The notes below the pieces were generated by a model. The model was not told the origin of the DNA. It saw only the letters and a program-made list of their open reading frames with translations, and ran no database searches. From assembly GCA_022818135.1 (NCBI GenBank), contig JAFMSR010000010.1, forward strand, positions 9,811,188 to 9,875,187: 64,000 nucleotides of DNA, written 5' to 3'. Positions 1 through 64,000 of this stretch are shown here, one piece after another. This DNA comes from Saxidomus purpurata (taxonomy: Eukaryota > Mollusca > Bivalvia > Venerida > Veneridae). Each line of letters begins with the position of its first letter. The stretch's first letter is position 1. A program made the position numbers and the translations under genes.

Positions 1-535
1 TTGCTTTCAAACAACTCAGATTCGCAGTAATTATTCATATCCCTGAAACCAAGAAGTTCTCATTCTGATATCTCGAATATAAAGAAATTTCTGCTAGAAA
101 GATTGATTTAGATGGTTACTGATTACAGATGTAAACGAAAGCTCACAAATTATATTGTTGATAAATTGTTAGATATGCAACTGTGCAACTTGGCCACACA
201 TTTTGCAATACAATCTGTCGCAACAAAGAATATAAACAAATGTAAATTTGCAAAATATTTATAGGCAGCAGTAAATAAAACCTAAACTCACTAAAAAAAA
301 ACTCAATAAACTCTTATATCTGTTTACTACAAAGAAATTATATAAGTACTATTTTGTCATGTCGTTTTTCCTTAAAAGAGTCATTTCAACCAAAACTAAG
401 TTGAGTAAGAAGATACTCATTTTGATATCGTCTAATTGTTTTGAAGGTCTATGATATGATTGTAATATATGATGATGTACTTGTGATTGAACCTAAATAT
501 TGTTTTGGTCAAAAATCCAGTAAACCCTTTTTCAG
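1..535. other. AT-rich stretch, probable intron upstream of the first GT10 exon
   Basis: No exon is recognised here. The stretch ends in a pyrimidine-rich run and an AG at 534-535 that forms the splice acceptor of the following fucosyltransferase exon. The 5' exon(s), which should encode a cytoplasmic tail, signal anchor and stem, were not found and may lie left of the window. Confidence 0.4.
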
Positions 536-1555
536 GTACATGCTGCAGCAAACGACTGTACTACAAGCCATTGTCAGACAGGAAAAAGACCTTTTAAAAT
601 CTTATGGTATAACCCTCCAATGTTTCTACGATTAAGACCAGATGCAATGTTTAGTGGATTTGATGGATGCCCTTATAGTAACTGCATCATGTCCTATATC
701 AAGGCAGAAGCTCGTTTAAGCGATGCAGTGATTTTTACGGGACGTTTGTTTCCGACAAGACTTTCTTTCTCCCGACCGGTAGGTCAGATATGGATATTTT
801 ATGAACATGAACCGCCCTATAGATTTGGCGAACTTAGCAACATGTGGAATCAAAGCAAAACTTTCAACTGGACAATGACATATGATGAAGACATTGCCGA
901 TATACATCTACCTTATGGTGAAATATGGAGAAATGATAAATCTGAGAGTATAAATTATGATGAAATAATGCAGCGTAAAAATAGGACCGCTCTTTTGATA
1001 TTTTCTCACTGTGACACACCTTCTGAAAGACTTAGATACGTAGAAGAATTGAAACGGTATGTCGATGTAGACGTTTTTGGAAAATGTGGAATGGAATGGA
1101 ATTGTGGAAAACGATTTGTGCATGATAATTGCTTCGAAATTATAAACAATTACAAATTTTACTTGGCTCTCGAAAATTCATTCTGTAGTAATTATTTTAC
1201 AGAAAAGATTTATGATAATTTTAATTATGATTCGATACTAGTTGTGCGTGGTGGTAAGAAAGGACAAATCAAGAAAATACTCCCAGATGGAACTTATATA
1301 GCAGCAGAAGATTTTGAAAATGCAAAAGAGCTCGGTAAATACATGAATGCAATGACTTCCGAACAATATCTTAACATTTTGAAGAAAAAAAAGGAATACA
1401 CAACGTCAGACAGTTACCTGTTAGTCTTTCAAAAAGCAATGTGCGACTTATGTAGTAAAATGAATAACATTAAAACGTTTACTAAAACTATTGACAACAT
1501 GGAAAAATTATTCTTTTCTTCAGAACCGTGTGTTTCATTAAATGATATAGAATAA
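536..1555 (+). CDS. Alpha-1,3-fucosyltransferase (GT10), 3'-terminal coding exon, copy 1
   Basis: This exon encodes 339 residues of a GDP-fucose-dependent alpha-1,3-fucosyltransferase-like enzyme (CAZy GT10), which in animals is a type II Golgi membrane protein. It is read from the acceptor AG at 534-535; the first in-frame ATG, at 620, is internal, because the codons before it encode ILWYNPP, a stretch typical of the start of the GT10 domain. In order one sees ILWYNPP, the NWTMTY...IHLPYG region (Pfam GT10 N-terminal domain), then YKFYLALENSFCSNYFTEK at about residues 206-224. That last motif is the GT10 donor-site signature, complete here with ENS and TEK. The end is cysteine-rich (CDLC). 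The membrane anchor must come from an upstream exon I could not find. A close paralogue follows 1.5 kb downstream on the same strand. Acceptor specificity cannot be read from sequence. Confidence 0.9.
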   Translation, partial: VHAAANDCTTSHCQTGKRPFKILWYNPPMFLRLRPDAMFSGFDGCPYSNCIMSYIKAEARLSDAVIFTGRLFPTRLSFSRPVGQIWIFYEHEPPYRFGELSNMWNQSKTFNWTMTYDEDIADIHLPYGEIWRNDKSESINYDEIMQRKNRTALLIFSHCDTPSERLRYVEELKRYVDVDVFGKCGMEWNCGKRFVHDNCFEIINNYKFYLALENSFCSNYFTEKIYDNFNYDSILVVRGGKKGQIKKILPDGTYIAAEDFENAKELGKYMNAMTSEQYLNILKKKKEYTTSDSYLLVFQKAMCDLCSKMNNIKTFTKTIDNMEKLFFSSEPCVSLNDIE

Positions 1556-3051
1556 TAAAAGTATACACCTTATCGCAATTATTAAAAGAAGTGCTTCTTA
1601 ATTTGACCAATTGATATTGTGCCGTTTGTTCTGAAAAGGACAACTAGTAGAGAATTGGAACCACAAGTAAAAGAAATGACAACAGACGTATTCATACTAA
1701 CGTTTTAATGGTTCAATTCTTTTTCAACTTTAAGGTATTCAAGATTTAAATTGTGTCTTTATTTAAAAAAACGTGTTGCCGTACTTTGCTATAAATAGCT
1801 AATTGAATAAATTCCAAGATACATTTTTGTTATTAATTAATTAATATAATTAATTGTTAATAGTTATTAAGCCAAAATTTATGATTATATGTCCTGTAAA
1901 ATGTCATGTACACAGACAGTCCTTTACAAATGTGGTGTATTCTTTGAACGTTTAGAATGCACCTTATAAGATATGATAGTGTTTTGTGAAGTTTTGAAAC
2001 ATTTTTTGTATTCATCCATGAACATTTTTAAAACCATCATACACACAAATATCAAAATCGACATAACGTACAAGATATTATCCTTTGAGTCAAAACCTTT
2101 TTATTATGTATAAAGTATTTGAGTAGTAACCATATTCTGTAATTTATCACCACCGGAATTACTCACGCCGCTTTACACTTTATGACTGTATAACATACAA
2201 TATATTTTATACACTACATTAAGGATTTTCATGTCTCTAGCTGGAAAGCACAGAGCCGTAGCATTATGTTACATATCTTCTCAACTGAAACCTCAAGTAC
2301 ATGAGCTTATATATTTGGTATGCATAATTGCCGTGTGTCAATCATTTTCAAATCTTGACTCTAGAGTAAGAATTGGCCCGGCCTAGATCTATTTGTTCTC
2401 AAAGAGATATTTAGTGTCTATATGATGTTTAAAGAAAAAAGACATATTGTTAAATACAAAGTTTAGAGCTAAGATATGTGTTGTGTACTATGTAGTATTG
2501 TGTAGACGTCTTCTTTGAAATGTGTTCAAACTGTAAGGCTGAGTAATGCAGCGCCAGGAGTGGACCACTTACGCTAAATACAATGTATAGAAGAAAACAT
2601 AGGACATCCTTTTGTCATTGGCTGCACAATTTACAGCTAAGCGAAACATGTGTTGCATTCTTTTGTAGTTGTCAAGGTAGTTAAAATTGTTCCACTCGCA
2701 CTAATTGGCAAATCGGTAGTTACCTTTTCGTACAAACCTATAAGATAAACTTGAAATATCGTTATTCTGAATTATGGTGAAACTGATGCGTCATAGACTG
2801 TTTAACCTTGAAATAGTAATACAAAATAAAAAACTCATTTCAATGAATCAGATAGGTTAAAACTAAACTAAACTCATCGATGGAATATAAAACCAAATGC
2901 TTGAAAAGCATTACCAATATGACATTGAAATTAATACAAGTTAAACATGATTTCGTTATCGTCCGTCACATGTACTTATTAATCATCAAACACTTAGCTG
3001 ATTTGTATTTATGAAATCTCAGATTATTAATTATCGCTGATTCTCTTTCAG
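1556..3051. other. Spacer or intron between the two GT10 exons
   Basis: This is AT-rich sequence with a possible polyadenylation hexamer AATAAA at 1806-1811 for copy 1. No first exon for copy 2 was recognised. A pyrimidine-rich tract ending in AG at 3050-3051 is the acceptor of the next exon. It is therefore unresolved whether copy 2 has its own promoter and first exon or shares upstream exons with copy 1 by alternative splicing. Confidence 0.4.
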
Positions 3052-4089
3052 GTTTCCTTATCCTCAGACAAAGCATCCATCGGAAATTTAATAAGAAAAA
3101 ACGGTACTGCATATAAAAAACGATTTCGTATATTGTGGTACAACATTCCTCGATTCTTGCAGTTAAGAACTGATGCAATGTACAGTGGATTCGAAGAATG
3201 TGCAAGCAAGAATTGCTTGCTTACATATATCAACGGTGATGCACCTATGTGCGCAGCAGTTATATTTACAAATACGCTTTTACCAAAGACCGTTCCTTTC
3301 AAGCGACAAAATGGTCAAATTTGGATACTTTCAGAATATCAGCCGACAATCATGACTAACATTAATTCTGGTTTATGGGATAATGAAAACGTTTTTAATT
3401 GGTCAATGTCTTATCAAAATCGGTTTGCAGACATTCATTTACCATATGGCAAGATACATAAACGAACTACAAGAAGCGATAAGGATTTTTATGAAATTGC
3501 CAAAAGCAAAAATAAAACCGCCTTAATTATAATGTCTCGCTGTAACACACCAGCTAAAAGGCAAGTTTATCTAAACAAACTGAAGAGATACGTTGATATT
3601 GATATATTGGGGCGTTGTGGAACAAAATGGGACTGTGGTATGAAATATTTGCATGACGACTGCTTTGATATTTTAAATCAATATAAATTCTTCTTGGCAT
3701 TTGAAGATTTACTTTGCAGTGAGTATTTCACGGATAGACTGTTCGAAAATTTTGATTACGACACCATCCTAGTAACACGTGGTGGTCTTAAAGGACAAAT
3801 CAAGCAAATAATGCCAGCAGGGACTTTCATTGCTGCTGAAGACTTTCAAGATGCAAAACAACTCGGACAGTTCTTGAGTTCAATGACGTTAGAAAGTTAT
3901 GTTGATATGTTAAAATTGAAAAGTCTTTACGAATCGGAGGCATATGCATATGTGTTTCGCAATGCTATGTGCGATATTTGTAATAGATTGAATAATGTTG
4001 AAGAATTCAGAAGCACAAAATATAGTATTAATTACATTCAGAATTATTCATCATCTTGCACCTCTCCAGATGACTTAATTACACATTAA
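3052..4089 (+). CDS. Alpha-1,3-fucosyltransferase-like (GT10), 3'-terminal coding exon, copy 2
   Basis: This exon encodes 345 residues colinear with copy 1 and read from the acceptor AG at 3050-3051. It keeps ILWYN near the start, the NWSMSY...IHLPYG region, the paired cysteines of the C-terminal part (CGTKWDCG, CDIC) and the block PAGTFIAAEDF. It differs at the donor-site signature: copy 1 has ALENS and TEK, whereas this copy has AFEDL and TDR (YKFFLAFEDLLCSEYFTDR). Those positions are strongly conserved in the GT10 family, so the paralogue may have changed activity or lost it. The reading frame is intact over its whole length, which argues against a simple pseudogene. The signal-anchor exon was not found. 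Confidence 0.87.
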   Translation, partial: VSLSSDKASIGNLIRKNGTAYKKRFRILWYNIPRFLQLRTDAMYSGFEECASKNCLLTYINGDAPMCAAVIFTNTLLPKTVPFKRQNGQIWILSEYQPTIMTNINSGLWDNENVFNWSMSYQNRFADIHLPYGKIHKRTTRSDKDFYEIAKSKNKTALIIMSRCNTPAKRQVYLNKLKRYVDIDILGRCGTKWDCGMKYLHDDCFDILNQYKFFLAFEDLLCSEYFTDRLFENFDYDTILVTRGGLKGQIKQIMPAGTFIAAEDFQDAKQLGQFLSSMTLESYVDMLKLKSLYESEAYAYVFRNAMCDICNRLNNVEEFRSTKYSINYIQNYSSSCTSPDDLITH

Positions 4090-4459
4090 ACAATGTGGTT
4101 TGTATCCTTGTAGTATTGACATTATCTTTTAGTGATCGTCATTTTGCTAAAACCGTGGTAAGGTGTGGAAGGTCTTGTAGTTGTTCGCGGTATAAACTAT
4201 TATTATTTGATAATAGTAATACATTTTCAGATGTTAATATCCATGTAGATTTCTGCTACATGTAAATTTTAGAAAGAACACAGCAAGCGATAGCCGCAAA
4301 TGGTTCCGGTTGGTAAAATGTACTTCTAGTCAGATACATGTTATTTATATGAATATACGAGTACAGTATACTCCAGATGTTACGACCTCGCGTGTTAATA
4401 GATTTTTGATGTTATGATTCAAATTGATAAGTTCCTAAATAGTTCATATTAGATTATTA

Positions 4460-4608
4460 GTTTCTTATATGCGGACGAGGTTCAGATCGAAATATCCGTT
4501 ACTGAAGGTAACTGTTTTGGCGGGAACGAGGCTCTGTCGAGTTCCTGCGAAACAGTTACCCGAAGTGACGGATATTTCTATCTGAACCAAGTATCTCATG
4601 AAAGAAAC
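4460..4608. repeat. Foldback (hairpin) element with loop AACGAGGCTCTG
   Basis: The two halves are inverted copies. The left arm, about 4460-4524, includes TTCAGATCGAAATATCCGTT; the right arm, about 4540-4608, carries its near-complement. The short loop contains AACGAGGCTCTG (4525-4536). The same 12 bases sit in the loop of a second, otherwise different foldback at 53.1 kb. It is probably a MITE-like foldback transposon. Confidence 0.75.
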
Positions 4609-7600
4609 TTTTTCTTGCATACCGTCTTGCACTTTGAAATAGATATTTAAAAATACACTTACCGAAATGATGCATTTTAATATAAAAACAAACGTTCTTT
4701 AGATGGTATGTTTGGGAAAGTGACGTCACATTTTATATAACGTTACGTAATAAGTAATCCACGTAAGTTGTCTTACACGGGGGTGTAAGATGAGATTTTC
4801 CAGCACTGGTAAAAACTGCAAATATCCCCATCTGGTATGCAAGAATTAACTAAACACAGTCTGCATGTTAAGATATCAAACGTTCGATAATCAGGGTATA
4901 ACGATACACGTTTTGGTCCCTTTTTCGAACACGATAATTTACCAGACTTTTATAAAAACATCCCTGAACTCGGGATTCACACAAAAATCACAACTGTGAA
5001 AACACAGGAAACATATGCAGACATAAGGAAAGAGGTCATATGGGGACATAGATACATTAAACACAATGGTAAAATCCTAACATTCAATAATTGGATAAAT
5101 TCTAGTATCTTGTTCATTAATGACTTACTAGACGAAAATGGAATTTTATTTGAGGTGTCAATTTATAACAATCAATGAAATATAAGTAACACAGTTAAGT
5201 AATTCAAATACAAATTACAGCATAGAATCTTTTCTTGCAAAGAAATCGCTTTATTAATAAGTGGAAATGGTCGATTGTCCTAACTGCATTGTATGTTATA
5301 GCATTTTTAGACTGTCCGGTAATCGAAGATATGTGGGAATTATCATTACAATATTTACGTGAAACTGGGATAGACAAAAAATACATAAAGATATTACGCT
5401 CAATAGTATTAGGATATAAAGTGGTTTATCCAACCTAATTTTACGCGAATGTATATTGGCAATGTTTGGGTTTTGCATTTTTAAAGCATACTTCCCTTGT
5501 GAGAGGTGAGTCAATCTATTTAAATCAGGGATGTCACTCTTGTTTAAATAATTTGAAAAATGAAATGAAAACAACCATTTTATTTCAGAATTTAATTTTT
5601 TTATTGTGAACAAATAACTGTAATTGTAAGAACGAATTGTTTGCTTTTATTTTGATAAATTTGTAATTATTGATATATGTACACAAAAACAAATTGTGTT
5701 GGGTGTATGAAACAAAAAGGTGAATAAAGTATAAAAAAAGTAAGTTTGGGTATGTTTTTATTTTATAAGTTCGAAAAGAGAAGCATACAGTCGCTGATTC
5801 TGTTTGCTGCGAGGATGTTCGTCCATCGGTCTCGAGCTCGGGCATCGTATCGCTCAGCAACAGCTAGCTCTAATTAATTGAAACTCCATAGGAAACTATA
5901 CTGTTTACAGAAAGCTCTGATTTAGTCATCACGTTCTGTTCAATATGACATCTAACACTACAGATATTTCATATTACATAATACATGCAAAATCTAATTT
6001 CTTTTTGCATACATATCTGTTGTTTAAACGTATTTTTTCTTTAACATTAAAATTTAACATTTGCTGCTAGAAATTAAACACGCTTATCTCCATAATCAAC
6101 ATTATGACTTTGTTTTTACCGCATTATTAGTTAGCTGTGCACGTGTTGAACGTTTCAATAGTGCCAGCAACTTCCTTTCTGTCCACTCTTTACTGGAGCT
6201 ATCTTGTCTTTAACTTGTCAAGAAATATAATATTAAACGCTAAAATTGGCTTTAGAATAGGAGTAGTCAGACAAAGTGAAAGGATGGGAATTGCATAAAC
6301 GGTTTACATACATGTAGAAATAAATTGTGTATGTATTCATTGGATATTTGATTTCAATTTATACCAATCCTTGTGCGACATTATCAGTAGCCTCGACATG
6401 TTCGTCAATGTTAAAATCTTAACATTCGTTGAACAGTGTGTTGACCTAAGATATTACAAACCTCAACAGTTCGTACATTTGACCAAAAAGCTATAACGGT
6501 TGCAATTAGCCGTTATATTCTAGACGGCGTTTTATGAGGCTGTATATACCCATTATATAGCTAAAGAAACCTATTCGGGTGACAATTTGTTGTAGGTCCG
6601 GGCCTATTTTAGTGTCAAAATGGGTTAAGAATTTGATAATATATAATATATAATTTAAATGTTATTTATTGCCCTAAATATATTTTGTTTTGAATGATTG
6701 ACAAAATTAGAGAATATACGCAGTGTTTATGTGATAGGCTAAGAAAAAGACCAACTGTATGTAATTCTTGGATAGAGAATGTTTGCCATAGTGCCTTTAA
6801 TATTTAAATAGGCAAAAGGGTCAATGACAGTACTCAGATGTGAAAGTGCTGGTATATGTTGGAAATTAAAACTTAGGGAGAAGGGCGCGCAAAGAATAAG
6901 ATCGTTGTAACCAGTTGTGTATTACGTACTTTTCTAGTGAAATAAGCTATTGCTAAACTGACGTTAAGTTTACCATTAATGACACCAAACGTTGCAATTA
7001 TAAATATACATCTTTTTGTTTCCTAAGATATATTTTTATGCGGCACTGCGTACAATGCTACACAATGCATGTCACTATTTTCTGAACAAAACGGAAATAA
7101 ACATAGCTTATAAGTTATTGTAGCAGCGGACCTTAGGACACAAATTCAAAATGTTGATGGAAAAGTATGCATCTCGGTTAAGGTAAAGTTCAATGTCTTT
7201 ACTTTCGAAAAAAGAATTCTTTTTGCCTACTCAACTTTAACATTCACTTAAAAAATGCTATCTGGCGGCACCCGTATTTCTAACAAAAATCATCAGGTTT
7301 TGTTCTTTTAAATGATCGAAAAAAAGGAGCATGTGTTCACGTTGGATGTTTTGTTAAAATAACTTGAATATCACCAGAAAATGCATATAAACGCGACGTT
7401 TCAATGTTTTCAAACCATGACGTCATTCTTTTCATGCCGACATACGGAAAATAGTTACATTAATCGGAAATTCCGTTACTGGTAAGGTGAAAATGATATA
7501 TTCTTAAGTATAAACGTTCGAGTTAAAGTTGGAATTAATTATAAAATGTCCACGAAGATTAAATTATTTTAAAATGTTGATATGTTAACAAAAGGAACAA

Positions 7601-8624
7601 ACAACGGAAAAAATAAAAACATATGGAAATTATTGAAGAAAAGATACGCGACTGTTCCGCTACCTGCTTCTAACCATTTTTCTATTTTTTCAGGAATACG
7701 TAGTATTATGTTTTCCGATTGACTTGATGTAATCTTATAATACATGTGGACATTTTTCATCAACAGTAATAAGTAAACGGTATGATTCGTGTAAACAGAT
7801 ATCTGATTCTATAAATTTCAGTTATGATAATCAAATAAAAAAATTGGTTCCAAAATAGCTGTGTTTCTCATTATTTCAACGCAACAAAAATGAAAAACGA
7901 TCATGTAGATTCGAATCCCGACTCATGCCTAAGTCCACCAAGCTGCAATGAGCAGCAGTGACAGTAAATGTTCTAAATCTCTCCACGAAGTGACAAAATC
8001 TTGACTGACCGTTCAAAAGCCACTCATTCAGCTACGGACAATATCTTCGTAATCAAACTAAAATAATTAAAATCAAACTAACCAAAAACATGCCCCAAGT
8101 CGCGATTATACCGGAATAATCGGAAACGTTCGGTAATAGATATTTTTTGACGAAGTACCTCGTATGATATTCACTGTGTATTTCACAAACTATCACATAA
8201 AGGCTTGTTACCATATTTGCCATGAATCAAAATTTTACTTGTGAGACACTCACAATGTACAAGCGAATAAGCTTGATTATCTTTCAAAATAAGTGCAGAC
8301 TATGAATTTACCTGGGGAAAATAAATTGTTTTGTAACTTGTTAAATTTCTCACATAGTCATATTTGACAGCAAGGCTTGAACCGTTTTAAAAAGAAGTCA
8401 GACATGTCGGTATAAACACTGCTTTCAGGGTTTGTTCACGTCAGAACTATTCTATTTAATCTTCTTTTTGTAGAAACAGATGAAATTCAAATTTACGTAC
8501 AAAGATATATTACTGATACAATCACTTGTATCTGCATAATATTAAAAGCAGTCTGCACATTTACATCTCTGCCATCCACCCATAACTAATGTATCACACC
8601 CATATATGCTATATGGGTTTTAAA
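4609..8624. other. AT-rich intergenic sequence without supported genes
   Basis: Short open frames here lack splice context, homology and coding-like composition. The one odd patch is a small GC-richer block at about 5783-5870. On the minus strand it reads as about 35 codons ending in a stop (AERYDARARDRWTNILAANR within it) and could be a fragment of a terminal exon. I cannot support it further. Confidence 0.35.
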
Positions 8625-8695
8625 GCTGCTCGCTCTCAGTTACCGTTGAAAAAAACATTTTTCAAAAAAATCGACATTCTTCTTCATAAATATAA
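8625..8695. repeat. Dispersed repeat, copy A
   Basis: The segment starting GCTGCTCGCTCTCAGTTA and continuing with GTTGAAAA and an A/T-rich tail recurs at about 20029-20100 in the same orientation with scattered differences. This marks a dispersed repeat family. No coding or structural character was seen. Confidence 0.6.
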
Positions 8696-8775
8696 AACTA
8701 AAGGCTAGAAAGAAAAAATAAGCAAAAATCTAGGTAGGAATTTGCAGAAATCGATTGAAAAGGTCGGTTACACGG

Positions 8776-8802
8776 CCCCCCCACCCCCCCCCCCCCCCCC
8801 CC
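8776..8802. repeat. Poly-C tract
   Basis: A near-pure C homopolymer of about 27 bases, interrupted once by A. Tracts like this are frequent assembly and polymerase-slippage sites. Confidence 0.9.
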
Positions 8803-10658
8803 ACTATATGTTCATATTGAAATTTCAAAGCGTTTGCACGCTTTTATTTAAGCTGTTTTTTGAAATTTAGAGTATAGGAGCAGCTGTTTATACTGGAGCC
8901 TTTTTATATGACCATATTTCTAAAATACTTTTTTACTCGTTTGAGAAATTAATTTTTTTCCAAGGTTTAAAGTAATATTGAATATAAAATTATAAATGAC
9001 AAATTCATTTACTTCAAAAGCATAAAAACAGAATATTTGCAAGTGTTATTTACTTAACCGAAACGTTCCAGTCACCATCGGTAATATCACGATATACAGT
9101 AAATTTGTTGTACAATGAATGGGTGGATAGCGATTTATTACGTACAGAAGATTTCCATATTCAACTTGTTTATTTGTGCCAACATTTTATTTATTTATCA
9201 TTTTACGTTCATTTAGACATATTCATTTTTGGGAATAAAATCTGATAGATCTATGGTGTGCCCCTTTGATTATGTTTTGCATGCTATGAGATGTACTGTT
9301 AACAAGAGTTATCAAAGAAGGTGATCCATACGCTCTGTCACTGCACCTTTGACTCAAATGACAGCGATTTTATTTACCATTTAAGGAAGGGGTCCAGACA
9401 GATTATCACATGACAGGAAATGGTGGAAAGCATAAATGTGTATGTCATATATGCAGTTGTATAATATTTTCATAACTGCAGGCATATTTTGTTCAGTGAA
9501 ATTTAAAATAAGACAAACAACGAAAAAAATAGTTGCAGCTAGGAGGGTGTTTTAAAGTCATAATGGTATACGTTTTTTGTTTTCTTTCTTTTAAGAAATC
9601 AGTAATAGCAAAATCTAAAACAGAGTTTCCATGAATCTCGTCATTGTAGAAAGTATTTTGATTATTTGAAAGATCAGCGTTTAATTTTTCATTGAGATTG
9701 GGTAAAATGTGACATAAAACACTATTTTGCAGATAAGAGATGCAATGCTTTTTGTAATTGCTCAAAACGTCTGTGAAAATGATCCGCGAATCACGAATTA
9801 GAACTTTTTCGTTGTATCGTCAATTGGAGACTAAAGCGTTGTATTTTTGAAAAGTTAGTATTGCCTATAGAATACCAGATCGGTAAGTTATAAGTAAATG
9901 CTTAGGACATTTGACCCAAAGTAAATGCCAATGCACATCTCTTATGTTAAACGTTTAACGTCGCTATTCTTTGGCAAGATCCATTCATTTTGCGTCTGTT
10001 TTGCACTTATCACCAATTAATCCTCTACTTTCAACAGCATGCATTACTGTCCGGTTAGGATAATTTTACAATGACGCAACAGAAGAGTCTACTTTTATCG
10101 GGTAAACACGTTATCTTATTACAAGGGAGAGCACTGGGCATAATTAATGTCAATATATGAACAAATCATACAGTAAACAATTCGTGTCATTAATGATAGG
10201 TCAAACCGGTTTTGATCTTTTGTTTGTGTCGAACAGGAGTTCATCAAGGGACATGTACATTCAAATGTTTACTCTCTTATTAGAAGATAGTTTTAATTGA
10301 TTTCTTCTTCTTTTTTGTTTCATTTATGTTTACTTCTATAATCGTTTTAATTCAGTTTTTCTGTTGGACAAAAAAGAACAGTAAACAATCATGAAGATCA
10401 AAATTTGCCTTTATTGACCATTCATCAAACAGCAAAAGTTCAATGATGACCTTCATTACTTGCTGAAGAATTGTCTTGGACAAAGTAATGCTCGTGCTTG
10501 ATATGAATATAGAATCGTTCAAAGTTTTAGTATTTTGACTTTCAAATACTGTTTATTGTTTTTTCTAAAAAAGATTGAAAAAAAAACATACATGTATATC
10601 TACGCAATTGAGATTTTATCTGAAGTAATACTGAAATAATTAAATGGAAAAAATATTA
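8803..10658. other. AT-rich intergenic sequence, nothing recognised
   Basis: No gene, RNA or clear repeat could be supported on either strand. Confidence 0.4.
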
Positions 10659-10737
10659 AGCTTCGATGAGGATCGAACCAGTTCATAAAATCTCTATATG
10701 CACACACCCAGCGCCTTACCCACTGCGCCAACGCACA
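10659..10737 (-). repeat. tRNA-like pseudogene or SINE head
   Basis: On the minus strand the segment has an A-box-like TGGCGCAGTGG followed about 40 bases later by a B-box GGTTCGATCC, the internal RNA polymerase III promoter of tRNA genes. The ends do not form a seven-pair acceptor stem and the T stem is broken. It is therefore not a functional tRNA but a decayed tRNA-derived sequence, most likely a SINE head. Confidence 0.55.
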
Positions 10738-11176
10738 GTTCTATCGAATGTTCATGTATTTATAAGCCTATATCCATTTTCTTTATACATGCTCTACCTG
10801 TTTATGCAATGCTCGTAAACTTTTGTGTACACACATCTCTGTTACGCCACTGTCACATTATCCAAACCAGGTTATACTTTCACACGCACCGATGTCTGAA
10901 ACAGCCGACTAGCTACGGTCATGCATGACAGGAATGAGCATTCCGTTAGAGTATTCTTTTATTCAAAGAATAGCCATTTAACATACACGAATCTGTTATA
11001 CTCTATGGGTTTTGTTTATTACATCAGCCAATTTTATTGGGGCCGGCTTGTAGTGACGGTAATCGGAGTAGTGTCGTTAAATTGGAGCGTAAGTTGCGTT
11101 TTGCTGATACAGCGTGCTATTGCTTTCCCTTTCATTTTGTATTACAGTACTGTCGTCGAAAGACAATTCCTGTGTA

Positions 11177-11275
11177 TCAGTGTTCCGAATCATAATCAGG
11201 TGGCACAAACAACTCAAATGTCTCAAAAAGCTGGCTAAAAGTGTCCAACTCCGAGATGTTGCCGGTGACCGCCAT
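11177..11275 (-). other. Short ORF with a good start context, unrecognised
   Basis: The minus strand has an ATG in a favourable context (AACAAAATGGCGG) followed by 32 codons of balanced composition (MAVTGNISELDTFSQLFETF at the start) and a TGA. In another frame the sequence stays open and hydrophilic for roughly 35 more codons (EIion-poor, rich in D, E, N, T), so this may be a frame-shifted gene start or a transposon remnant. I do not recognise the family. Confidence 0.2.
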
Positions 11276-14200
11276 TTTGTTTTCGCTTCTGCAGACGGAC
11301 GCGGCGTTCAGTAGCCATCGATTAAACCGAAAGAATCGTTTAATAAGAAATAAGACATTTTTCAAAATCTTTATTAGAAAATATTTACTTCACACAAGGA
11401 AAAATAATATGTTTATTTGGTTGAAATTCACGCCGTATCGAAAACGTGTAGTCAGTATAAACAAACACAAGTCCCGTGTCTATGAATGAAATAGTAGTTA
11501 GTCATGATATCAATGCCTACCTGCTTCAACTTGTACTGGGACAGAAATAACCAATCAGGAACGATTGTAGTTGTTCGAGTGTAACGGTATTGAAGATATA
11601 GATATCTATGTTTTAACGGCAGTAAAACATCATGCTAGATAAAATTTATCCAAAGAAATTAAAATATGTACTTTCTTAACCATCCTGTATCCTCCACTTT
11701 TAAAAAATTATCAATGTTATTTGGTTAACAATTACTTCTATTCATATTTTCACAAAATTAAAGTATTAACTTACAACCAACAACCTAAAACTAAGTCATA
11801 CTGGCAATATAATTAAACTTCAAATCATGACAAAAGAGTACAATGATGGCTTTATATCGCTCTGCATCATTTCTATTCATACCTATCTCTTCATTTTCAC
11901 AAAAATTTCATATTTTTTGCCAATGTGCTTCTCTTATAAACATAGGTCAAACTTAAATGATAGACGACACTTTTTGATACAGAGACGCTTGTCATAAACC
12001 TTTCGAGAGAGTTCACAAAAAGGCAGATCAGATAAAAAAAACACCAATAAAAATACAAACGTTATTAACTTCGAGATGTAGACCTTACAAAATGACATCT
12101 AAATGGCCAATTAAAAGAAATTACCAACACTTATCTACACTAAACTGTCCTGTACAATCCACTTAAAAGACACTTTAGAATTTATCTCGCACGTATCTTA
12201 GAATAAAATATATTTCATCTAAACATATCTGCCTAAAAGCCATAATGTTCTTGGACAGTAATTTGTGTACTTTGTTTTCACATATACGATAATATCTGGA
12301 AAATGATCTGACCATATCGAGACGTTGTAATACAATGTTCAGCTGTAAAGTGCAGAAACGTTAAAGTATATATATCTTATATTTATCTAAATAAAGTAGG
12401 GTTCTGTTTAAGCACACTGTTAACAAATATGTTAGGCTTGATAATTATCATTTTCAAATTTGTCAGCGACTATGCACGACCCATACGGTCAACATTTATG
12501 TTCTTAAGCCTTGATTTTATCGTCGAATATTTTTATTTTCGCTACTGTTATCTAAATGAACGGGAAGGCATTTTATTGTGGTCGTGCTTATTCAAGATAC
12601 TATCTGTTTGATCTTTAAACTGTGTAGTTTTGGATATTAGATGTAACGAAAATGGCTTGCTTTTGTAGATCTTATTTCGAATAAAGTTTTCGTTTAAGAT
12701 TTACCATCGAAATTTTTGGTCTTTGAAGTTCTCCATATATATTACTACAATGTTTCGATATTTACTAATCTTTATAAGCCGTTGTATATCGCGTAAAAGA
12801 AAGATACACAATACAGTATAAATCAAAAATGTTTCTTACATAGAATTCTAATGTTTTGTTTATGATACATTTGTAACTCCACCTACTTAGTTTGAGTTTT
12901 AACAACTTTTCAACGGCTTCACAGTAGTTTACTGACATATGGTTATTGATATGATCGATTCTACACGCCCACACGTAAAAGAAACTGTAGCTGTGTTCAT
13001 AGTCAGCAAGCATTGAGAGCATACGCGATTTTAACATCACGACCACAGAGGCTGCAATATGAATCTTTAATCATCAGCACCTGTGGCATGCTAAAAGAAA
13101 AACAGATTCCGATAATATGCGTCACGAATTCATATCAAAACGTTGGCAAAAAGCAATGTAATAATGATTGTTGTACAGTACAAAGTATAAATATGATACA
13201 TTTTGTACTTACGTTACTGAACAAATAGAAAGAAAAAACGTCCAATCACCAAATGCTATAATATTACCCGAAATGTTTATTTTACCAGTTTACTTAACAA
13301 GTGATAGTAGCGTAGCAGGGACCTAAACAGTGTAGTTTCGTCAAAAAAGAGCCTAGTGATTAATAACGTAGTGACTATATAATCAACTAGAAGGTAAACA
13401 ACAGAGCCTATACAACCAACCAGTGTCAGCCTAAATCATTTGATCACGAATGATACATTTTTTAAACCTATTGCATATATAGCATTAGTATTTATTTCCC
13501 GTAAAGTTTACTGCAAGGCTCAATTGCAAACTGTTTTGAAGTAGCGACTGATAATCTCCGATTTATTTGACACCTTCCGCCAACCCTAATAAATTTTTAC
13601 AAATTTCTACACGGCCATTCTTCCCTTGTTACAGTTGTTACAAGCCTTTTAACGATGTGTAAGCAATAAACTACACAGTTGCCGTTCGTAAAATGTTTTG
13701 GAAAGTATTTCGTCTAATCATCAAGCTTTTATTCGGTTCTTCTAACCAAGGAACCACGATCGTTCATCGGTATATTTCCCTAACAGCGTGAAGCCTAGTG
13801 TGTAAACTGCCGAACATGCGTATGAATAGGACGTTTCTACCTAACATTTTAATAGTTTAAAACTGCAAATTTTACGCAAAATTTAACTAGTAATTGTTTC
13901 CAAAGTCAGTGCTGTCTATAGCTTTTGACAGGCCTTATGATTGGTTTCGTATTATTAATATATCTTGTTATACTGACTCACACCCCTCACAAAAATTACG
14001 GACAGGGTGCACGTGTTTGCTGCGATTTTTTTGCCCCCTATTTTGTAATAGTGTGGTAAAAATATTCCCATTTGAAAGAAGGAACCAAAAATATAAAGAG
14101 AGGCAAAGTGCGCCACAGCACTTATTTTTAGGTAAAAAGATGTGTGCGCCTTGGGTCTTCTTGACAAAAATAGTAATGTCGGTAAGTGGATAGTACGTAT

Positions 14201-14460
14201 TTCTGTTTGATTGATTTTGTCTATTTTTAATCGAAAGCACATGTTAGTATTTCATTGGCCTTACAATACTCACGATCACGATCTATTAGATCAGAGAAGA
14301 CGCATATATGTATATGCTTTGAAGAAAGAGTATAGTAAAAAGATAACAAGAATTGAACATAAATTCAAAATATGGATGCATTTACATATTTATTTCTAAA
14401 ATAATCTGAAACAGGATCCTTACCCAAAATGGAAGAAGGGCTGTTTATTATATGTGGAGG
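11276..14460. other. AT-rich intergenic sequence, nothing recognised
   Basis: The open frames here are short, overlap on both strands and show no domain or splice context. Confidence 0.4.
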
Positions 14461-14499
14461 GGTAGGAGGGTTCAATGATATAGCTGTGAAGGTAGTACG

Positions 14500-15020
14500 A
14501 AGGACAATGTAGCCCTATATCGCTCACCTAGCTACCATCGACTTTTAAATGTAAATAATCGCATAAGTTTTGACCTGATGGTCATGATTTGAACAATAGT
14601 CATAGAGTTCCATTGAACAATGTAACAATCCAACATCTACGCTCTGGGCCTTGTGAGTTTAGAAAATATTCCTACTTAAGTCTATGTAGAATCAAATGAT
14701 CCCCAGGGAGGGGTCAATTTTCACCCGGATTCATGATTAAAACAATCTTGGTAGAAGTCAACAAGGCTCCATGCTAAATATCTAAGCTCTAAGCCTTGTG
14801 GTCTCTTAGAAGGTTTTTCAAGTGTTTGCTGTATAAGCCTAAAATTATGTGACACCCGAGAGGGGCTTACTTTGACCCCGGGGACGTTATTTGAACATTA
14901 TTGATAGGGGTCGACTAATTATTGCTACAGCTCTAAAACTGCAATCACTAATGGACCATAACGAAAGTCTCCCAATGGTTAGAAATTATGTTGTTAAAAG
15001 TCACTAAGTTTAGAGGGGCT
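14500..15020. repeat. Decayed bivalve-type interspersed repeat
   Basis: Phrases such as 'ccctatatcgctcacct', 'ttttgacctgatggtc', 'ccccagggaggggtc' and 'gggcttactttgacccc' mark the degenerate repeat blocks that are common between bivalve genes. The related 'aggtgagcgatataag' occurs near 25360 in the opposite orientation. There is no open frame. Confidence 0.5.
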
Positions 15021-15587
15021 CACAACGCCTGGATGAATTCCTTCTTATGCAAGGCAGAAACTAATTCCTTTTTGACACACGAATGCTCACACATATCTTT
15101 GGTCTGAAAATTGTATTCAACAAAATATTGAGTTGGCTCATGCGTAATAAACAAATATGCTTGTATGCCAGTCTTGCTTGTCATAAAGTGTATTTTAAAA
15201 GTACAAACATCATGTCTTTTAAGTTTCAAATAACCTACATAGGACAAAATGCTTTGTTGTAAATGAATGTCCAATGCTAATTCAATTCTTAAAACTTCAA
15301 ATTCAAATCATGAATGTACATTGTATATAAACTAAAATATATCGCCCCTTAGTGCAATAAGGTGACAAGTAGCATTTTTATGTTTTCTAGAAAATCGAAA
15401 TCGCATTTAAAAGTTCTACTTGCTAGTACTTGCCAGAAAATGAATATATTGCAATAACATCTTACATTGCTGTAGATATTGTGTAGTTATATGTACCCAA
15501 GGCTAACCTCATCAATTATGCATATTTAATTAATTTTGTGTTATGATACCTTTTAGCACTAAACAGTTTCTCAATATTAACATGGAA

Positions 15588-15740
15588 AAATGTACCATAT
15601 GACATATGGTTCCTTTTTGCTCCAAGCATTTGTCTTATGTTATGAATGCAAGAAAGTGCCATATGTCATTTGGTACCTTTTTGCCTAGTAAAAATTACAA
15701 AATGTACCAAGTGACAATATGGTACCTTTTAGCCCTAAAT
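15588..15740. repeat. Three direct copies of a palindromic ACCATATGACATATGGT-type unit
   Basis: Three units at about 15589, 15651 and 15700 share a TGTACCATATG...CATATGGTACCTTTTTGC plan, separated by unrelated AT-rich spacers. The core of each unit is itself close to an inverted repeat around CATATG. Copies differ by a few substitutions. Confidence 0.6.
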
Positions 15741-16232
15741 TAATTCAAATACCAAGGCTAAATATGATATTATAGTACATTTTGTCCGTCACAAACTATA
15801 AAGTGTATAATTATCAAGCAGTTATTCCGTTATAAAATACAATTTGACATATTGGGACATATTTCAGCCGTTGTTCATACAGTGTACTTGCACTGGTAAT
15901 TGTTTTCACAACATGATTATGTGTGTTCACTAAATGTCCGTGTCATCGTCTTCTGACTCAATCAGAACATAACCGATTGCTTTGTGTTTGGGGACAATGA
16001 TTCGTAATAGGCCTTGTACTCTTCTGGAATAATTTCTTTGTTACACAACTTGATCAGGTCAGTTTTACTCTTTCAACGATATAGGCAGTTTGGATTGATA
16101 ACACATACTCAAGTCTGAGTTATTATGTTGCCATTTGTTAGATTTTCGCTCTTTCCTTGTTGCTGGTGCTTGAACTTGAATTTCTATCTATTTATCTCTG
16201 AATACTGCCAACACCTTTCGCAAGGAGTGGTT

Positions 16233-16251
16233 GTTAATTTTTTTTTTTTTT

Positions 16252-16332
<81 letters not shown>

Positions 16333-18870
16333 TGTGTCTTTTTGGGGGGGGGGGGCGTTTTTGGTACAGTGGCATTCCCTGTTGTTTTTTTTTTTTTTAC
16401 AGGCAGGACTAAAGTACACGTCGGAAATGTTAGTATATAGTGAATAGTAAAAATCCTGGCAATGAACTGCTTGAACTGGTCAAGGTCAGGCAGAGTAGCA
16501 ATGTTACATTGGAGCTGGTTCCAAAGGGTGATACTATATGGGGAAAATGAGTACTTGTGGTAATCAGAGGTAACCTGTATCTGCCTTAGAGACAGTTGGT
16601 GCATGTGCCTGGTGAATCTGATAAGTGTTTTTTACGTAGGTTGGAAGTCTGATTACTACTATGTTGTGATATATTTTGTAGAACTTAATGAGCCTAGAGT
16701 CGAATCTCCTGTGCTGCAGGGACCGCCATCCCAGATCACCTGCATGGCTGTTACACTCGAGAGAGAGAGGAATAGTAACGTTTTACCCACCGTTTTGCAC
16801 GCCTCTGGACTATCTCTATCTTATTGATATTGATTTTTGTTTCAGGGCCCCAGATGGTAGAAGCATATTCTACCTGTGGCCGGACAAAGGATTTGTATGC
16901 CAGTTCTTTTACTTTTTCATTGCTGTTAGTTATATTTCGTTTGATAAATCCCAGAGTCCTGTTGGCATTGGTTATTATCCTTGAGATATGAGTATTATTG
17001 TTCAGATCTGAGGATAAATTTAGACCAAGATATTTAGCATTAGGGACAGGGTCGAAGGCTTGGCCATGAAGATAGTATTCAGTTTTAATGACATTTTTAT
17101 TTTTAGTGACGTGTAGCACTTGACATTTTGACGGGTTAAACTCCATGTTCCACTGCTTCTCCCAGACCTGCATCTTGTCAAGATCTTGTTGAAGGAGTGA
17201 GGGTCTGAGAGTGAGTTGATAGTGAGGTATACCGCAGTGTCATCTGCAAAGATTCGAACTTGGGATTAAGAAAAAGCAGAAGGAAGCTGATTAATGTAGA
17301 TTAAGAAGCAGAAGGGCCAAAGAACGGAGCCTTGGGGGATCCCAGAAGTAACAGGAACTTCTTTGGAACAATCACCGTCTAGGACAACAGTCTTGCTTCG
17401 ACCAATCAGAAAAAAGCGTATCCAGTTGAGAATTTGTGGAGAGACGCCATATTATTGAAGAGCGTGGAGAAGTTTGAGGTAGTTGGCCTTGTCAAATGCC
17501 TTACTGAAATCCAAAAGAATAAGGTATGTTTGTTTACCAGAAGCAATGTTGTTGGCAAGGTAGTCTGTTAACTCAATTAGTTGTGTTTCGCAAGAACGCC
17601 TCTCTCTGAATCCATGTTGGAGGCCATGAATTATGTTAAAGGTGTTGAGGTGTGAGGATAGATGAGAGGCAAAGATATGTTCGAGAGTTTGACAGAGGAT
17701 ACAGGTAAGGGAGATAGGCCGATAGTTAGCTGGGTCACTGGTGTCACCTTTTTATATATTGGGCACACGTTTGCCCTTGTCCAGTCACGGGGAATGTTAC
17801 CAGGTGACAAAGATTTCTATAAGAGAACGGTTATGATTTCTGCAATTTCATGCCTCTGCTCCTTCAGCACAGTTGGTCTGATCTGATCTTGGCCTGCTGC
17901 TTTGTTGGCTTTGAGGTTGGCAAGAAGTTTAACAACACCGGATTTGCTGATAGACATCTCATGCATCTGAGGATATGTACAGTATTCCGTAGGGTTGAGG
18001 TATCTTAATTTCTGGATACATTTTTGTTTCAAGAATAACTGTGATGTTCCAGAGAACACTCATTGAAACTGACAGTTTAGTATGTTAGCCTTGTCGGTAT
18101 TATTTGATTTAAGAATGCCTTTTATTTTATCTTTAAGTGGGAAACATTTTGAGTGTCTTGTTTGGATTTTTGTATAAATGTGTATAGTTTGTTAGTAGAT
18201 AATTTACTGTGTGTGTCAGTGCCATCATTATCAGCTATATCAAGAATGTTTTCTAGGTAGGAATTGTAAGATTGTTTGATTTTTGTTTAAATAAGAGCTT
18301 TTATTTTCTTGAATTTATTCCACTGTTCATGACTAGTTTCTTTTTTCTTTGCTTTTTGATACCGGTGGTCTCTTTTATGAATTAACTTTTTTTATTCCCT
18401 TTGTTACCCAGGGTAAACACTTTTTGGTTCCAATTTCTTTTCAATGGTACATATTTTGATATTCCATCTTCAATTATATTTTTGAATCAAGCCGATAGGT
18501 CGCCAACTGAAAGAGAGCCTGATTGCTGTGTTATTTCTTGGCTAGGGATTGGCATAAAAGTCCTAAATTCTGGCCAATTTGCTTTATTATAGAGGTGGCA
18601 GATTCGAGGCTTTTGCTTAAGAATAGTTGGCCTTACATTGACTATTTTAGAAATGACATCATGGTCAGTGATACCTGGGCTTATTTAAACTTTGTTAACA
18701 CGAGTATGGTTTGAAGTTAGGAAAATGTCTTGTATACTTTGGTTTCTGGTATTTTCGCTAACCATCTGTGTGATGCAGTGATCTTCCAGGACCTTCAGGA
18801 ACTTATCATACACTGTACTGGTGCCGCAGCCTGGTTTAAAAGCAGGAGTATGTTCGGAGTCCCATGTCAA
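16233..18870 (-). mobile_element. Degenerate non-LTR retrotransposon (jockey/CR1-like LINE), 5'-truncated
   Basis: Read on the minus strand, the order is as follows. At 18870-18685 there is the C-terminal part of an endonuclease (SIQDIFLTSNHTRVNKV). The start of the reverse transcriptase is at about 17960-17850 (VVKLLANLKANKAAGQDQIR). Next come GIPQGSV near 17345-17321, the catalytic FADD at 17250-17239, and the post-catalytic region with FNPSKCQVLHV and YLGLNLSSDL (17173-16751). The C-terminal tail LWNQLQCNIATLPDLDQF (about 16520) is followed by a long poly-A. At least one frameshift lies just after FADD, and stops interrupt other segments. It is an inactive copy. The clade cannot be fixed without a tree. 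Confidence 0.85.
16239..16331 (-). repeat. Poly-A tail (poly-T on the plus strand) of the LINE
   Basis: Almost uninterrupted T on the plus strand, directly beyond the C-terminal end of the LINE reading frame on the minus strand, as expected for a retrotransposed poly-A tail that later expanded. It is followed by a G-run and the motif GCGTTTTTGGTACAGTGGCA, which recurs beside the TG microsatellite at 37.17 kb. Confidence 0.8.
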
Positions 18871-19009
18871 CTAATTCCTCACTGTTAAACGTGTAATTCA
18901 CTATAACAAAGTGACTGTCGTCTGAACTTTCTTATCTGCATCCACTTTATTTTCAGCCAATTTACCCGATGTCCCGTAGTGGAGATCTTTAGATTTGGGC
19001 AATACTTTT
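18401..19009. other. Decayed LINE endonuclease region and flank
   Basis: The right part of the LINE runs to about 18870. Between it and the DUF7869-like relic there is only AT-rich sequence. The endonuclease N-terminus (expected above 18870) is missing, so the LINE is truncated at its 5' side. Confidence 0.4.
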
Positions 19010-19384
19010 TTACGAAATATTAAAGTCAAAAATGTTATTGAACTTCATTGGTATCGCAAGATATGGGTTGCCTTTTCTAGCCATTGCCATTACCGTACAC
19101 CTTTGTGATGGTACATAAACTACTGTGATTTTCCTGGCGCCCTCAATGGTGGCATACACCGAATCGCATTCTATCTGCGAATAGACAGAGACAAGAAATT
19201 TGTGACTGATCTCTAAAGTTGGAACCTGCGACATGGCATACAGATGAGACGCAGTCACAAACTGATTTCTGTTCTTTCCTCCGCATGCGTCTGAGAAATA
19301 ACCTATTTCTTTAACACCTGATGTTTGGCATTTCACAGGACTCTCTTTAACACTGTGTTTCATCCCACATACGGCAGAACACAT
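19010..19384 (-). pseudogene. DUF7869-like transposon-associated protein fragment
   Basis: The minus-strand frame of about 124 codons contains YFSDACGGKNRNQFVTASHL, then a block like SHKFLVSVYSQIECDSVYAT. This SD(A/N)CGGKNRN...H(K/R)FL...G/Y(H/S)SQ.ECDS.(H/Y)ATIE plan is what I recognise from the DUF7869 family, a nuclease-like domain repeated in many invertebrate genomes and probably transposon-encoded. It is an isolated fragment without start, partner domain or termini. The acidic residues and the ECDS block are still visible. Confidence 0.6.
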
Positions 19385-20028
19385 ATATGTGTTCTTTCAC
19401 GGGAATTTGTCTGCTCTTTTTGACCACATTTTTTATATTTAGATCAAGTGGCAAATATTCCTTTTTTGTGTTTTTCCGTGTGTAGTGCGACTTCGTTCTT
19501 TTACATAGTAAATGTTCTCTTCAAAGAGCTTAGCTTGTTTTTAAAATGTTATATCCTGTAAAATGACTCCCCACCTTTATTTAATGTAAAAATGATTATA
19601 CACATAAATTACATTTACAAACTAGATCATGTAGACGGTAGGAGCTCTCTTTTTTATATCTTTACAAAAATCTTAATTGCAGTTTTACAAAGTATAAAAC
19701 AGCGTATGCATCACTAGTAACATACTGAAGGAAAACATGTTTGGTTCGACAATTTTACGCTTGGTTTTCTTTTTACACAAAACTATGCGACATAAAATTT
19801 CGTATAGACATTTCATGTAACCCAACCCATATCAAACCAGACGTTGGCACACTCAAAGTAGTCTCAATGCCTTATGATACTATGCCAAAGTACGGCTTCT
19901 CAAGTTGTTTTTCTTTCTTTTTTTAAGTTGGTAATATACGACAGACTTCGTTATTTCGGAGCACATGATTGTTCTTCTGACTCCGAATGGTTCAGCTGTT
20001 TAAAATGATAATTTGTTGAGCTACTTGT
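19385..20028. other. AT-rich intergenic sequence, nothing recognised
   Basis: No supported feature. Confidence 0.4.
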
Positions 20029-20100
20029 GCTGCTCGCTCTCAGTTACTGTTGAAAACAATATTTTTCACAAAAATTGAAATTCTTATTCATAATTCTAAC
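20029..20100. repeat. Dispersed repeat, copy B
   Basis: A second copy of the repeat described at about 8625: GCTGCTCGCTCTCAGTTA, then GTTGAAAA and an A/T-rich tail. Confidence 0.6.
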
Positions 20101-20639
20101 ACAAGTGGCTGCTTTTCTATATAAACATATAGGGAAAAGCCTGTATTTTATTTTACGATAAAAACTTCTTCAAATTTCAACCCTATAATCATTCATCTTT
20201 TTATCGAAACTATCCATCTAATTTTATGATGTTTTGATGAAAGAAAATACTTTTTGTGGCAACAATTATAAAATATTTACTGTAGCTTCAGTTTACCGTG
20301 CTATCGTACCAGATCTTAAACACATTATGATTTTGATGTGTATGGATATTAAATGGAGACGTTTTTCTCTTTATCTCGGTCTCAAAAATTTAGATTCATT
20401 CATCATATTATAATCACCTTTTTCAAATTTGTTGTCGCCAAGCAGAACAAAAGTCCTTAGCATATTGCCCTTGCTTATACTAATCCTTGCAATATATATT
20501 CGGCATATAACCTTCTGGCAATGCGAATATGTTTAAAGGACTTCTATACATAGATTATTTCTTAAATGTATAATAAAGATAATCGTATTTTTGACTGTTA
20601 TTTGTAAATTAATAAAATGGTAAACCTTACTCCAGTTAC

Positions 20640-20830
20640 TTTGTAATGATTTATACTGTAGAAATAACTGTTTTATAATTTTGATATTTGCGACTGTATA
20701 TACGGTTTTTAATGGTCGCAAATATTTTTAACGGCGACGGCGTTAGCCGGAGCTGTTAAAACTGTTTGCGACCATTAAAACCGTATATACGGTCGCAAAC
20801 ATCAAAATCACTTAATAGTTATCCCTTTTC
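20640..20830. repeat. Nested palindromic repeat, copy 1
   Basis: The unit folds at two levels. Each half is bounded by TTTGCGAC and GTCGCAAA around GTATATACGG...TTTTTAATG, and the two halves are themselves inverted copies joined by a GC-rich turn (GGCGACGGCGTTAGCCGG). Related copies follow at about 21255-21425, 21780-21860 and 22045-22150. Confidence 0.75.
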
Positions 20831-20953
20831 TAACGCACAATGCGTCTAAAAGCGAAAATTAAAACGCTGTTCGAATTTTGCGACTATATAAACGTTATTA
20901 ATTTAAACGACGTTACCAATCAGAAACGACGTTACATCGGTACAGCGTTAGAA
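20828..20953. repeat. Short element with terminal inverted repeats TTCTAACGC/GCGTTAGAA
   Basis: A 126-bp segment begins TTCTAACGC and ends GCGTTAGAA, directly following the nested palindrome. A related but diverged copy with CTAACGC/GCGTTAG ends is at 21857-21970. A MITE-like structure is likely. Confidence 0.55.
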
Positions 20954-21234
20954 AGAATCATTATTTGCGAACACTTGTGCTGCTATTTACATTTTATTAA
21001 TCGAGAATCTTTTAAAATGTGATTTCCGAATAACTTTTAATCCATATGCAAACTCTGGCAAAAATAATGTATGGTATTTAAAAGACGCTTGATCTATGTA
21101 AACTAGTCATCAGGGGAGTTGCTACGCCCTTCTTGTTAGGGATGTTACCAATGAAGATTTGTTACATTCAAGCCTGTGGTAAGTGAACACAGACACGAAA
21201 GTATATGAAGGGTAACGTTGTTACGCCGATTCTG

Positions 21235-21480
21235 ATTGTGTACGTCATTTAAATGGTACTATAGGAATAACTGTTTTGTAATGTTGATATTTGCGACTGT
21301 ATATACGGTTTCTAATGGTCGCAAATATTTTTAACGGCGACAGCGTTAGCCGGAGCTGTTAAAACTGTTTGCGACCATTAAAACCGTATATACGGTCGCA
21401 AATGTCAAAATCACTAAATAGTTAACCCTTTTCTAACACACAATGTGTCTAAATGCGATATTTAAAACGCCGTTCGAATT
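21235..21480. repeat. Nested palindromic repeat, copy 2
   Basis: This repeats the 20640-20830 unit, preceded by GTACGTCATTTAAATGGTAC and followed by a partial CTAAC...-type module that breaks off at the neighbouring SINE. It is nearly identical to copy 1 in the central GC-rich turn. Confidence 0.7.
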
Positions 21481-21484
21481 TTGT

Positions 21485-21712
21485 CCTGTATATACTAATT
21501 TATTTATTCTCGATTGCGAAACAAGTTCTTACAACGAGAGACTCATTTCATATGGAGTCAACCTCGAAGAGAGAGAGGCAATGTGGAATTATTTGTGTCT
21601 TGCATAAGGACACGACCAACATGGCTATGGTAGGGGTCTAACCCGGGGACCTTCGATCCTGAGGCAAACACGCTACCACTGCGCCACGTCGGCTCCACCA
21701 ACTCTTTTTCCT
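21485..21712 (-). mobile_element. tRNA-derived SINE, copy 1
   Basis: On the minus strand the element starts with a tRNA-like head: A-box TGGCGCAGTGG and B-box-like GGTTAGACCC, separated by about 35 bases. The body holds TGTCCTTATGCAAGACAC and CACATTGCCTCTC, then an AATAAATAAATTAGTATATA-type A/T-rich end. The tRNA head, body and short A/T tail are the SINE plan. It resembles copy 2 at 22383-22645 over its full length. Confidence 0.75.
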
Positions 21713-21754
21713 GTATAAACGACAAGCGTTTTGATTTTCGCATTAAGATGCATT

Positions 21755-21975
21755 GTGTACGTCATTTAAATAGTACTATAGGAATAACGGTTTTGTAATT
21801 TTGATATTTGCGACTGTATATACGGTTTTAATGGTCGCAAATATTTTTAACGACTACTAACGCACAATGTGTCTAAATGCGATATTTAAAACGCCGTTCG
21901 AATTTTGCGACTATATATAGGATATTTAATAGTCGCAAATTTAAACGACGTTACGTCGGTACTGCGTTAGAAAAA
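21755..21975. repeat. Nested palindromic repeat, copy 3, with internal deletion
   Basis: It starts with the same GTACGTCATTTAAATAGTAC leader as copy 2 and keeps the left half-palindrome. It then jumps to a CTAACGC...GCGTTAG module (21857-21970) containing its own GCGACTAT...ATAGTCGC pair. The right half of the large palindrome is missing. Confidence 0.65.
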
Positions 21976-22044
21976 AATGTATATAGTCAGCGCATTGTAT
22001 ATCATTGTGTTTTAGGAAAGGTTTAACAATTCAGTAAGTACAAC

Positions 22045-22150
22045 ATGTGCGACAGTATATACGGTTTTTAATGATCGCAGACAGTTTTAAGGGCTCTAGC
22101 CATCGCAAGTACAAGTGAAACATTTTCGCCGATTAAAAACCGAATATACA
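22045..22150. repeat. Decayed nested palindrome, copy 4
   Basis: TGCGACAGTATATACGGTTT followed by TTAATGATCGCAGACAGTTT is a worn half unit of the same family, with a weak right arm near 22120-22150. Confidence 0.5.
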
Positions 22151-22382
22151 TTAACAAATATCAAGCTTACAACACTGTAAAGGTCTCTGCAGCACAATTA
22201 TAAAGCAGCTCTTGTTTTACTTAGAAAACTGTCTGAGGAAAAGACAGGAAAGTAACTTTATCTGTATCAAAAACATTCAGTCTGTCTTTGCTTTTTAAAT
22301 CGGCTGGTATATGTTAGAAATATCGCAGTAAGTATTTCAATGATATTGCAGAAAATAAGAAAGCTTTCTGACAACTCTTTTT

Positions 22383-22645
22383 CCTGTATATACTAATTTA
22401 TTTATTCTCGATTGCGAAACAAGTTCTTACAACTTAGATTAATCGCTCTCGAGACTCATTCCAGATGGAGTCAACTTCGAAGAGAGAGGCAATGTGGAAT
22501 TATTTGTGTCGTGTCTTGCCTAAGGACACTACCAACATGGCTATGGAAGGGGTCGAACCCGGGGCCCTTCGATCCTGAGGCGAACACGCTACCACTGCAC
22601 CACGTCGGCTTCACCTACCACTGCGCCACGCCGGCTCCACCAACT
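22383..22645 (-). mobile_element. tRNA-derived SINE, copy 2, with duplicated head
   Basis: Same family and orientation as 21485-21712, but with a better B-box (GGTTCGACCCC on the minus strand). The first 26 or so bases of the tRNA head (GGTGGAGCCGGCGTGGCGCA) are tandemly duplicated with three differences. The element lies between CAACTCTTTTTCCTGTA (22374-22390) and CAACTTTTTTTCCTGTA (about 22640-22656), which looks like a 17-bp target-site duplication with one mismatch. Confidence 0.75.
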
Positions 22646-22659
22646 TTTTTTCCTGTAGA

Positions 22660-23603
22660 AACGACAGTCATGAAAACGAAAGAAAGGCATATGTCAACAT
22701 TGTTTTAGTGTGAATATGGTTTTATCATTATCTTATCAGTAAATTCATTTTATTAAATAAGTAAATTCAAAGTGATCCCGGGACTCTTACCCTATATTGA
22801 ATTTGTCTGCGGTTCCTGAGAACTAGCCCTAGCAAGAATCAACAAAAGTGCTACATGTTTATACACGACTCAGCTTAGCCGGAACGTGATAATTGGCATT
22901 TTAGCCCGAATGCTTTTATAAGACTGTTGGCCAGTTATATACGTCCCGGCCCGGCTCTGTCGTGAATTAATTCTTTAATAGATACCTTCCATTTATATTC
23001 AGTATGATTGTCTGATACGACGGTCAATACTATGTGCACGAGTTACAGATACTAGCAAAAAAGCCTGGTAATGCACAAATCACGTTAACTTTGTTCCGTA
23101 ATAATATTTTTCCTCTCTACAGAGCCATTTCACGGAAATTGATGGAATAAGGCAAAACTCCGTAGATATATCAAAAGTCATAATGCTCATATAAAAAGGA
23201 CTTTGTTTAATATAAATTCATGTTCAAATGCTTTGTTTAGATTTGTTCATATGTCTATCATTATTCAAATTGTGAAAAAAACCTATTTATAGTAAAATTG
23301 TACTGTTGAATAACATATTTGGTTCAGTAATTTTGAGTTGAATTGTTCGCTCTCCTAAAACTAACATGAGGTATGACAGTGTTTAACGTAGCTAAATTAT
23401 TTGTCATTTATTTGCGGACTGAAATTGGTGTTGCTGAGAAGTTAGTGTACTTTTCTTAGATAACGAATCATGTTACTTTAAGGATTATATTTATTAAATT
23501 TTGGCGTCAAGAACACTAAATACATTCTTCCCACTATGGTAGGTCAGATGCAATATACAGATGCATTATTTTATGTTCTGCAACAGGTAGAAAAGTTTTT
23601 ATG
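22660..23603. other. AT-rich intergenic sequence, nothing recognised
   Basis: No supported feature. Confidence 0.4.
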
Positions 23604-24210
23604 TACCATGAAGGCGTGAACGTGCCTACTTTTCCTTTTAAGATACATATTCGCCTTTATTGTCGTTGACGTTTGTTGTTAGTTTGTTAATTTTTACCAA
23701 AAGAATAAGTTGATGTCTGCAGTGGCGTTAATAAAGTTTGCCGAAGCCAGTGATTGAAAGAAAATATGTTGTAAACACACAATACTTTATAATGCATTTA
23801 TAAAATCGAACAACAACTCATAATAAAAATAATTGTAATCGTCAGTGTTATGAAGAGTTGTCAAAATACGTCTTATGCGACTGCTTTCGGTCGATCTAGG
23901 CATGTTGAAATAGCATTGGAATCTGCGCAGAGGCAAAGCAAAGCAAATCGCATAAAGCGAAGAAAACGCATTGTGTATTGTATCTCAATATTCGTTTCCC
24001 TTTCAACTTTATAAATGCATAATAAAGTTTTGTGTGTTTACAATATCTTTAATATCAATCACAGGTTCCATCAAACTTTACTAACGCCACTACAGACATT
24101 TGCTTATTCTTTTGGTATAAACATTAACGAACTAACACAAACTTACACGAAAATAAAGGCGAATATAATGTGTTTAAAGGACAAGCAGGCACGTTCACGC
24201 CTTCTTGGTA
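23604..24210. repeat. Long foldback element with about 200-bp inverted arms
   Basis: The left arm, 23604-23803, starts TACCATGAAGGCGTGAACGT. The right arm, 24008-24210, is its inverted counterpart and ends ACGTTCACGCCTTCTTGGTA. Matching extends through AATGCATTTATAAA at the inner edge. About 200 bp of unique sequence separates the arms. No transposase frame is visible, so it is a non-autonomous DNA transposon or foldback element. Confidence 0.8.
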
Positions 24211-24599
24211 AATAACAACGCAGACGGTGACATTTTCCTTTATGTCCGAAGATATTTCCCGTTAGCGCCAAAAAAGTATCACGGCTGTAATTTGTTAGTG
24301 TTGTTACCAAAAACCTCGCTAAGTTATCAGAATGTCCTTTCTGTCCTTTTACTATTTTCGTCTTGGTATTTAGACGTTACTGTTGATGACATCGAAAATA
24401 CTTACCGTGCCGATACTCAAAATATAAATAAACGACCGTATGTAAGAACGTTCATTATTCAGAGGTAAAATAGACAATTTTTTAAGATATTGTAAGATGT
24501 GGATTAACTAGCGTGTTAATGGAAAACAACATTCAAGTAAGGTTAAGTATCTATATTCATTTCATCTTCGATATTTGGTGCCCTTGGCCTACTGACGAA

Positions 24600-25420
24600 C
24601 TGTCTTCCTTTTTAAGCATCAGTAATAACATTTAGAACTAAATTGACAACTGTGCATGCATATTTCAACTTTTACTTTGGCTGACTTTGACATGTATTGA
24701 AACCTACGTCAATGACATTTGGACCATGTTTGCAGTTTTTAATATACATTTTAACTTCGACATTTGGTGACCTTGACCTTGGCCTACTTAACAACTTTCC
24801 TGTTTTAAAAGCTACAGAACTGTTATTTGAACATGATTATGGACATATTTTCAATGCAGATTTAAACTTTGACTTTGACTTACTTTGACCTTTGGCTTAG
24901 AGAGATTAAATTTGTGTAGTTTTGCAAACTCATTTTCAAAATTCCTATTATTGACCTTGATAATGATCTTTTGACTTGTTTTCACGTTTAAAGGCGCAGT
25001 AGTACTTAGGTGAGGGTCATAATGGCTCTCTTTTTGAAGCTATAAGGTTTAAAATATTTACAAGTAGATTTTAATGTTTCTCGTGTTGACCTTAACATTG
25101 ACCTGTTGAGCTGTTTTCTTGATTTTGAACTCACAGTAACATCATGTCTACTCGCAAACTTTGTACAATCTAATTCATCTGCTTTCTTTTTTTATGAAGC
25201 TAATGTCATGGAATCTGAACTATATAGTCAGTTTCTAAATGAGTTTAAAGTGTATCTTTTTCTCATCCTTTCATTATTAATTTGAATTTGTTGTGTTTTG
25301 TCTCTATTTGACCAACACATATCCAGTACATAGACTTGAAAACTCAAAATTCACCCAGGTGAGCGATATAAGATCATCATGACACTATTGTTTTGAGCAA
25401 AGAACATCTTAAATACTTTC
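24600..25420. repeat. Decayed 'tgaccttga' bivalve repeat block
   Basis: The block has recurring 'ctttgac', 'gaccttgaccttgg' and 'ttgaccttgataatgatc' phrases at irregular spacing, ending near 'cacccaggtgagcgatataa'. These are degenerate interspersed repeats of a kind frequent in bivalve intergenic DNA. Short open frames inside it are not credible genes. Confidence 0.5.
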
Positions 25421-26019
25421 TTATTTACGGTCACCAAAGATGAAATGTATTCTATACTATAGCTACAGAACATTAGAGTAGATCAAGCGACTTAACTATA
25501 ATAAAAAACATTGAAAAAATATCAAAAAATACCTACTGCATATTGACAGTTGAAAATAGAAACTATAGAACGCATGTATGCTAAAGCTTATATGGACGAC
25601 GGACAAACAGACGACAGCTTGCTTAGCTTTACTTATAGCCCACGTTTAGCATTACTCAGGTTAGGTAAATATGAATAAGAAATGCAAGATTTGATAACCT
25701 TGCACCGGGTTTTCTTCTAAGAGCATGAGTAAAAAAATACACCCTTTTGTTTTTTTTTGTTATTCTTACTTAAAAAAATTCTTTTTTGCCTATTTGATCG
25801 ATTCCTTGTTAAAATCATTTTAGTGATAATTCATTTTGATTTCAGTAAATATCAACTTAAATGTGTCCGGTCATGGTTACAGTCTATTATGTTTTTTTTT
25901 GTCATTATGGAGAGGAACTTGATAACACATAGTATTTTGTTCTAATCCCTTTCAGTGTTTATATTGTTTCATTTTTAAGCCTAGCAATTTTTGTAACGCC
26001 AAAATTGAACTTTTACGGT

Positions 26020-27060
26020 CACTTGTGCACGAAAGGCCCAAAGTGAGCTTGTTTCATCGCCTTGTGTTCGTCTTTTGTCGTTTGGCGTCTGTCGACTGTC
26101 TGTCCACAGTGAACCTTGCGTATGCAATAGAGGTTGCAATCTTCACCGGATCTTCATGAGATTTGGCCACATCGGTTGCTTTCATAAAAAAATAAGTTTG
26201 AATAAAAATCATCTAAGGTAAAAGAACTAGGTCATGGGGTCAAATCATATAAAATCTTTGTTTATGGAATAGAGGTTATATTATTTCAAAATTTCTATGA
26301 AAATCTGTCCGAATGTTTGTCTCAATAATTTCTAGATCACATTCAGGTCACTTTGGGTCTCAAACTAGGTCACATGATCACCTTGCGACCAATCTAGAAG
26401 CCACGTTTATTAATTTATCATCATAATAATTTCTCAGATTGTTTTCCTTTGAGTCCCAGGATCTTTTTTATTTACTGATATTGTAAAATAAATATACTGA
26501 TAGGAAAATGATAGAACTAAGTCATATTCATTCTTCGGCAATGATGACATATTCATTTCTTTTGTATTCAGGTCGCTTTTTCACGAAAAAGAGTTGCCAA
26601 GAAGCCTTTTTTATTTTGTGCAATATCATTGAGAAAAGTACTGCTCTATATTAATAACATGTACATCGATTTGGTGTAAATAAAGGTAATTTATGTTGGT
26701 AAAACATTTTTATTAGTAAAATAAGAGCTACTTGTCAATGTGGTCCTTGGACTTTCATAATATCAAGTTTGAATCTGGGTCAACTTTGATCACGAACTAG
26801 GAAACAGGGTCATATTATAAAAAAACCTCGATAATACTTAATACCTAATTATCAAGACAATTGGTCAAAATATTGTTCTCAAAGATTTCTAGGTTTGGTT
26901 AAAATTTTGGTCTCCTGTGATCAAAAACTAGGTCACACGAACAAAATAACGTAAAAACCTTATTAACCTTCTAGCTACCACGTGTAATATCCAACTTCAT
27001 GAATCTTCATGAAGTACGTCTTTCAAATATCAGTATAATCTTAAGTCAGAGGCTATAAAG
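26020..27060. repeat. Decayed 'aactaggtca...gggtcaaat' bivalve repeat block
   Basis: It starts around 'ggcccaaagtgagcttgttt', a phrase that opens one of the common bivalve repeats, then has 'aactaggtcatggggtcaaa' and 'aactaggtcacacgaac' modules. The sub-segment 26452-26690 recurs at 61600-61810 inside an intron of the WSC gene. Confidence 0.55.
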
Positions 27061-27799
27061 GGAGAATACTTCTGCTTACTGTAAAGATAAATAAGGGATA
27101 GAAAATTTTTAAGCCAGGTCTTTTGATACTGATCTTGGTTTTATTATTTTAATTACAGTAGGTATTGTATTTGAGCAGAAAGGGCAAAACCTAACTTCGA
27201 GGGACAGTGGACTCGCAAGTTTGATATTAAGACATGGACATATATTTTCCTTAATATATGTCAATTAATGGTGAACATTCCAAACTATTCGTCACGCATC
27301 AAAACTGTAAAGCGACCGAACATAAACTTTATTTATGAATATATTCTTGAATATGTATAGTATAACAATATGCCTATATACATGTTACGTTGTAATAATG
27401 ACTTGAAATAACTAAAACAACTTTTAAGCATATGTGTTTGAAATCAGGTGTGGTAAATTTTTTGTTACGGTATTGAGTTTTATATTATTTTTTTGCGTTA
27501 CAAAATTTTATTTAGAATATTATCTATGACTTTAAAATATACTTTAATTGTTATTTTTCAAAAGTATCGGGCCGTAACAAGTTTCACATTCCCAACAAAA
27601 AATTAAGTTACATAAGTATGAATTTTATTGCACGATATTGTCGTCAGTAATAGTTTGAATTGGTGATATATTATCATAGCTTATCATTTAAAGTACGAAA
27701 TGTTGCAGAGAGAAAAACGGTAAATATTTAATCTTTAAAAGTATAATGTCACTTTGTTCTGCATTTGTTTACTTTACGTCTACAAAAATGAGTTGTCAG

Positions 27800-28050
27800 G
27801 TAGCCAAAATGTTTCAACATCACCATTACCATGAGTTCTTGACTATCAAAACACGTTTTTTATACGTGTTAAGTATTTTGGGCGGACAAATAAATGATGT
27901 TTGCATACATTAAGACATCTGAGAACTAGATATATAATCAAGCCAAGCTTGTAAAAATATTTATTCATTCAAAGCCACAACATACGTAAATAAGGTAGAT
28001 GATCATTTTAACACTATCATTATATAGTTGACACCCACATAATTTACTTT
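27800..28050. repeat. Diverged direct duplication, copy 1
   Basis: CATCACCATTACCATGAGT followed by a GCATACATTAAGA module and an AATAATTTAC-like end recurs in the same order at 28470-28715. Identity is patchy, which suggests an old tandem or segmental duplication. Confidence 0.6.
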
Positions 28051-28469
28051 TATAATCAATTAATCGTCATAGACGATGATATCGTGCGATAACATTGAGT
28101 CTAATGTACCTTAATTTTTATGTTGGGCGTGTGAAACTTCTGAAGGCCCAATACAAATCTTACCTGTTGAAAAAAATAATGTAGTAAGTTAGTTGAGAAT
28201 AAGGCAGTAAACATTGCAATGAAAGTCAATAACAACAATAAATACACCATCGGATTTTTCGACTTCTGTTCATCAAGATTGAAAGAGTCATCTGAGCGTT
28301 ACTTAATGTAAACTGTGGTATAAAGTTTCCTTTAAAGTAATGCAACATTAAGACGTAATGGATGTTTGCCATGTAGAGGACTTGGTTAGTGTCGTTTGTA
28401 AGTTATATGGACGTATTCAGCAAAAACAAACTTTAATTGATGATATATTGTTAATAATAGATGTTATGA

Positions 28470-28715
28470 TATGTCAGGAGGCCATAATTAACCAGCATCA
28501 CCATTACCATGAGTATGTATCTAATCTCGCTTTTCTTTATAGGAATATCATATTTTAGGCGTACAAAGAAATGACGATCGCATACATTAAGATATTCGAG
28601 AATGAAATATATATATGCCAGCCAAGATTGTAAAATGTTTTTTAATCAAAAACTGCGTAAATGAAGTAGACTATCATATATTCACCGCCAAATAATTTAC
28701 TTTAATCTTTTACTA
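28470..28715. repeat. Diverged direct duplication, copy 2
   Basis: Second copy of the 27800-28050 segment, in direct orientation about 670 bp downstream, keeping CATCACCATTACCATGAGT exactly. Confidence 0.6.
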
Positions 28716-30870
28716 AAAGTTGTAATTATAAGTATGTTTATTTTGCTGAATACGTGTAATATTTCTTACAAAAGACACTAACAAAGTCCCCTACATGGCA
28801 AAGATTCATTTTGCCCTGTTGCATTACTTCGAAGTAAACTTCATCACGCATTTAACATTACAGTGGGGTCAGTGGAATCATTTTCCTTATGTCTACTTTT
28901 CCGATAGTGTATTTATTGGATTTATTGACTTTCATTGCCATGTTTACTTTTTTATTCTGCACGAACTTTTACTGGCTGTACGTTATGTTATATTAATATA
29001 TTATATTATCAACACATTACGGCCAATTTCAAAGACGCGAATAAGCGACAACGTGCACATAATTATGATATTCATGGTGCCTATAGTTTGTAATGGTTTA
29101 ACATTTGTTATAATCAAAATAGCATTTGTCATGTTCATTTTAAGTTGCAATATTTGCCTTTATATTAGGAGATTTTTCCCTTTTTGGACATAAATTGTGC
29201 TTCTAAGAATTTCACTGATTCCAAAAATGTTCATTGATCGTAATTCCCAATGATATACAAGGGAAATTGCTACACACTACAGAAGCTTGGAAAGTTGGAG
29301 TATTCATTAAAAAATCCTTATTTCTGCCCTATGAAGAGAGAGGAATAGATCGGATGCTATAGAAGATGAATTTATCAAATTCGATGAAGTGCTGTATAAT
29401 GTATACATACATAATTCAACATTGTTTACTGTTTAAGTATTAGCACGAAAAGCAAGTAGCATCAGATGTAAACATGATATTCAGAGAAATGTGAACTTTT
29501 AAGAAATATCAAATTGGTTGTATAGATGTTCTCAAACTAATATTAACAACTGATATTCCGCGTTCTAAACAGTACCACTCCAGAGATGTTCTAAACAGAG
29601 ACAGACCCAAGTTAGATGTATAAACACATTATGACGAAACACCTTGAACACCGCCATCTTAATAATGGAAATTTACTAGTACGGTATTAAAAGTATAACT
29701 TTTATGTGAAATAAATTTATGAACTACTAGTATTTAAAATATTGAACAAAAGAGGATTACATTGAATATTTTATGTTTTGTCAAATCTGCATGCATACAT
29801 ACATGAATGTAGAAAGCATGCAACACTGCAAGTATCAACAGATATTTCTGAAAATTCTTCTGCTTTTAATGTTTACAACATAAATTGAAAAACCAGTTTA
29901 AAAAACTGAGTTTATAGAATCAAAGGGACAGATATATTGATGGCTTATAAACACTTAATAACTACTTTAAATGCATGAAGATTAATCACCTTGAGCTCAA
30001 CATAACTTCATTAAAGATACGGTTAACGTTTATCATTGAGTTTTAGCTCACCATAGCACATTTAGAGCTGTTGTAACCATCTGTCATCAGTCCGACGTCT
30101 TTGTCCGTTAAATTCTTCTTGTGAAAAAATACTAAACAATTCCACAGGGATGGCCCCTTCGTGTCCCTCGTGCAGGATTGTTAATGAGATTGATATGTCA
30201 AAAAACACGATCACCAGGCGTGGAGCTCATATAGGGAAAAAGAAGTGTTCTTCCCAAAAATTGATATGCCTAGGTCTAAGATATATTGTGTGTGGCACTG
30301 AGTAGTGAACTTCGATATTGTTCTCATCAATAATAACAGTTATAATAATAAAGTCTTAATTTAACGAGGCTACATATTTGCCAAAGCAATCTACCACATG
30401 GGCCTCATTATTCTCCTAGGATCCTAATTGACCCCACCGGATTGGTTATAGTAAATCTTTTAGCACGAAACTGCAATGGTGCTGTTATGATATTTTGGTT
30501 ACGAAGATGTAGCATTTATTGCCCCTTGAATAAATTCTAGGTAGTTACATTTGATTGAGTTCTCGCAACAAGTTCTTATATATGCCGATTTAATCTATCA
30601 CTTTCCCGTTAACAAGTTGATACAACCACCTTCTCCGATCATTAGGATACACTGCAATAAAAAGTATGGATTTAACTACCTTTTATGGTCATTATAAATA
30701 TTTTTATTAAATGATTTGTAGATTCCTCTTAACATTATCCGTTGAAGTTATAAAATGATGGCCTTCTATATTAATTTTAGCGATAAAAATAAACAATGTA
30801 TATGTGTTTTTTCACATTTTTATTAACCCAAAGAAAGATCGATGAACAGATCAACGAGAAAATTAACTGA
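28716..30870. other. AT-rich intergenic sequence
   Basis: A 132-codon hydrophobic open frame at 28795-29193 has no recognisable domain or splice context. Near 30040-30180 a worn 'agctcaccatagcaca...tttgtccgtt' segment resembles another copy of a common bivalve repeat. Nothing else was seen. Confidence 0.35.
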
Positions 30871-30874
30871 ATAT

Positions 30875-30900
30875 GTTATTTATTTATTTATTTTTTTTTT

Positions 30901-30939
<39 letters not shown>

Positions 30940-30985
30940 TTGTTTTATTGTTTTATTTATTAATTAATTAATTAGTTAATTTATT
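30875..30985. repeat. (TTTA)n microsatellite
   Basis: A run of TTTA units interrupted by a short T-run, followed by ATTA-type drift. Confidence 0.9.
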
Positions 30986-31974
30986 TTATTTATTCATTAA
31001 TAACTGAACATTTAATATCATAAAAAGAGAATTAAAAATCCGATACATGCACAAGAGACAAGTTCTGAATATTATAAACATGCTTCCTTCTTAGCAAGTT
31101 ATATCTTATAAACTATGCATCCATCACCACATGTATTCGATAACGCGAAATCATTTTTATCTAAGCGTGAAACGACCATGAACTGGTTGGGTCAAGATAT
31201 TTCATTACATCCTGTGATTGTTTTCTTGGTGTTTTAAAGTTTTAAATCATATGTAACGAAGAGGACAATAACACATACTTTCAAGAATGACATTTTATCT
31301 TAAGCTTTTGTTTTTAGGTCTTTTTATAACGAATGTCCGATTTCTATTAAATTTTATGAATTTATTGCGCTTACATCGTTCAACGTTATGTTCCGTCTGA
31401 TAATCATGTTCCCAAATAATTTCTTACCTGTATTGCTGCAAAACAGTATATTTTATAGATTCATTTTGATAAATAAAACACGGCTTTACACTGGAAAATT
31501 AAAGGTTTGATTATGCGATACAGCAATACGGTGCACATAGAATTCTAGCATTGAATTGTCTTTTTATTTACTTTTATAACGTTCTTTAACGGAGTGATTT
31601 GTTTTTGAAGTGTTAGCTATGCCCTAGTGCGCTGATGGCTTCTTATGCTATTAGTTTGTACAGTAGGCCTAAGATGCAGAATTTAACTTTCTCCGTACCT
31701 TATATCAAGCGTTGAATAAGTGGGTGGGGTGTGATCAGACACAAACAAACGCGGAGGACAGAGGAAGAGGAAGACACATTTTGAGACAGTGGAATGAGAT
31801 TGAGATTAAAAGGTTTTTGCAATTTGTCAATAGATATACATTGTGACATCTGTTTCAGAAATTAAATAAACTTGATCGAAACTATGTTTCTATTCTTGTT
31901 TTGACATCACAATTGAGAGTTACTATTGACAAAGTATACAATTCGGGGCATCATCTTAGTGAAATTTTGCAAAA

Positions 31975-32140
31975 TAGAGGATATTTGTTTGTTTTGAGTG
32001 GATATGGAATATATCTTATCGAAAAGTGATGCAATTGTAATATTTTCGCGAGCGCGAAGCGGGATTTAAAATGTGTAAATTATATCGCTTTCAGTTGAGA
32101 TATATTCCATACCAAACCAACACAAACAAATTTTCTTTTT
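31975..32140. repeat. Foldback element
   Basis: TTTGTTTGTTTTGAGTGG...ATATGGAATATATCT on the left is mirrored, as its complement, by the right arm ending around 32135. The centre is a short GC-rich turn (TCGCGAGCGCGAAGCGGGAT). No coding capacity. Confidence 0.65.
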
Positions 32141-32356
32141 ATTTTATGCTGACTTTTAAAACAAATGCTAAGTTATGTATATGCACCATTGAAAAAAGTA
32201 GTTCCGGCATACTTATATCACCCACACTGTGACTGATATGATATATATATATAAGTCGCTGATATAATACAGTCGACTGAATATTCTTCGATTGCTTTTT
32301 TAAAATATATATGATATTATGTTAGCTCATTTTTTCCCGTGCAATAGTATCTTGTT

Positions 32357-32452
32357 ACTGTGGTGTAATTGTTAGAGACGTTAACTCACACATTTTGTAT
32401 AAGTGTACTTTTACGAATTCACGAGTTCGAATCCCACCGACACCCATTTTTT
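32357..32452 (+). repeat. tRNA-like pseudogene with Pol III-type boxes and T-run
   Basis: TGGTGTAATTGTTAGAG (A-box-like) and GAGTTCGAATCCC (B-box) are spaced as in a tRNA with a long variable region, and a run of seven T (32446-32452) could end Pol III transcription. The 5' and 3' ends do not pair into an acceptor stem, so I call it a tRNA-derived relic or SINE head rather than a tRNA. Confidence 0.45.
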
Positions 32453-32599
32453 TCTACTGTTTTAATCATTATTTTTAGCCTTTAAACCAATTAAGAATAT
32501 TTTACGGCAAATAATCATAAAAATCTTCATTCATGTCAAATTAATACGGATAATGGTATTGAAAAATCGAGACGTACCAGGAACGGTATATAGGCTTTC

Positions 32600-33576
32600 T
32601 TGGACATACTGTATAAGTATTATTTGATAATAGTAAATTTTCGATACTTGTGGTCAGTTAGTAGATGTGATGTCATGTCAATTTGCTTGTTCAACCAAAA
32701 TTGGTTTCCGGTTCTGTTGGGGCCATGCCTCAACATCAACCATCACCACCAATTTCCAAAATATTTACATGACATTATTGTTTGTTGGCCCGCTGTGATA
32801 CTTTGTATCACAGTTTTTCTTGTTTGAACTTAATACGCAAGTCATTGCTAAGTTGAATTGACAGTTGAGCCTATATACTAACAGGTATCTTCCAGATTTA
32901 ATTCCAATTAAAAAAGGGCTCCAAGTGTGCATAACGTGGAGCTTGTCACAGTTCAATATTGATATAGATGTATGCTTAAAACATCTTAATTAAAGTAGTA
33001 CATGTACGTCAATCTCATAGAAAATAGAAAGTGTTTCTATATTTCATTTTTTCATGTAAGAATGTACATGTATATCAATTTAGATATTCTCTTCATATCA
33101 AGAGGCAGATTAGAGTAAAATGATAATCTGTTTCTACTGTTGACTTATTAAGTTTACATAAAATCCTTTCAATATGTATATCTATGTACACGTATCTACC
33201 ATATATAATTTCTACCTCGTTGGAAAACGTTCGCACGCTTGCTTATGTGCATCTAAATTGGTAAAGTTATACTAGATAAATACATAACATTTGTTTTAAT
33301 TTGCAAAATGATGTTAACTTAGATTAATTACTTATTTCATAATTTTAGGTATACTTAAATTGATCACGGTCTCGTTGTTAACGATTTGATAAAGAAGTAT
33401 CATAAATTACACCTTGATGATTCAAGACATACATGTACGTGAACCCGTTTTCATTTAGTAATTGCTTAATCCCAGTTGCCAATGCTGTTATATCCATGTC
33501 ATCACAAACTCATTCCATTTTGTAACACGTTTTCACAAATAGGTTGTTCAGCAGTTTTAATATTGTTAATCAATAT
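32600..33576. other. AT-rich intergenic sequence, nothing recognised
   Basis: No supported feature. Confidence 0.4.
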
Positions 33577-33753
33577 TCAATGTTTATTTTTGGCCACTAC
33601 AATGTGCATAGGATAACGGCAACAATGTACGCTTGTTGTGCTTTGTTTAATACACATGCAGCATTTACATGCATACTGTTGAACAGTTTCCAGTCCTCCT
33701 GTTCTTATGCCCCACAATTCTGTTCCATATAACAAGACTGGCGTTACTTTTGT
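33577..33753 (-). pseudogene. LINE reverse-transcriptase C-terminal fragment
   Basis: The minus strand stays open for 58 codons with no ATG at the start and contains KVTPVLLYGTELWGIRTGGL then ETVQQYACKCCMC and a CCRYPMHI end. VLLYGxE(I/L)WG...LE.VQ....C....G is the familiar block after the polymerase core of many non-LTR retrotransposons. The stop, the loss of the rest of the element and the cysteine drift show that it is a relic, separate from the 16-19 kb LINE. Confidence 0.6.
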
Positions 33754-34460
33754 GTAAAAACATTTGAAAATACATGATTTGGTAATTGGCCTTACCTGGA
33801 CAATATCGATAGAAGAGAGACTGAAATTCGTTTCCCTTTTAAAGCTTATGCCGCTCTATGCAAAGGTTTTTGTTAAGACAGTCTAACAGTGCAACATAGA
33901 ACACGATATATTATTCAGTCTGCCTGCTATCCTGCTTGTCTGTCTTGTTGCTCAATTTATCTTATAAAGTAAACAATCAAGGAGTTACCGTGTGTTAATA
34001 TGAACATAAGAAAAGTTTGGTTATTAAAACTTACGTAACAGCCAATCTCAACATCAAGAAAGCAACAGTAGACGCATGTTATGTAAACAACTACTTGAGA
34101 ATTGATGGAAATCATCGACTGTGTTTATATAACTGGTATACACTATCTTAATTCGGTTTTATTTCCTTTCAAAAGCCGATTTAAGCTGGCCAAACATTAC
34201 CTCCAATCTATTTCAATAGTGCATTTTATTCTATCAGCTTCAATCAAAACACTCATCATTATACAGATTAACAAAATAGTAGTAAACATGCTCACCTGCA
34301 AAAAGACTACAAACAGATAATTAGACTTACTCTTTTAATTGTATAGCTAATTTCATAAATGAAAGCCCGGCTCTAGATACCGGTATATTTCACAATTCAA
34401 AAGTTACACCTTAATATACACAGCAAATAAATACATTAACACATTTTGATGCAGGAACAT

Positions 34461-35675
34461 TTAACTGAAGCCAAATGCTATTTGGATATCCGTAAGATTT
34501 ACCTTTATTATTCCATTTTTATATATGTTGTTTTGGTGGCTTACTATAAACAGTCCTTGGTTACTTCCTCGCATGTAAGCCGCTGTAACTCCAAAGTTAC
34601 TCCTTGTTAAAAGTAAAATATCACAACTAGCGAGAAAATAATATTCAAGAAGTACAGTAAAAAGTCCATTACACACTTCAAAAGAAAATCGATCTTGTAC
34701 CGGAAGGTCTATATGAACAATAGAACTGTTCAATGTATGCATAGTGTGAATCTTTCTTGCCAGTTGTTTAATGTGGTCAGAATCACTAGCCATGTATAAA
34801 GAATACTGCTTATCTAGTGCAAAGCTTTCTAGAAACGTAAAAATCTCTTTGAGCTGGCGTCTACCAATTCCATTCGACACCATCCTGTCCTGTGGGTTGC
34901 TTGGATTTTTTCCCATTCGAATATGGGCACATACAAGTTTTTTATTGTCACCAAACTTCGTCAGTAATTGTTCTTTACTCTTCAAAAGCGTATACCCTTC
35001 TTTAAAAAGAGTATTTATCAGCAAATGTGTGATTTCTTCATTCGACATATTTTTCATCCATCCAAAATGTTTACTGGTATACTTGTGATTTTTCAGTACG
35101 TCAAATGCATATATTCTTATGGCAGTTTCAATGTTTGTTTCATCCCAGGCTTGATCAAAATCCATGTCGGATATATTTGGAACAATACTGTCCTTATCTT
35201 TTGTTATACTTACAAGCTTTGTTTCACTAAGGGAACGTGTAAAACTTTTGCACATTGACCAGTCATACACTCTGTAGTCAAGAATGTTTTCAAGATCACA
35301 TGGCTGCTTCATGTCAATAACAAAGACCCTTTTTGTTACAATAGCTAATAAAAAGGACGACGTTATTCCTTTAATACGATCCCCCAATCCTCCACAACAA
35401 CATGTGTCGCATTTATATGTTAGAAACTTTTTTGACGTGCATTCACCTTTATGTTGAAGTGTGATGTGTTTCAAAGCACAGTTTGTTAGATATTTAAAAC
35501 AAAATTTTCCTGAACAATTTTCAGCAACGAAAGTTTTTAAACCATTTCCTCGACATGTTTCATCACTTCCGACATTATACTCTCCGTCGTGGGCAATTCG
35601 TTTGTCTTTCTTTCCGAAGCAACAAAACACTGTTATATAGATAACTAAAGTGACTGCACTGACCACCAGTAAGAT
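34461..35675 (-). CDS. GT-B fucosyltransferase-like enzyme, 3'-terminal coding exon
   Basis: The exon encodes 404 residues on the minus strand. It begins after an acceptor AG at 35676-35677 preceded by a pyrimidine-rich tract. The frame has no ATG before the conserved region, so the start codon lies in an upstream (higher-coordinate) exon. Residues 1-20 (ILLVVSAVTLVIYITVFCCF) form a membrane span suited to a type II Golgi anchor. The luminal part has a cysteine cluster, then GGLGDRIKGITSSFLLAIVT at about 95-114, AHIRMGK at about 250-256 and CDILLLTRSNFGVTAA at about 351-366. A glycine-rich GGLG(D/N)R loop plus HxRxG plus S.FG plan is the fold signature of the alpha-1,2/alpha-1,6/O-fucosyltransferase superfamily (GT11, GT23, GT37, GT65 and relatives). 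Which family it belongs to, and its acceptor, cannot be decided here. Confidence 0.7.
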   Translation of the reverse strand: MLLVVSAVTLVIYITVFCCFGKKDKRIAHDGEYNVGSDETCRGNGLKTFVAENCSGKFCFKYLTNCALKHITLQHKGECTSKKFLTYKCDTCCCGGLGDRIKGITSSFLLAIVTKRVFVIDMKQPCDLENILDYRVYDWSMCKSFTRSLSETKLVSITKDKDSIVPNISDMDFDQAWDETNIETAIRIYAFDVLKNHKYTSKHFGWMKNMSNEEITHLLINTLFKEGYTLLKSKEQLLTKFGDNKKLVCAHIRMGKNPSNPQDRMVSNGIGRRQLKEIFTFLESFALDKQYSLYMASDSDHIKQLARKIHTMHTLNSSIVHIDLPVQDRFSFEVCNGLFTVLLEYYFLASCDILLLTRSNFGVTAAYMRGSNQGLFIVSHQNNIYKNGIIKVNLTDIQIAFGFS

Positions 35676-35677
35676 CT

Positions 35678-36410
35678 GAATCCAGAAAATAAAGAAAAAC
35701 TTTAGAATTTTTTATTTTGAAAATAGAAATTTTATAGCTTATTACACTACGCGGACAAACAATTCATGCGTGTATTGGAAAAACAAAATAAGTTCATACT
35801 CACATTCCAAAGATATTTAATTGAAAATGTCCTCATTCCAATCAATACATGTACCCATATGATGCAGCTCCAACTATCTATGTCTGTATGTCTACTGTGG
35901 TATACCAATAAATTTAATAAGACTGCGCTACGACTAGAATGCTTAACTAGTTTACAAACACATAGACATTCTTTACACTATACTGATCATAATGATATTT
36001 GTAGTTTTGCACGTATGAGTGCTCTAACAATTACCTAAACTCAATTTGTGTTATTCATATAAGTTTAAGATGGTTTACCTATAACTATCATACTAGTTTG
36101 ATGTATCACACTTTGTTTAGTCAATATTCCATAGAATATGGCATATATTTAAAAGATATCATTTAAAGAGGAAACTAAACGTGAAAACCTGTAAGTGCAT
36201 GCCTTTTTGTCACATAAATAAGTTGAAAAAGTATGCCAGTTTGAAATTCGTATACTCAAACTGGAAATGACAATTCAAATTTCGATTCTTAAGGTCAATA
36301 CATGCTTGTTGTTTTGCATGTTTACAAATAAAAGGACTGTCTGCTCAAAATGGTTGCCTTAAAATTATCACCTGTGTTGTATTACTGAATCCTTTTGAAT
36401 TTTCAAAACC
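35678..36410. other. Probable intron upstream of the GT-B gene, AT-rich
   Basis: The pyrimidine-rich acceptor tract of the minus-strand gene occupies about 35676-35705. No first exon was recognised further right. Confidence 0.4.
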
Positions 36411-36417
36411 CAAAAAA

Positions 36418-36430
36418 ACACCCCCCCAAC
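36418..36430. repeat. Poly-C-rich tract
   Basis: A short C-rich homopolymer next to an A-run. No function seen. Confidence 0.7.
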
Positions 36431-37023
36431 CCCGCCCACGAATGTATATTTTATATCTATGGAGTGTACAATACATGGCTTCCTGAATTTATTGTATTTA
36501 AAGCAGTATTGCTTTGAAATTACTTCCAAATATACTTTTAATTTAAAGGAACTGCCCTCTTTTTGTAATAACAGTCCAAACCATGTCAGGATTAATATCG
36601 TGTAATACACATTATTTGTTAATAAGAAATAGAGAACTAGTGTCAGAAAAATCAAGTATGTCACAAATGCAGAAACAGAAGACTTCAGACATCATTTTTG
36701 AAATTGTTATAACGTCACCTTTTAGGGTTGACAAACTTCACTGTGTTCGAGAAAAATAACAAATGTCAGTGAATTCTCGGATCTTATCAGTGACATACTG
36801 CGTAACTTGGAACTTATCAGGGACATGTTACGTCAATAACATCGTATCAGTGACATCATGGATTATCCGGACCCTATCAGTGACATGATTAGTTATCAAG
36901 ACTTCCAAGGCGGTGCCCCACTGTGTTCCTTTAATTGTTCGTTTTGTCCTCGTGTGTTTGCTTTGTATGCTAGTGTGTGTTGGTAGTGTATATGTGTGTG
37001 TGTACATGATTGTGTGTTGGTGT

Positions 37024-37125
<102 letters not shown>

Positions 37126-37154
37126 GGTGGTGTGCACTTCTGGGTGATGTGGGG

Positions 37155-37203
37155 CTCGTTTTGGGGAGGCTGCGTTTTTGGTACGTGGCATTCCCTGTTT
37201 GAT
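37155..37203. repeat. Microsatellite-associated core motif
   Basis: TTTTGGGGAGGCTGCGTTTT followed by TGGTACGTGGCATTCCCTGTT almost repeats the segment at 16340-16386, which lies beside the long poly-T tract. It looks like one conserved flank attached to different simple repeats at two loci. Confidence 0.6.
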
Positions 37204-37597
37204 ATTATTTTTGTTTTTACCAGTGACATGGTACGTTAGCTAGACTTTACCAGTGATATGATGCGTTAGTTTAACCTTACCAGTGGCATGTTTCGTTACT
37301 TGAACCTCTTATTACTGACATAATACGTTACATTGACATTATCATTGACATAATACGTTACCTTTACCTTATCACTGCCAGAAACGAACCTTTTTATGAG
37401 TTTCCTCACTTGCTTTGTATGCACTATAAAAAGTTTTGAAATACTAACCTTAACTCCCTTTGATACTGATAATTCCAAATTTTCTGTTGAAACATTTTAC
37501 CTCGTTATCAGCTGACTGAACTATATGACAGTTACCAAGTATTATCGCCAAACAGGAAATGTTGATATAATAAAGAATAAAAAGCACACTAAAAAGG

Positions 37598-37609
37598 CAG
37601 TGTAAAAGT
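37598..37609. repeat. Target-site duplication, left copy
   Basis: CAGTGTAAAAGT here is repeated exactly at 39008-39019 and brackets the GC-rich insertion. Confidence 0.85.
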
Positions 37610-37756
37610 CTGCTCTCTGGCCCTCGTGGCGTGCACGTCGCGGAGCAGGCGTGGGGTCTCGACGGAAACTAGGTCAACACACACAATAGGACTTCGGTCC
37701 ACTTGTACTTCGGTACATTGACCTAGTAACTGTCGGGGCCTCAGCTAACGACGAGG
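37610..37756 (+). ncRNA. HDV-like self-cleaving ribozyme at the retroposon 5' end
   Basis: All helices of the nested double pseudoknot can be drawn, in the right order. P1 is seven pairs, CTGCTCT (37610-37616) with GGAGCAG (37642-37648), one of them a U-G. P2 is six pairs, CCTCGT (37622-37627) with ACGAGG (37751-37756). P3 is GCG (37629-37631) with CGC (37639-37641), closing the seven-base loop TGCACGT and followed directly by the P1 3' strand. P1.1 is GC (37633-37634) with GC (37649-37650). P4 is 37653-37665 with 37730-37742, thirteen consecutive pairs including several G-U. P4 continues as a 10-pair helix, ACTAGGTCAA with TTGACCTAGT, capped by two TTCG-loop hairpins, GGAC-TTCG-GTCC and TGTAC-TTCG-GTACA. 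The P4-P2 junction is AGCTAACG, giving C37745 followed by UAA, the position and context of the catalytic cytosine in the family. Cleavage would fall just 5' of 37610. Confidence 0.85.
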
Positions 37757-38229
37757 TAGTGACTCTAACAAGAGCCGTTTGTTGTTATCAACGCAGCACA
37801 GAAGACCTCCAGGATGAGATAGGCACCACTCTGCTAGAATCCCTGTGTGCCAGTGACGACTGCCGGATGACAGGGGACCTTCACAACAGACAGCGAGATG
37901 GCGGCTTGCGGTTCTATTACAGACATCAGAAGCCCTCCCTTACAGTGTTTGTGCTGGGGGCAAGCAACCTTTCTTACCACGTTCGGACAGGGTCACTCAC
38001 ATCTAGGTCGGAATTGGCCGCGTGGGTGACCTACTTTTGGGACTCTAAATTTCTCTTTAGCCAGTGGAAATGGGGAGGACGATGAGCGACTGACAACATG
38101 TGCTCTGGAAAGCCTGAGGGCCGAGGCTGGTACCCCTATTCTCATTGATTAGGCTACAGAGTCGCATCATGTGTGGGGCAGCTCGGATACTTGAGATCGC
38201 ATCATGCAGCAGGAAACCTGGAATGGTTG

Positions 38230-38330
38230 GTGAGCTTGCTAACCTTTTTTGTTAGTCGGCCCGCCCAGGAAAGGGAGCTCTGGAGTTGGTGGTTAGCTTA
38301 CTGACCTTTTTTGTCAGTAGGCCCACCCAT
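38230..38330 (+). repeat. Two tandem hairpins with identical CTTTTTT loops
   Basis: Stem GCTAAC/GTTAGT (38238-38243 with 38251-38256) and stem TACTGAC/GTCAGTA (38299-38305 with 38313-38319) both close the loop CTTTTTT. They sit in diverged copies of one repeat unit (GTTGGTG... and a trailing GGCCCNCCCA). An A-U pair in the first stem is a G-C pair in the second, so pairing was kept through divergence. Confidence 0.7.
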
Positions 38331-38983
38331 GCTGGGTTGAGTCAAATTACGGCTAGTTGTGTTTTTTGGCCGCCCGGGTGAGTTTTTCCGTCGATGTACT
38401 CACCCAGTCTCTCGGCAGTGGATAAAAAGGGTTTTCAGCATGTGAGAGACATGCATGCTCAGTCTCTTGAGAAGCCTTTATATTCACTGTTAGACAGCGA
38501 ACTTCTGTCGTGAGATGACTACTGGAGAACCTGCTGTGTGATGGGGCCTCGTGAGGATGAGCTTCAGCGCTAGGCTGATGGACACAGACGACTAGTTTTG
38601 GCTGTGACCACTGGTTCAGACTGAGTACTGACTGTCTCTCAGCAGTGCCGGATGAGGGTTCACCGACACAGTTTCGGCACTGTGCTGAAACGTGCGAAAT
38701 GGTACCCATAATGGGGCGTTCGCACGGTTTAGCAGAGAGATACCAGTAGGCCTTGTATGTGCTGCGGCCGTGGCCCAGGCCTGAGTAAGTCACTACCACC
38801 AGAGTGCTTGCTGTCGAATGTTCTCGGATATCTCACCAGGAAAGCTAGCTGATACTGACTGGAAATTGCAGTCAGGTAAATTTCTCCTTTTTCGGCATCA
38901 AAATTCCTTTTCGGGAGACATGCCGGGGACTCATCCAAGCAATAAGCTACTTAGTAGTTTTTGGACGGTCCTTGATAAAATCC

Positions 38984-39010
38984 CTATCAAATCAAATCAA
39001 ATCAAATCAG
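38984..39010 (+). repeat. (AAATC)n retroposon tail
   Basis: Tandem AAATC units end the insertion and merge with the right target-site duplication. Short-unit tails rather than poly-A are typical of several LINE groups and the non-autonomous elements they mobilise. Confidence 0.8.
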
Positions 39011-39019
39011 TGTAAAAGT
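39008..39019. repeat. Target-site duplication, right copy
   Basis: Identical to 37598-37609 (CAGTGTAAAAGT). Confidence 0.85.
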
Positions 39020-40690
39020 ATGTAATAGTAACGAATTTAAAATTAAGTTTATTCAGCTTAAAAGTTGAAGGGGTTAAATCAAACGAAGTAAACCAAACAG
39101 TACAAAAGTTTGCTAAAACCATCAACTTGGAGTGTAACGTTGTTGCATATCGGTTAACGTGAACAAGATAAAAGGTTGTCTTCCAAAGATGAAGATAGAG
39201 ATAAGCCAAAAGACGTCGTAAAATTGAATGCGAATTACTCAGTGTATGCTAAATATCTGCTTAAGCACACGCTTATATCAAACTATTTTAATTATGTATT
39301 TACAGAGCTTTCATAATATGTACCTTAAATGTAATGACCGAGTGGAAAAACCTATTTTTTTTATCATTTTTTGAAAGCTAGATATACATGTATAAATATT
39401 TGGTTGGTCTTGTTGAATTGGCTTATATAGAAATACGCAAATCGTGCCTTTCAAATAAAATGCCTGTGGTTACAAAAAGTATTTACAAAATATTAGAGAC
39501 AAAACATCATTTCTTGTGCCAAGTTTGTCAAAAGGTTACGAAGCATCTTAATTAGTTGAATATTTAACTCACTCCGCAAAAAGCTCTTTCCGACTACAGC
39601 AACTTGTTTCAAAGACTATATTTAAAAGAATCATAAAGTATGAACTAGTTTAAATAGACTCACCAAATTTGCTGCTTTGTGTATCAGAGTGTTCTGAACT
39701 TCTGTCAATTGATGATATGTAATTAAAGTCGTTGATATATAATTAAAGTCATGTATTCGGTCATATCAAATGCGAGAACTCCGAGTAGGCATGAAACTAG
39801 AAGATTGTCTGGATGTTACTTTTTAAAATAACTTAAGACATTTTCATTTACAACTGAACATATATGCTTTATAATCATAGTCCAAATTTCATTTGTTGTC
39901 ATCTGCACTACTATATGTCTTTTGGTGGGCCTGTGCAATTACTCAGGGGTCTGTAACCACCAGTGCAATAAGATGTGATATAATACCTGTGATATTATGA
40001 TGCTATTTATCAATGTCAAAGTACTGTTTCTCGCCAACTCAATTGACAGCTCTAGGTCACGTTTTGATTATTTTACATGTTTAAATATTTACTGCAAAAT
40101 AGACTAGGTAACAGAATTTTAAAGCTCAGTTGTATGTATGTTGATGTATATAATTATATGATATTAAAAAAGTCTCTTGTAATTCTGTATGGAATGGCCA
40201 TATACTGTTTTATATTTTACATGTTTTTATATGGATTGTATTATGTGTGTATATGAATGAGACTGTAATAAAATATAAAACACCTAAACCTAAAACTGGA
40301 TTGAGGCCCTAGCTTCTTAAAATACTTTTTTACAATCGTTGTCTATAACAAATTTCTATTGTGCAAAAGAAAGTGTTAGATTTTCATTTGCAAGAATGGA
40401 GCTTTTCATCCGAAAATACAGGCATCCACCGACGTTTCCGATATTCTTGTTTACTTTGACATTAAAAGTTTTCATTGGTCGTTTCTTGGATAAGCTGCTC
40501 AGTTTACACGCGTGCTCAGTGGCATTTCTCTAGCTCTGTGTCCTCTATACATGAATAAGGATCCATTGCAGTACTTAGCCCTAGGATGTCTGTCTGTTTG
40601 CTCGTAAGTGTTGGACGGGCAGTTGAATTATCATTTGAAGTTTAATTACTTTTTTGCTGATATTGAAGATTTCTTGTAATTCGTTAATGT
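39020..40690. other. AT-rich intergenic sequence, nothing recognised
   Basis: No supported feature. Confidence 0.4.
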
Positions 40691-40693
40691 GCA

Positions 40694-40725
40694 TCGAATA
40701 CAGATCCCCGGGGAGCTGTATTCGA
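40694..40725. repeat. 32-bp near-perfect palindrome
   Basis: TCGAATACAGATCCCC is followed at once by GGGGAGCTGTATTCGA, with a single mismatched pair. It would extrude a tight hairpin. Its function is unknown. Confidence 0.8.
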
Positions 40726-41264
40726 AAGGAGCTGTATCCGGTGTTACAGTGGTGTCATGAGGCAAATTAGTATAAAAGGGGCTTACAATTTGTTAAGATA
40801 TTATCTGTTTATTATATCGTATGTTACTTTTGAAATTCAGTTAACTGAGTAACTCGGGTAGCTAATCCAAAATGTTCAACATGACTGAAATTAAATGAGC
40901 CATGTTTTTCGTATGGTACTAACAATGAAAAAGGCAAATATTTTAACCTGCGTGACAGGCGAATTTCCATTTATGTAAAAACACGCACAATACGTATGTG
41001 TTGTAATAATTCTGTACTATATAATATCCATCTCTTAATTTACTAAAACATGCAATACGACTTGTTTTCAATGGTTTTGAAGTAACTGATGACACAGATA
41101 TAGAAAATTAAATTGTTGATTCATATGTGTTCAGACGTGTGTAATGAAGCTAGACAAACTTACATACACTATTGTTAAGGAAAGAGCAAAATAAACCTGT
41201 GTTGTAAATTTGTTTATATTTTTCATGCGAGTAAAAGTTATTTCAGTTTGGATAACATAAACAG

Positions 41265-41486
41265 ATGATGCGTAAATATCGTAAAGTTATTATTCTAAAC
41301 ATCTTGTCATTTTCGTTGATAATGATTATTTTCCATTTAAACTTTTGTCATAACTGCGTATGCCAGATTTATCAGAAATCTTCTAAAAATATAAACATAA
41401 TTAAAGTTATGGAGTATGACTTTAGCTACCATACATCAGATAGGTTACAGGACATTGAAGAAGATCTATCCGAGAGTAAATGTAAG
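41265..41486 (+). CDS. Sulfotransferase-like gene, exon 1 (signal anchor)
   Basis: The first coding exon has 74 codons, starting with tandem ATGs. MMRKYRK is followed by VIILNILSFSLIMIIFHLNF, a basic tail and one membrane span, as in type II Golgi enzymes. The exon ends at AAG|GTAAGT (41484-41492), a perfect donor site. The frame and phase (0) match the acceptor of the exon at 43903, giving a combined protein of 327 residues. Reading through the donor would give only 34 unrelated residues before a stop. Confidence 0.75.
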
Positions 41487-41809
41487 GTAAGTATCTACTA
41501 TGTTAATCTTCCACAAACAATCCAAATTGGGAAAATCTTAAACGCTGGACCAATAACGTGTAAAATATGTGTTCTAAGTAGTATATATTAGGCAGTGATC
41601 TATGTTTTAGGTAATGTCAAGGTCAATTACATTGTTGTTGTATCTGATGACTTACGTCATTGAAGGCGTAGGGCATTTCTGGTTAAGAAAAATGAGTCAA
41701 TTTGTTAAATACATGAAGTTTATCGTATGTTTGTTCCATCTAAGATTTGCCCATGCCGGTCGGTCAGCTGGCCAGTTGGTCGAAGAACCCAGTCATTTCA
41801 CATAAAAAC

Positions 41810-42590
41810 TAGAGAATGATTTGGCCAACGCTTGTTAGACTTGGTAGGTTGATTGGGCGTGACCAGTAAATGACCCATTTTGATTTTTTGGCCAACAGGT
41901 CAAATGTCAAAGTCACATTGAGTTTCACCAGAAGTTAAATATCAATTTTTAGTAATATCTTGGCCTCAGTTTTTGTAAGTAGGAAAGTCATGATCAGTAA
42001 ATTACCTCTATTGGCTTTAAAGTTAACAGATCAAAGGTCAAGACTGCAGGGACTTTTTACACACAAAACCTGAGCCATTTGATAGATTGCTTCAAAAACT
42101 GTAGGTAGGGTGATCATGACCAGTAGTTGGCCTAATTGATTTTGATGACAAAGGACAATGTCAAGATGACCTGCAACAGAAACAAAAATTGTCCGATCAT
42201 TAACTAAGATAACGCTTTGGACTAGTTTCCTAAAACCCATCAAAAACTAGAGAATGTCTAGGTTTGTCAAGCTTGGTTGGTAGGTTGTTCAAAAACAGAA
42301 GACGATCCCTTTTGGCTTAAGGTCAACAGAGCAAAAATCAGGTCACAGTGACCTTGAACAGAATAGAAGTCATGACAAGTGAGCCATGGCGATTTTGAGG
42401 TAACAGATCAAAGTCAAAGTGACAGTACCTTTAACACCAAAAACCCTTTCCGATCATTCACTAGAAAATGATTTTACCTATTGTCCTCAAACTTAGGTTG
42501 GTTGGTCATGACAAGTTGATGGTAGGTCAACAGGTCAATATTACATTGACGTGTACTGCAACACAATTACCCGACTTACTGGCTGCTGTC
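41810..42590. repeat. Tandemly degenerate bivalve repeat inside the intron
   Basis: Modules such as 'ggtcatgaccagta', 'ttttgaggtaacagatcaaa', 'aggtcacagtgaccttgaac' and 'ccgatcattcactagaaaat' recur about every 150 bases, five or so times, with heavy divergence. This is the common oyster/clam-style interspersed repeat rather than coding sequence. Confidence 0.65.
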
Positions 42591-42969
42591 CAGGGTGCGT
42601 ACATGTTTACACACATATGTTGTTTTGTCTTGTATTTATGTAGTTATATACTTATTCCTTTATCAATATTTTACAACGGATGGGAATGAATACCGAAATC
42701 GATATTCGTATAGCATGTTCGAATATATTCGAATATTCGCAGGCAAGATCGATATACTTGGTATCCGAATTTTACATGCCCGAAATAAAGTTTTGAACTG
42801 CATAAACGGTCTTTCGTGCTTTTGAATGCTATACGTTATTTTCATTAAAAAAAACGGTCGATTTTTTATGTTTAGACCAACATTCCCAAGTTATAGAAAC
42901 AAAAAGGGTAAACGTCGAGCATTTTTTGATTTATCTAAATACACTCATTGTCTAGCTGTACGCAGGATC

Positions 42970-43195
42970 ATACGAGTACGTAGCACGAGTATGATTCGAC
43001 CGCGACGAGAGCCAATCCGGCTTAATGGAGCACATTAGTCTACTTATGAGTAATGACACTTACACAATTTGACACTTGTCTGCGCGAATAAACTAAATTA
43101 AAATGACATTTTAAGCATAAAATTGAAAGAAAAACTCTTTTTAGCGCGAACACTATGTACTGTGCGACGTCATTGTACTGATGTCATCGTATAAT
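42970..43195 (+). repeat. Interspersed repeat, copy 1
   Basis: Blocks CCGCGAC, GAGCCAATC, TTTGACACTTGTCTG, CGAATAAA, AAAATGACATTTT, TTTAGCGCGAA and GACGTCAT occur in this order. The same series, reversed and complemented, is found at 52548-52780. The element is about 230 bp with no coding frame. Confidence 0.7.
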
Positions 43196-43590
43196 AATAG
43201 TAATAACGACCAAGTCAAAAGCAACGTTCTTAACGACATGTGTATTTTTGGGCCAATTGAATGCACTCTTACAAATAATGCCGCACTTTGTGTATTGCAC
43301 ATGCATACAATACGGATTTTTTCCTGTTGATGATTAAATAAAGGCTTATTTTGACAGAGTATTTATAGATATATAATAAAATAAGTGTTCACATCCACAT
43401 AGTGTATCACTTATTCTCATCTGCAGTTCATATTCTTATAGATTCTATTATGTCTACAGAAAGAACTATTGACAATATTCTAACAATAAAAATTATATGG
43501 AATAAGATATCGTTTATGTATATATGCTTTCCTGAAAATAATATATAGAGGATAATGTTTGGTTTCGTTGTAAGATCACGTTATGATTTC

Positions 43591-43672
43591 ACCGAGTGGG
43601 CACCAAAAGTGTTATTTTCACAAGTGGCGCAGCCACGAGTGACAATAACAATTGTTGGTGTTCACGTGTGAT
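43591..43672. repeat. Foldback with about 35-bp arms
   Basis: The GGGCACCAAAAGTGTTATTT...CACAAGTGG arm is mirrored by CCACGAGTGACAATAACAAT...GGTGTTCACG around a five-base turn (CGCAG). Confidence 0.65.
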
Positions 43673-43902
43673 ATTACACAGATAACAACAATTTTTCTGT
43701 TCATTTTATGGTAAAAACTCTACTTTTATTGAGTTTGTTTGATAAAATATGGAAAATCGAGGGAAACGTCATCAAAAACATAGCGCAAATGACGTCACTT
43801 TAACGACGTCATCGTTGCATGGTTTCCAGCATTAATTAAGAACAAAAACTCATCATTTTAATTGTCAGCTATTCATAAGATCACACATCTTTGTATTTTC
43901 AG

Positions 43903-44664
43903 TCATGCAAGGTAGATGTGCCAAAAGTCATCATTCAATACGGCCCGCCACGATCAGCATCGACACTTCAATATCAAATACTGTGTTTGATGATGGTGCT
44001 TGTGCATGAACGTGATGCAAAATCTGTCGGCTGTTATTTCAACAACAGACCCTTACATAAGAATAGTGTTATTAAAACACATGGTGTTAATTACTTCTTT
44101 GAAGCATTAACAGAAAATGCTTGGATATTTATGACATCAGGTGGTGCTACGAGTTTACCTAAGTGGAAACGACAGTTAGAATTAATTCAGCACAAATTAA
44201 AATATCTTAACATGTCTGTTCGTTATATTTCCGATTTAGATGTAGTTACCAGAAAGGGTCATTTTATAGCCTACGAATATCAGCCATTCTTCGAACTGAC
44301 GGACAGTCAGATGACACAGGTTGTAGAATATTTGCGCTACTGGGATATACTTAGATTATGTTGTGGACGGCAAATGTCAATGGACTGGAGAAATTATCTA
44401 TCGCCTGTTACCGGCTACAAGAACCATCATGATCCACATAATCCTTCATATCCTGCATGTGAAATGTATAACATAAGTAAGGTTGAACACCTTTTTATTA
44501 ATACGTATATATATCAACGGTTTGCACATATACTGTCTATACGTGACACTTTAGGAAAACCGTCGACTATAGATGGGAAACTAGATGGCCACTATTGTGA
44601 AAGATGCAACAAAAATATAACGAGATATAATATAACCGAAACAGGAGATAGATGTATATATTAA
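43903..44664 (+). CDS. Sulfotransferase-like gene, exon 2 (catalytic domain)
   Basis: This exon encodes 253 residues after the acceptor AG at 43901-43902 and joins exon 1 in phase 0 (...ESKCK|SCKVDVPKV...). The segment VIIQYGPPRSASTLQYQ has the PRS.ST loop that binds the 5'-phosphosulfate of PAPS in sulfotransferases, here near residues 83-99 of the joined protein. The rest has several aromatic-rich helices and a cysteine-rich, N-glycosylatable tail (NITRYNIT). The likely role is transfer of sulfate to a secreted glycan or protein in the Golgi. Family assignment rests mainly on the P-loop and on topology. The 3' PAPS-binding site (conserved R and S in cytosolic enzymes) is not obvious, so a related P-loop protein is possible. 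Confidence 0.7.
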   Translation, partial: SCKVDVPKVIIQYGPPRSASTLQYQILCLMMVLVHERDAKSVGCYFNNRPLHKNSVIKTHGVNYFFEALTENAWIFMTSGGATSLPKWKRQLELIQHKLKYLNMSVRYISDLDVVTRKGHFIAYEYQPFFELTDSQMTQVVEYLRYWDILRLCCGRQMSMDWRNYLSPVTGYKNHHDPHNPSYPACEMYNISKVEHLFINTYIYQRFAHILSIRDTLGKPSTIDGKLDGHYCERCNKNITRYNITETGDRCIY

Positions 44665-45047
44665 TTGAATTACATTGTAAGATTAAATATTATGTGTATG
44701 AAATGTTTGATACTAGAAAATCAAACTTTTTGACTACCAAACATAGATTTTATATACGTGTTGCATGCTTATTGAAGTATGTAAATACTAGACACTGGGG
44801 TCAAAATGTAATTGAATTAAAGATTCTATAAAAGCGTTTGTAATTGAAAGAACACGTTTCCATGATAAATATGGTGACATTTATTTACATTTTATAGTTA
44901 TTTGAAACATATATTTTCTCGTTGGCTTCAATATTAAAATAGCATAGCACGCAAATGTTAGTCTCAACATTTCTAGTAGTAAATACATTGCCCCGCTTTT
45001 ATAAAAAAAATATTCATTTAAATAACTTTAAATAATATTTACGCAAC

Positions 45048-45237
45048 TCATACTTCTAATTCTTGTTTATTTTGCACAACCCAAACATCTCTGAAGTTCG
45101 CACCCAACAGTTTCCTTGCATCACACTTTGTGGTAATGGAGTGAGTTATCCACCCGTGTAATGTATTTAGCGCAAACCTACACTTTTTCTTTTTACAAGA
45201 TGTGCAGTAAATAGTGAAGAAGATAGCTTTCTCAAAC
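45048..45237 (-). CDS. Possible 3'-terminal exon of an unrecognised gene
   Basis: On the minus strand a T-rich tract and ACAG lead into 62 codons with a stop (KAIFFTIYCTSCKKKKCRFA, then GWITHSITTKCDARKLLGAN, then FRDVWVVQNKQELEV). The composition is coding-like, with a CxxC pair and a further cysteine. I recognise no domain. Upstream exons would lie at higher coordinates, but none was linked to it. It may also be a fragment of a transposon protein. Confidence 0.35.
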
Positions 45238-45239
45238 CT

Positions 45240-45960
45240 GTTCGTTAACATAAAAAAAAACGTAAGTACCTAATAAAAGTTATTATATTAAGAGTTTAAT
45301 GTAGTTCAGCCGACTCGTCGTTTTAGATACGTTATAAGTATTCTCTAACATTTCTTTCGCCCGATTGGTACAATGTACTTTGTAGCTTTCCGGTTATTAC
45401 CTTCAATTTAACATATCTGACTCATTTAATGGGATTTCATTTAATAGTTCTTCTTAAAACGTCTGTATTCATTATTTCTGTGTTTAATGCTATTTCATGT
45501 TCCTGCTAAAGTGTAATGATACTTGTCATATCCTTTCTTTACAGCTATGTCATCTTGCAATTGTTTTTTCTTTAAGGAAACCTGGGGAAATTTACAACAC
45601 TATATCATCACATGTGTTTTGATTAATATTTTAAAATTTAGATTTGCAATAAGTACCTTTTTTGTAGTCATGCACTATTCAAAACCACAAACCTTGAAGA
45701 TCATACAAGATGGTATCGAGTACAGGCGTCGTCAAATAAATTTATCACTATCATAAAACATATTTACTTAGCCATAACATCATTTCTAAAGATGACTTAC
45801 TTTGATAAAACGGAAGATGTATAATTTGACATTTTCGGTAGTCCACACAGTAAACAAGAATACCATTGATGCAAAGCATCAAAGGGCACATTTCAACATT
45901 TATTAGTTATACGGTTTTTGCATATCGCACGATTTTGTTATACTACAACACCCCTGTTTT
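45240..45960. other. AT-rich intergenic sequence, nothing recognised
   Basis: No supported feature. Confidence 0.4.
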
Positions 45961-45961
45961 A

Positions 45962-46953
45962 TACCCCCTTCGCACACACGGTTTTTTCTTACGAGTCCTT
46001 ACGGATCGCCAACTCGTAGTCAATCGCAAGCATCCGTACATAACTCGTTGGTATCCGTTAATAACTCGTCACAACTCGCAAACACTCGTGAGGATCCGTG
46101 AAAGTAGAGGCAAATTTTTTGACATGTCAAAAAATTTCTTGCGATTGTCCACGGATAACATTTCCATACATAACTCGTAAATAACTTGTAACAATCCGTC
46201 AGTATCGTAAACCGGTCGCAACAACATGTAACCCTCCGTAAACTACTCGCAAGACTCCGTAATTGTCGCTTTATGATTTGTTATGGTTAGTTTACGTTTG
46301 TTTACGGACTATAACGAGTGCTTAAGTGATGTTTACGATTTCATTCACGTCGTATTACAATGGCTTTACGGATTGTTAAGAATTATTACGAGCGCTATAC
46401 GTATAGTTACAACAACTTTACGAATACATACGTATACTTTAGGATTTAGGTAAGGTTTATCTATTTGCTGTTGGACATCTTCCTCTTCCCTCTGAGCTAG
46501 TGCAAGGAGCAATTGCAGAAATCGTTGATATGACTGCAATCTGTTTCTCTCATATGCCATGTTGTCTCGCTGGATGCCAGTTGTCGAATGATACATAGAA
46601 AATTGCATACTTTTTTTTTTTTGCAAAAATAAACATTTGGACTAGTAAATACTTGTAGCTAACTCGCAACTATTCGTAACAACACGTTAACAGGTCGTAA
46701 TTTACACGTAAAAGCTTTATTTAGATGAATCGTAACATTCCGTAACATACTCGTAGCAATCCATAAAAAGCTTGTATTGCTCATAAATATGAGTGGTAAC
46801 TCGGAAGCAATCGTAGATTTTTGCCGTAAATACATCGTAATAACTCATAAAAGTGACCAAATTGTAATCATCCGTGTACTTGTATGAAAAAAGTGACGAA
46901 TTTGTGCCATACATAAGGATTCGTAAGACAAATCCGTGTGTGTGAAGGTAGCA
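45962..46953. mobile_element. TIR element filled with degenerate ACTCGTAA/ATCCGTAA repeats
   Basis: The left end, TACCCCCTTCGCACACACGG then TTCTTACGAGTCCTT, is mirrored at the right end by AAGGATTCGTAAGACAAATC then CGTGTGTGTGAAGGTAGC. Between the ends, dozens of worn units of the type AACTCGTAACAATCCGTA occur in both orientations. A central segment (about 46440-46620) is different and holds a minus-strand frame, described separately. TTA occurs just outside both ends, but the right one is three bases off, so the duplication is uncertain. Confidence 0.75.
46366..46626 (-). other. Open frame inside the TIR element
   Basis: The 86-codon minus-strand frame contains MAYERNRLQSYQRFLQLLLA followed by LAQREEEDVQQQ, a helical, charged stretch unlike its repeat-derived flanks. 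Similar arginine/leucine-rich starts precede the nuclease in some Harbinger-type transposases, but this resemblance is weak. It may be a remnant of the autonomous parent or a captured host fragment. Confidence 0.3.
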
Positions 46954-47316
46954 TTACTTTTATTCTCATGTTAAATCTGTAAAATTAATTAAAATTAATG
47001 ATTCTCAATTTTTATACGTTCTCAAGTAATGTACATGTGTGGCGTTAAATAGCTAAAATTAGCTTTTTGATAAAATGGTAAAAAATAAGCTGATATTATA
47101 ATTTTGCAAAACCGATAAGGGAGAAGTTGTTTTACGTTTTCGTATTTTTTCTAAAAGATATGAAAAGGAACATTACAATTAAACAATTACGTTTTAATGA
47201 AGGAAATGTGTATAATCAATATTTTAATGTCTATTTCGTATTATTTAGCATACAGTTAAAACCATTTTTCTTCGCATTCTAATAACCGCTCCTACCATGT
47301 ACTTCCGGAAAAACTA
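46954..47316. other. AT-rich spacer between foldback elements
   Basis: Nothing recognised. Confidence 0.4.
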
Positions 47317-47362
47317 TTCCATAATAGGCCGCCGCCGTCAGCGGCGGCGCCAATAATGGAAA
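47317..47362. repeat. GC-rich hairpin CCGCCGCCG/CGGCGGCG
   Basis: CCATAATAGGCCGCCGCCG, the turn TCAG, then CGGCGGCGCCAATAATGG form an almost perfect inverted repeat. It is an abrupt GC-rich spot in AT-rich DNA just before the next TIR element. Confidence 0.7.
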
Positions 47363-47434
47363 ACTTAAAGGTTAATATTCAAATAAGGTAAATGCGATAT
47401 TTATAGATCAAAATACCAAATGCCAAGATAACGT

Positions 47435-47910
47435 ATGGAACGCCATGGCCGTCTTATCATGACTTGTTTGCTTATATGCGGTACATATTTCATAATATGC
47501 AGTAGGTCTTTTATTATATGCAGTAGATATTTAATTATATGTGGTAGATAGTTCATTATGTGTGGTATAAATTACTTTATATGCTATACTTTTATATGTA
47601 GTACAAATTTTCTTATATGTGGTGCTAATGTCTTTATATGCAGTGCATTTGAATTTGTGTGCGGTACAAACACCAATATAAACAGTAGATTTGCTATTGC
47701 GTGTAGTAGATAATACGTTTTACGTGGTGCTTTTTACATTATATGATGTACAAACATAAATATATGTGGTAGTCACTGTGTCCATTATATGTGGTGCTTT
47801 TTTCCTTATATTAAATATCTACTGCATATGATAAAAGATCTACTGCATGTAATGAAATATGTACCGAATATAAGCAAACAAGTCATGATAAGACGGTCAT
47901 GGCGTTCCAT
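47435..47910. mobile_element. TIR element with an internal 21-bp minisatellite
   Basis: The first and last 106 bp are inverted copies differing at only a handful of positions; the outer ends are ATGGAACGCCATGGCCGTCT and its counterpart. The interior is a run of about sixteen worn copies of a 21-bp unit of the type TATATGTGGTAGATATTTAA(T). The repeat extends into the arms themselves. The flanking octamers GATAACGT (left) and AATAACGT (right) look like an 8-bp target-site duplication with one mismatch, which would fit a hAT-type mobiliser. There is no coding capacity. Confidence 0.8.
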
Positions 47911-48220
47911 AATAACGTATTTATCAGAGCTGTTTGCTGCAAATAACAAAGATAACACAATGCCAACGTCGAATTAACGCGTAGTTCAAAACAAAATTTT
48001 ATTTACTTATGCTGAAACCTTGAGATAAGAAAGAAGAAAAATGAGAAATTGACATATTATTTGCAGCTGACCGAGTGAACAAACATCAACACACAATCAT
48101 AGACAGAAAAATATTGATATTAAAAGCTACCACCAAAGACCATTTAGTGGGTAACTTTACTATTATTCGCTTCATGGAGATACTACGTTACTTTAACATA
48201 ATATTACTTAATCATGATAT

Positions 48221-48502
48221 TTAATTGCTTAAAAGCAAACACAATACAATTTTGCGATCCTTTATTTTGTTTCTTGTAGTGCCAAAGGCAAATTCTCTTG
48301 ATTTCTTCAGATATAAGGTGGTATTGTTGCAGCCAGGACAAAAGTGTTTTTCTTGAATAGCGTAAATGCAGGAGCAATTACTCTCAGAGCAAATAGTACA
48401 AATTCCACGGCTAGCAGAGCACATTAAGTAAAGATAACTTTCTACCATTCTCTGTTGTTTATATAGGATACGAGGTTTCGGTGTGCTTCTATAAGAACGC
48501 AT
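48221..48502 (-). other. Cysteine-rich open frame, unrecognised
   Basis: The minus-strand frame of 93 codons has a cysteine arrangement CSASRGICTICSESNCSC then HFCPGC, suggestive of zinc binding, followed by a basic tail. There is an ATG at the start and no obvious splice site. I do not recognise the family. It may be a fragment of a larger transposon or host protein. Confidence 0.3.
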
Positions 48503-49780
48503 TATGTATCATTCCGAGTGTCGAAATATGTAAAAATGCATTCTGCTGCTTGTGAGGCGCATATGTGAAGTTAATTGAAGAGACTAAGATCTGCATTCAT
48601 TTGGTATGAATGTTCGTCAATTCAAGGTCAAACAGAATAATATTATTTGCATTTGTGATATGTAGATTAAGGTTGCATTTTACTAACATTGTGTCATAAG
48701 TAGGTCTCCGGTGAGCTAGAAAGGACCATCCTGGCACTCTTGATACCGGAACTCGTAAATATGGTATGTTGCCCTAACTCGATTCTCCTTCGGCAGGGGT
48801 CAATATCTTATCTTTTTGTACAAATGCAGTTACATGTTACCTTATTTAATTCTGTGTATAAATGCACTTAATAAAATCGTCTATTTTTAAATGAGGGAAA
48901 ATATCCGTTTCGGGCTAAAATCAGGTCCAGTTAACACTATTTTCAAATAGTATTTTGCATTCTGAAGCTCCGTTGCGGTCAATAGTGTTCTACACAACGC
49001 CATTTGTTTTGTATTGCCGGGAAATTCAGACGTCTAAGCAGAAAAAATGTTTATTTCCAGTTAATCGTGAAGGACAATAATCATTTCGTTCCTGCAGATT
49101 TTTGACTGCTTCCTTTTCATATAGCTATCTTTATTTTTCTAAGCTATTAAACTTTGCAAGGTTCGGTAAGTCAGTTTTCTTGACTAAGTTGTGTTAATCA
49201 ACGTCTAGTTATGGCAGAGTAAGAGTCCATGATGCCACCTAAAAAGACAATGCGGCTGGCAACTTTCACACAATGAGTGCAACACCCATCAGCTTCCTCT
49301 GAATATGCCCCAAAATTTAAAGTAACACTTCATGAAATAGCCTTGCCCTATAACATAGTTGACAAGATTATTTACCCTGGTTTTAAACCAGCTAGATAGG
49401 GGTAGAGGGCTAAGCACCCAGGGCGAGTCAAAGAGCCTCGCTCTGAATAACCTCGAACTTTTTTAGAAGACTCATGCTTGCACCAGAATAAATTTGGGCA
49501 CAAAACGCTTAACTTTTAATGTACATGTATTAGAGACTTCCATAACAAAGTAAGACTTTTGTTAGACTCAAAATTGGTATCATTATATAAACACAGTAAA
49601 ATACTATATAATCATGGACCTGTATACACGTCCGTGTATATGATATAATATTTTTGAACGTATAAGAGACTTGCATAACAAGATGAGACTCATATCTTCT
49701 GCCAAAAATCGATATATTTTAGTTTATTCATGACTTGCAAATCTCTTTTTGCACCTTGTTACCAAAGCTTTAATATATGC
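48503..49780. other. AT-rich intergenic sequence, nothing recognised
   Basis: No supported feature. Confidence 0.4.
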
Positions 49781-49794
49781 TTAAATATAACTTT

Positions 49795-49990
49795 TTACCA
49801 GGGTGAGCCTTTACGTTCACTCACCGCCCGTCGCACGTTATATGTCCACCATTATATTCAAACGACATCTCCTCTGAAACCGCTAGTTCAATTTTGATGA
49901 ACGTAGAGGGTTTTCTAATATTTGTAAAATCATTAAGACTAAAATCTTGGTTTTGAAATAAACTTCCCGCAAGAGGGTAATTTTCAAAAA
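49795..49990. repeat. Common bivalve repeat fragment
   Basis: 'ccagggtgagcctttacgtt', then 'ctcctctgaaaccgctagtt', match the phrasing of the 'gtgagc...tctgaaaccgctag' type interspersed repeat seen across bivalve genomes. No coding capacity. Confidence 0.45.
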
Positions 49991-50017
49991 GTTATATGCT
50001 CTGACATCACTGCAGTC

Positions 50018-50828
50018 TCAACCGTAAGAACAGCTTCCAACCTGCCAGGTTTTTGTTTTCTCAATTGTTGCTATTACAAGAAAAGTTGATCTGGTCATTT
50101 CCCTAAAACCCTCCCGCACCCTTCTAGCAACTGAATAACAAAGTGAAAACCAGACACAGTGTCGCAATATTGCTGGTGATGCTTGGTATTTACTCAAGTA
50201 TTGAGCAAGTTTCACTAGATCACCCTCCTCAATGGCTGGATAATGTGATGGTTTTCCACTTTTTTTTCTGATACATACTTTTTACTCATATTTTCCAGCA
50301 TTTTATTGGCAAGATTAAATTCTTTGTCAACTATAATGTTAATAGCTCTGTTATATGGTGGAGCAGTAATGATTCTGTGAAGTCCAGCTGGTATCCCTCT
50401 CATACTACCTGGTGCAAAATACTTCCCATCGCTTGTGCTGATTTCAGCTTAGAACTTACGCAGGGTTTTGACAATGTTTTCCGGTTCAATTGATACTAAT
50501 TCTGGGAAAACATTCCTTTATTGAAAAATGAAACTTTCCAAACGAACATCAGTTTTAAGCAGAATACTTGTAAACTTTTTCATAGCCCATTTTTCGCTAT
50601 TTTCACTGCCATGTGATTTTGCCTTTGTGTCTAAAGCAAGTTGCTCGTCATCTAGATCTGACAAATTTCTATCATTTTCAGTTTTGACATTCCTTTTACC
50701 CTTGTTTTCTATTTCATCATCATTTGATCGGACAACAAAAGATTTATCCTCAGATTCATAGCCATATCCCTCCAATAAATCATCAACAATGTAGTTCAGA
50801 ACAACAGGTGCTTTAGCTGAAGCAGTGG
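50018..50828 (-). pseudogene. Crypton-like tyrosine-recombinase pseudogene
   Basis: Read on the minus strand from a possible acceptor (TTTCCTTCAG) at about 50829, the frame runs through an acidic N-terminal part, then EKWAMKKFTSILLKTDVRLE, an FPELVSIEPENIVKTLRKF helix, DGKYFAPGSMRGIPAGLHRI, APPYNRAINIIVDKEFNLAN and, after a frameshift, DLVKLAQYLSKY...SVARRVREGFREMT. This order matches the recombinase-like domain of Crypton-derived proteins (the ZMYM/QRICH1-type fold with an R.REG.R segment) found in many copies in molluscs. Two in-frame TAA stops (near 50520 and 50450) and a frameshift near 50235 show it is inactive. The C-terminal catalytic part is not seen. Confidence 0.65.
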
Positions 50829-52540
50829 CTGAAGGAAATCATAACATTTTTACCACAGTGTTACTTTAGCTTTTATGTATAGCAACTTTATCATTTCTTG
50901 TTTCCTTTCTTATAAATTTATGTATAATTTAGCTATTTTGTATTTGTATATTGATGGAATGACAATATCATATTCGACCTTTTTCTTGCAAAGCCATCTG
51001 TTTCAATATTAAAATTAATATTTCATATTTACTAGTGTTTGTTTGGCCTGATACTGGTTTAAATGTTATTTATTACGACGATTCCCTCTGAAACTACCGG
51101 AAACGCACATTGCAATATTTACATTTAGAAACTAAGGGGTTACATCAATGATTGGTTGAGAAAATATTTTTTCTTTAAAAAAGCAATCTCCACATTTATT
51201 AGATAGTCTTAAACATAGTTTACATAAAACCTAATATCAACTGTTTAACGTGTAAAAAGTACCGTATCTCCCAATAGTGGGACATGAGGATTCCGGTTAC
51301 TCGAGAGTAAGGTAAACCAGAGCTCGAGAATTCCCGACACGCCTGTTAAAAGTCATCAGCCCATTTTGGGCCTTGATCAGGAATGAAATATTGATAGCGT
51401 CGCCTTTGATGGTAAAGGATCAACATAAAATGTACAATTTACATGTCAACTTATAATTAAAACATACAAAAAACAGTAGACAAACTTTATGAATTATATA
51501 CCATGTAAATTATATTTTAAGGATAACACAAAAAATAAATCAAACCTTTTTCCGGTCCTATAGATTGTATGACAGATAAATTTCCCGAATTTCCGCTGCC
51601 TTAAGAAAATATTAAAGACATTAAAAAGTCAGCGTTCACTTATTCCTTACTTATTTAAATGAAACTGGTAGTTAAATCCCTACATTTTGTGGCAACGTAG
51701 ACAGCAACCGTATGAAATTTCCCCTGTTACCACAGGTTTTCTCTTCTTCTGACATATAAAACCTGTACCAGCAAGGAGGGACAAGCCTTTTAAACCTTGT
51801 GGGATAATTGAACTTATAGGGGCTGTCCTAAAAAGGGGCTTAGATTAATTTTCCAACCATGCCTAGAGAGTTTCTGATTAACTCTACTTGAAACTGTTAA
51901 CCAGTAAGACGGAAAAAACTCCCAATATGTGACATTGGATGTAAATTCAGCACAAAGCGTATAGTTTTTTTGTGTGACCTGTACTTGTTTTTAATTCCTG
52001 TGTTAAACTATTAAACCAGGTAGAAGAGGCATAGTCAAAATGACATTGTATAAGTGATGTACCTATCATTGGATCGTTTCAGCTTGTTTAAAGAAAAGAA
52101 AAGAATAGAATAGAATACTTTATTAACCTCTCGGGCATACAATTTTGAGATATACACAGAGTTCAACATAAAACGCTCAACATAAAATATAATTATAGTG
52201 TATAAACACTTGTAGTGTCAGGTCACGCTATTAGGCTATTGCTGAGATAATTCCAAATTGCGAATAAGGGAATTTTGTTTGAGGGAAATCAATCGCCAAA
52301 AAAGACTTATGATATCTAACGAATAAGGGAAGATCCAGATCCTATAGTAATGCCCCTTGCTGGGCAATAAAGTGATTTATGGAAAGATGCTAGGATTAGG
52401 GAAATTTCGGTAAATATGCTGCAGCAGAGCACAATCTCACAATCAAAGTATTCATTATGAACATATACAAAATACCGGTATATCAAGGTTATTAATCTGT
52501 GCAAACACTTCTGTATGAAACCATTTTATCATAGTATTAT
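50829..52540. other. AT-rich intergenic sequence, nothing recognised
   Basis: No supported feature. Confidence 0.4.
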
Positions 52541-52547
52541 AAGATCA

Positions 52548-52780
52548 CAATATGATGACGTCAATAAAATAACAACGCACACAACGCATGTTTCGCGCTA
52601 AATTTTCTTCAATTTTTTGGTAAAAATGTCATTTTGATTCGGTTTTATTCGCACAGACAAGTGTCAAAAGGTATAGAATAAACGGGTTTATTAGTAAAGT
52701 AATGTGATCAATCAACCAGATTGGCTCAGACTTGTCGCGGTCTACGCACTCGCATGATCGTACACATCGTACTGCGTGCA
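52548..52780 (-). repeat. Interspersed repeat, copy 2 (inverse of 43 kb copy)
   Basis: Contains, reversed and complemented, the same ordered blocks as 42970-43195, including GACGTCA, TTTCGCGCTAAA and CAGACAAGTGTCAAA. Confidence 0.7.
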
Positions 52781-53029
52781 TAGATAGGTAGGTCATGTGT
52801 GTGCTGCCACTCGCCTACCTAATCCTGACAAAGTCACAAAATTACAATGATAAGTAGCACAACTAATGCTTGAATTTCACTAAAAAAAACGTAAAAAAAT
52901 CTTTAGCGTAGTATGGCCTATGTTTCTGACAGCGCGTATCGGGAATTCTAGTGTATCCTGTTGTCCATATTTAGCATGTGATCTACGTATAATTCTCGCC
53001 ACAACTGAACCAGTTGGAAATAGCTTTCT

Positions 53030-53200
53030 CACCTACGAGATAAAGTGAATCTAACATGTTCATGAGTTGTGGATAAGGAAATCCCACCTGAGGGTTGAGA
53101 TACGTCCAAAAACGAGGCTCTGAACGTTTACATCTCAACCCTCAGGGTGGGATTTCCTTATCCACAACTCAATGGACATGGTAGATTTATTTTCTCACCG
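53030..53200. repeat. Foldback (hairpin) element with loop AACGAGGCTCTG
   Basis: GAGTTGTGGATAAGGAAATC then CCACCTGAGGGTTGAGAT is mirrored on the right almost base for base. Weaker pairing continues outward to CTAACATGTTCATGAG and its partner. The loop carries AACGAGGCTCTG at 53111-53122, identical to the loop of the 4.5 kb foldback although the arms are unrelated. Confidence 0.8.
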
Positions 53201-53439
53201 TTTAAATCGCATTTTCACACAAGTAAGAAGAAATTCGTGCAAATACAGGATGGGGATGAAAAAATGAAAATCAACTTTTTCTCGAATTTTACTTCAAAAC
53301 TGCTATAGATGGATAGAAAATGATCTAACTAAGAAAATGAATACCAACAACCCTATGTTTATTTCAAAAATAACAATTTTACAGCCATTTTTCGATTTTT
53401 ATGTCTGCTTACAATTAACGTAAAAATAGTCCGGCAGCG

Positions 53440-53500
53440 ATGTGAGATAAGCGATGTGAGATAAGTTTATCTCACATGGGTAAATGCGCGGAAATATGTA
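53440..53500. repeat. GATGTGAGATAAG tandem pair plus inverted copy
   Basis: GCGATGTGAGATAA occurs twice in tandem and is followed directly by TTTATCTCACATGGG, so the second copy and the third form a tight hairpin. Confidence 0.65.
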
Positions 53501-53587
53501 ACCCATAGGTGAGAAACACCGTCTATGGTAATGACAGAAATATGATACAACATGTAGTTATGGGCCATACCGTACTATCCGTAAAGT

Positions 53588-54195
53588 TGCCATTTCAATT
53601 GCCGATTCAATTGGCAACTGGCAGCTAGTTTCACACTCCTAGCTGCCTATTTGACTTCACTTGCAAATGTCAGACAACTGCCAGGTTGATAAACCTCATA
53701 AATTGGCAACAGGCAAGTGGCAGCCAGCCAGATGTCAATTTGAATTGTGTCAACAATTGTTTAATACATGAATTGGCAATAGTCAACTGACAGCCAGATG
53801 CCAATTCGGTTTACCTTGCAAATTGCCAACTGACAACTGGCAGCTAGATGCCATCTCGACTTTTGTCATTAATTGTGAATAATAAGTGAATTGTCTACTG
53901 GCAACCAGATGCCAATCCGCTAAACTTGTGCAGCTGGCAATGGGTAGCTAGTTCGCTAATTCGACGTTAGTCACCAATTGTGAATATTAAATGAATTGGC
54001 AACTGTCGACTAACAGCCAGATGCCTGCGAATTGGCAATTGACAACTGACAGCAAGATGCAAATTCGACTTGTGTCATCTATTTAAATAAGTGAAATGCT
54101 ATTCTTTATTCGCGGCACAAATCAAATTGACAGTAAGAGAATGAAGCAAGATACCAGTTGCCAATTGAATCGGCGTTCAATTGGCATCTCACGGG
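53588..54195. mobile_element. TIR element with AATTGGCAACTGGCAGCCAG-type internal repeats
   Basis: A perfect 21-bp pair (53601-53621 beginning GCCGATTCAATTGGC, and 54154-54174 as its complement) sits inside longer imperfect ends. The interior has about seven worn units starting AATTGGCAACTGGCAG and containing CCAGATGCCAATTCG, at 35-105 bp spacing. There is no coding capacity. The architecture matches the neighbouring TIR-plus-minisatellite elements, but the sequence is unrelated. Confidence 0.75.
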
Positions 54196-55913
54196 TAGCT
54201 TACTTCATGGAGCATTCTTTGAAATAAAGTTGCCCGTATGATACTTATAATGACTAACCAAACAATAGACAATAAGCCTCAGCTATCTTCCTGACTGAAT
54301 AAAATGGATATTTATTATTTTAATAACCCTTCTTTTCCTTCTCAAAACGGTATGGAGCACAAACACTAAGTTTAGACTTCCGCTACTTGAGAAATATAAA
54401 TGTCACTGGTGTCACGGACCTATCTATATACACAATGAATTTTTGTTCCATACCTATTTTAACGAGATCGTGCAAAACTTCGTGCTATTTCAAATGTTAC
54501 AACCGTGAACCACTCATCGCTACAGCAGACGGTAAAACCAGGAGAAAAGAATGAAAACGGTGTATTTTCTAATATTGTTTTAATAAATTGGGCAAAGATT
54601 TATACTATTTAATCATTAAAACTGTTTCGATGTCAACACTGGAGTATTGGCACAACTGTTTTAAGTAACGTTTTTATTTCGGAAAAACAACATTCCTGTG
54701 AATTTATCTAATGTGCTCGACAGTCATTTGTTCAAAGTACTGAAGTAGTTTTCCGTGTTAGCTTTGTTGCTTCACTTTTATTGCATTTATTGTACAACCG
54801 GAAACACAGTTGCATAAATGAACATTTTAACTTAGTGCAAAGTTTCAGTCACATTTTATCATTGTTTCTTTCACAAAAAATGTAATACCATTTTAAATTC
54901 ATCAATTAGCAAGGGATTTATTGCAAAGGCTTCTGTAATAGTTTCATTGTTCAATCAGTCTCTTTTAAGTCAAAACAGTAGATACCAACAATCTGCAGAT
55001 AATTAGATTATTACTCCAATACGTCAACCACAAATTGTATATCAATTGTAAATGAAGATTTGACGGCACTACAACATGTCTAATTTTGCTAATTCTTCCT
55101 GTTATTGTAGCAGTTTGTAGCTAAATCTACTCTTTAATGATTGAAACTGTTTCTACTTGTAACATATTTCCTGTAAATATAGCATGTATTTACAAACCGT
55201 TGATAAGAATGGAATTAAGTTTGAAAATGCAGTTGGATTATGATATGAGCCTATTCCGTAAATGTTCAGGGAACACCCGCTTTATCAATAATTGGAAATC
55301 TAGAAGAAAACAAATATTGTATAGATTTAGCAAGAAAAATATTAAACAATCTCCATAGACTGAAGCCAAAGATTGATCAAAGACTACGGACTGTCAATGA
55401 TAATTATACAATCATGTAATTGTACTATAAAATGGATAATAACTTTGCTTTACTAATTATAAAAACATTTTAATTGCCAATTAAGTGCGTTATATTTTTA
55501 GAAATTGATTACTTTTCAAAATTTACTAGTTACCAATAGGTGATATTCATTTATTTACTTTTTGACATTTTATGAAACAAAGACTTATCAAATATTATAT
55601 CCACGCTATTAGTCGATTTATTTTCTTTTTTTAATCGAACGTTTTCTTTTGTTGTACGGACTGCCTTTCAATATGAAACAAAGGATCGATTTGAGAGCTT
55701 TTAGCATGATCGTTAACAATGCATTGTATGAATAAGTATTTGATTAATACACAAAGATTTAGTGACAGTTGGTAAAAGCATTTGAGGAGCAAATCAATCC
55801 CTACTGAAAGATTTGATAGCAAAATAGATCTTTATCTGCCTTGGCTTAAAATGGTACCAGGAGCATGCTCTCTAATCGTTTTTACTGAATAGTATGTTGT
55901 ATCATTTACTGAA
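54196..55913. other. AT-rich sequence upstream of the WSC gene
   Basis: No gene was recognised. A promoter for the WSC gene should lie near the right end, but no clear TATA or initiator could be assigned. Confidence 0.4.
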
Positions 55914-55980
55914 ATGATGGGGAGGTGTGGACCAAGTACATGGTGTATTGTTGGATATCTAGCTGTGACATGCAGTGCAA
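55914..55980 (+). CDS. WSC gene exon 1 (signal peptide)
   Basis: ATGATG opens MMGRCGPSTWCIVGYLAVTC plus SA, a signal peptide. The donor is GCAA|GTAAGT at 55980/55981, phase 1. Confidence 0.65.
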
Positions 55981-58900
55981 GTAAGTACCAAAAACTCACA
56001 ACCAGTAAACAGTTTTATTTATGTTTGTTTAGCGTAAAATGAATGTCTTCCGGATGCTCAAACCCTTAACACGTTGTTAGTTACAATGTACATCGTTGAC
56101 CTATACTAGACATTCGTCAATTGACACTGGACCGCAGCTCCATATCTGATGCTTCTCTCGATTACCTTAGACAGTTTCCCTCACAGTAAAGTCGGAATAG
56201 ATTTCACTAATTTAAATAAAAGTAAATTTATTATTTTTCCAATTTCCATAATTGACGGACACAACGCTACGTACACAGAGACTACTCGATACAGTAGGAA
56301 CCCCAAAATATAAGCTGTCAATCTTTATGAGACGATCAGTATCAGCACTACCCGATATCAAAAACTAGTACTACTACTACTAATAATAATGATTATATTA
56401 AGAGGAAAAAAGAAACATGTTTATAGTTGATTTGAAATTCGGTTGTAGACTTCAGTATTCGCAAACCGTTAGGTTGATTGCTTGAATTCTTACCAACACT
56501 TGCGCCAAAAGAAGGGATTGTAGAAGATGATGAATCAGGAAAAATCTCTGCTATCATGTTCTATTTAGTTCGATATTAGTTGCCCAGTTTTACGCGGTCA
56601 TTTGATATATTGGGCTATTTTGATATGTGGACACAATCTTGACTTGGTAAGACTGCATGACGCAAAAAACTATATGTCAATTTGTTTTGACTTAGTTCGA
56701 TATATTATCCATCCTAGTTTACTTGCATGATTGTAGTTCTCTGTAGGAAAGAGCTTTTTTAGTAAAATATGTCCTGTCCAAGTTCTTCTTCACTGTGTTT
56801 TAGATCATGTAACGAGAACACTGATGTTTCTCAACTCTGGATCTACAAATAACTTTGACGCAACGTGGAACACTGCTGGTTCTATCAATGATCCTAACGG
56901 CAACAAATCGCTGTATGATACATATCAGTTGCTAGAAACGGACAGCACAGATTTCAAGGCAGATATCGATCCTTATTTAGGAAATATTTCTGAGGTTAGT
57001 GAAAAATATTTTCTGTCGTTTCCCAATTACTATTATTATCATTGTTATATATCAATTGCTGCGTAATTTGAATATTACTAACGCCATCTCATTAAGCTTC
57101 AAGTCGAGTCTGTGAAATACCAACGGATTGCTGATAGAACTCAATAATATAATGGTAGTAATGATAATGATCGAGAGATGATATGGCACTTGCACAGCTA
57201 CAGCACAGCAGAGACAAGAGCAGGATTCAAAATTCAGAAGATACCGTTACAATTATTGAAAACTATTTAAATTTATTACGAGACTTGAGTCAGTATTCGA
57301 ACCTGTACCGTGTGGTGACATCGCCTAGCATGTAGAGTAGGAAAACCCGTTACACCACTTGGGGACCACAACAGCCCAAAAAATGAGTCGTGCAAAGATC
57401 CCATATCTAAGTGACTACACCACACCGGGGCAAGTTCAGACACATATAAGATGGCAGATCATTCTATTTCAGCTGGAACTCATAGGCTTCAACGCTCTTG
57501 GAGACGAATTGTGTTATTTGTCGTTTGATGTGACTGGTATAAATATCTCGCACGTTGACAGCTGGTTTGACTCTTCCAATCTTCTTCATACATCCATCAC
57601 AGCATCGGATCCTAAAACCATTTCAACTACCGTAAGGTATGTATATTTTTCTATAGTGGTATAAAACAGTCACGTGACATGATATTACCAAATACATTGC
57701 GCAATGTTCAAACAATGCGCATTCATCAAGTTTTGTGAGTGCATGTTTCATATAGTACAGGCGCCTGTTTGGACGTTATTTTCTTATTTTACCAATAATC
57801 ATAGATTCTGAGTAAACACCCATACACTAGTTTTAAAGGATATTATCCATTTATCGAGTAACCTAAATTATTGATCAACTTCATCTGGTACATTAAAGTA
57901 TGTTATTACAGTTTCCTGTGAAATAGCAAGACGACAATTTGACAAGAGCGTTGTGAAATCATTTTGTTTGTCTATAACACCATCCTTATGTGGGCCTGCA
58001 GTACTGCAAATGAGAGCTCATCTTCTGTGGCAAGGAAGCGTTAGTAAGCTATGCTCATACATATTGTTTTTTGTAAATATATCATGTTTCAACCAACATT
58101 GAATTGCTGTTATTTCAGGGACGGAAATAAAGAACTGCTTATTCTTACAAATTCAAATGAGGCTTGGTTTTCCATACTTCACCCAAGCACTACTCCAGGA
58201 CCGGACTCACGGATTCTACTGGCAGTTAATTCTTCCGCTGCTCTAACAGTACACAGCACAGGTATATTGGTTATAATGGTTATATGTCGTAACTTTTGTT
58301 GTGTGCTTTTTCGAAGTGACTGCTGTGTGTATTATATGTACATATCTACACAACTATCCCATGTACCTAACCTGGGTGTTTACTGTCATGTTTACAGAAC
58401 CAGATCTCCGTAATATTAACCACTATATTCTGGAAATTGTCTTTTCAGTCATGGTCTGTTGAAAGATCTTTTAGAATTTAGCATGATGTCTGACAGGTTA
58501 AGATATGGGACTATAGGTAAAGTGAGCTCCACGTTGTTGGGCTTTAATAAATAAGGATTACCTTTGTTAAACATGTGGCAACCGTGGCCTCGAGATCGAA
58601 AATAAAATTGAGGAAATTGTATGCAGCATGTCATTTTTTTTAAAGATGTTACAATTCATTATAATATACAAACCTTAATTCAACAAAAATAAATGAAAAA
58701 TTATAATTCCTGTGCAAACATTGATGATATTCACCAAGTAAGTGCAGACTCTAGATCCTTGAATAGATAAAAGTAACCATTGTTTTAAACTTTAGTATGC
58801 AGAGCTCAAAACAAGTAATGCGTATTGGGGAAAAGTTTGTTTAAACACTTTTTAAAAATTCAGATTCTGTCGTAACTTAATTAAGTTGTGTACAGCTAAG

Positions 58901-61900
58901 TATATAGAAGCGGTCACAGCGGTTAAACACTTGTTTACTTCTCGAAAAGCAAGTTAAAATGCCCATGAGCCAAATAATGTTAACAATATATCAGACACAG
59001 AATCTTCACATTTCACTCATCATTGGACATGCCTACAACGTTTTAAGATATTTGAGAAGAAAAACGAGTCTTATTTTGATATAGTTAATTATTGGTTCAG
59101 TTTTCTAGGTGGGTTGGTTATTGCGCAATGTCAATGGCTGCGTAGTCAACATTTACATAAATACCGAACATTATTTTCGTGCCAGTTAACCATTCGCTGT
59201 TCTTTACAATGTACTGTAACATTGTATTTGACACACATTAACGAAATCATATCAAATACACGTCCATTCCCCTGACAAGTCAAACACCTTTAATCAAAGT
59301 ATTGGACTATCGTACTATGTGGTATAGTGACTGATTTCTGCCATTTCGTTCTAGAGTGTTGTCGCGTCTGAAGGACGCCACCACACCATAACGACAAATA
59401 AAATGCGCCAATACGACAAATGCGTATTGTTAGCAAGCTAGCTCTATGCCAACGCGCCAACACGCCAACACGCCAGAACGACAAATAGCTTAGTATACTT
59501 GCTTATTTGTCGTTCTGGCGTTTTGGCGGGGTGCCAAGATGCTAACTTTACTGGCAGGGCGCTAAATCGACAATGACTTTTGGCGTGTCGGAGGCACGAC
59601 AGAAGGCCAAACTTCCTGATTTGGCGGATAGGCAGCAAATGTCATTTGTCGTATTGGGACCCCAGATTATTTGTAGCTCAGACTTGTTGTCCTGTTTTCA
59701 CTTCAAACGCAGCAGCACGCTAGAACGAAATGGCAGAAATTAGCTACCATATAGTTTGGGCTGCCATCTTGAACACCATCTTGGATTTTTCGGAAACCCA
59801 AAATCTATGCCAATTTATGCCGGCAGTTTCATAAACAACAATTTGTAAAGAACATTTTGATATATGACTCAGCTTGTTATACGGGGGGGGGGGGGGAGGG
59901 GCGTGGGTCCAGATTCCAATTTTTTAAAGCCAGATAGTGTGACCTATTGTTTATTCATGACTATTTCAAATAGGAATGCTATTTTGAAGTTGTCAGGTAC
60001 TTTGATGAATCCAGGCGTTTAGCGCACCTCTATCTGAAGATTTGTAATCAATGACCTTTCATCAGAAGTAATGACGGCGATTAAATAGACACAGTCTCAT
60101 GTTGTTTCGATGTACACCAAACCATCTTCTATCTGATAAAAAGAAATTCTTACAATCTTCCAGTCAAGTTTTGTTCTAGTGTGCACGAAAAGATATATCC
60201 AAATACAATGTAAAGCTTAAAATAATATTTCAGATAAAATGAAATGCAGTATAATTTGTAAGTTATCAGTAATATTGATGCAGTTACCCGAAATGTACCA
60301 GTTTTCCATTCATATGCCTATGTCCGGTCGTTGCAGTGGTAGTGTGTGTCCGGTCTTTGCAGTGTCAGTACGTGTCCAGTTTTTGCAGTGTCAGTACGTG
60401 TCCGGTCTTCACAGCCACTGTTCAGTACGTGTCCGGTCTTCGCAGTGTATGTACGTGTCCGGTCTTCGCAGTGTCAGTACGTGTCCGGTCTTCACAGTCA
60501 CTGTGTCAGTACGTGTCCGGTCTTTGTAGTGTCAGTACGTGTCCGGTCTTCACAGTTACTGTGTCAGTACGTGTCCGGTGTTTGTAGTGTCAGTACGTGT
60601 CCGGTCTTCACAGTCACTGTCTTAGTATGTGTCCTGTCTTTGCAGTGTCAGTACGTGTCCGGTCTTTGCAGTGTCAGTACGTGTCCGGTCTTCACAGTCA
60701 CTGTGTAAGTACGTGTCCGGTCTTTGCAGTGTCAGTACGTGTACGGTTTTCACAGTGTCAGTCCGGTCTTTTGCTTGTATTATCAATTTGGTCACCTTAC
60801 AAAGTGTGATTATGGCAGAGTTTTGGGTCTTGCAATATCATATTATAGTCTGTGCTTCAAGAATTTTTAGCAGATTTATGGAAATTTCCTTCCAAGGCTT
60901 CCTTGAATTTTGCGAAATATTGATATATAGTGGTTCCAGTCACTTCCAAGTCTAATCGCACACACTGTCAGATGTTAAATTTGACTTTTAAACGATTAAA
61001 ACATTTGTGCAAAACCAAAGCCCTTGGTCAATTTAACTAAATCTTATGTTGGGTTGTATTTGGTAAATGCGATTTAAACAGATTTCACGCTATATTTGGA
61101 AAATACAATTTAAACAAAATTTCGCCAGCCTACATTAGAAAAAAATAACTGATAACAAAAAACGTGTCATGTTATTCTTTAAAAAATCTGGCATTCTAAA
61201 AATACTCTGCATTGGACATGCATTTAAGCGATGATAAATAAAGCGCCGAATGCACTTTACGGCGAAATAAACTAAAAGGAGTAAGCGTAAAGATAATGTT
61301 TTCATCACAAACAGTGGACAACGTGGTGGAGGAAGGTTGCAGGCCGGACTGGGAACTATCACTGAATCTTAGTTTTACAGATGGAAATAGTCTAACGGTA
61401 CAATCTTGTGTGCAGAGCTGTTCTACGCCGTATGTGGCACTACAGGTTTGGCATTTCTGTACATAGTTCTACTTTTTATTAATGTTTTTTGTTGTTGTTT
61501 TTACATGGTTACCAGCCTAGATTATGCCATGGTGATATTATGTCGAGCGGAGGTACAGTAATAAAACAAAATAAAAAATAATACCCTTTCTTGCTTCAAG
61601 TCCCAGGATCTCTTTGAATTTACTGATATTACACTGACAGGATGATGCTCTATTGTCCCGAAAACATGTTGGCATATGCCTTTCTTTTGTATTCAAATCG
61701 TTTCTTCATGAAAAAGAGTTGCCAGAAAATCTTTCTTATATTCTGCAATATCATTTAAAATATACTGCTCTATATTTCGAACATGTTCATCGATGTAAAA
61801 AGTTATATAAGGATTTTTTTTGGTACAAATTAACTTCATTTATTTACATTTTGTTTTGTTTTGTAATTGACCTTTCTCGGCTTTCATAAGATATTGAATT

Positions 61901-63041
61901 GTAATACATGAATATTTTGTCACTTTGCGAACTGTATCTCATTATTCCATGGTTTTATCATGTTGTACAATTACTTAAAAACATCAGAGTTAACCTTGAT
62001 TATTTTTAAAAGTTCTATATCTCAAATAGTAGACGGTGAAACATTTTCATTTTACCTTATATTGCAGTTCATATATATTAGTTATAAAAGTTTCATAATC
62101 AATAGTGATGCCCCTACTCCGAATCTTGTAATTTTACAATTGACAATTCATCAAGAGCATTTTTAATCGCACATGTTTTTACTTCAGTTTTAGTAAATAT
62201 CTCGATGTTGTTAATGTTTGAAAATACAGAATGGCTTTGTCTCAGTCAAGAATGTTTTCCCATCGATTAGCAGTTGAAACACGAAGATGGAGATAAAATC
62301 AATGTGTCTCTTTTCGAGGACCGGGTGTGTCTTGCATATAATCAGTTAGAAGAAGAGTATTATTTCGTCATTATTTGTCATGTTTACCAAGAACTTAGGG
62401 TTAACTGCAGTAGAACATATTATATGAATTTACTCAACTTAAAATCATTATTAATTCATTCACCTGCTGGCCTTAAGCACGCATTTAAATAGCTACATTG
62501 TGCCTCGTTGCCAATAAATGTCGTCGGTAAATGACGTCAGAAAGCAGTATGTAACGAACGTAAACAAAAGAAAAGGATACTTTCGATGAAAGGATTTTTT
62601 TTATCAAATTGCAAACCGAGAACTCCTTATCTGTCGTTATGTTTGTAGAATTAGAAACTGAAAATGTGGACTTCACTCTTGGTGCGATTTGACACAGTAT
62701 CTTTGTAAAGTCAAAGAAGACAGCCAAATATATTTTGACAATAATAATAAAACTAGTGATTACCATTTAGATGACTTATGTAACATGTAATTTACCTAAG
62801 ATTTGATATCTGTTTTGGAGTGAAATATAGAAGTATTTTTGTTTACGCTGTTTTTTAAACATTACCTCTTATGTATTTACTAATTTACAGTCTGGAGAAA
62901 ATTGCTTTTGTGGTGATGTCTTAACCCATATAAATACATTGGCATACATGTGTACGTTAGATTGTCCAGGAGATGCTGCATTCCTGTGTGGGGGAATTAA
63001 TCAAGGATACTTTTCAGTTTATTCTGCTACAACCACGCCAA
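55914..63041 (+). CDS. Secreted WSC-domain protein, multi-exon gene (extent of the visible coding part)
   Basis: Six exons join in matching phases: 55914-55980, 56804-56994, 57473-57636, 58119-58261, 61381-61445 and 62891-63041, about 260 residues. The protein starts with a 22-residue signal peptide, followed by an N-terminal module of about 165 residues that I do not recognise. It has several sequons (GNIS, INIS, VNSS) and no cysteine pattern typical of a known family. Next comes a WSC domain split over exons 5 and 6, with the C...C...YVALQ...C.CGD...C...CPGD...CGG...YFSVY plan. WSC domains bind carbohydrate in fungal stress sensors and in animal extracellular proteins. The last exon probably splices at CCAA|GTATGA (63041/63042), which makes the WSC unit a symmetric 1-1 module, so more exons lie right of the window. 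Reading through instead gives a hydrophobic tail and a stop at 63151. Confidence 0.7.
56804..56994 (+). CDS. WSC gene exon 2
   Basis: The acceptor TGTGTTTTAG ends at 56803. The split codon A|AT gives N. The exon encodes HVTRTLMFLNSGSTNNFDAT onward and ends at GAG|GTTAGT, phase 0. Confidence 0.65.
57473..57636 (+). CDS. WSC gene exon 3
   Basis: The acceptor TTCTATTTCAG ends at 57472, phase 0. The exon encodes LELIGFNALGDELCYLSFDV and so on, and ends at AAG|GTATGT, phase 2. The open frame left of the acceptor is not needed. Confidence 0.65.
58119..58261 (+). CDS. WSC gene exon 4
   Basis: The acceptor CTGTTATTTCAG ends at 58118. The single base G completes AGG (R) from exon 3. The exon encodes DGNKELLILTNSNEAWFSIL and on to TVHST, and ends at CACAG|GTATAT, phase 1. 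Confidence 0.65.
59321..59755. mobile_element. TIR element with internal acgacaaat/cgccaa repeats
   Basis: A perfect 21-bp inverted pair (59335-59355, ATTTCTGCCATTTCGTTCTA(G), and 59720-59740) extends outward with mismatches to GGTATAG/CTACCAT-like ends. Inside, units built from ACGACAAAT, CGCCAA and GGCGTG occur in both orientations, including a perfect 16-bp hairpin GCCAGAACGACAAATA (59472-59487) with 59514-59529. No coding capacity. Confidence 0.75.
59882..59900. repeat. Poly-G tract
   Basis: A G homopolymer of about fifteen bases, followed by AGGGGCGTGGG. Confidence 0.85.
60336..60775. repeat. Minisatellite of alternating 26- and 32-bp units
   Basis: The common core CAGTACGTGTCCGGTCTT is followed either by TGCAGTGT (26-bp unit) or by CACAGTCACTGTGT (32-bp unit). 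The two forms alternate in part, giving a 58-bp higher-order period. There are about fifteen units. All three plus-strand frames are open across the array, so the repetitive 'proteins' it can encode (CPVFAVSVRVRS and so on) are not evidence of a gene. It lies within a WSC-gene intron. Confidence 0.9.
61381..61445 (+). CDS. WSC gene exon 5 (first half of WSC domain)
   Basis: The acceptor CTTAGTTTTACAG ends at 61380. The split codon G|AT gives D. The exon encodes GNSLTVQSCVQSCSTPYVAL plus Q, with the first WSC cysteines, and ends at CAG|GTTTGG, phase 0. The donor is weak, but the frame and domain continuity are convincing. Confidence 0.7.
61446..62890 (+). other. WSC gene intron 5
   Basis: AT-rich intron containing at 61600-61810 a copy of the repeat at 26452-26690 (shared AGTCCCAGGATCT, GAAAAAGAGTTGCCA and ACTGCTCTATATT). 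The short open frames here come from that repeat. Confidence 0.6.
62891..63041 (+). CDS. WSC gene exon 6 (second half of WSC domain)
   Basis: The acceptor TAATTTACAG ends at 62890, phase 0. The exon encodes SGENCFCGDVLTHINTLAYM, CTLDCPGDAAFLCGG and INQGYFSVYSATTTP, the C-terminal WSC half and the start of a Thr-rich linker. The proposed donor is CCAA|GTATGA, phase 1. Confidence 0.7.
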
Positions 63042-63151
63042 GTATGACAATGTTTAATTCGTCAAATTTTAAAGTTATGGCTTACAAAATAGTTTTGCCT
63101 CTGAGTACAATAATCATCTATTTTGTTTGCTATGTATGTGTACGTTTATAA

Positions 63152-64000
63152 ATATAAATACATATACATATACTTGTGCGTTTTTGTCTGGTTTATTTTG
63201 CTTGATATGTTTATACTCATTCGTTGGCATTCCTTATGTGTGTGTTGTTGATTTGCTTTGTACTGTTGTGTAGTGATGCTTTAGTTTTGTTACACCGGTT
63301 ATTTATACGCTACATTGTATCAACAATAACATTTGTTACTACATGGCCTTATTTACCTTGCTTCTCATTGGTTGAAAACTGCTTAAGTATTGCGCATATA
63401 TGGTTTCAACTTCATCAAATTTCTTTAACGTTGATAATAGAGGCAGCATGAGTATTTCGAATGGACATCAATTTAGTTTTGTTTAAAGTATTAAAGTCTA
63501 GATTGTATTTACAATATGTTTTATACATGTAATTAAACAATTATGGGCATCGAAAAACAACTTCGGTTTTAAATGTCGGCAGTGAGACGGGGTTAAAGGT
63601 TTTTATTTTCACAAGTATGGAACCTTATATTTGCATTCAATCTAGAAAAAATAATTTAGTTCATAACGAAAGCAGTTGTACTCAACTCTCTTAATTGCAT
63701 TGCAGCCTTAGGCAGAATGTAAAGATTTGCCCGTTTTTCGCGTTTCTCATTGAAATACCCTAGAACTGTAGGGCTTCAAAGGAAAATGCCAAGAACGCTT
63801 TTAGAAATTTGAATATATGTGGCAAAAAGTTAGTAAAATGACACTCAGCCTTTCACATCCCATCAGTGAAAGCATTTGCTTCTGTATAGGGCTTAAACGT
63901 AGTCTTAAATATTTGAAAGAAGACATAAGTCGATATTTTATAAACAATTCAAGCTACATGTATATTACATTTGTTTTTTCTACCCTGGTCCAAGGCGAAC
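63152..64000. other. AT-rich right edge, probable intron
   Basis: No exon was recognised. If the WSC gene continues, this is intron 6. Confidence 0.35.

Follow-up and report, generated by a model that had tools for sequence, protein, structure and literature searches.

Background

The closest precedents for the element described here are the Drosophila R2 and R2/R1 SIDEs and the trypanosomatid NARTc, RIME and SIDER elements. R2 SIDEs, as presented in passages of PMC3414825, combine a 5' ribozyme with cleavage activity in vitro and a LINE 3' end, a pairing held there to be sufficient, and in the R2/R1 hybrid SIDEs of the same passages the two ends derive from different LINEs. Several short elements with active HDV-like ribozymes are described for trypanosomatids in parts of PMC4035085. 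The HDV-like ribozymes of R4, Dong, RTE and L1 elements cleave at the element 5' end, and HDV-like ribozymes have a conserved G in L3 (excerpts of PMC3774820).

Here we report a retroposon from the bivalve Saxidomus purpurata, located in a window of 64 kb (the whole stretch of DNA analysed), that is very probably a non-autonomous non-LTR element with a predicted HDV-like ribozyme cutting before its first base, moved by a LINE. It resembles the R2 and R2/R1 hybrid SIDEs in its 5' HDV-like ribozyme (putative here), its LINE 3' end and its lack of autonomy, but unlike R2 SIDEs, which the passages of PMC3414825 place in 28S rDNA, it belongs to a dispersed family with varied target sites and an internal conserved block. 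With NARTc, RIME and SIDER, which carry L1TcRz, it shares a short length, a 5' HDV-like ribozyme (again putative) and a partner LINE with RNase H (L1Tc in trypanosomatids); the host differs from that in the portions of PMC4035085, and the partner LINE here is known by its RNase H and 3' end. Set against the R2, R4, RTE and L1Tc ribozymes by description only (excerpts of PMC3774820), the predicted ribozyme has the same fold and a putative catalytic C, and differs in its elaborate P4 domain. Metazoan hammerhead retrozymes, as described in sections of PMC7229834 and PMC7761336, are also non-autonomous ribozyme-bearing animal retroposons, molluscs included (the ribozyme of the present element being putative), but they represent another ribozyme class, with units of ~0.2-0.4 kb and circular RNAs. 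Among the titles, abstract openings and passages that searches of an open-licence library brought up, we found no earlier report of an HDV-like ribozyme on a short retroposon of a bivalve or other mollusc.

A retroposon with a predicted ribozyme at its 5' end

The retroposon spans 1398 bp (37610-39007) and is flanked on both sides by the 12-bp duplication CAGTGTAAAAGT (37598-37609 and 39008-39019; Table 1). The window copy has no long ORF, the longest being one of 148 aa on the minus strand, and the element is probably non-coding. A second copy was not found in the 64-kb window. Viral contigs gave no match for the ribozyme core or for the element 3' end, and phages gave none for the ribozyme in a distant-mode search. 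Within the element, two direct repeats of 50 nt, 82% alike and at a spacing of 62 nt, lie at 38218-38329, each with a T run and then GT. In copies L006, L020 and L026, (AAAC)n tails replace (ATCAA)n after the same GATAAAATTCTC.

Table 1. Coordinates of the retroposon, its predicted ribozyme and associated features in the window
Feature	Position	Strand	Basis
5' target-site duplication CAGTGTAAAAGT	37598..37609		repeat comparison; ends in other copies
Retroposon, 1398 bp, without long ORF, (ATCAA)n tail	37610..39007	+	duplications, ORF scan, copies
P1 5' strand, 7 pairs; predicted cleavage directly before 37610	37610..37616	+	drawn fold, copies
P2 5' strand; family P2 of 8 pairs, 37622-37627 paired in the window copy	37620..37627	+	alignment of copies
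P3 5' strand GCG	37629..37631	+	drawn fold, copies
L3 UGCACGU; 37633-37634 pair with 37649-37650 as P1.1	37632..37638	+	drawn fold, copies
P3 3' strand CGC	37639..37641	+	drawn fold
P1 3' strand	37642..37648	+	drawn fold
P1.1 3' strand	37649..37650	+	drawn fold, copies
P4 5' strand, 14 pairs with 37730-37743	37652..37665	+	folding, subfamily alignment
P4 extension: 10-pair helix around two UUCG hairpins (37689-37700, 37704-37717)	37668..37727	+	folding
P4 3' strand	37730..37743	+	folding, subfamily alignment
Putative catalytic C in J4/2 (CUAA)	37745	+	invariant in 43/43 rows
P2 3' strand; 37751-37756 paired in the window copy	37751..37758	+	alignment of copies
Second block depleted of shared changes (element positions 351-560)	37960..38169	+	change counts, consensus fold
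3' end common with RNase-H-bearing LINE, terminating in (ATCAA)n	38852..39007	+	genomic pattern, alignments
3' target-site duplication	39008..39019		repeat comparison

All of the helices P1, P1.1, P2, P3 and P4 are present in 37610-37756 in the HDV order and fit a double pseudoknot. A preliminary description of the locus had drawn these helices in nested order, with a 10-pair extension and two UUCG hairpins on P4, CUAA at the catalytic junction and P1 starting at the first base after the duplication. Each of these parts is in the sequence, with P4 at 13-14 pairs and 37610 directly following the duplication. P1.1 comprises two pairs, G37633-C37650 and C37634-G37649, which join bases 2 and 3 of L3 to the bases right after P1', the placement that P1.1 has in HDV. 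Read from 37743, the strand is A-G-C-U-A-A-C-G, in which C37745 would be the catalytic base. The Pr77 ribozyme has a short P4, unlike that of the element.

Several drawings of P3 compete. GCG/CGC (37629-37631 with 37639-37641) directly adjoins P1', and we took it as the best P3 because it is the only drawing with a compensatory change. Two candidates were rejected, both paired about as often across copies and both free of double changes: an alternative P3, GGC/GUC (95.1% of cells paired), and a 7-pair hairpin over 37625-37642 (96.2%), which competes with P2 and P3 in the window copy. CCCCUCGUGG resembles CCUCCUCGUGG, a motif of R2 given in a passage of PMC5035012; this likeness was set aside and given no weight, since CCCCUCGUGG starts in P2 here and not next to P1'.

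Genomic copies and their fixed 5' end

In the element's own genome (1.135 Gb), a full-length query gave 52 match rows from the best 40 of 1128 candidates, and 23 of the 30 loci fetched with this query start at base 1 by alignment (22 plus L027). When all loci are pooled, the distinct copies with a 5' end that start there number 42, of which 41 do so at base 1 and one at base 2. A clear target-site duplication of 10-20 bp accompanies 30 of these 42, ending exactly before base 1 in 23, one base earlier in three and two bases earlier in four; in most of the 12 copies without a clear duplication the aligned 3' end falls short. The 30 amount to about 28 independent insertions, since L010 has the same flanks as L011, and L039 the same as L046, each pair probably reflecting a segmental duplication. 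Duplications and flanks differ between copies, showing a dispersed family and not the 28S rDNA insertion of R2 SIDEs. Self-cutting before base 1, as predicted from the fold, would explain why most copies start at exactly the same base.

Searching with an exact 29-nt core gave 87 genomic matches, with none for the reversed control. In the DNA behind 20 of the 87, the downstream sequence of several copies was quite different, and six were followed to base 1. Two places with a 3' end more than 6 kb away were considered as ribozyme-bearing LINEs and rejected: C8:44855563 is the short element itself, its two halves separated by ~5 kb, and C1:55422190 is a complete copy of it.

Conservation and covariation of the predicted ribozyme

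In an alignment of 43 copies picked by likeness to the window copy, the putative catalytic C (C136) is invariant (43/43), and the L3 G (G28) is present in 38 of the 42 rows with a letter, the other four having A. Thirty of the 43 rows keep all eight P2 pairs, which CCCCUCGU and ACGAGGGG form. Complete helices were likewise counted for P1 (seven pairs, 35/43), P3 (37/43), P1.1 (39/43) and P4 (13 pairs, 30/43), and all five are complete together in 15 of the 43. A strict descriptor of the HDV fold is passed by 23 copies and failed by 20. The window copy is slightly decayed, having lost the two outer P2 pairs and kept six, and is not the best specimen.

Covariation is weak in this close set, with three double changes in 52 pairs and 94.5% of cells paired vs 94.3% in shuffles. 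A subfamily, here called B (L120-L124 plus L027), has the same core and a single short hairpin at the P4 tip instead. A 33-row alignment takes in subfamily B and, of the 43 rows above, omits 16: 14 close copies, dropped only for thinning, and L030 and L067, which have core deletions. Here the share of paired cells (96.7%), the number of double-change cells (11) and the covariation score each lie above all 500 shuffles; the 11 cells compare with 3.1 in shuffles (0/500) and reflect about four events, in statistics that ignore kinship. The number of double-change pairs (4, reached by 57/500 shuffles) and of pair types (22, 45/500) do not stand out.

The double changes fall in three P4 pairs (two at the base and one, in a single cell, inside) and one P3 pair, with none in P1, P2 or P1.1. 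At the P4 base, pair 43/134 changes from UA to CG in subfamily B (6/33 rows), and pair 44/133 from GC to UA in 3/33 rows (with pairs UG and GU in L073), being unpaired in 6/33 rows, three of them of subfamily B. The P3 change is at pair 21/31, from CG to UA in L073. The P2-P3-P1' strands could not vary in L120-L124, because these were found by the exact P2-P3-P1' core; L027 was found otherwise. The sixth copy followed to base 1, L125 (with L114), was left out of the covariation count because its cut lacked the 3' part; its P4 domain has three tandem UUCG-type hairpins.

These comparisons qualify the preliminary description. Besides the double-tetraloop P4 that it singled out, the genome has at least two other forms of P4, and of the compensatory changes that it asked of other copies in P1, P2 and P4, those in P4 occur (three pairs) and those in P1 and P2 do not. 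Its central claim, an HDV-like ribozyme at the element 5' end, is supported at the sequence level by the fixed 5' ends, the constraint on the core described below, the longer P2 of other copies and the compensatory changes in P4 and P3. Structure and comparative evidence together make a convincing case for a predicted HDV-like ribozyme on a SIDE-like dispersed family.

Constraint on the predicted ribozyme core and on a second block

We counted changes in 39 full copies, picked by likeness to the window copy, and took changes common to at least three copies as a record of source-copy evolution. Changes private to a single copy are no rarer in the core (0.61 per site) than in the other parts (0.48-0.63), the pattern that decay following insertion would produce. 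Shared changes per site number 0.12 (core) and 0.13 (P4 tip), against 0.38, 0.30 and 0.29 at element positions 150-350, 561-1230 and 1231-1370. The ratio of shared to private changes is 10/52 in the core vs 327/667 in the body (p = 0.005), with no difference between core and P4 tip (p = 0.60). Judged by these counts, the predicted ribozyme core is under constraint, being depleted of shared changes and not of private ones.

A second block, at element positions 351-560, is more depleted than the ribozyme, with 0.07 shared changes per site (p = 1e-11). No long ORF runs across it (on the plus strand of the consensus no ORF exceeds the 78 aa of one from position 253), and its consensus fold reaches -24.0 vs -13.8 +/- 2.9 in column shuffles.

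The two missing P2 pairs of the window copy and the 20 of 43 rows failing the strict descriptor would fit a ribozyme that was once active and now survives only on dead copies. We consider this unlikely, although it is compatible with the main reading of the element's origin: the depletion of shared changes in the core and 39 further genomic matches 94-97% identical to L122 (the subfamily B query) point to spread with the ribozyme kept.

Folding energy and a promoter alternative

The window ribozyme has a minimum free energy (MFE) of -66.7 kcal/mol vs -47.4 +/- 3.8 in shuffles (z -5.1), owed by eye mostly to P4; L122, of subfamily B, is unremarkable by energy (z -1.8, with 7/200 shuffles equally good). 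The MFE fold of L002, which is near the consensus, contains P2 and that of the window copy contains P1, as expected of a pseudoknot.

Since much of the stability comes from P4, the 5' sequence could instead act as an internal promoter, or be the place where transcription starts, with a structured, stable leader that is not catalytic, and initiation at base 1 would likewise yield fixed 5' ends; trypanosomatid Pr77 is promoter and ribozyme at once (parts of PMC4035085). We judge this explanation improbable, as it does not predict the 8-pair P2 pseudoknot, P1.1, L3 and CUAA in place, the invariant C or the compensatory changes in P4. In addition, simple pattern searches for SINE-type pol III boxes found no B box in the element consensus and one A-box-like site, at 1180.

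Descriptor and covariance-model searches

The preliminary description had proposed descriptor and covariance-model searches for HDV ribozymes, and these gave different outcomes. Our descriptor, composed after the sequence had been seen, has a single match on both strands of the window, at 37610. Matches anywhere occurred in 1/3000 shuffles of the window ribozyme and 0/3000 of the family consensus, and a match anchored at base 1 in 0/20,000 shuffles of the consensus. Across 599,148 strand-bases of fetched, partly overlapping loci, the descriptor matched 37 cores of the element family (not deduplicated) and three unrelated places, so a chance match somewhere in 64 kb is not rare; the improbable part is a match on the element's very first base. 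Among L120-L124, the strict descriptor is passed by two copies, L122 and L123. Rfam gave no HDV family in the window at the gathering score, and none even at E <= 10 for 37580-39030, L002 and three subfamily B loci. The Rfam HDV covariance models are not known to include a pseudoknot. A chance resemblance within a GC-rich 5' end, to which the negative Rfam result, the descriptor written afterwards and its three unrelated matches per 0.6 Mb of strand would lend weight, is very improbable given a match exactly at base 1, never reached by the anchored shuffles, and a fold kept in subfamily B despite its different P4 tip.

The partner LINE and a proposed mechanism

At its 3' end the element consensus is identical to a LINE at 153 of 169 positions (91%, last ~165 nt). 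The 3'-end pattern occurs 1089 times in the genome, with no occurrence of the reversed control. Twenty such 3' ends on C1 were read: two belong to the element, 15 share the last ~150-170 nt only and three ~80 nt only. When 12 of these 15 were aligned and inspected by eye, the whole upstream stretch was common to seven, part of it to two and none to three. At L097, an RNase H ORF (PF00075, E 1.4e-12) precedes the LINE upstream sequence, and of the best 40 of 949 candidate matches to L097, 38 extend over the full 3.5 kb with 99-100% identity. The L097 query stops ~245 nt before the shared end, so we also searched the next 441 nt; the best 40 of 2484 candidates are all 99-100% identical and reach the tail. 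Ten of these matches, the query's own place included, abut L097 matches at 99-100% identity (C1, C2857, C1668, C217, two on C3, C3361, C618, C7 and C2406), and from these ten places we assign the RNase-H ORF and the shared 3' end to a single young LINE. A relative truncated at its 5' end has a 13-bp duplication.

The element thus pairs a putative 5' ribozyme with a LINE 3' end and has no reverse transcriptase of its own, as SIDEs do, and its partner LINE encodes RNase H, as in the L1Tc/ingi type; the LINE, known here by its RNase-H ORF and 3' end, is likely the source of the element's reverse transcriptase. In bivalves, the I superfamily comprises Nimb and Ingi, according to sections of PMC10294476.

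We propose that read-through transcription from a flanking promoter would enter the element, and that the first ~150 nt of the RNA would fold as an HDV-like ribozyme and cut before base 1, as the fold and the 5' ends suggest. Cleavage would free an RNA whose 5' end is fixed. The LINE reverse transcriptase may then recognise the last ~165 nt, which the two elements share, and target-primed reverse transcription would yield full-length copies with the 10-20-bp duplications seen in the genome. More tentatively, and with some doubt on our part, the element may be a chimera in which an HDV-like ribozyme of one origin and the 3' end of a ribozyme-less RNase-H LINE are joined about a third, strongly conserved RNA block; it would then be a dispersed counterpart of the R2/R1 hybrid SIDEs, with P4 tips swapped between subfamilies.

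A dispersed high-copy family lets the 5'-end-making role of a ribozyme be read directly from many insertions and allows P4 modules to be compared within one genome. If the partner LINE is truly ribozyme-less, the family would show that ribozymes are 5'-end devices which can be transferred to parasites of other LINEs.

Another such 3' end stands immediately in front of eight of the 43 copies. The unit in front is a LINE 3' end (L010, L011, L012, L024, L053), a copy of the element itself (L034) or only a short piece (L047, L054); L047 and L054 share flanks, as do L010 and L011. In the five copies behind a LINE 3' end, a duplication stands between that end and the element and again behind the element, which suggests repeated insertion at one target.

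Other features of the window

Two related ORFs of glycosyltransferase family 10 (fucosyltransferase) lie on one strand at 620-1552 and 3133-4086. On the minus strand, a 401-aa ORF at 34464-35666 has a weak xyloglucan-fucosyltransferase match, slightly under the curated cut-off. An array of imperfect direct repeats occupies 60321-60768.
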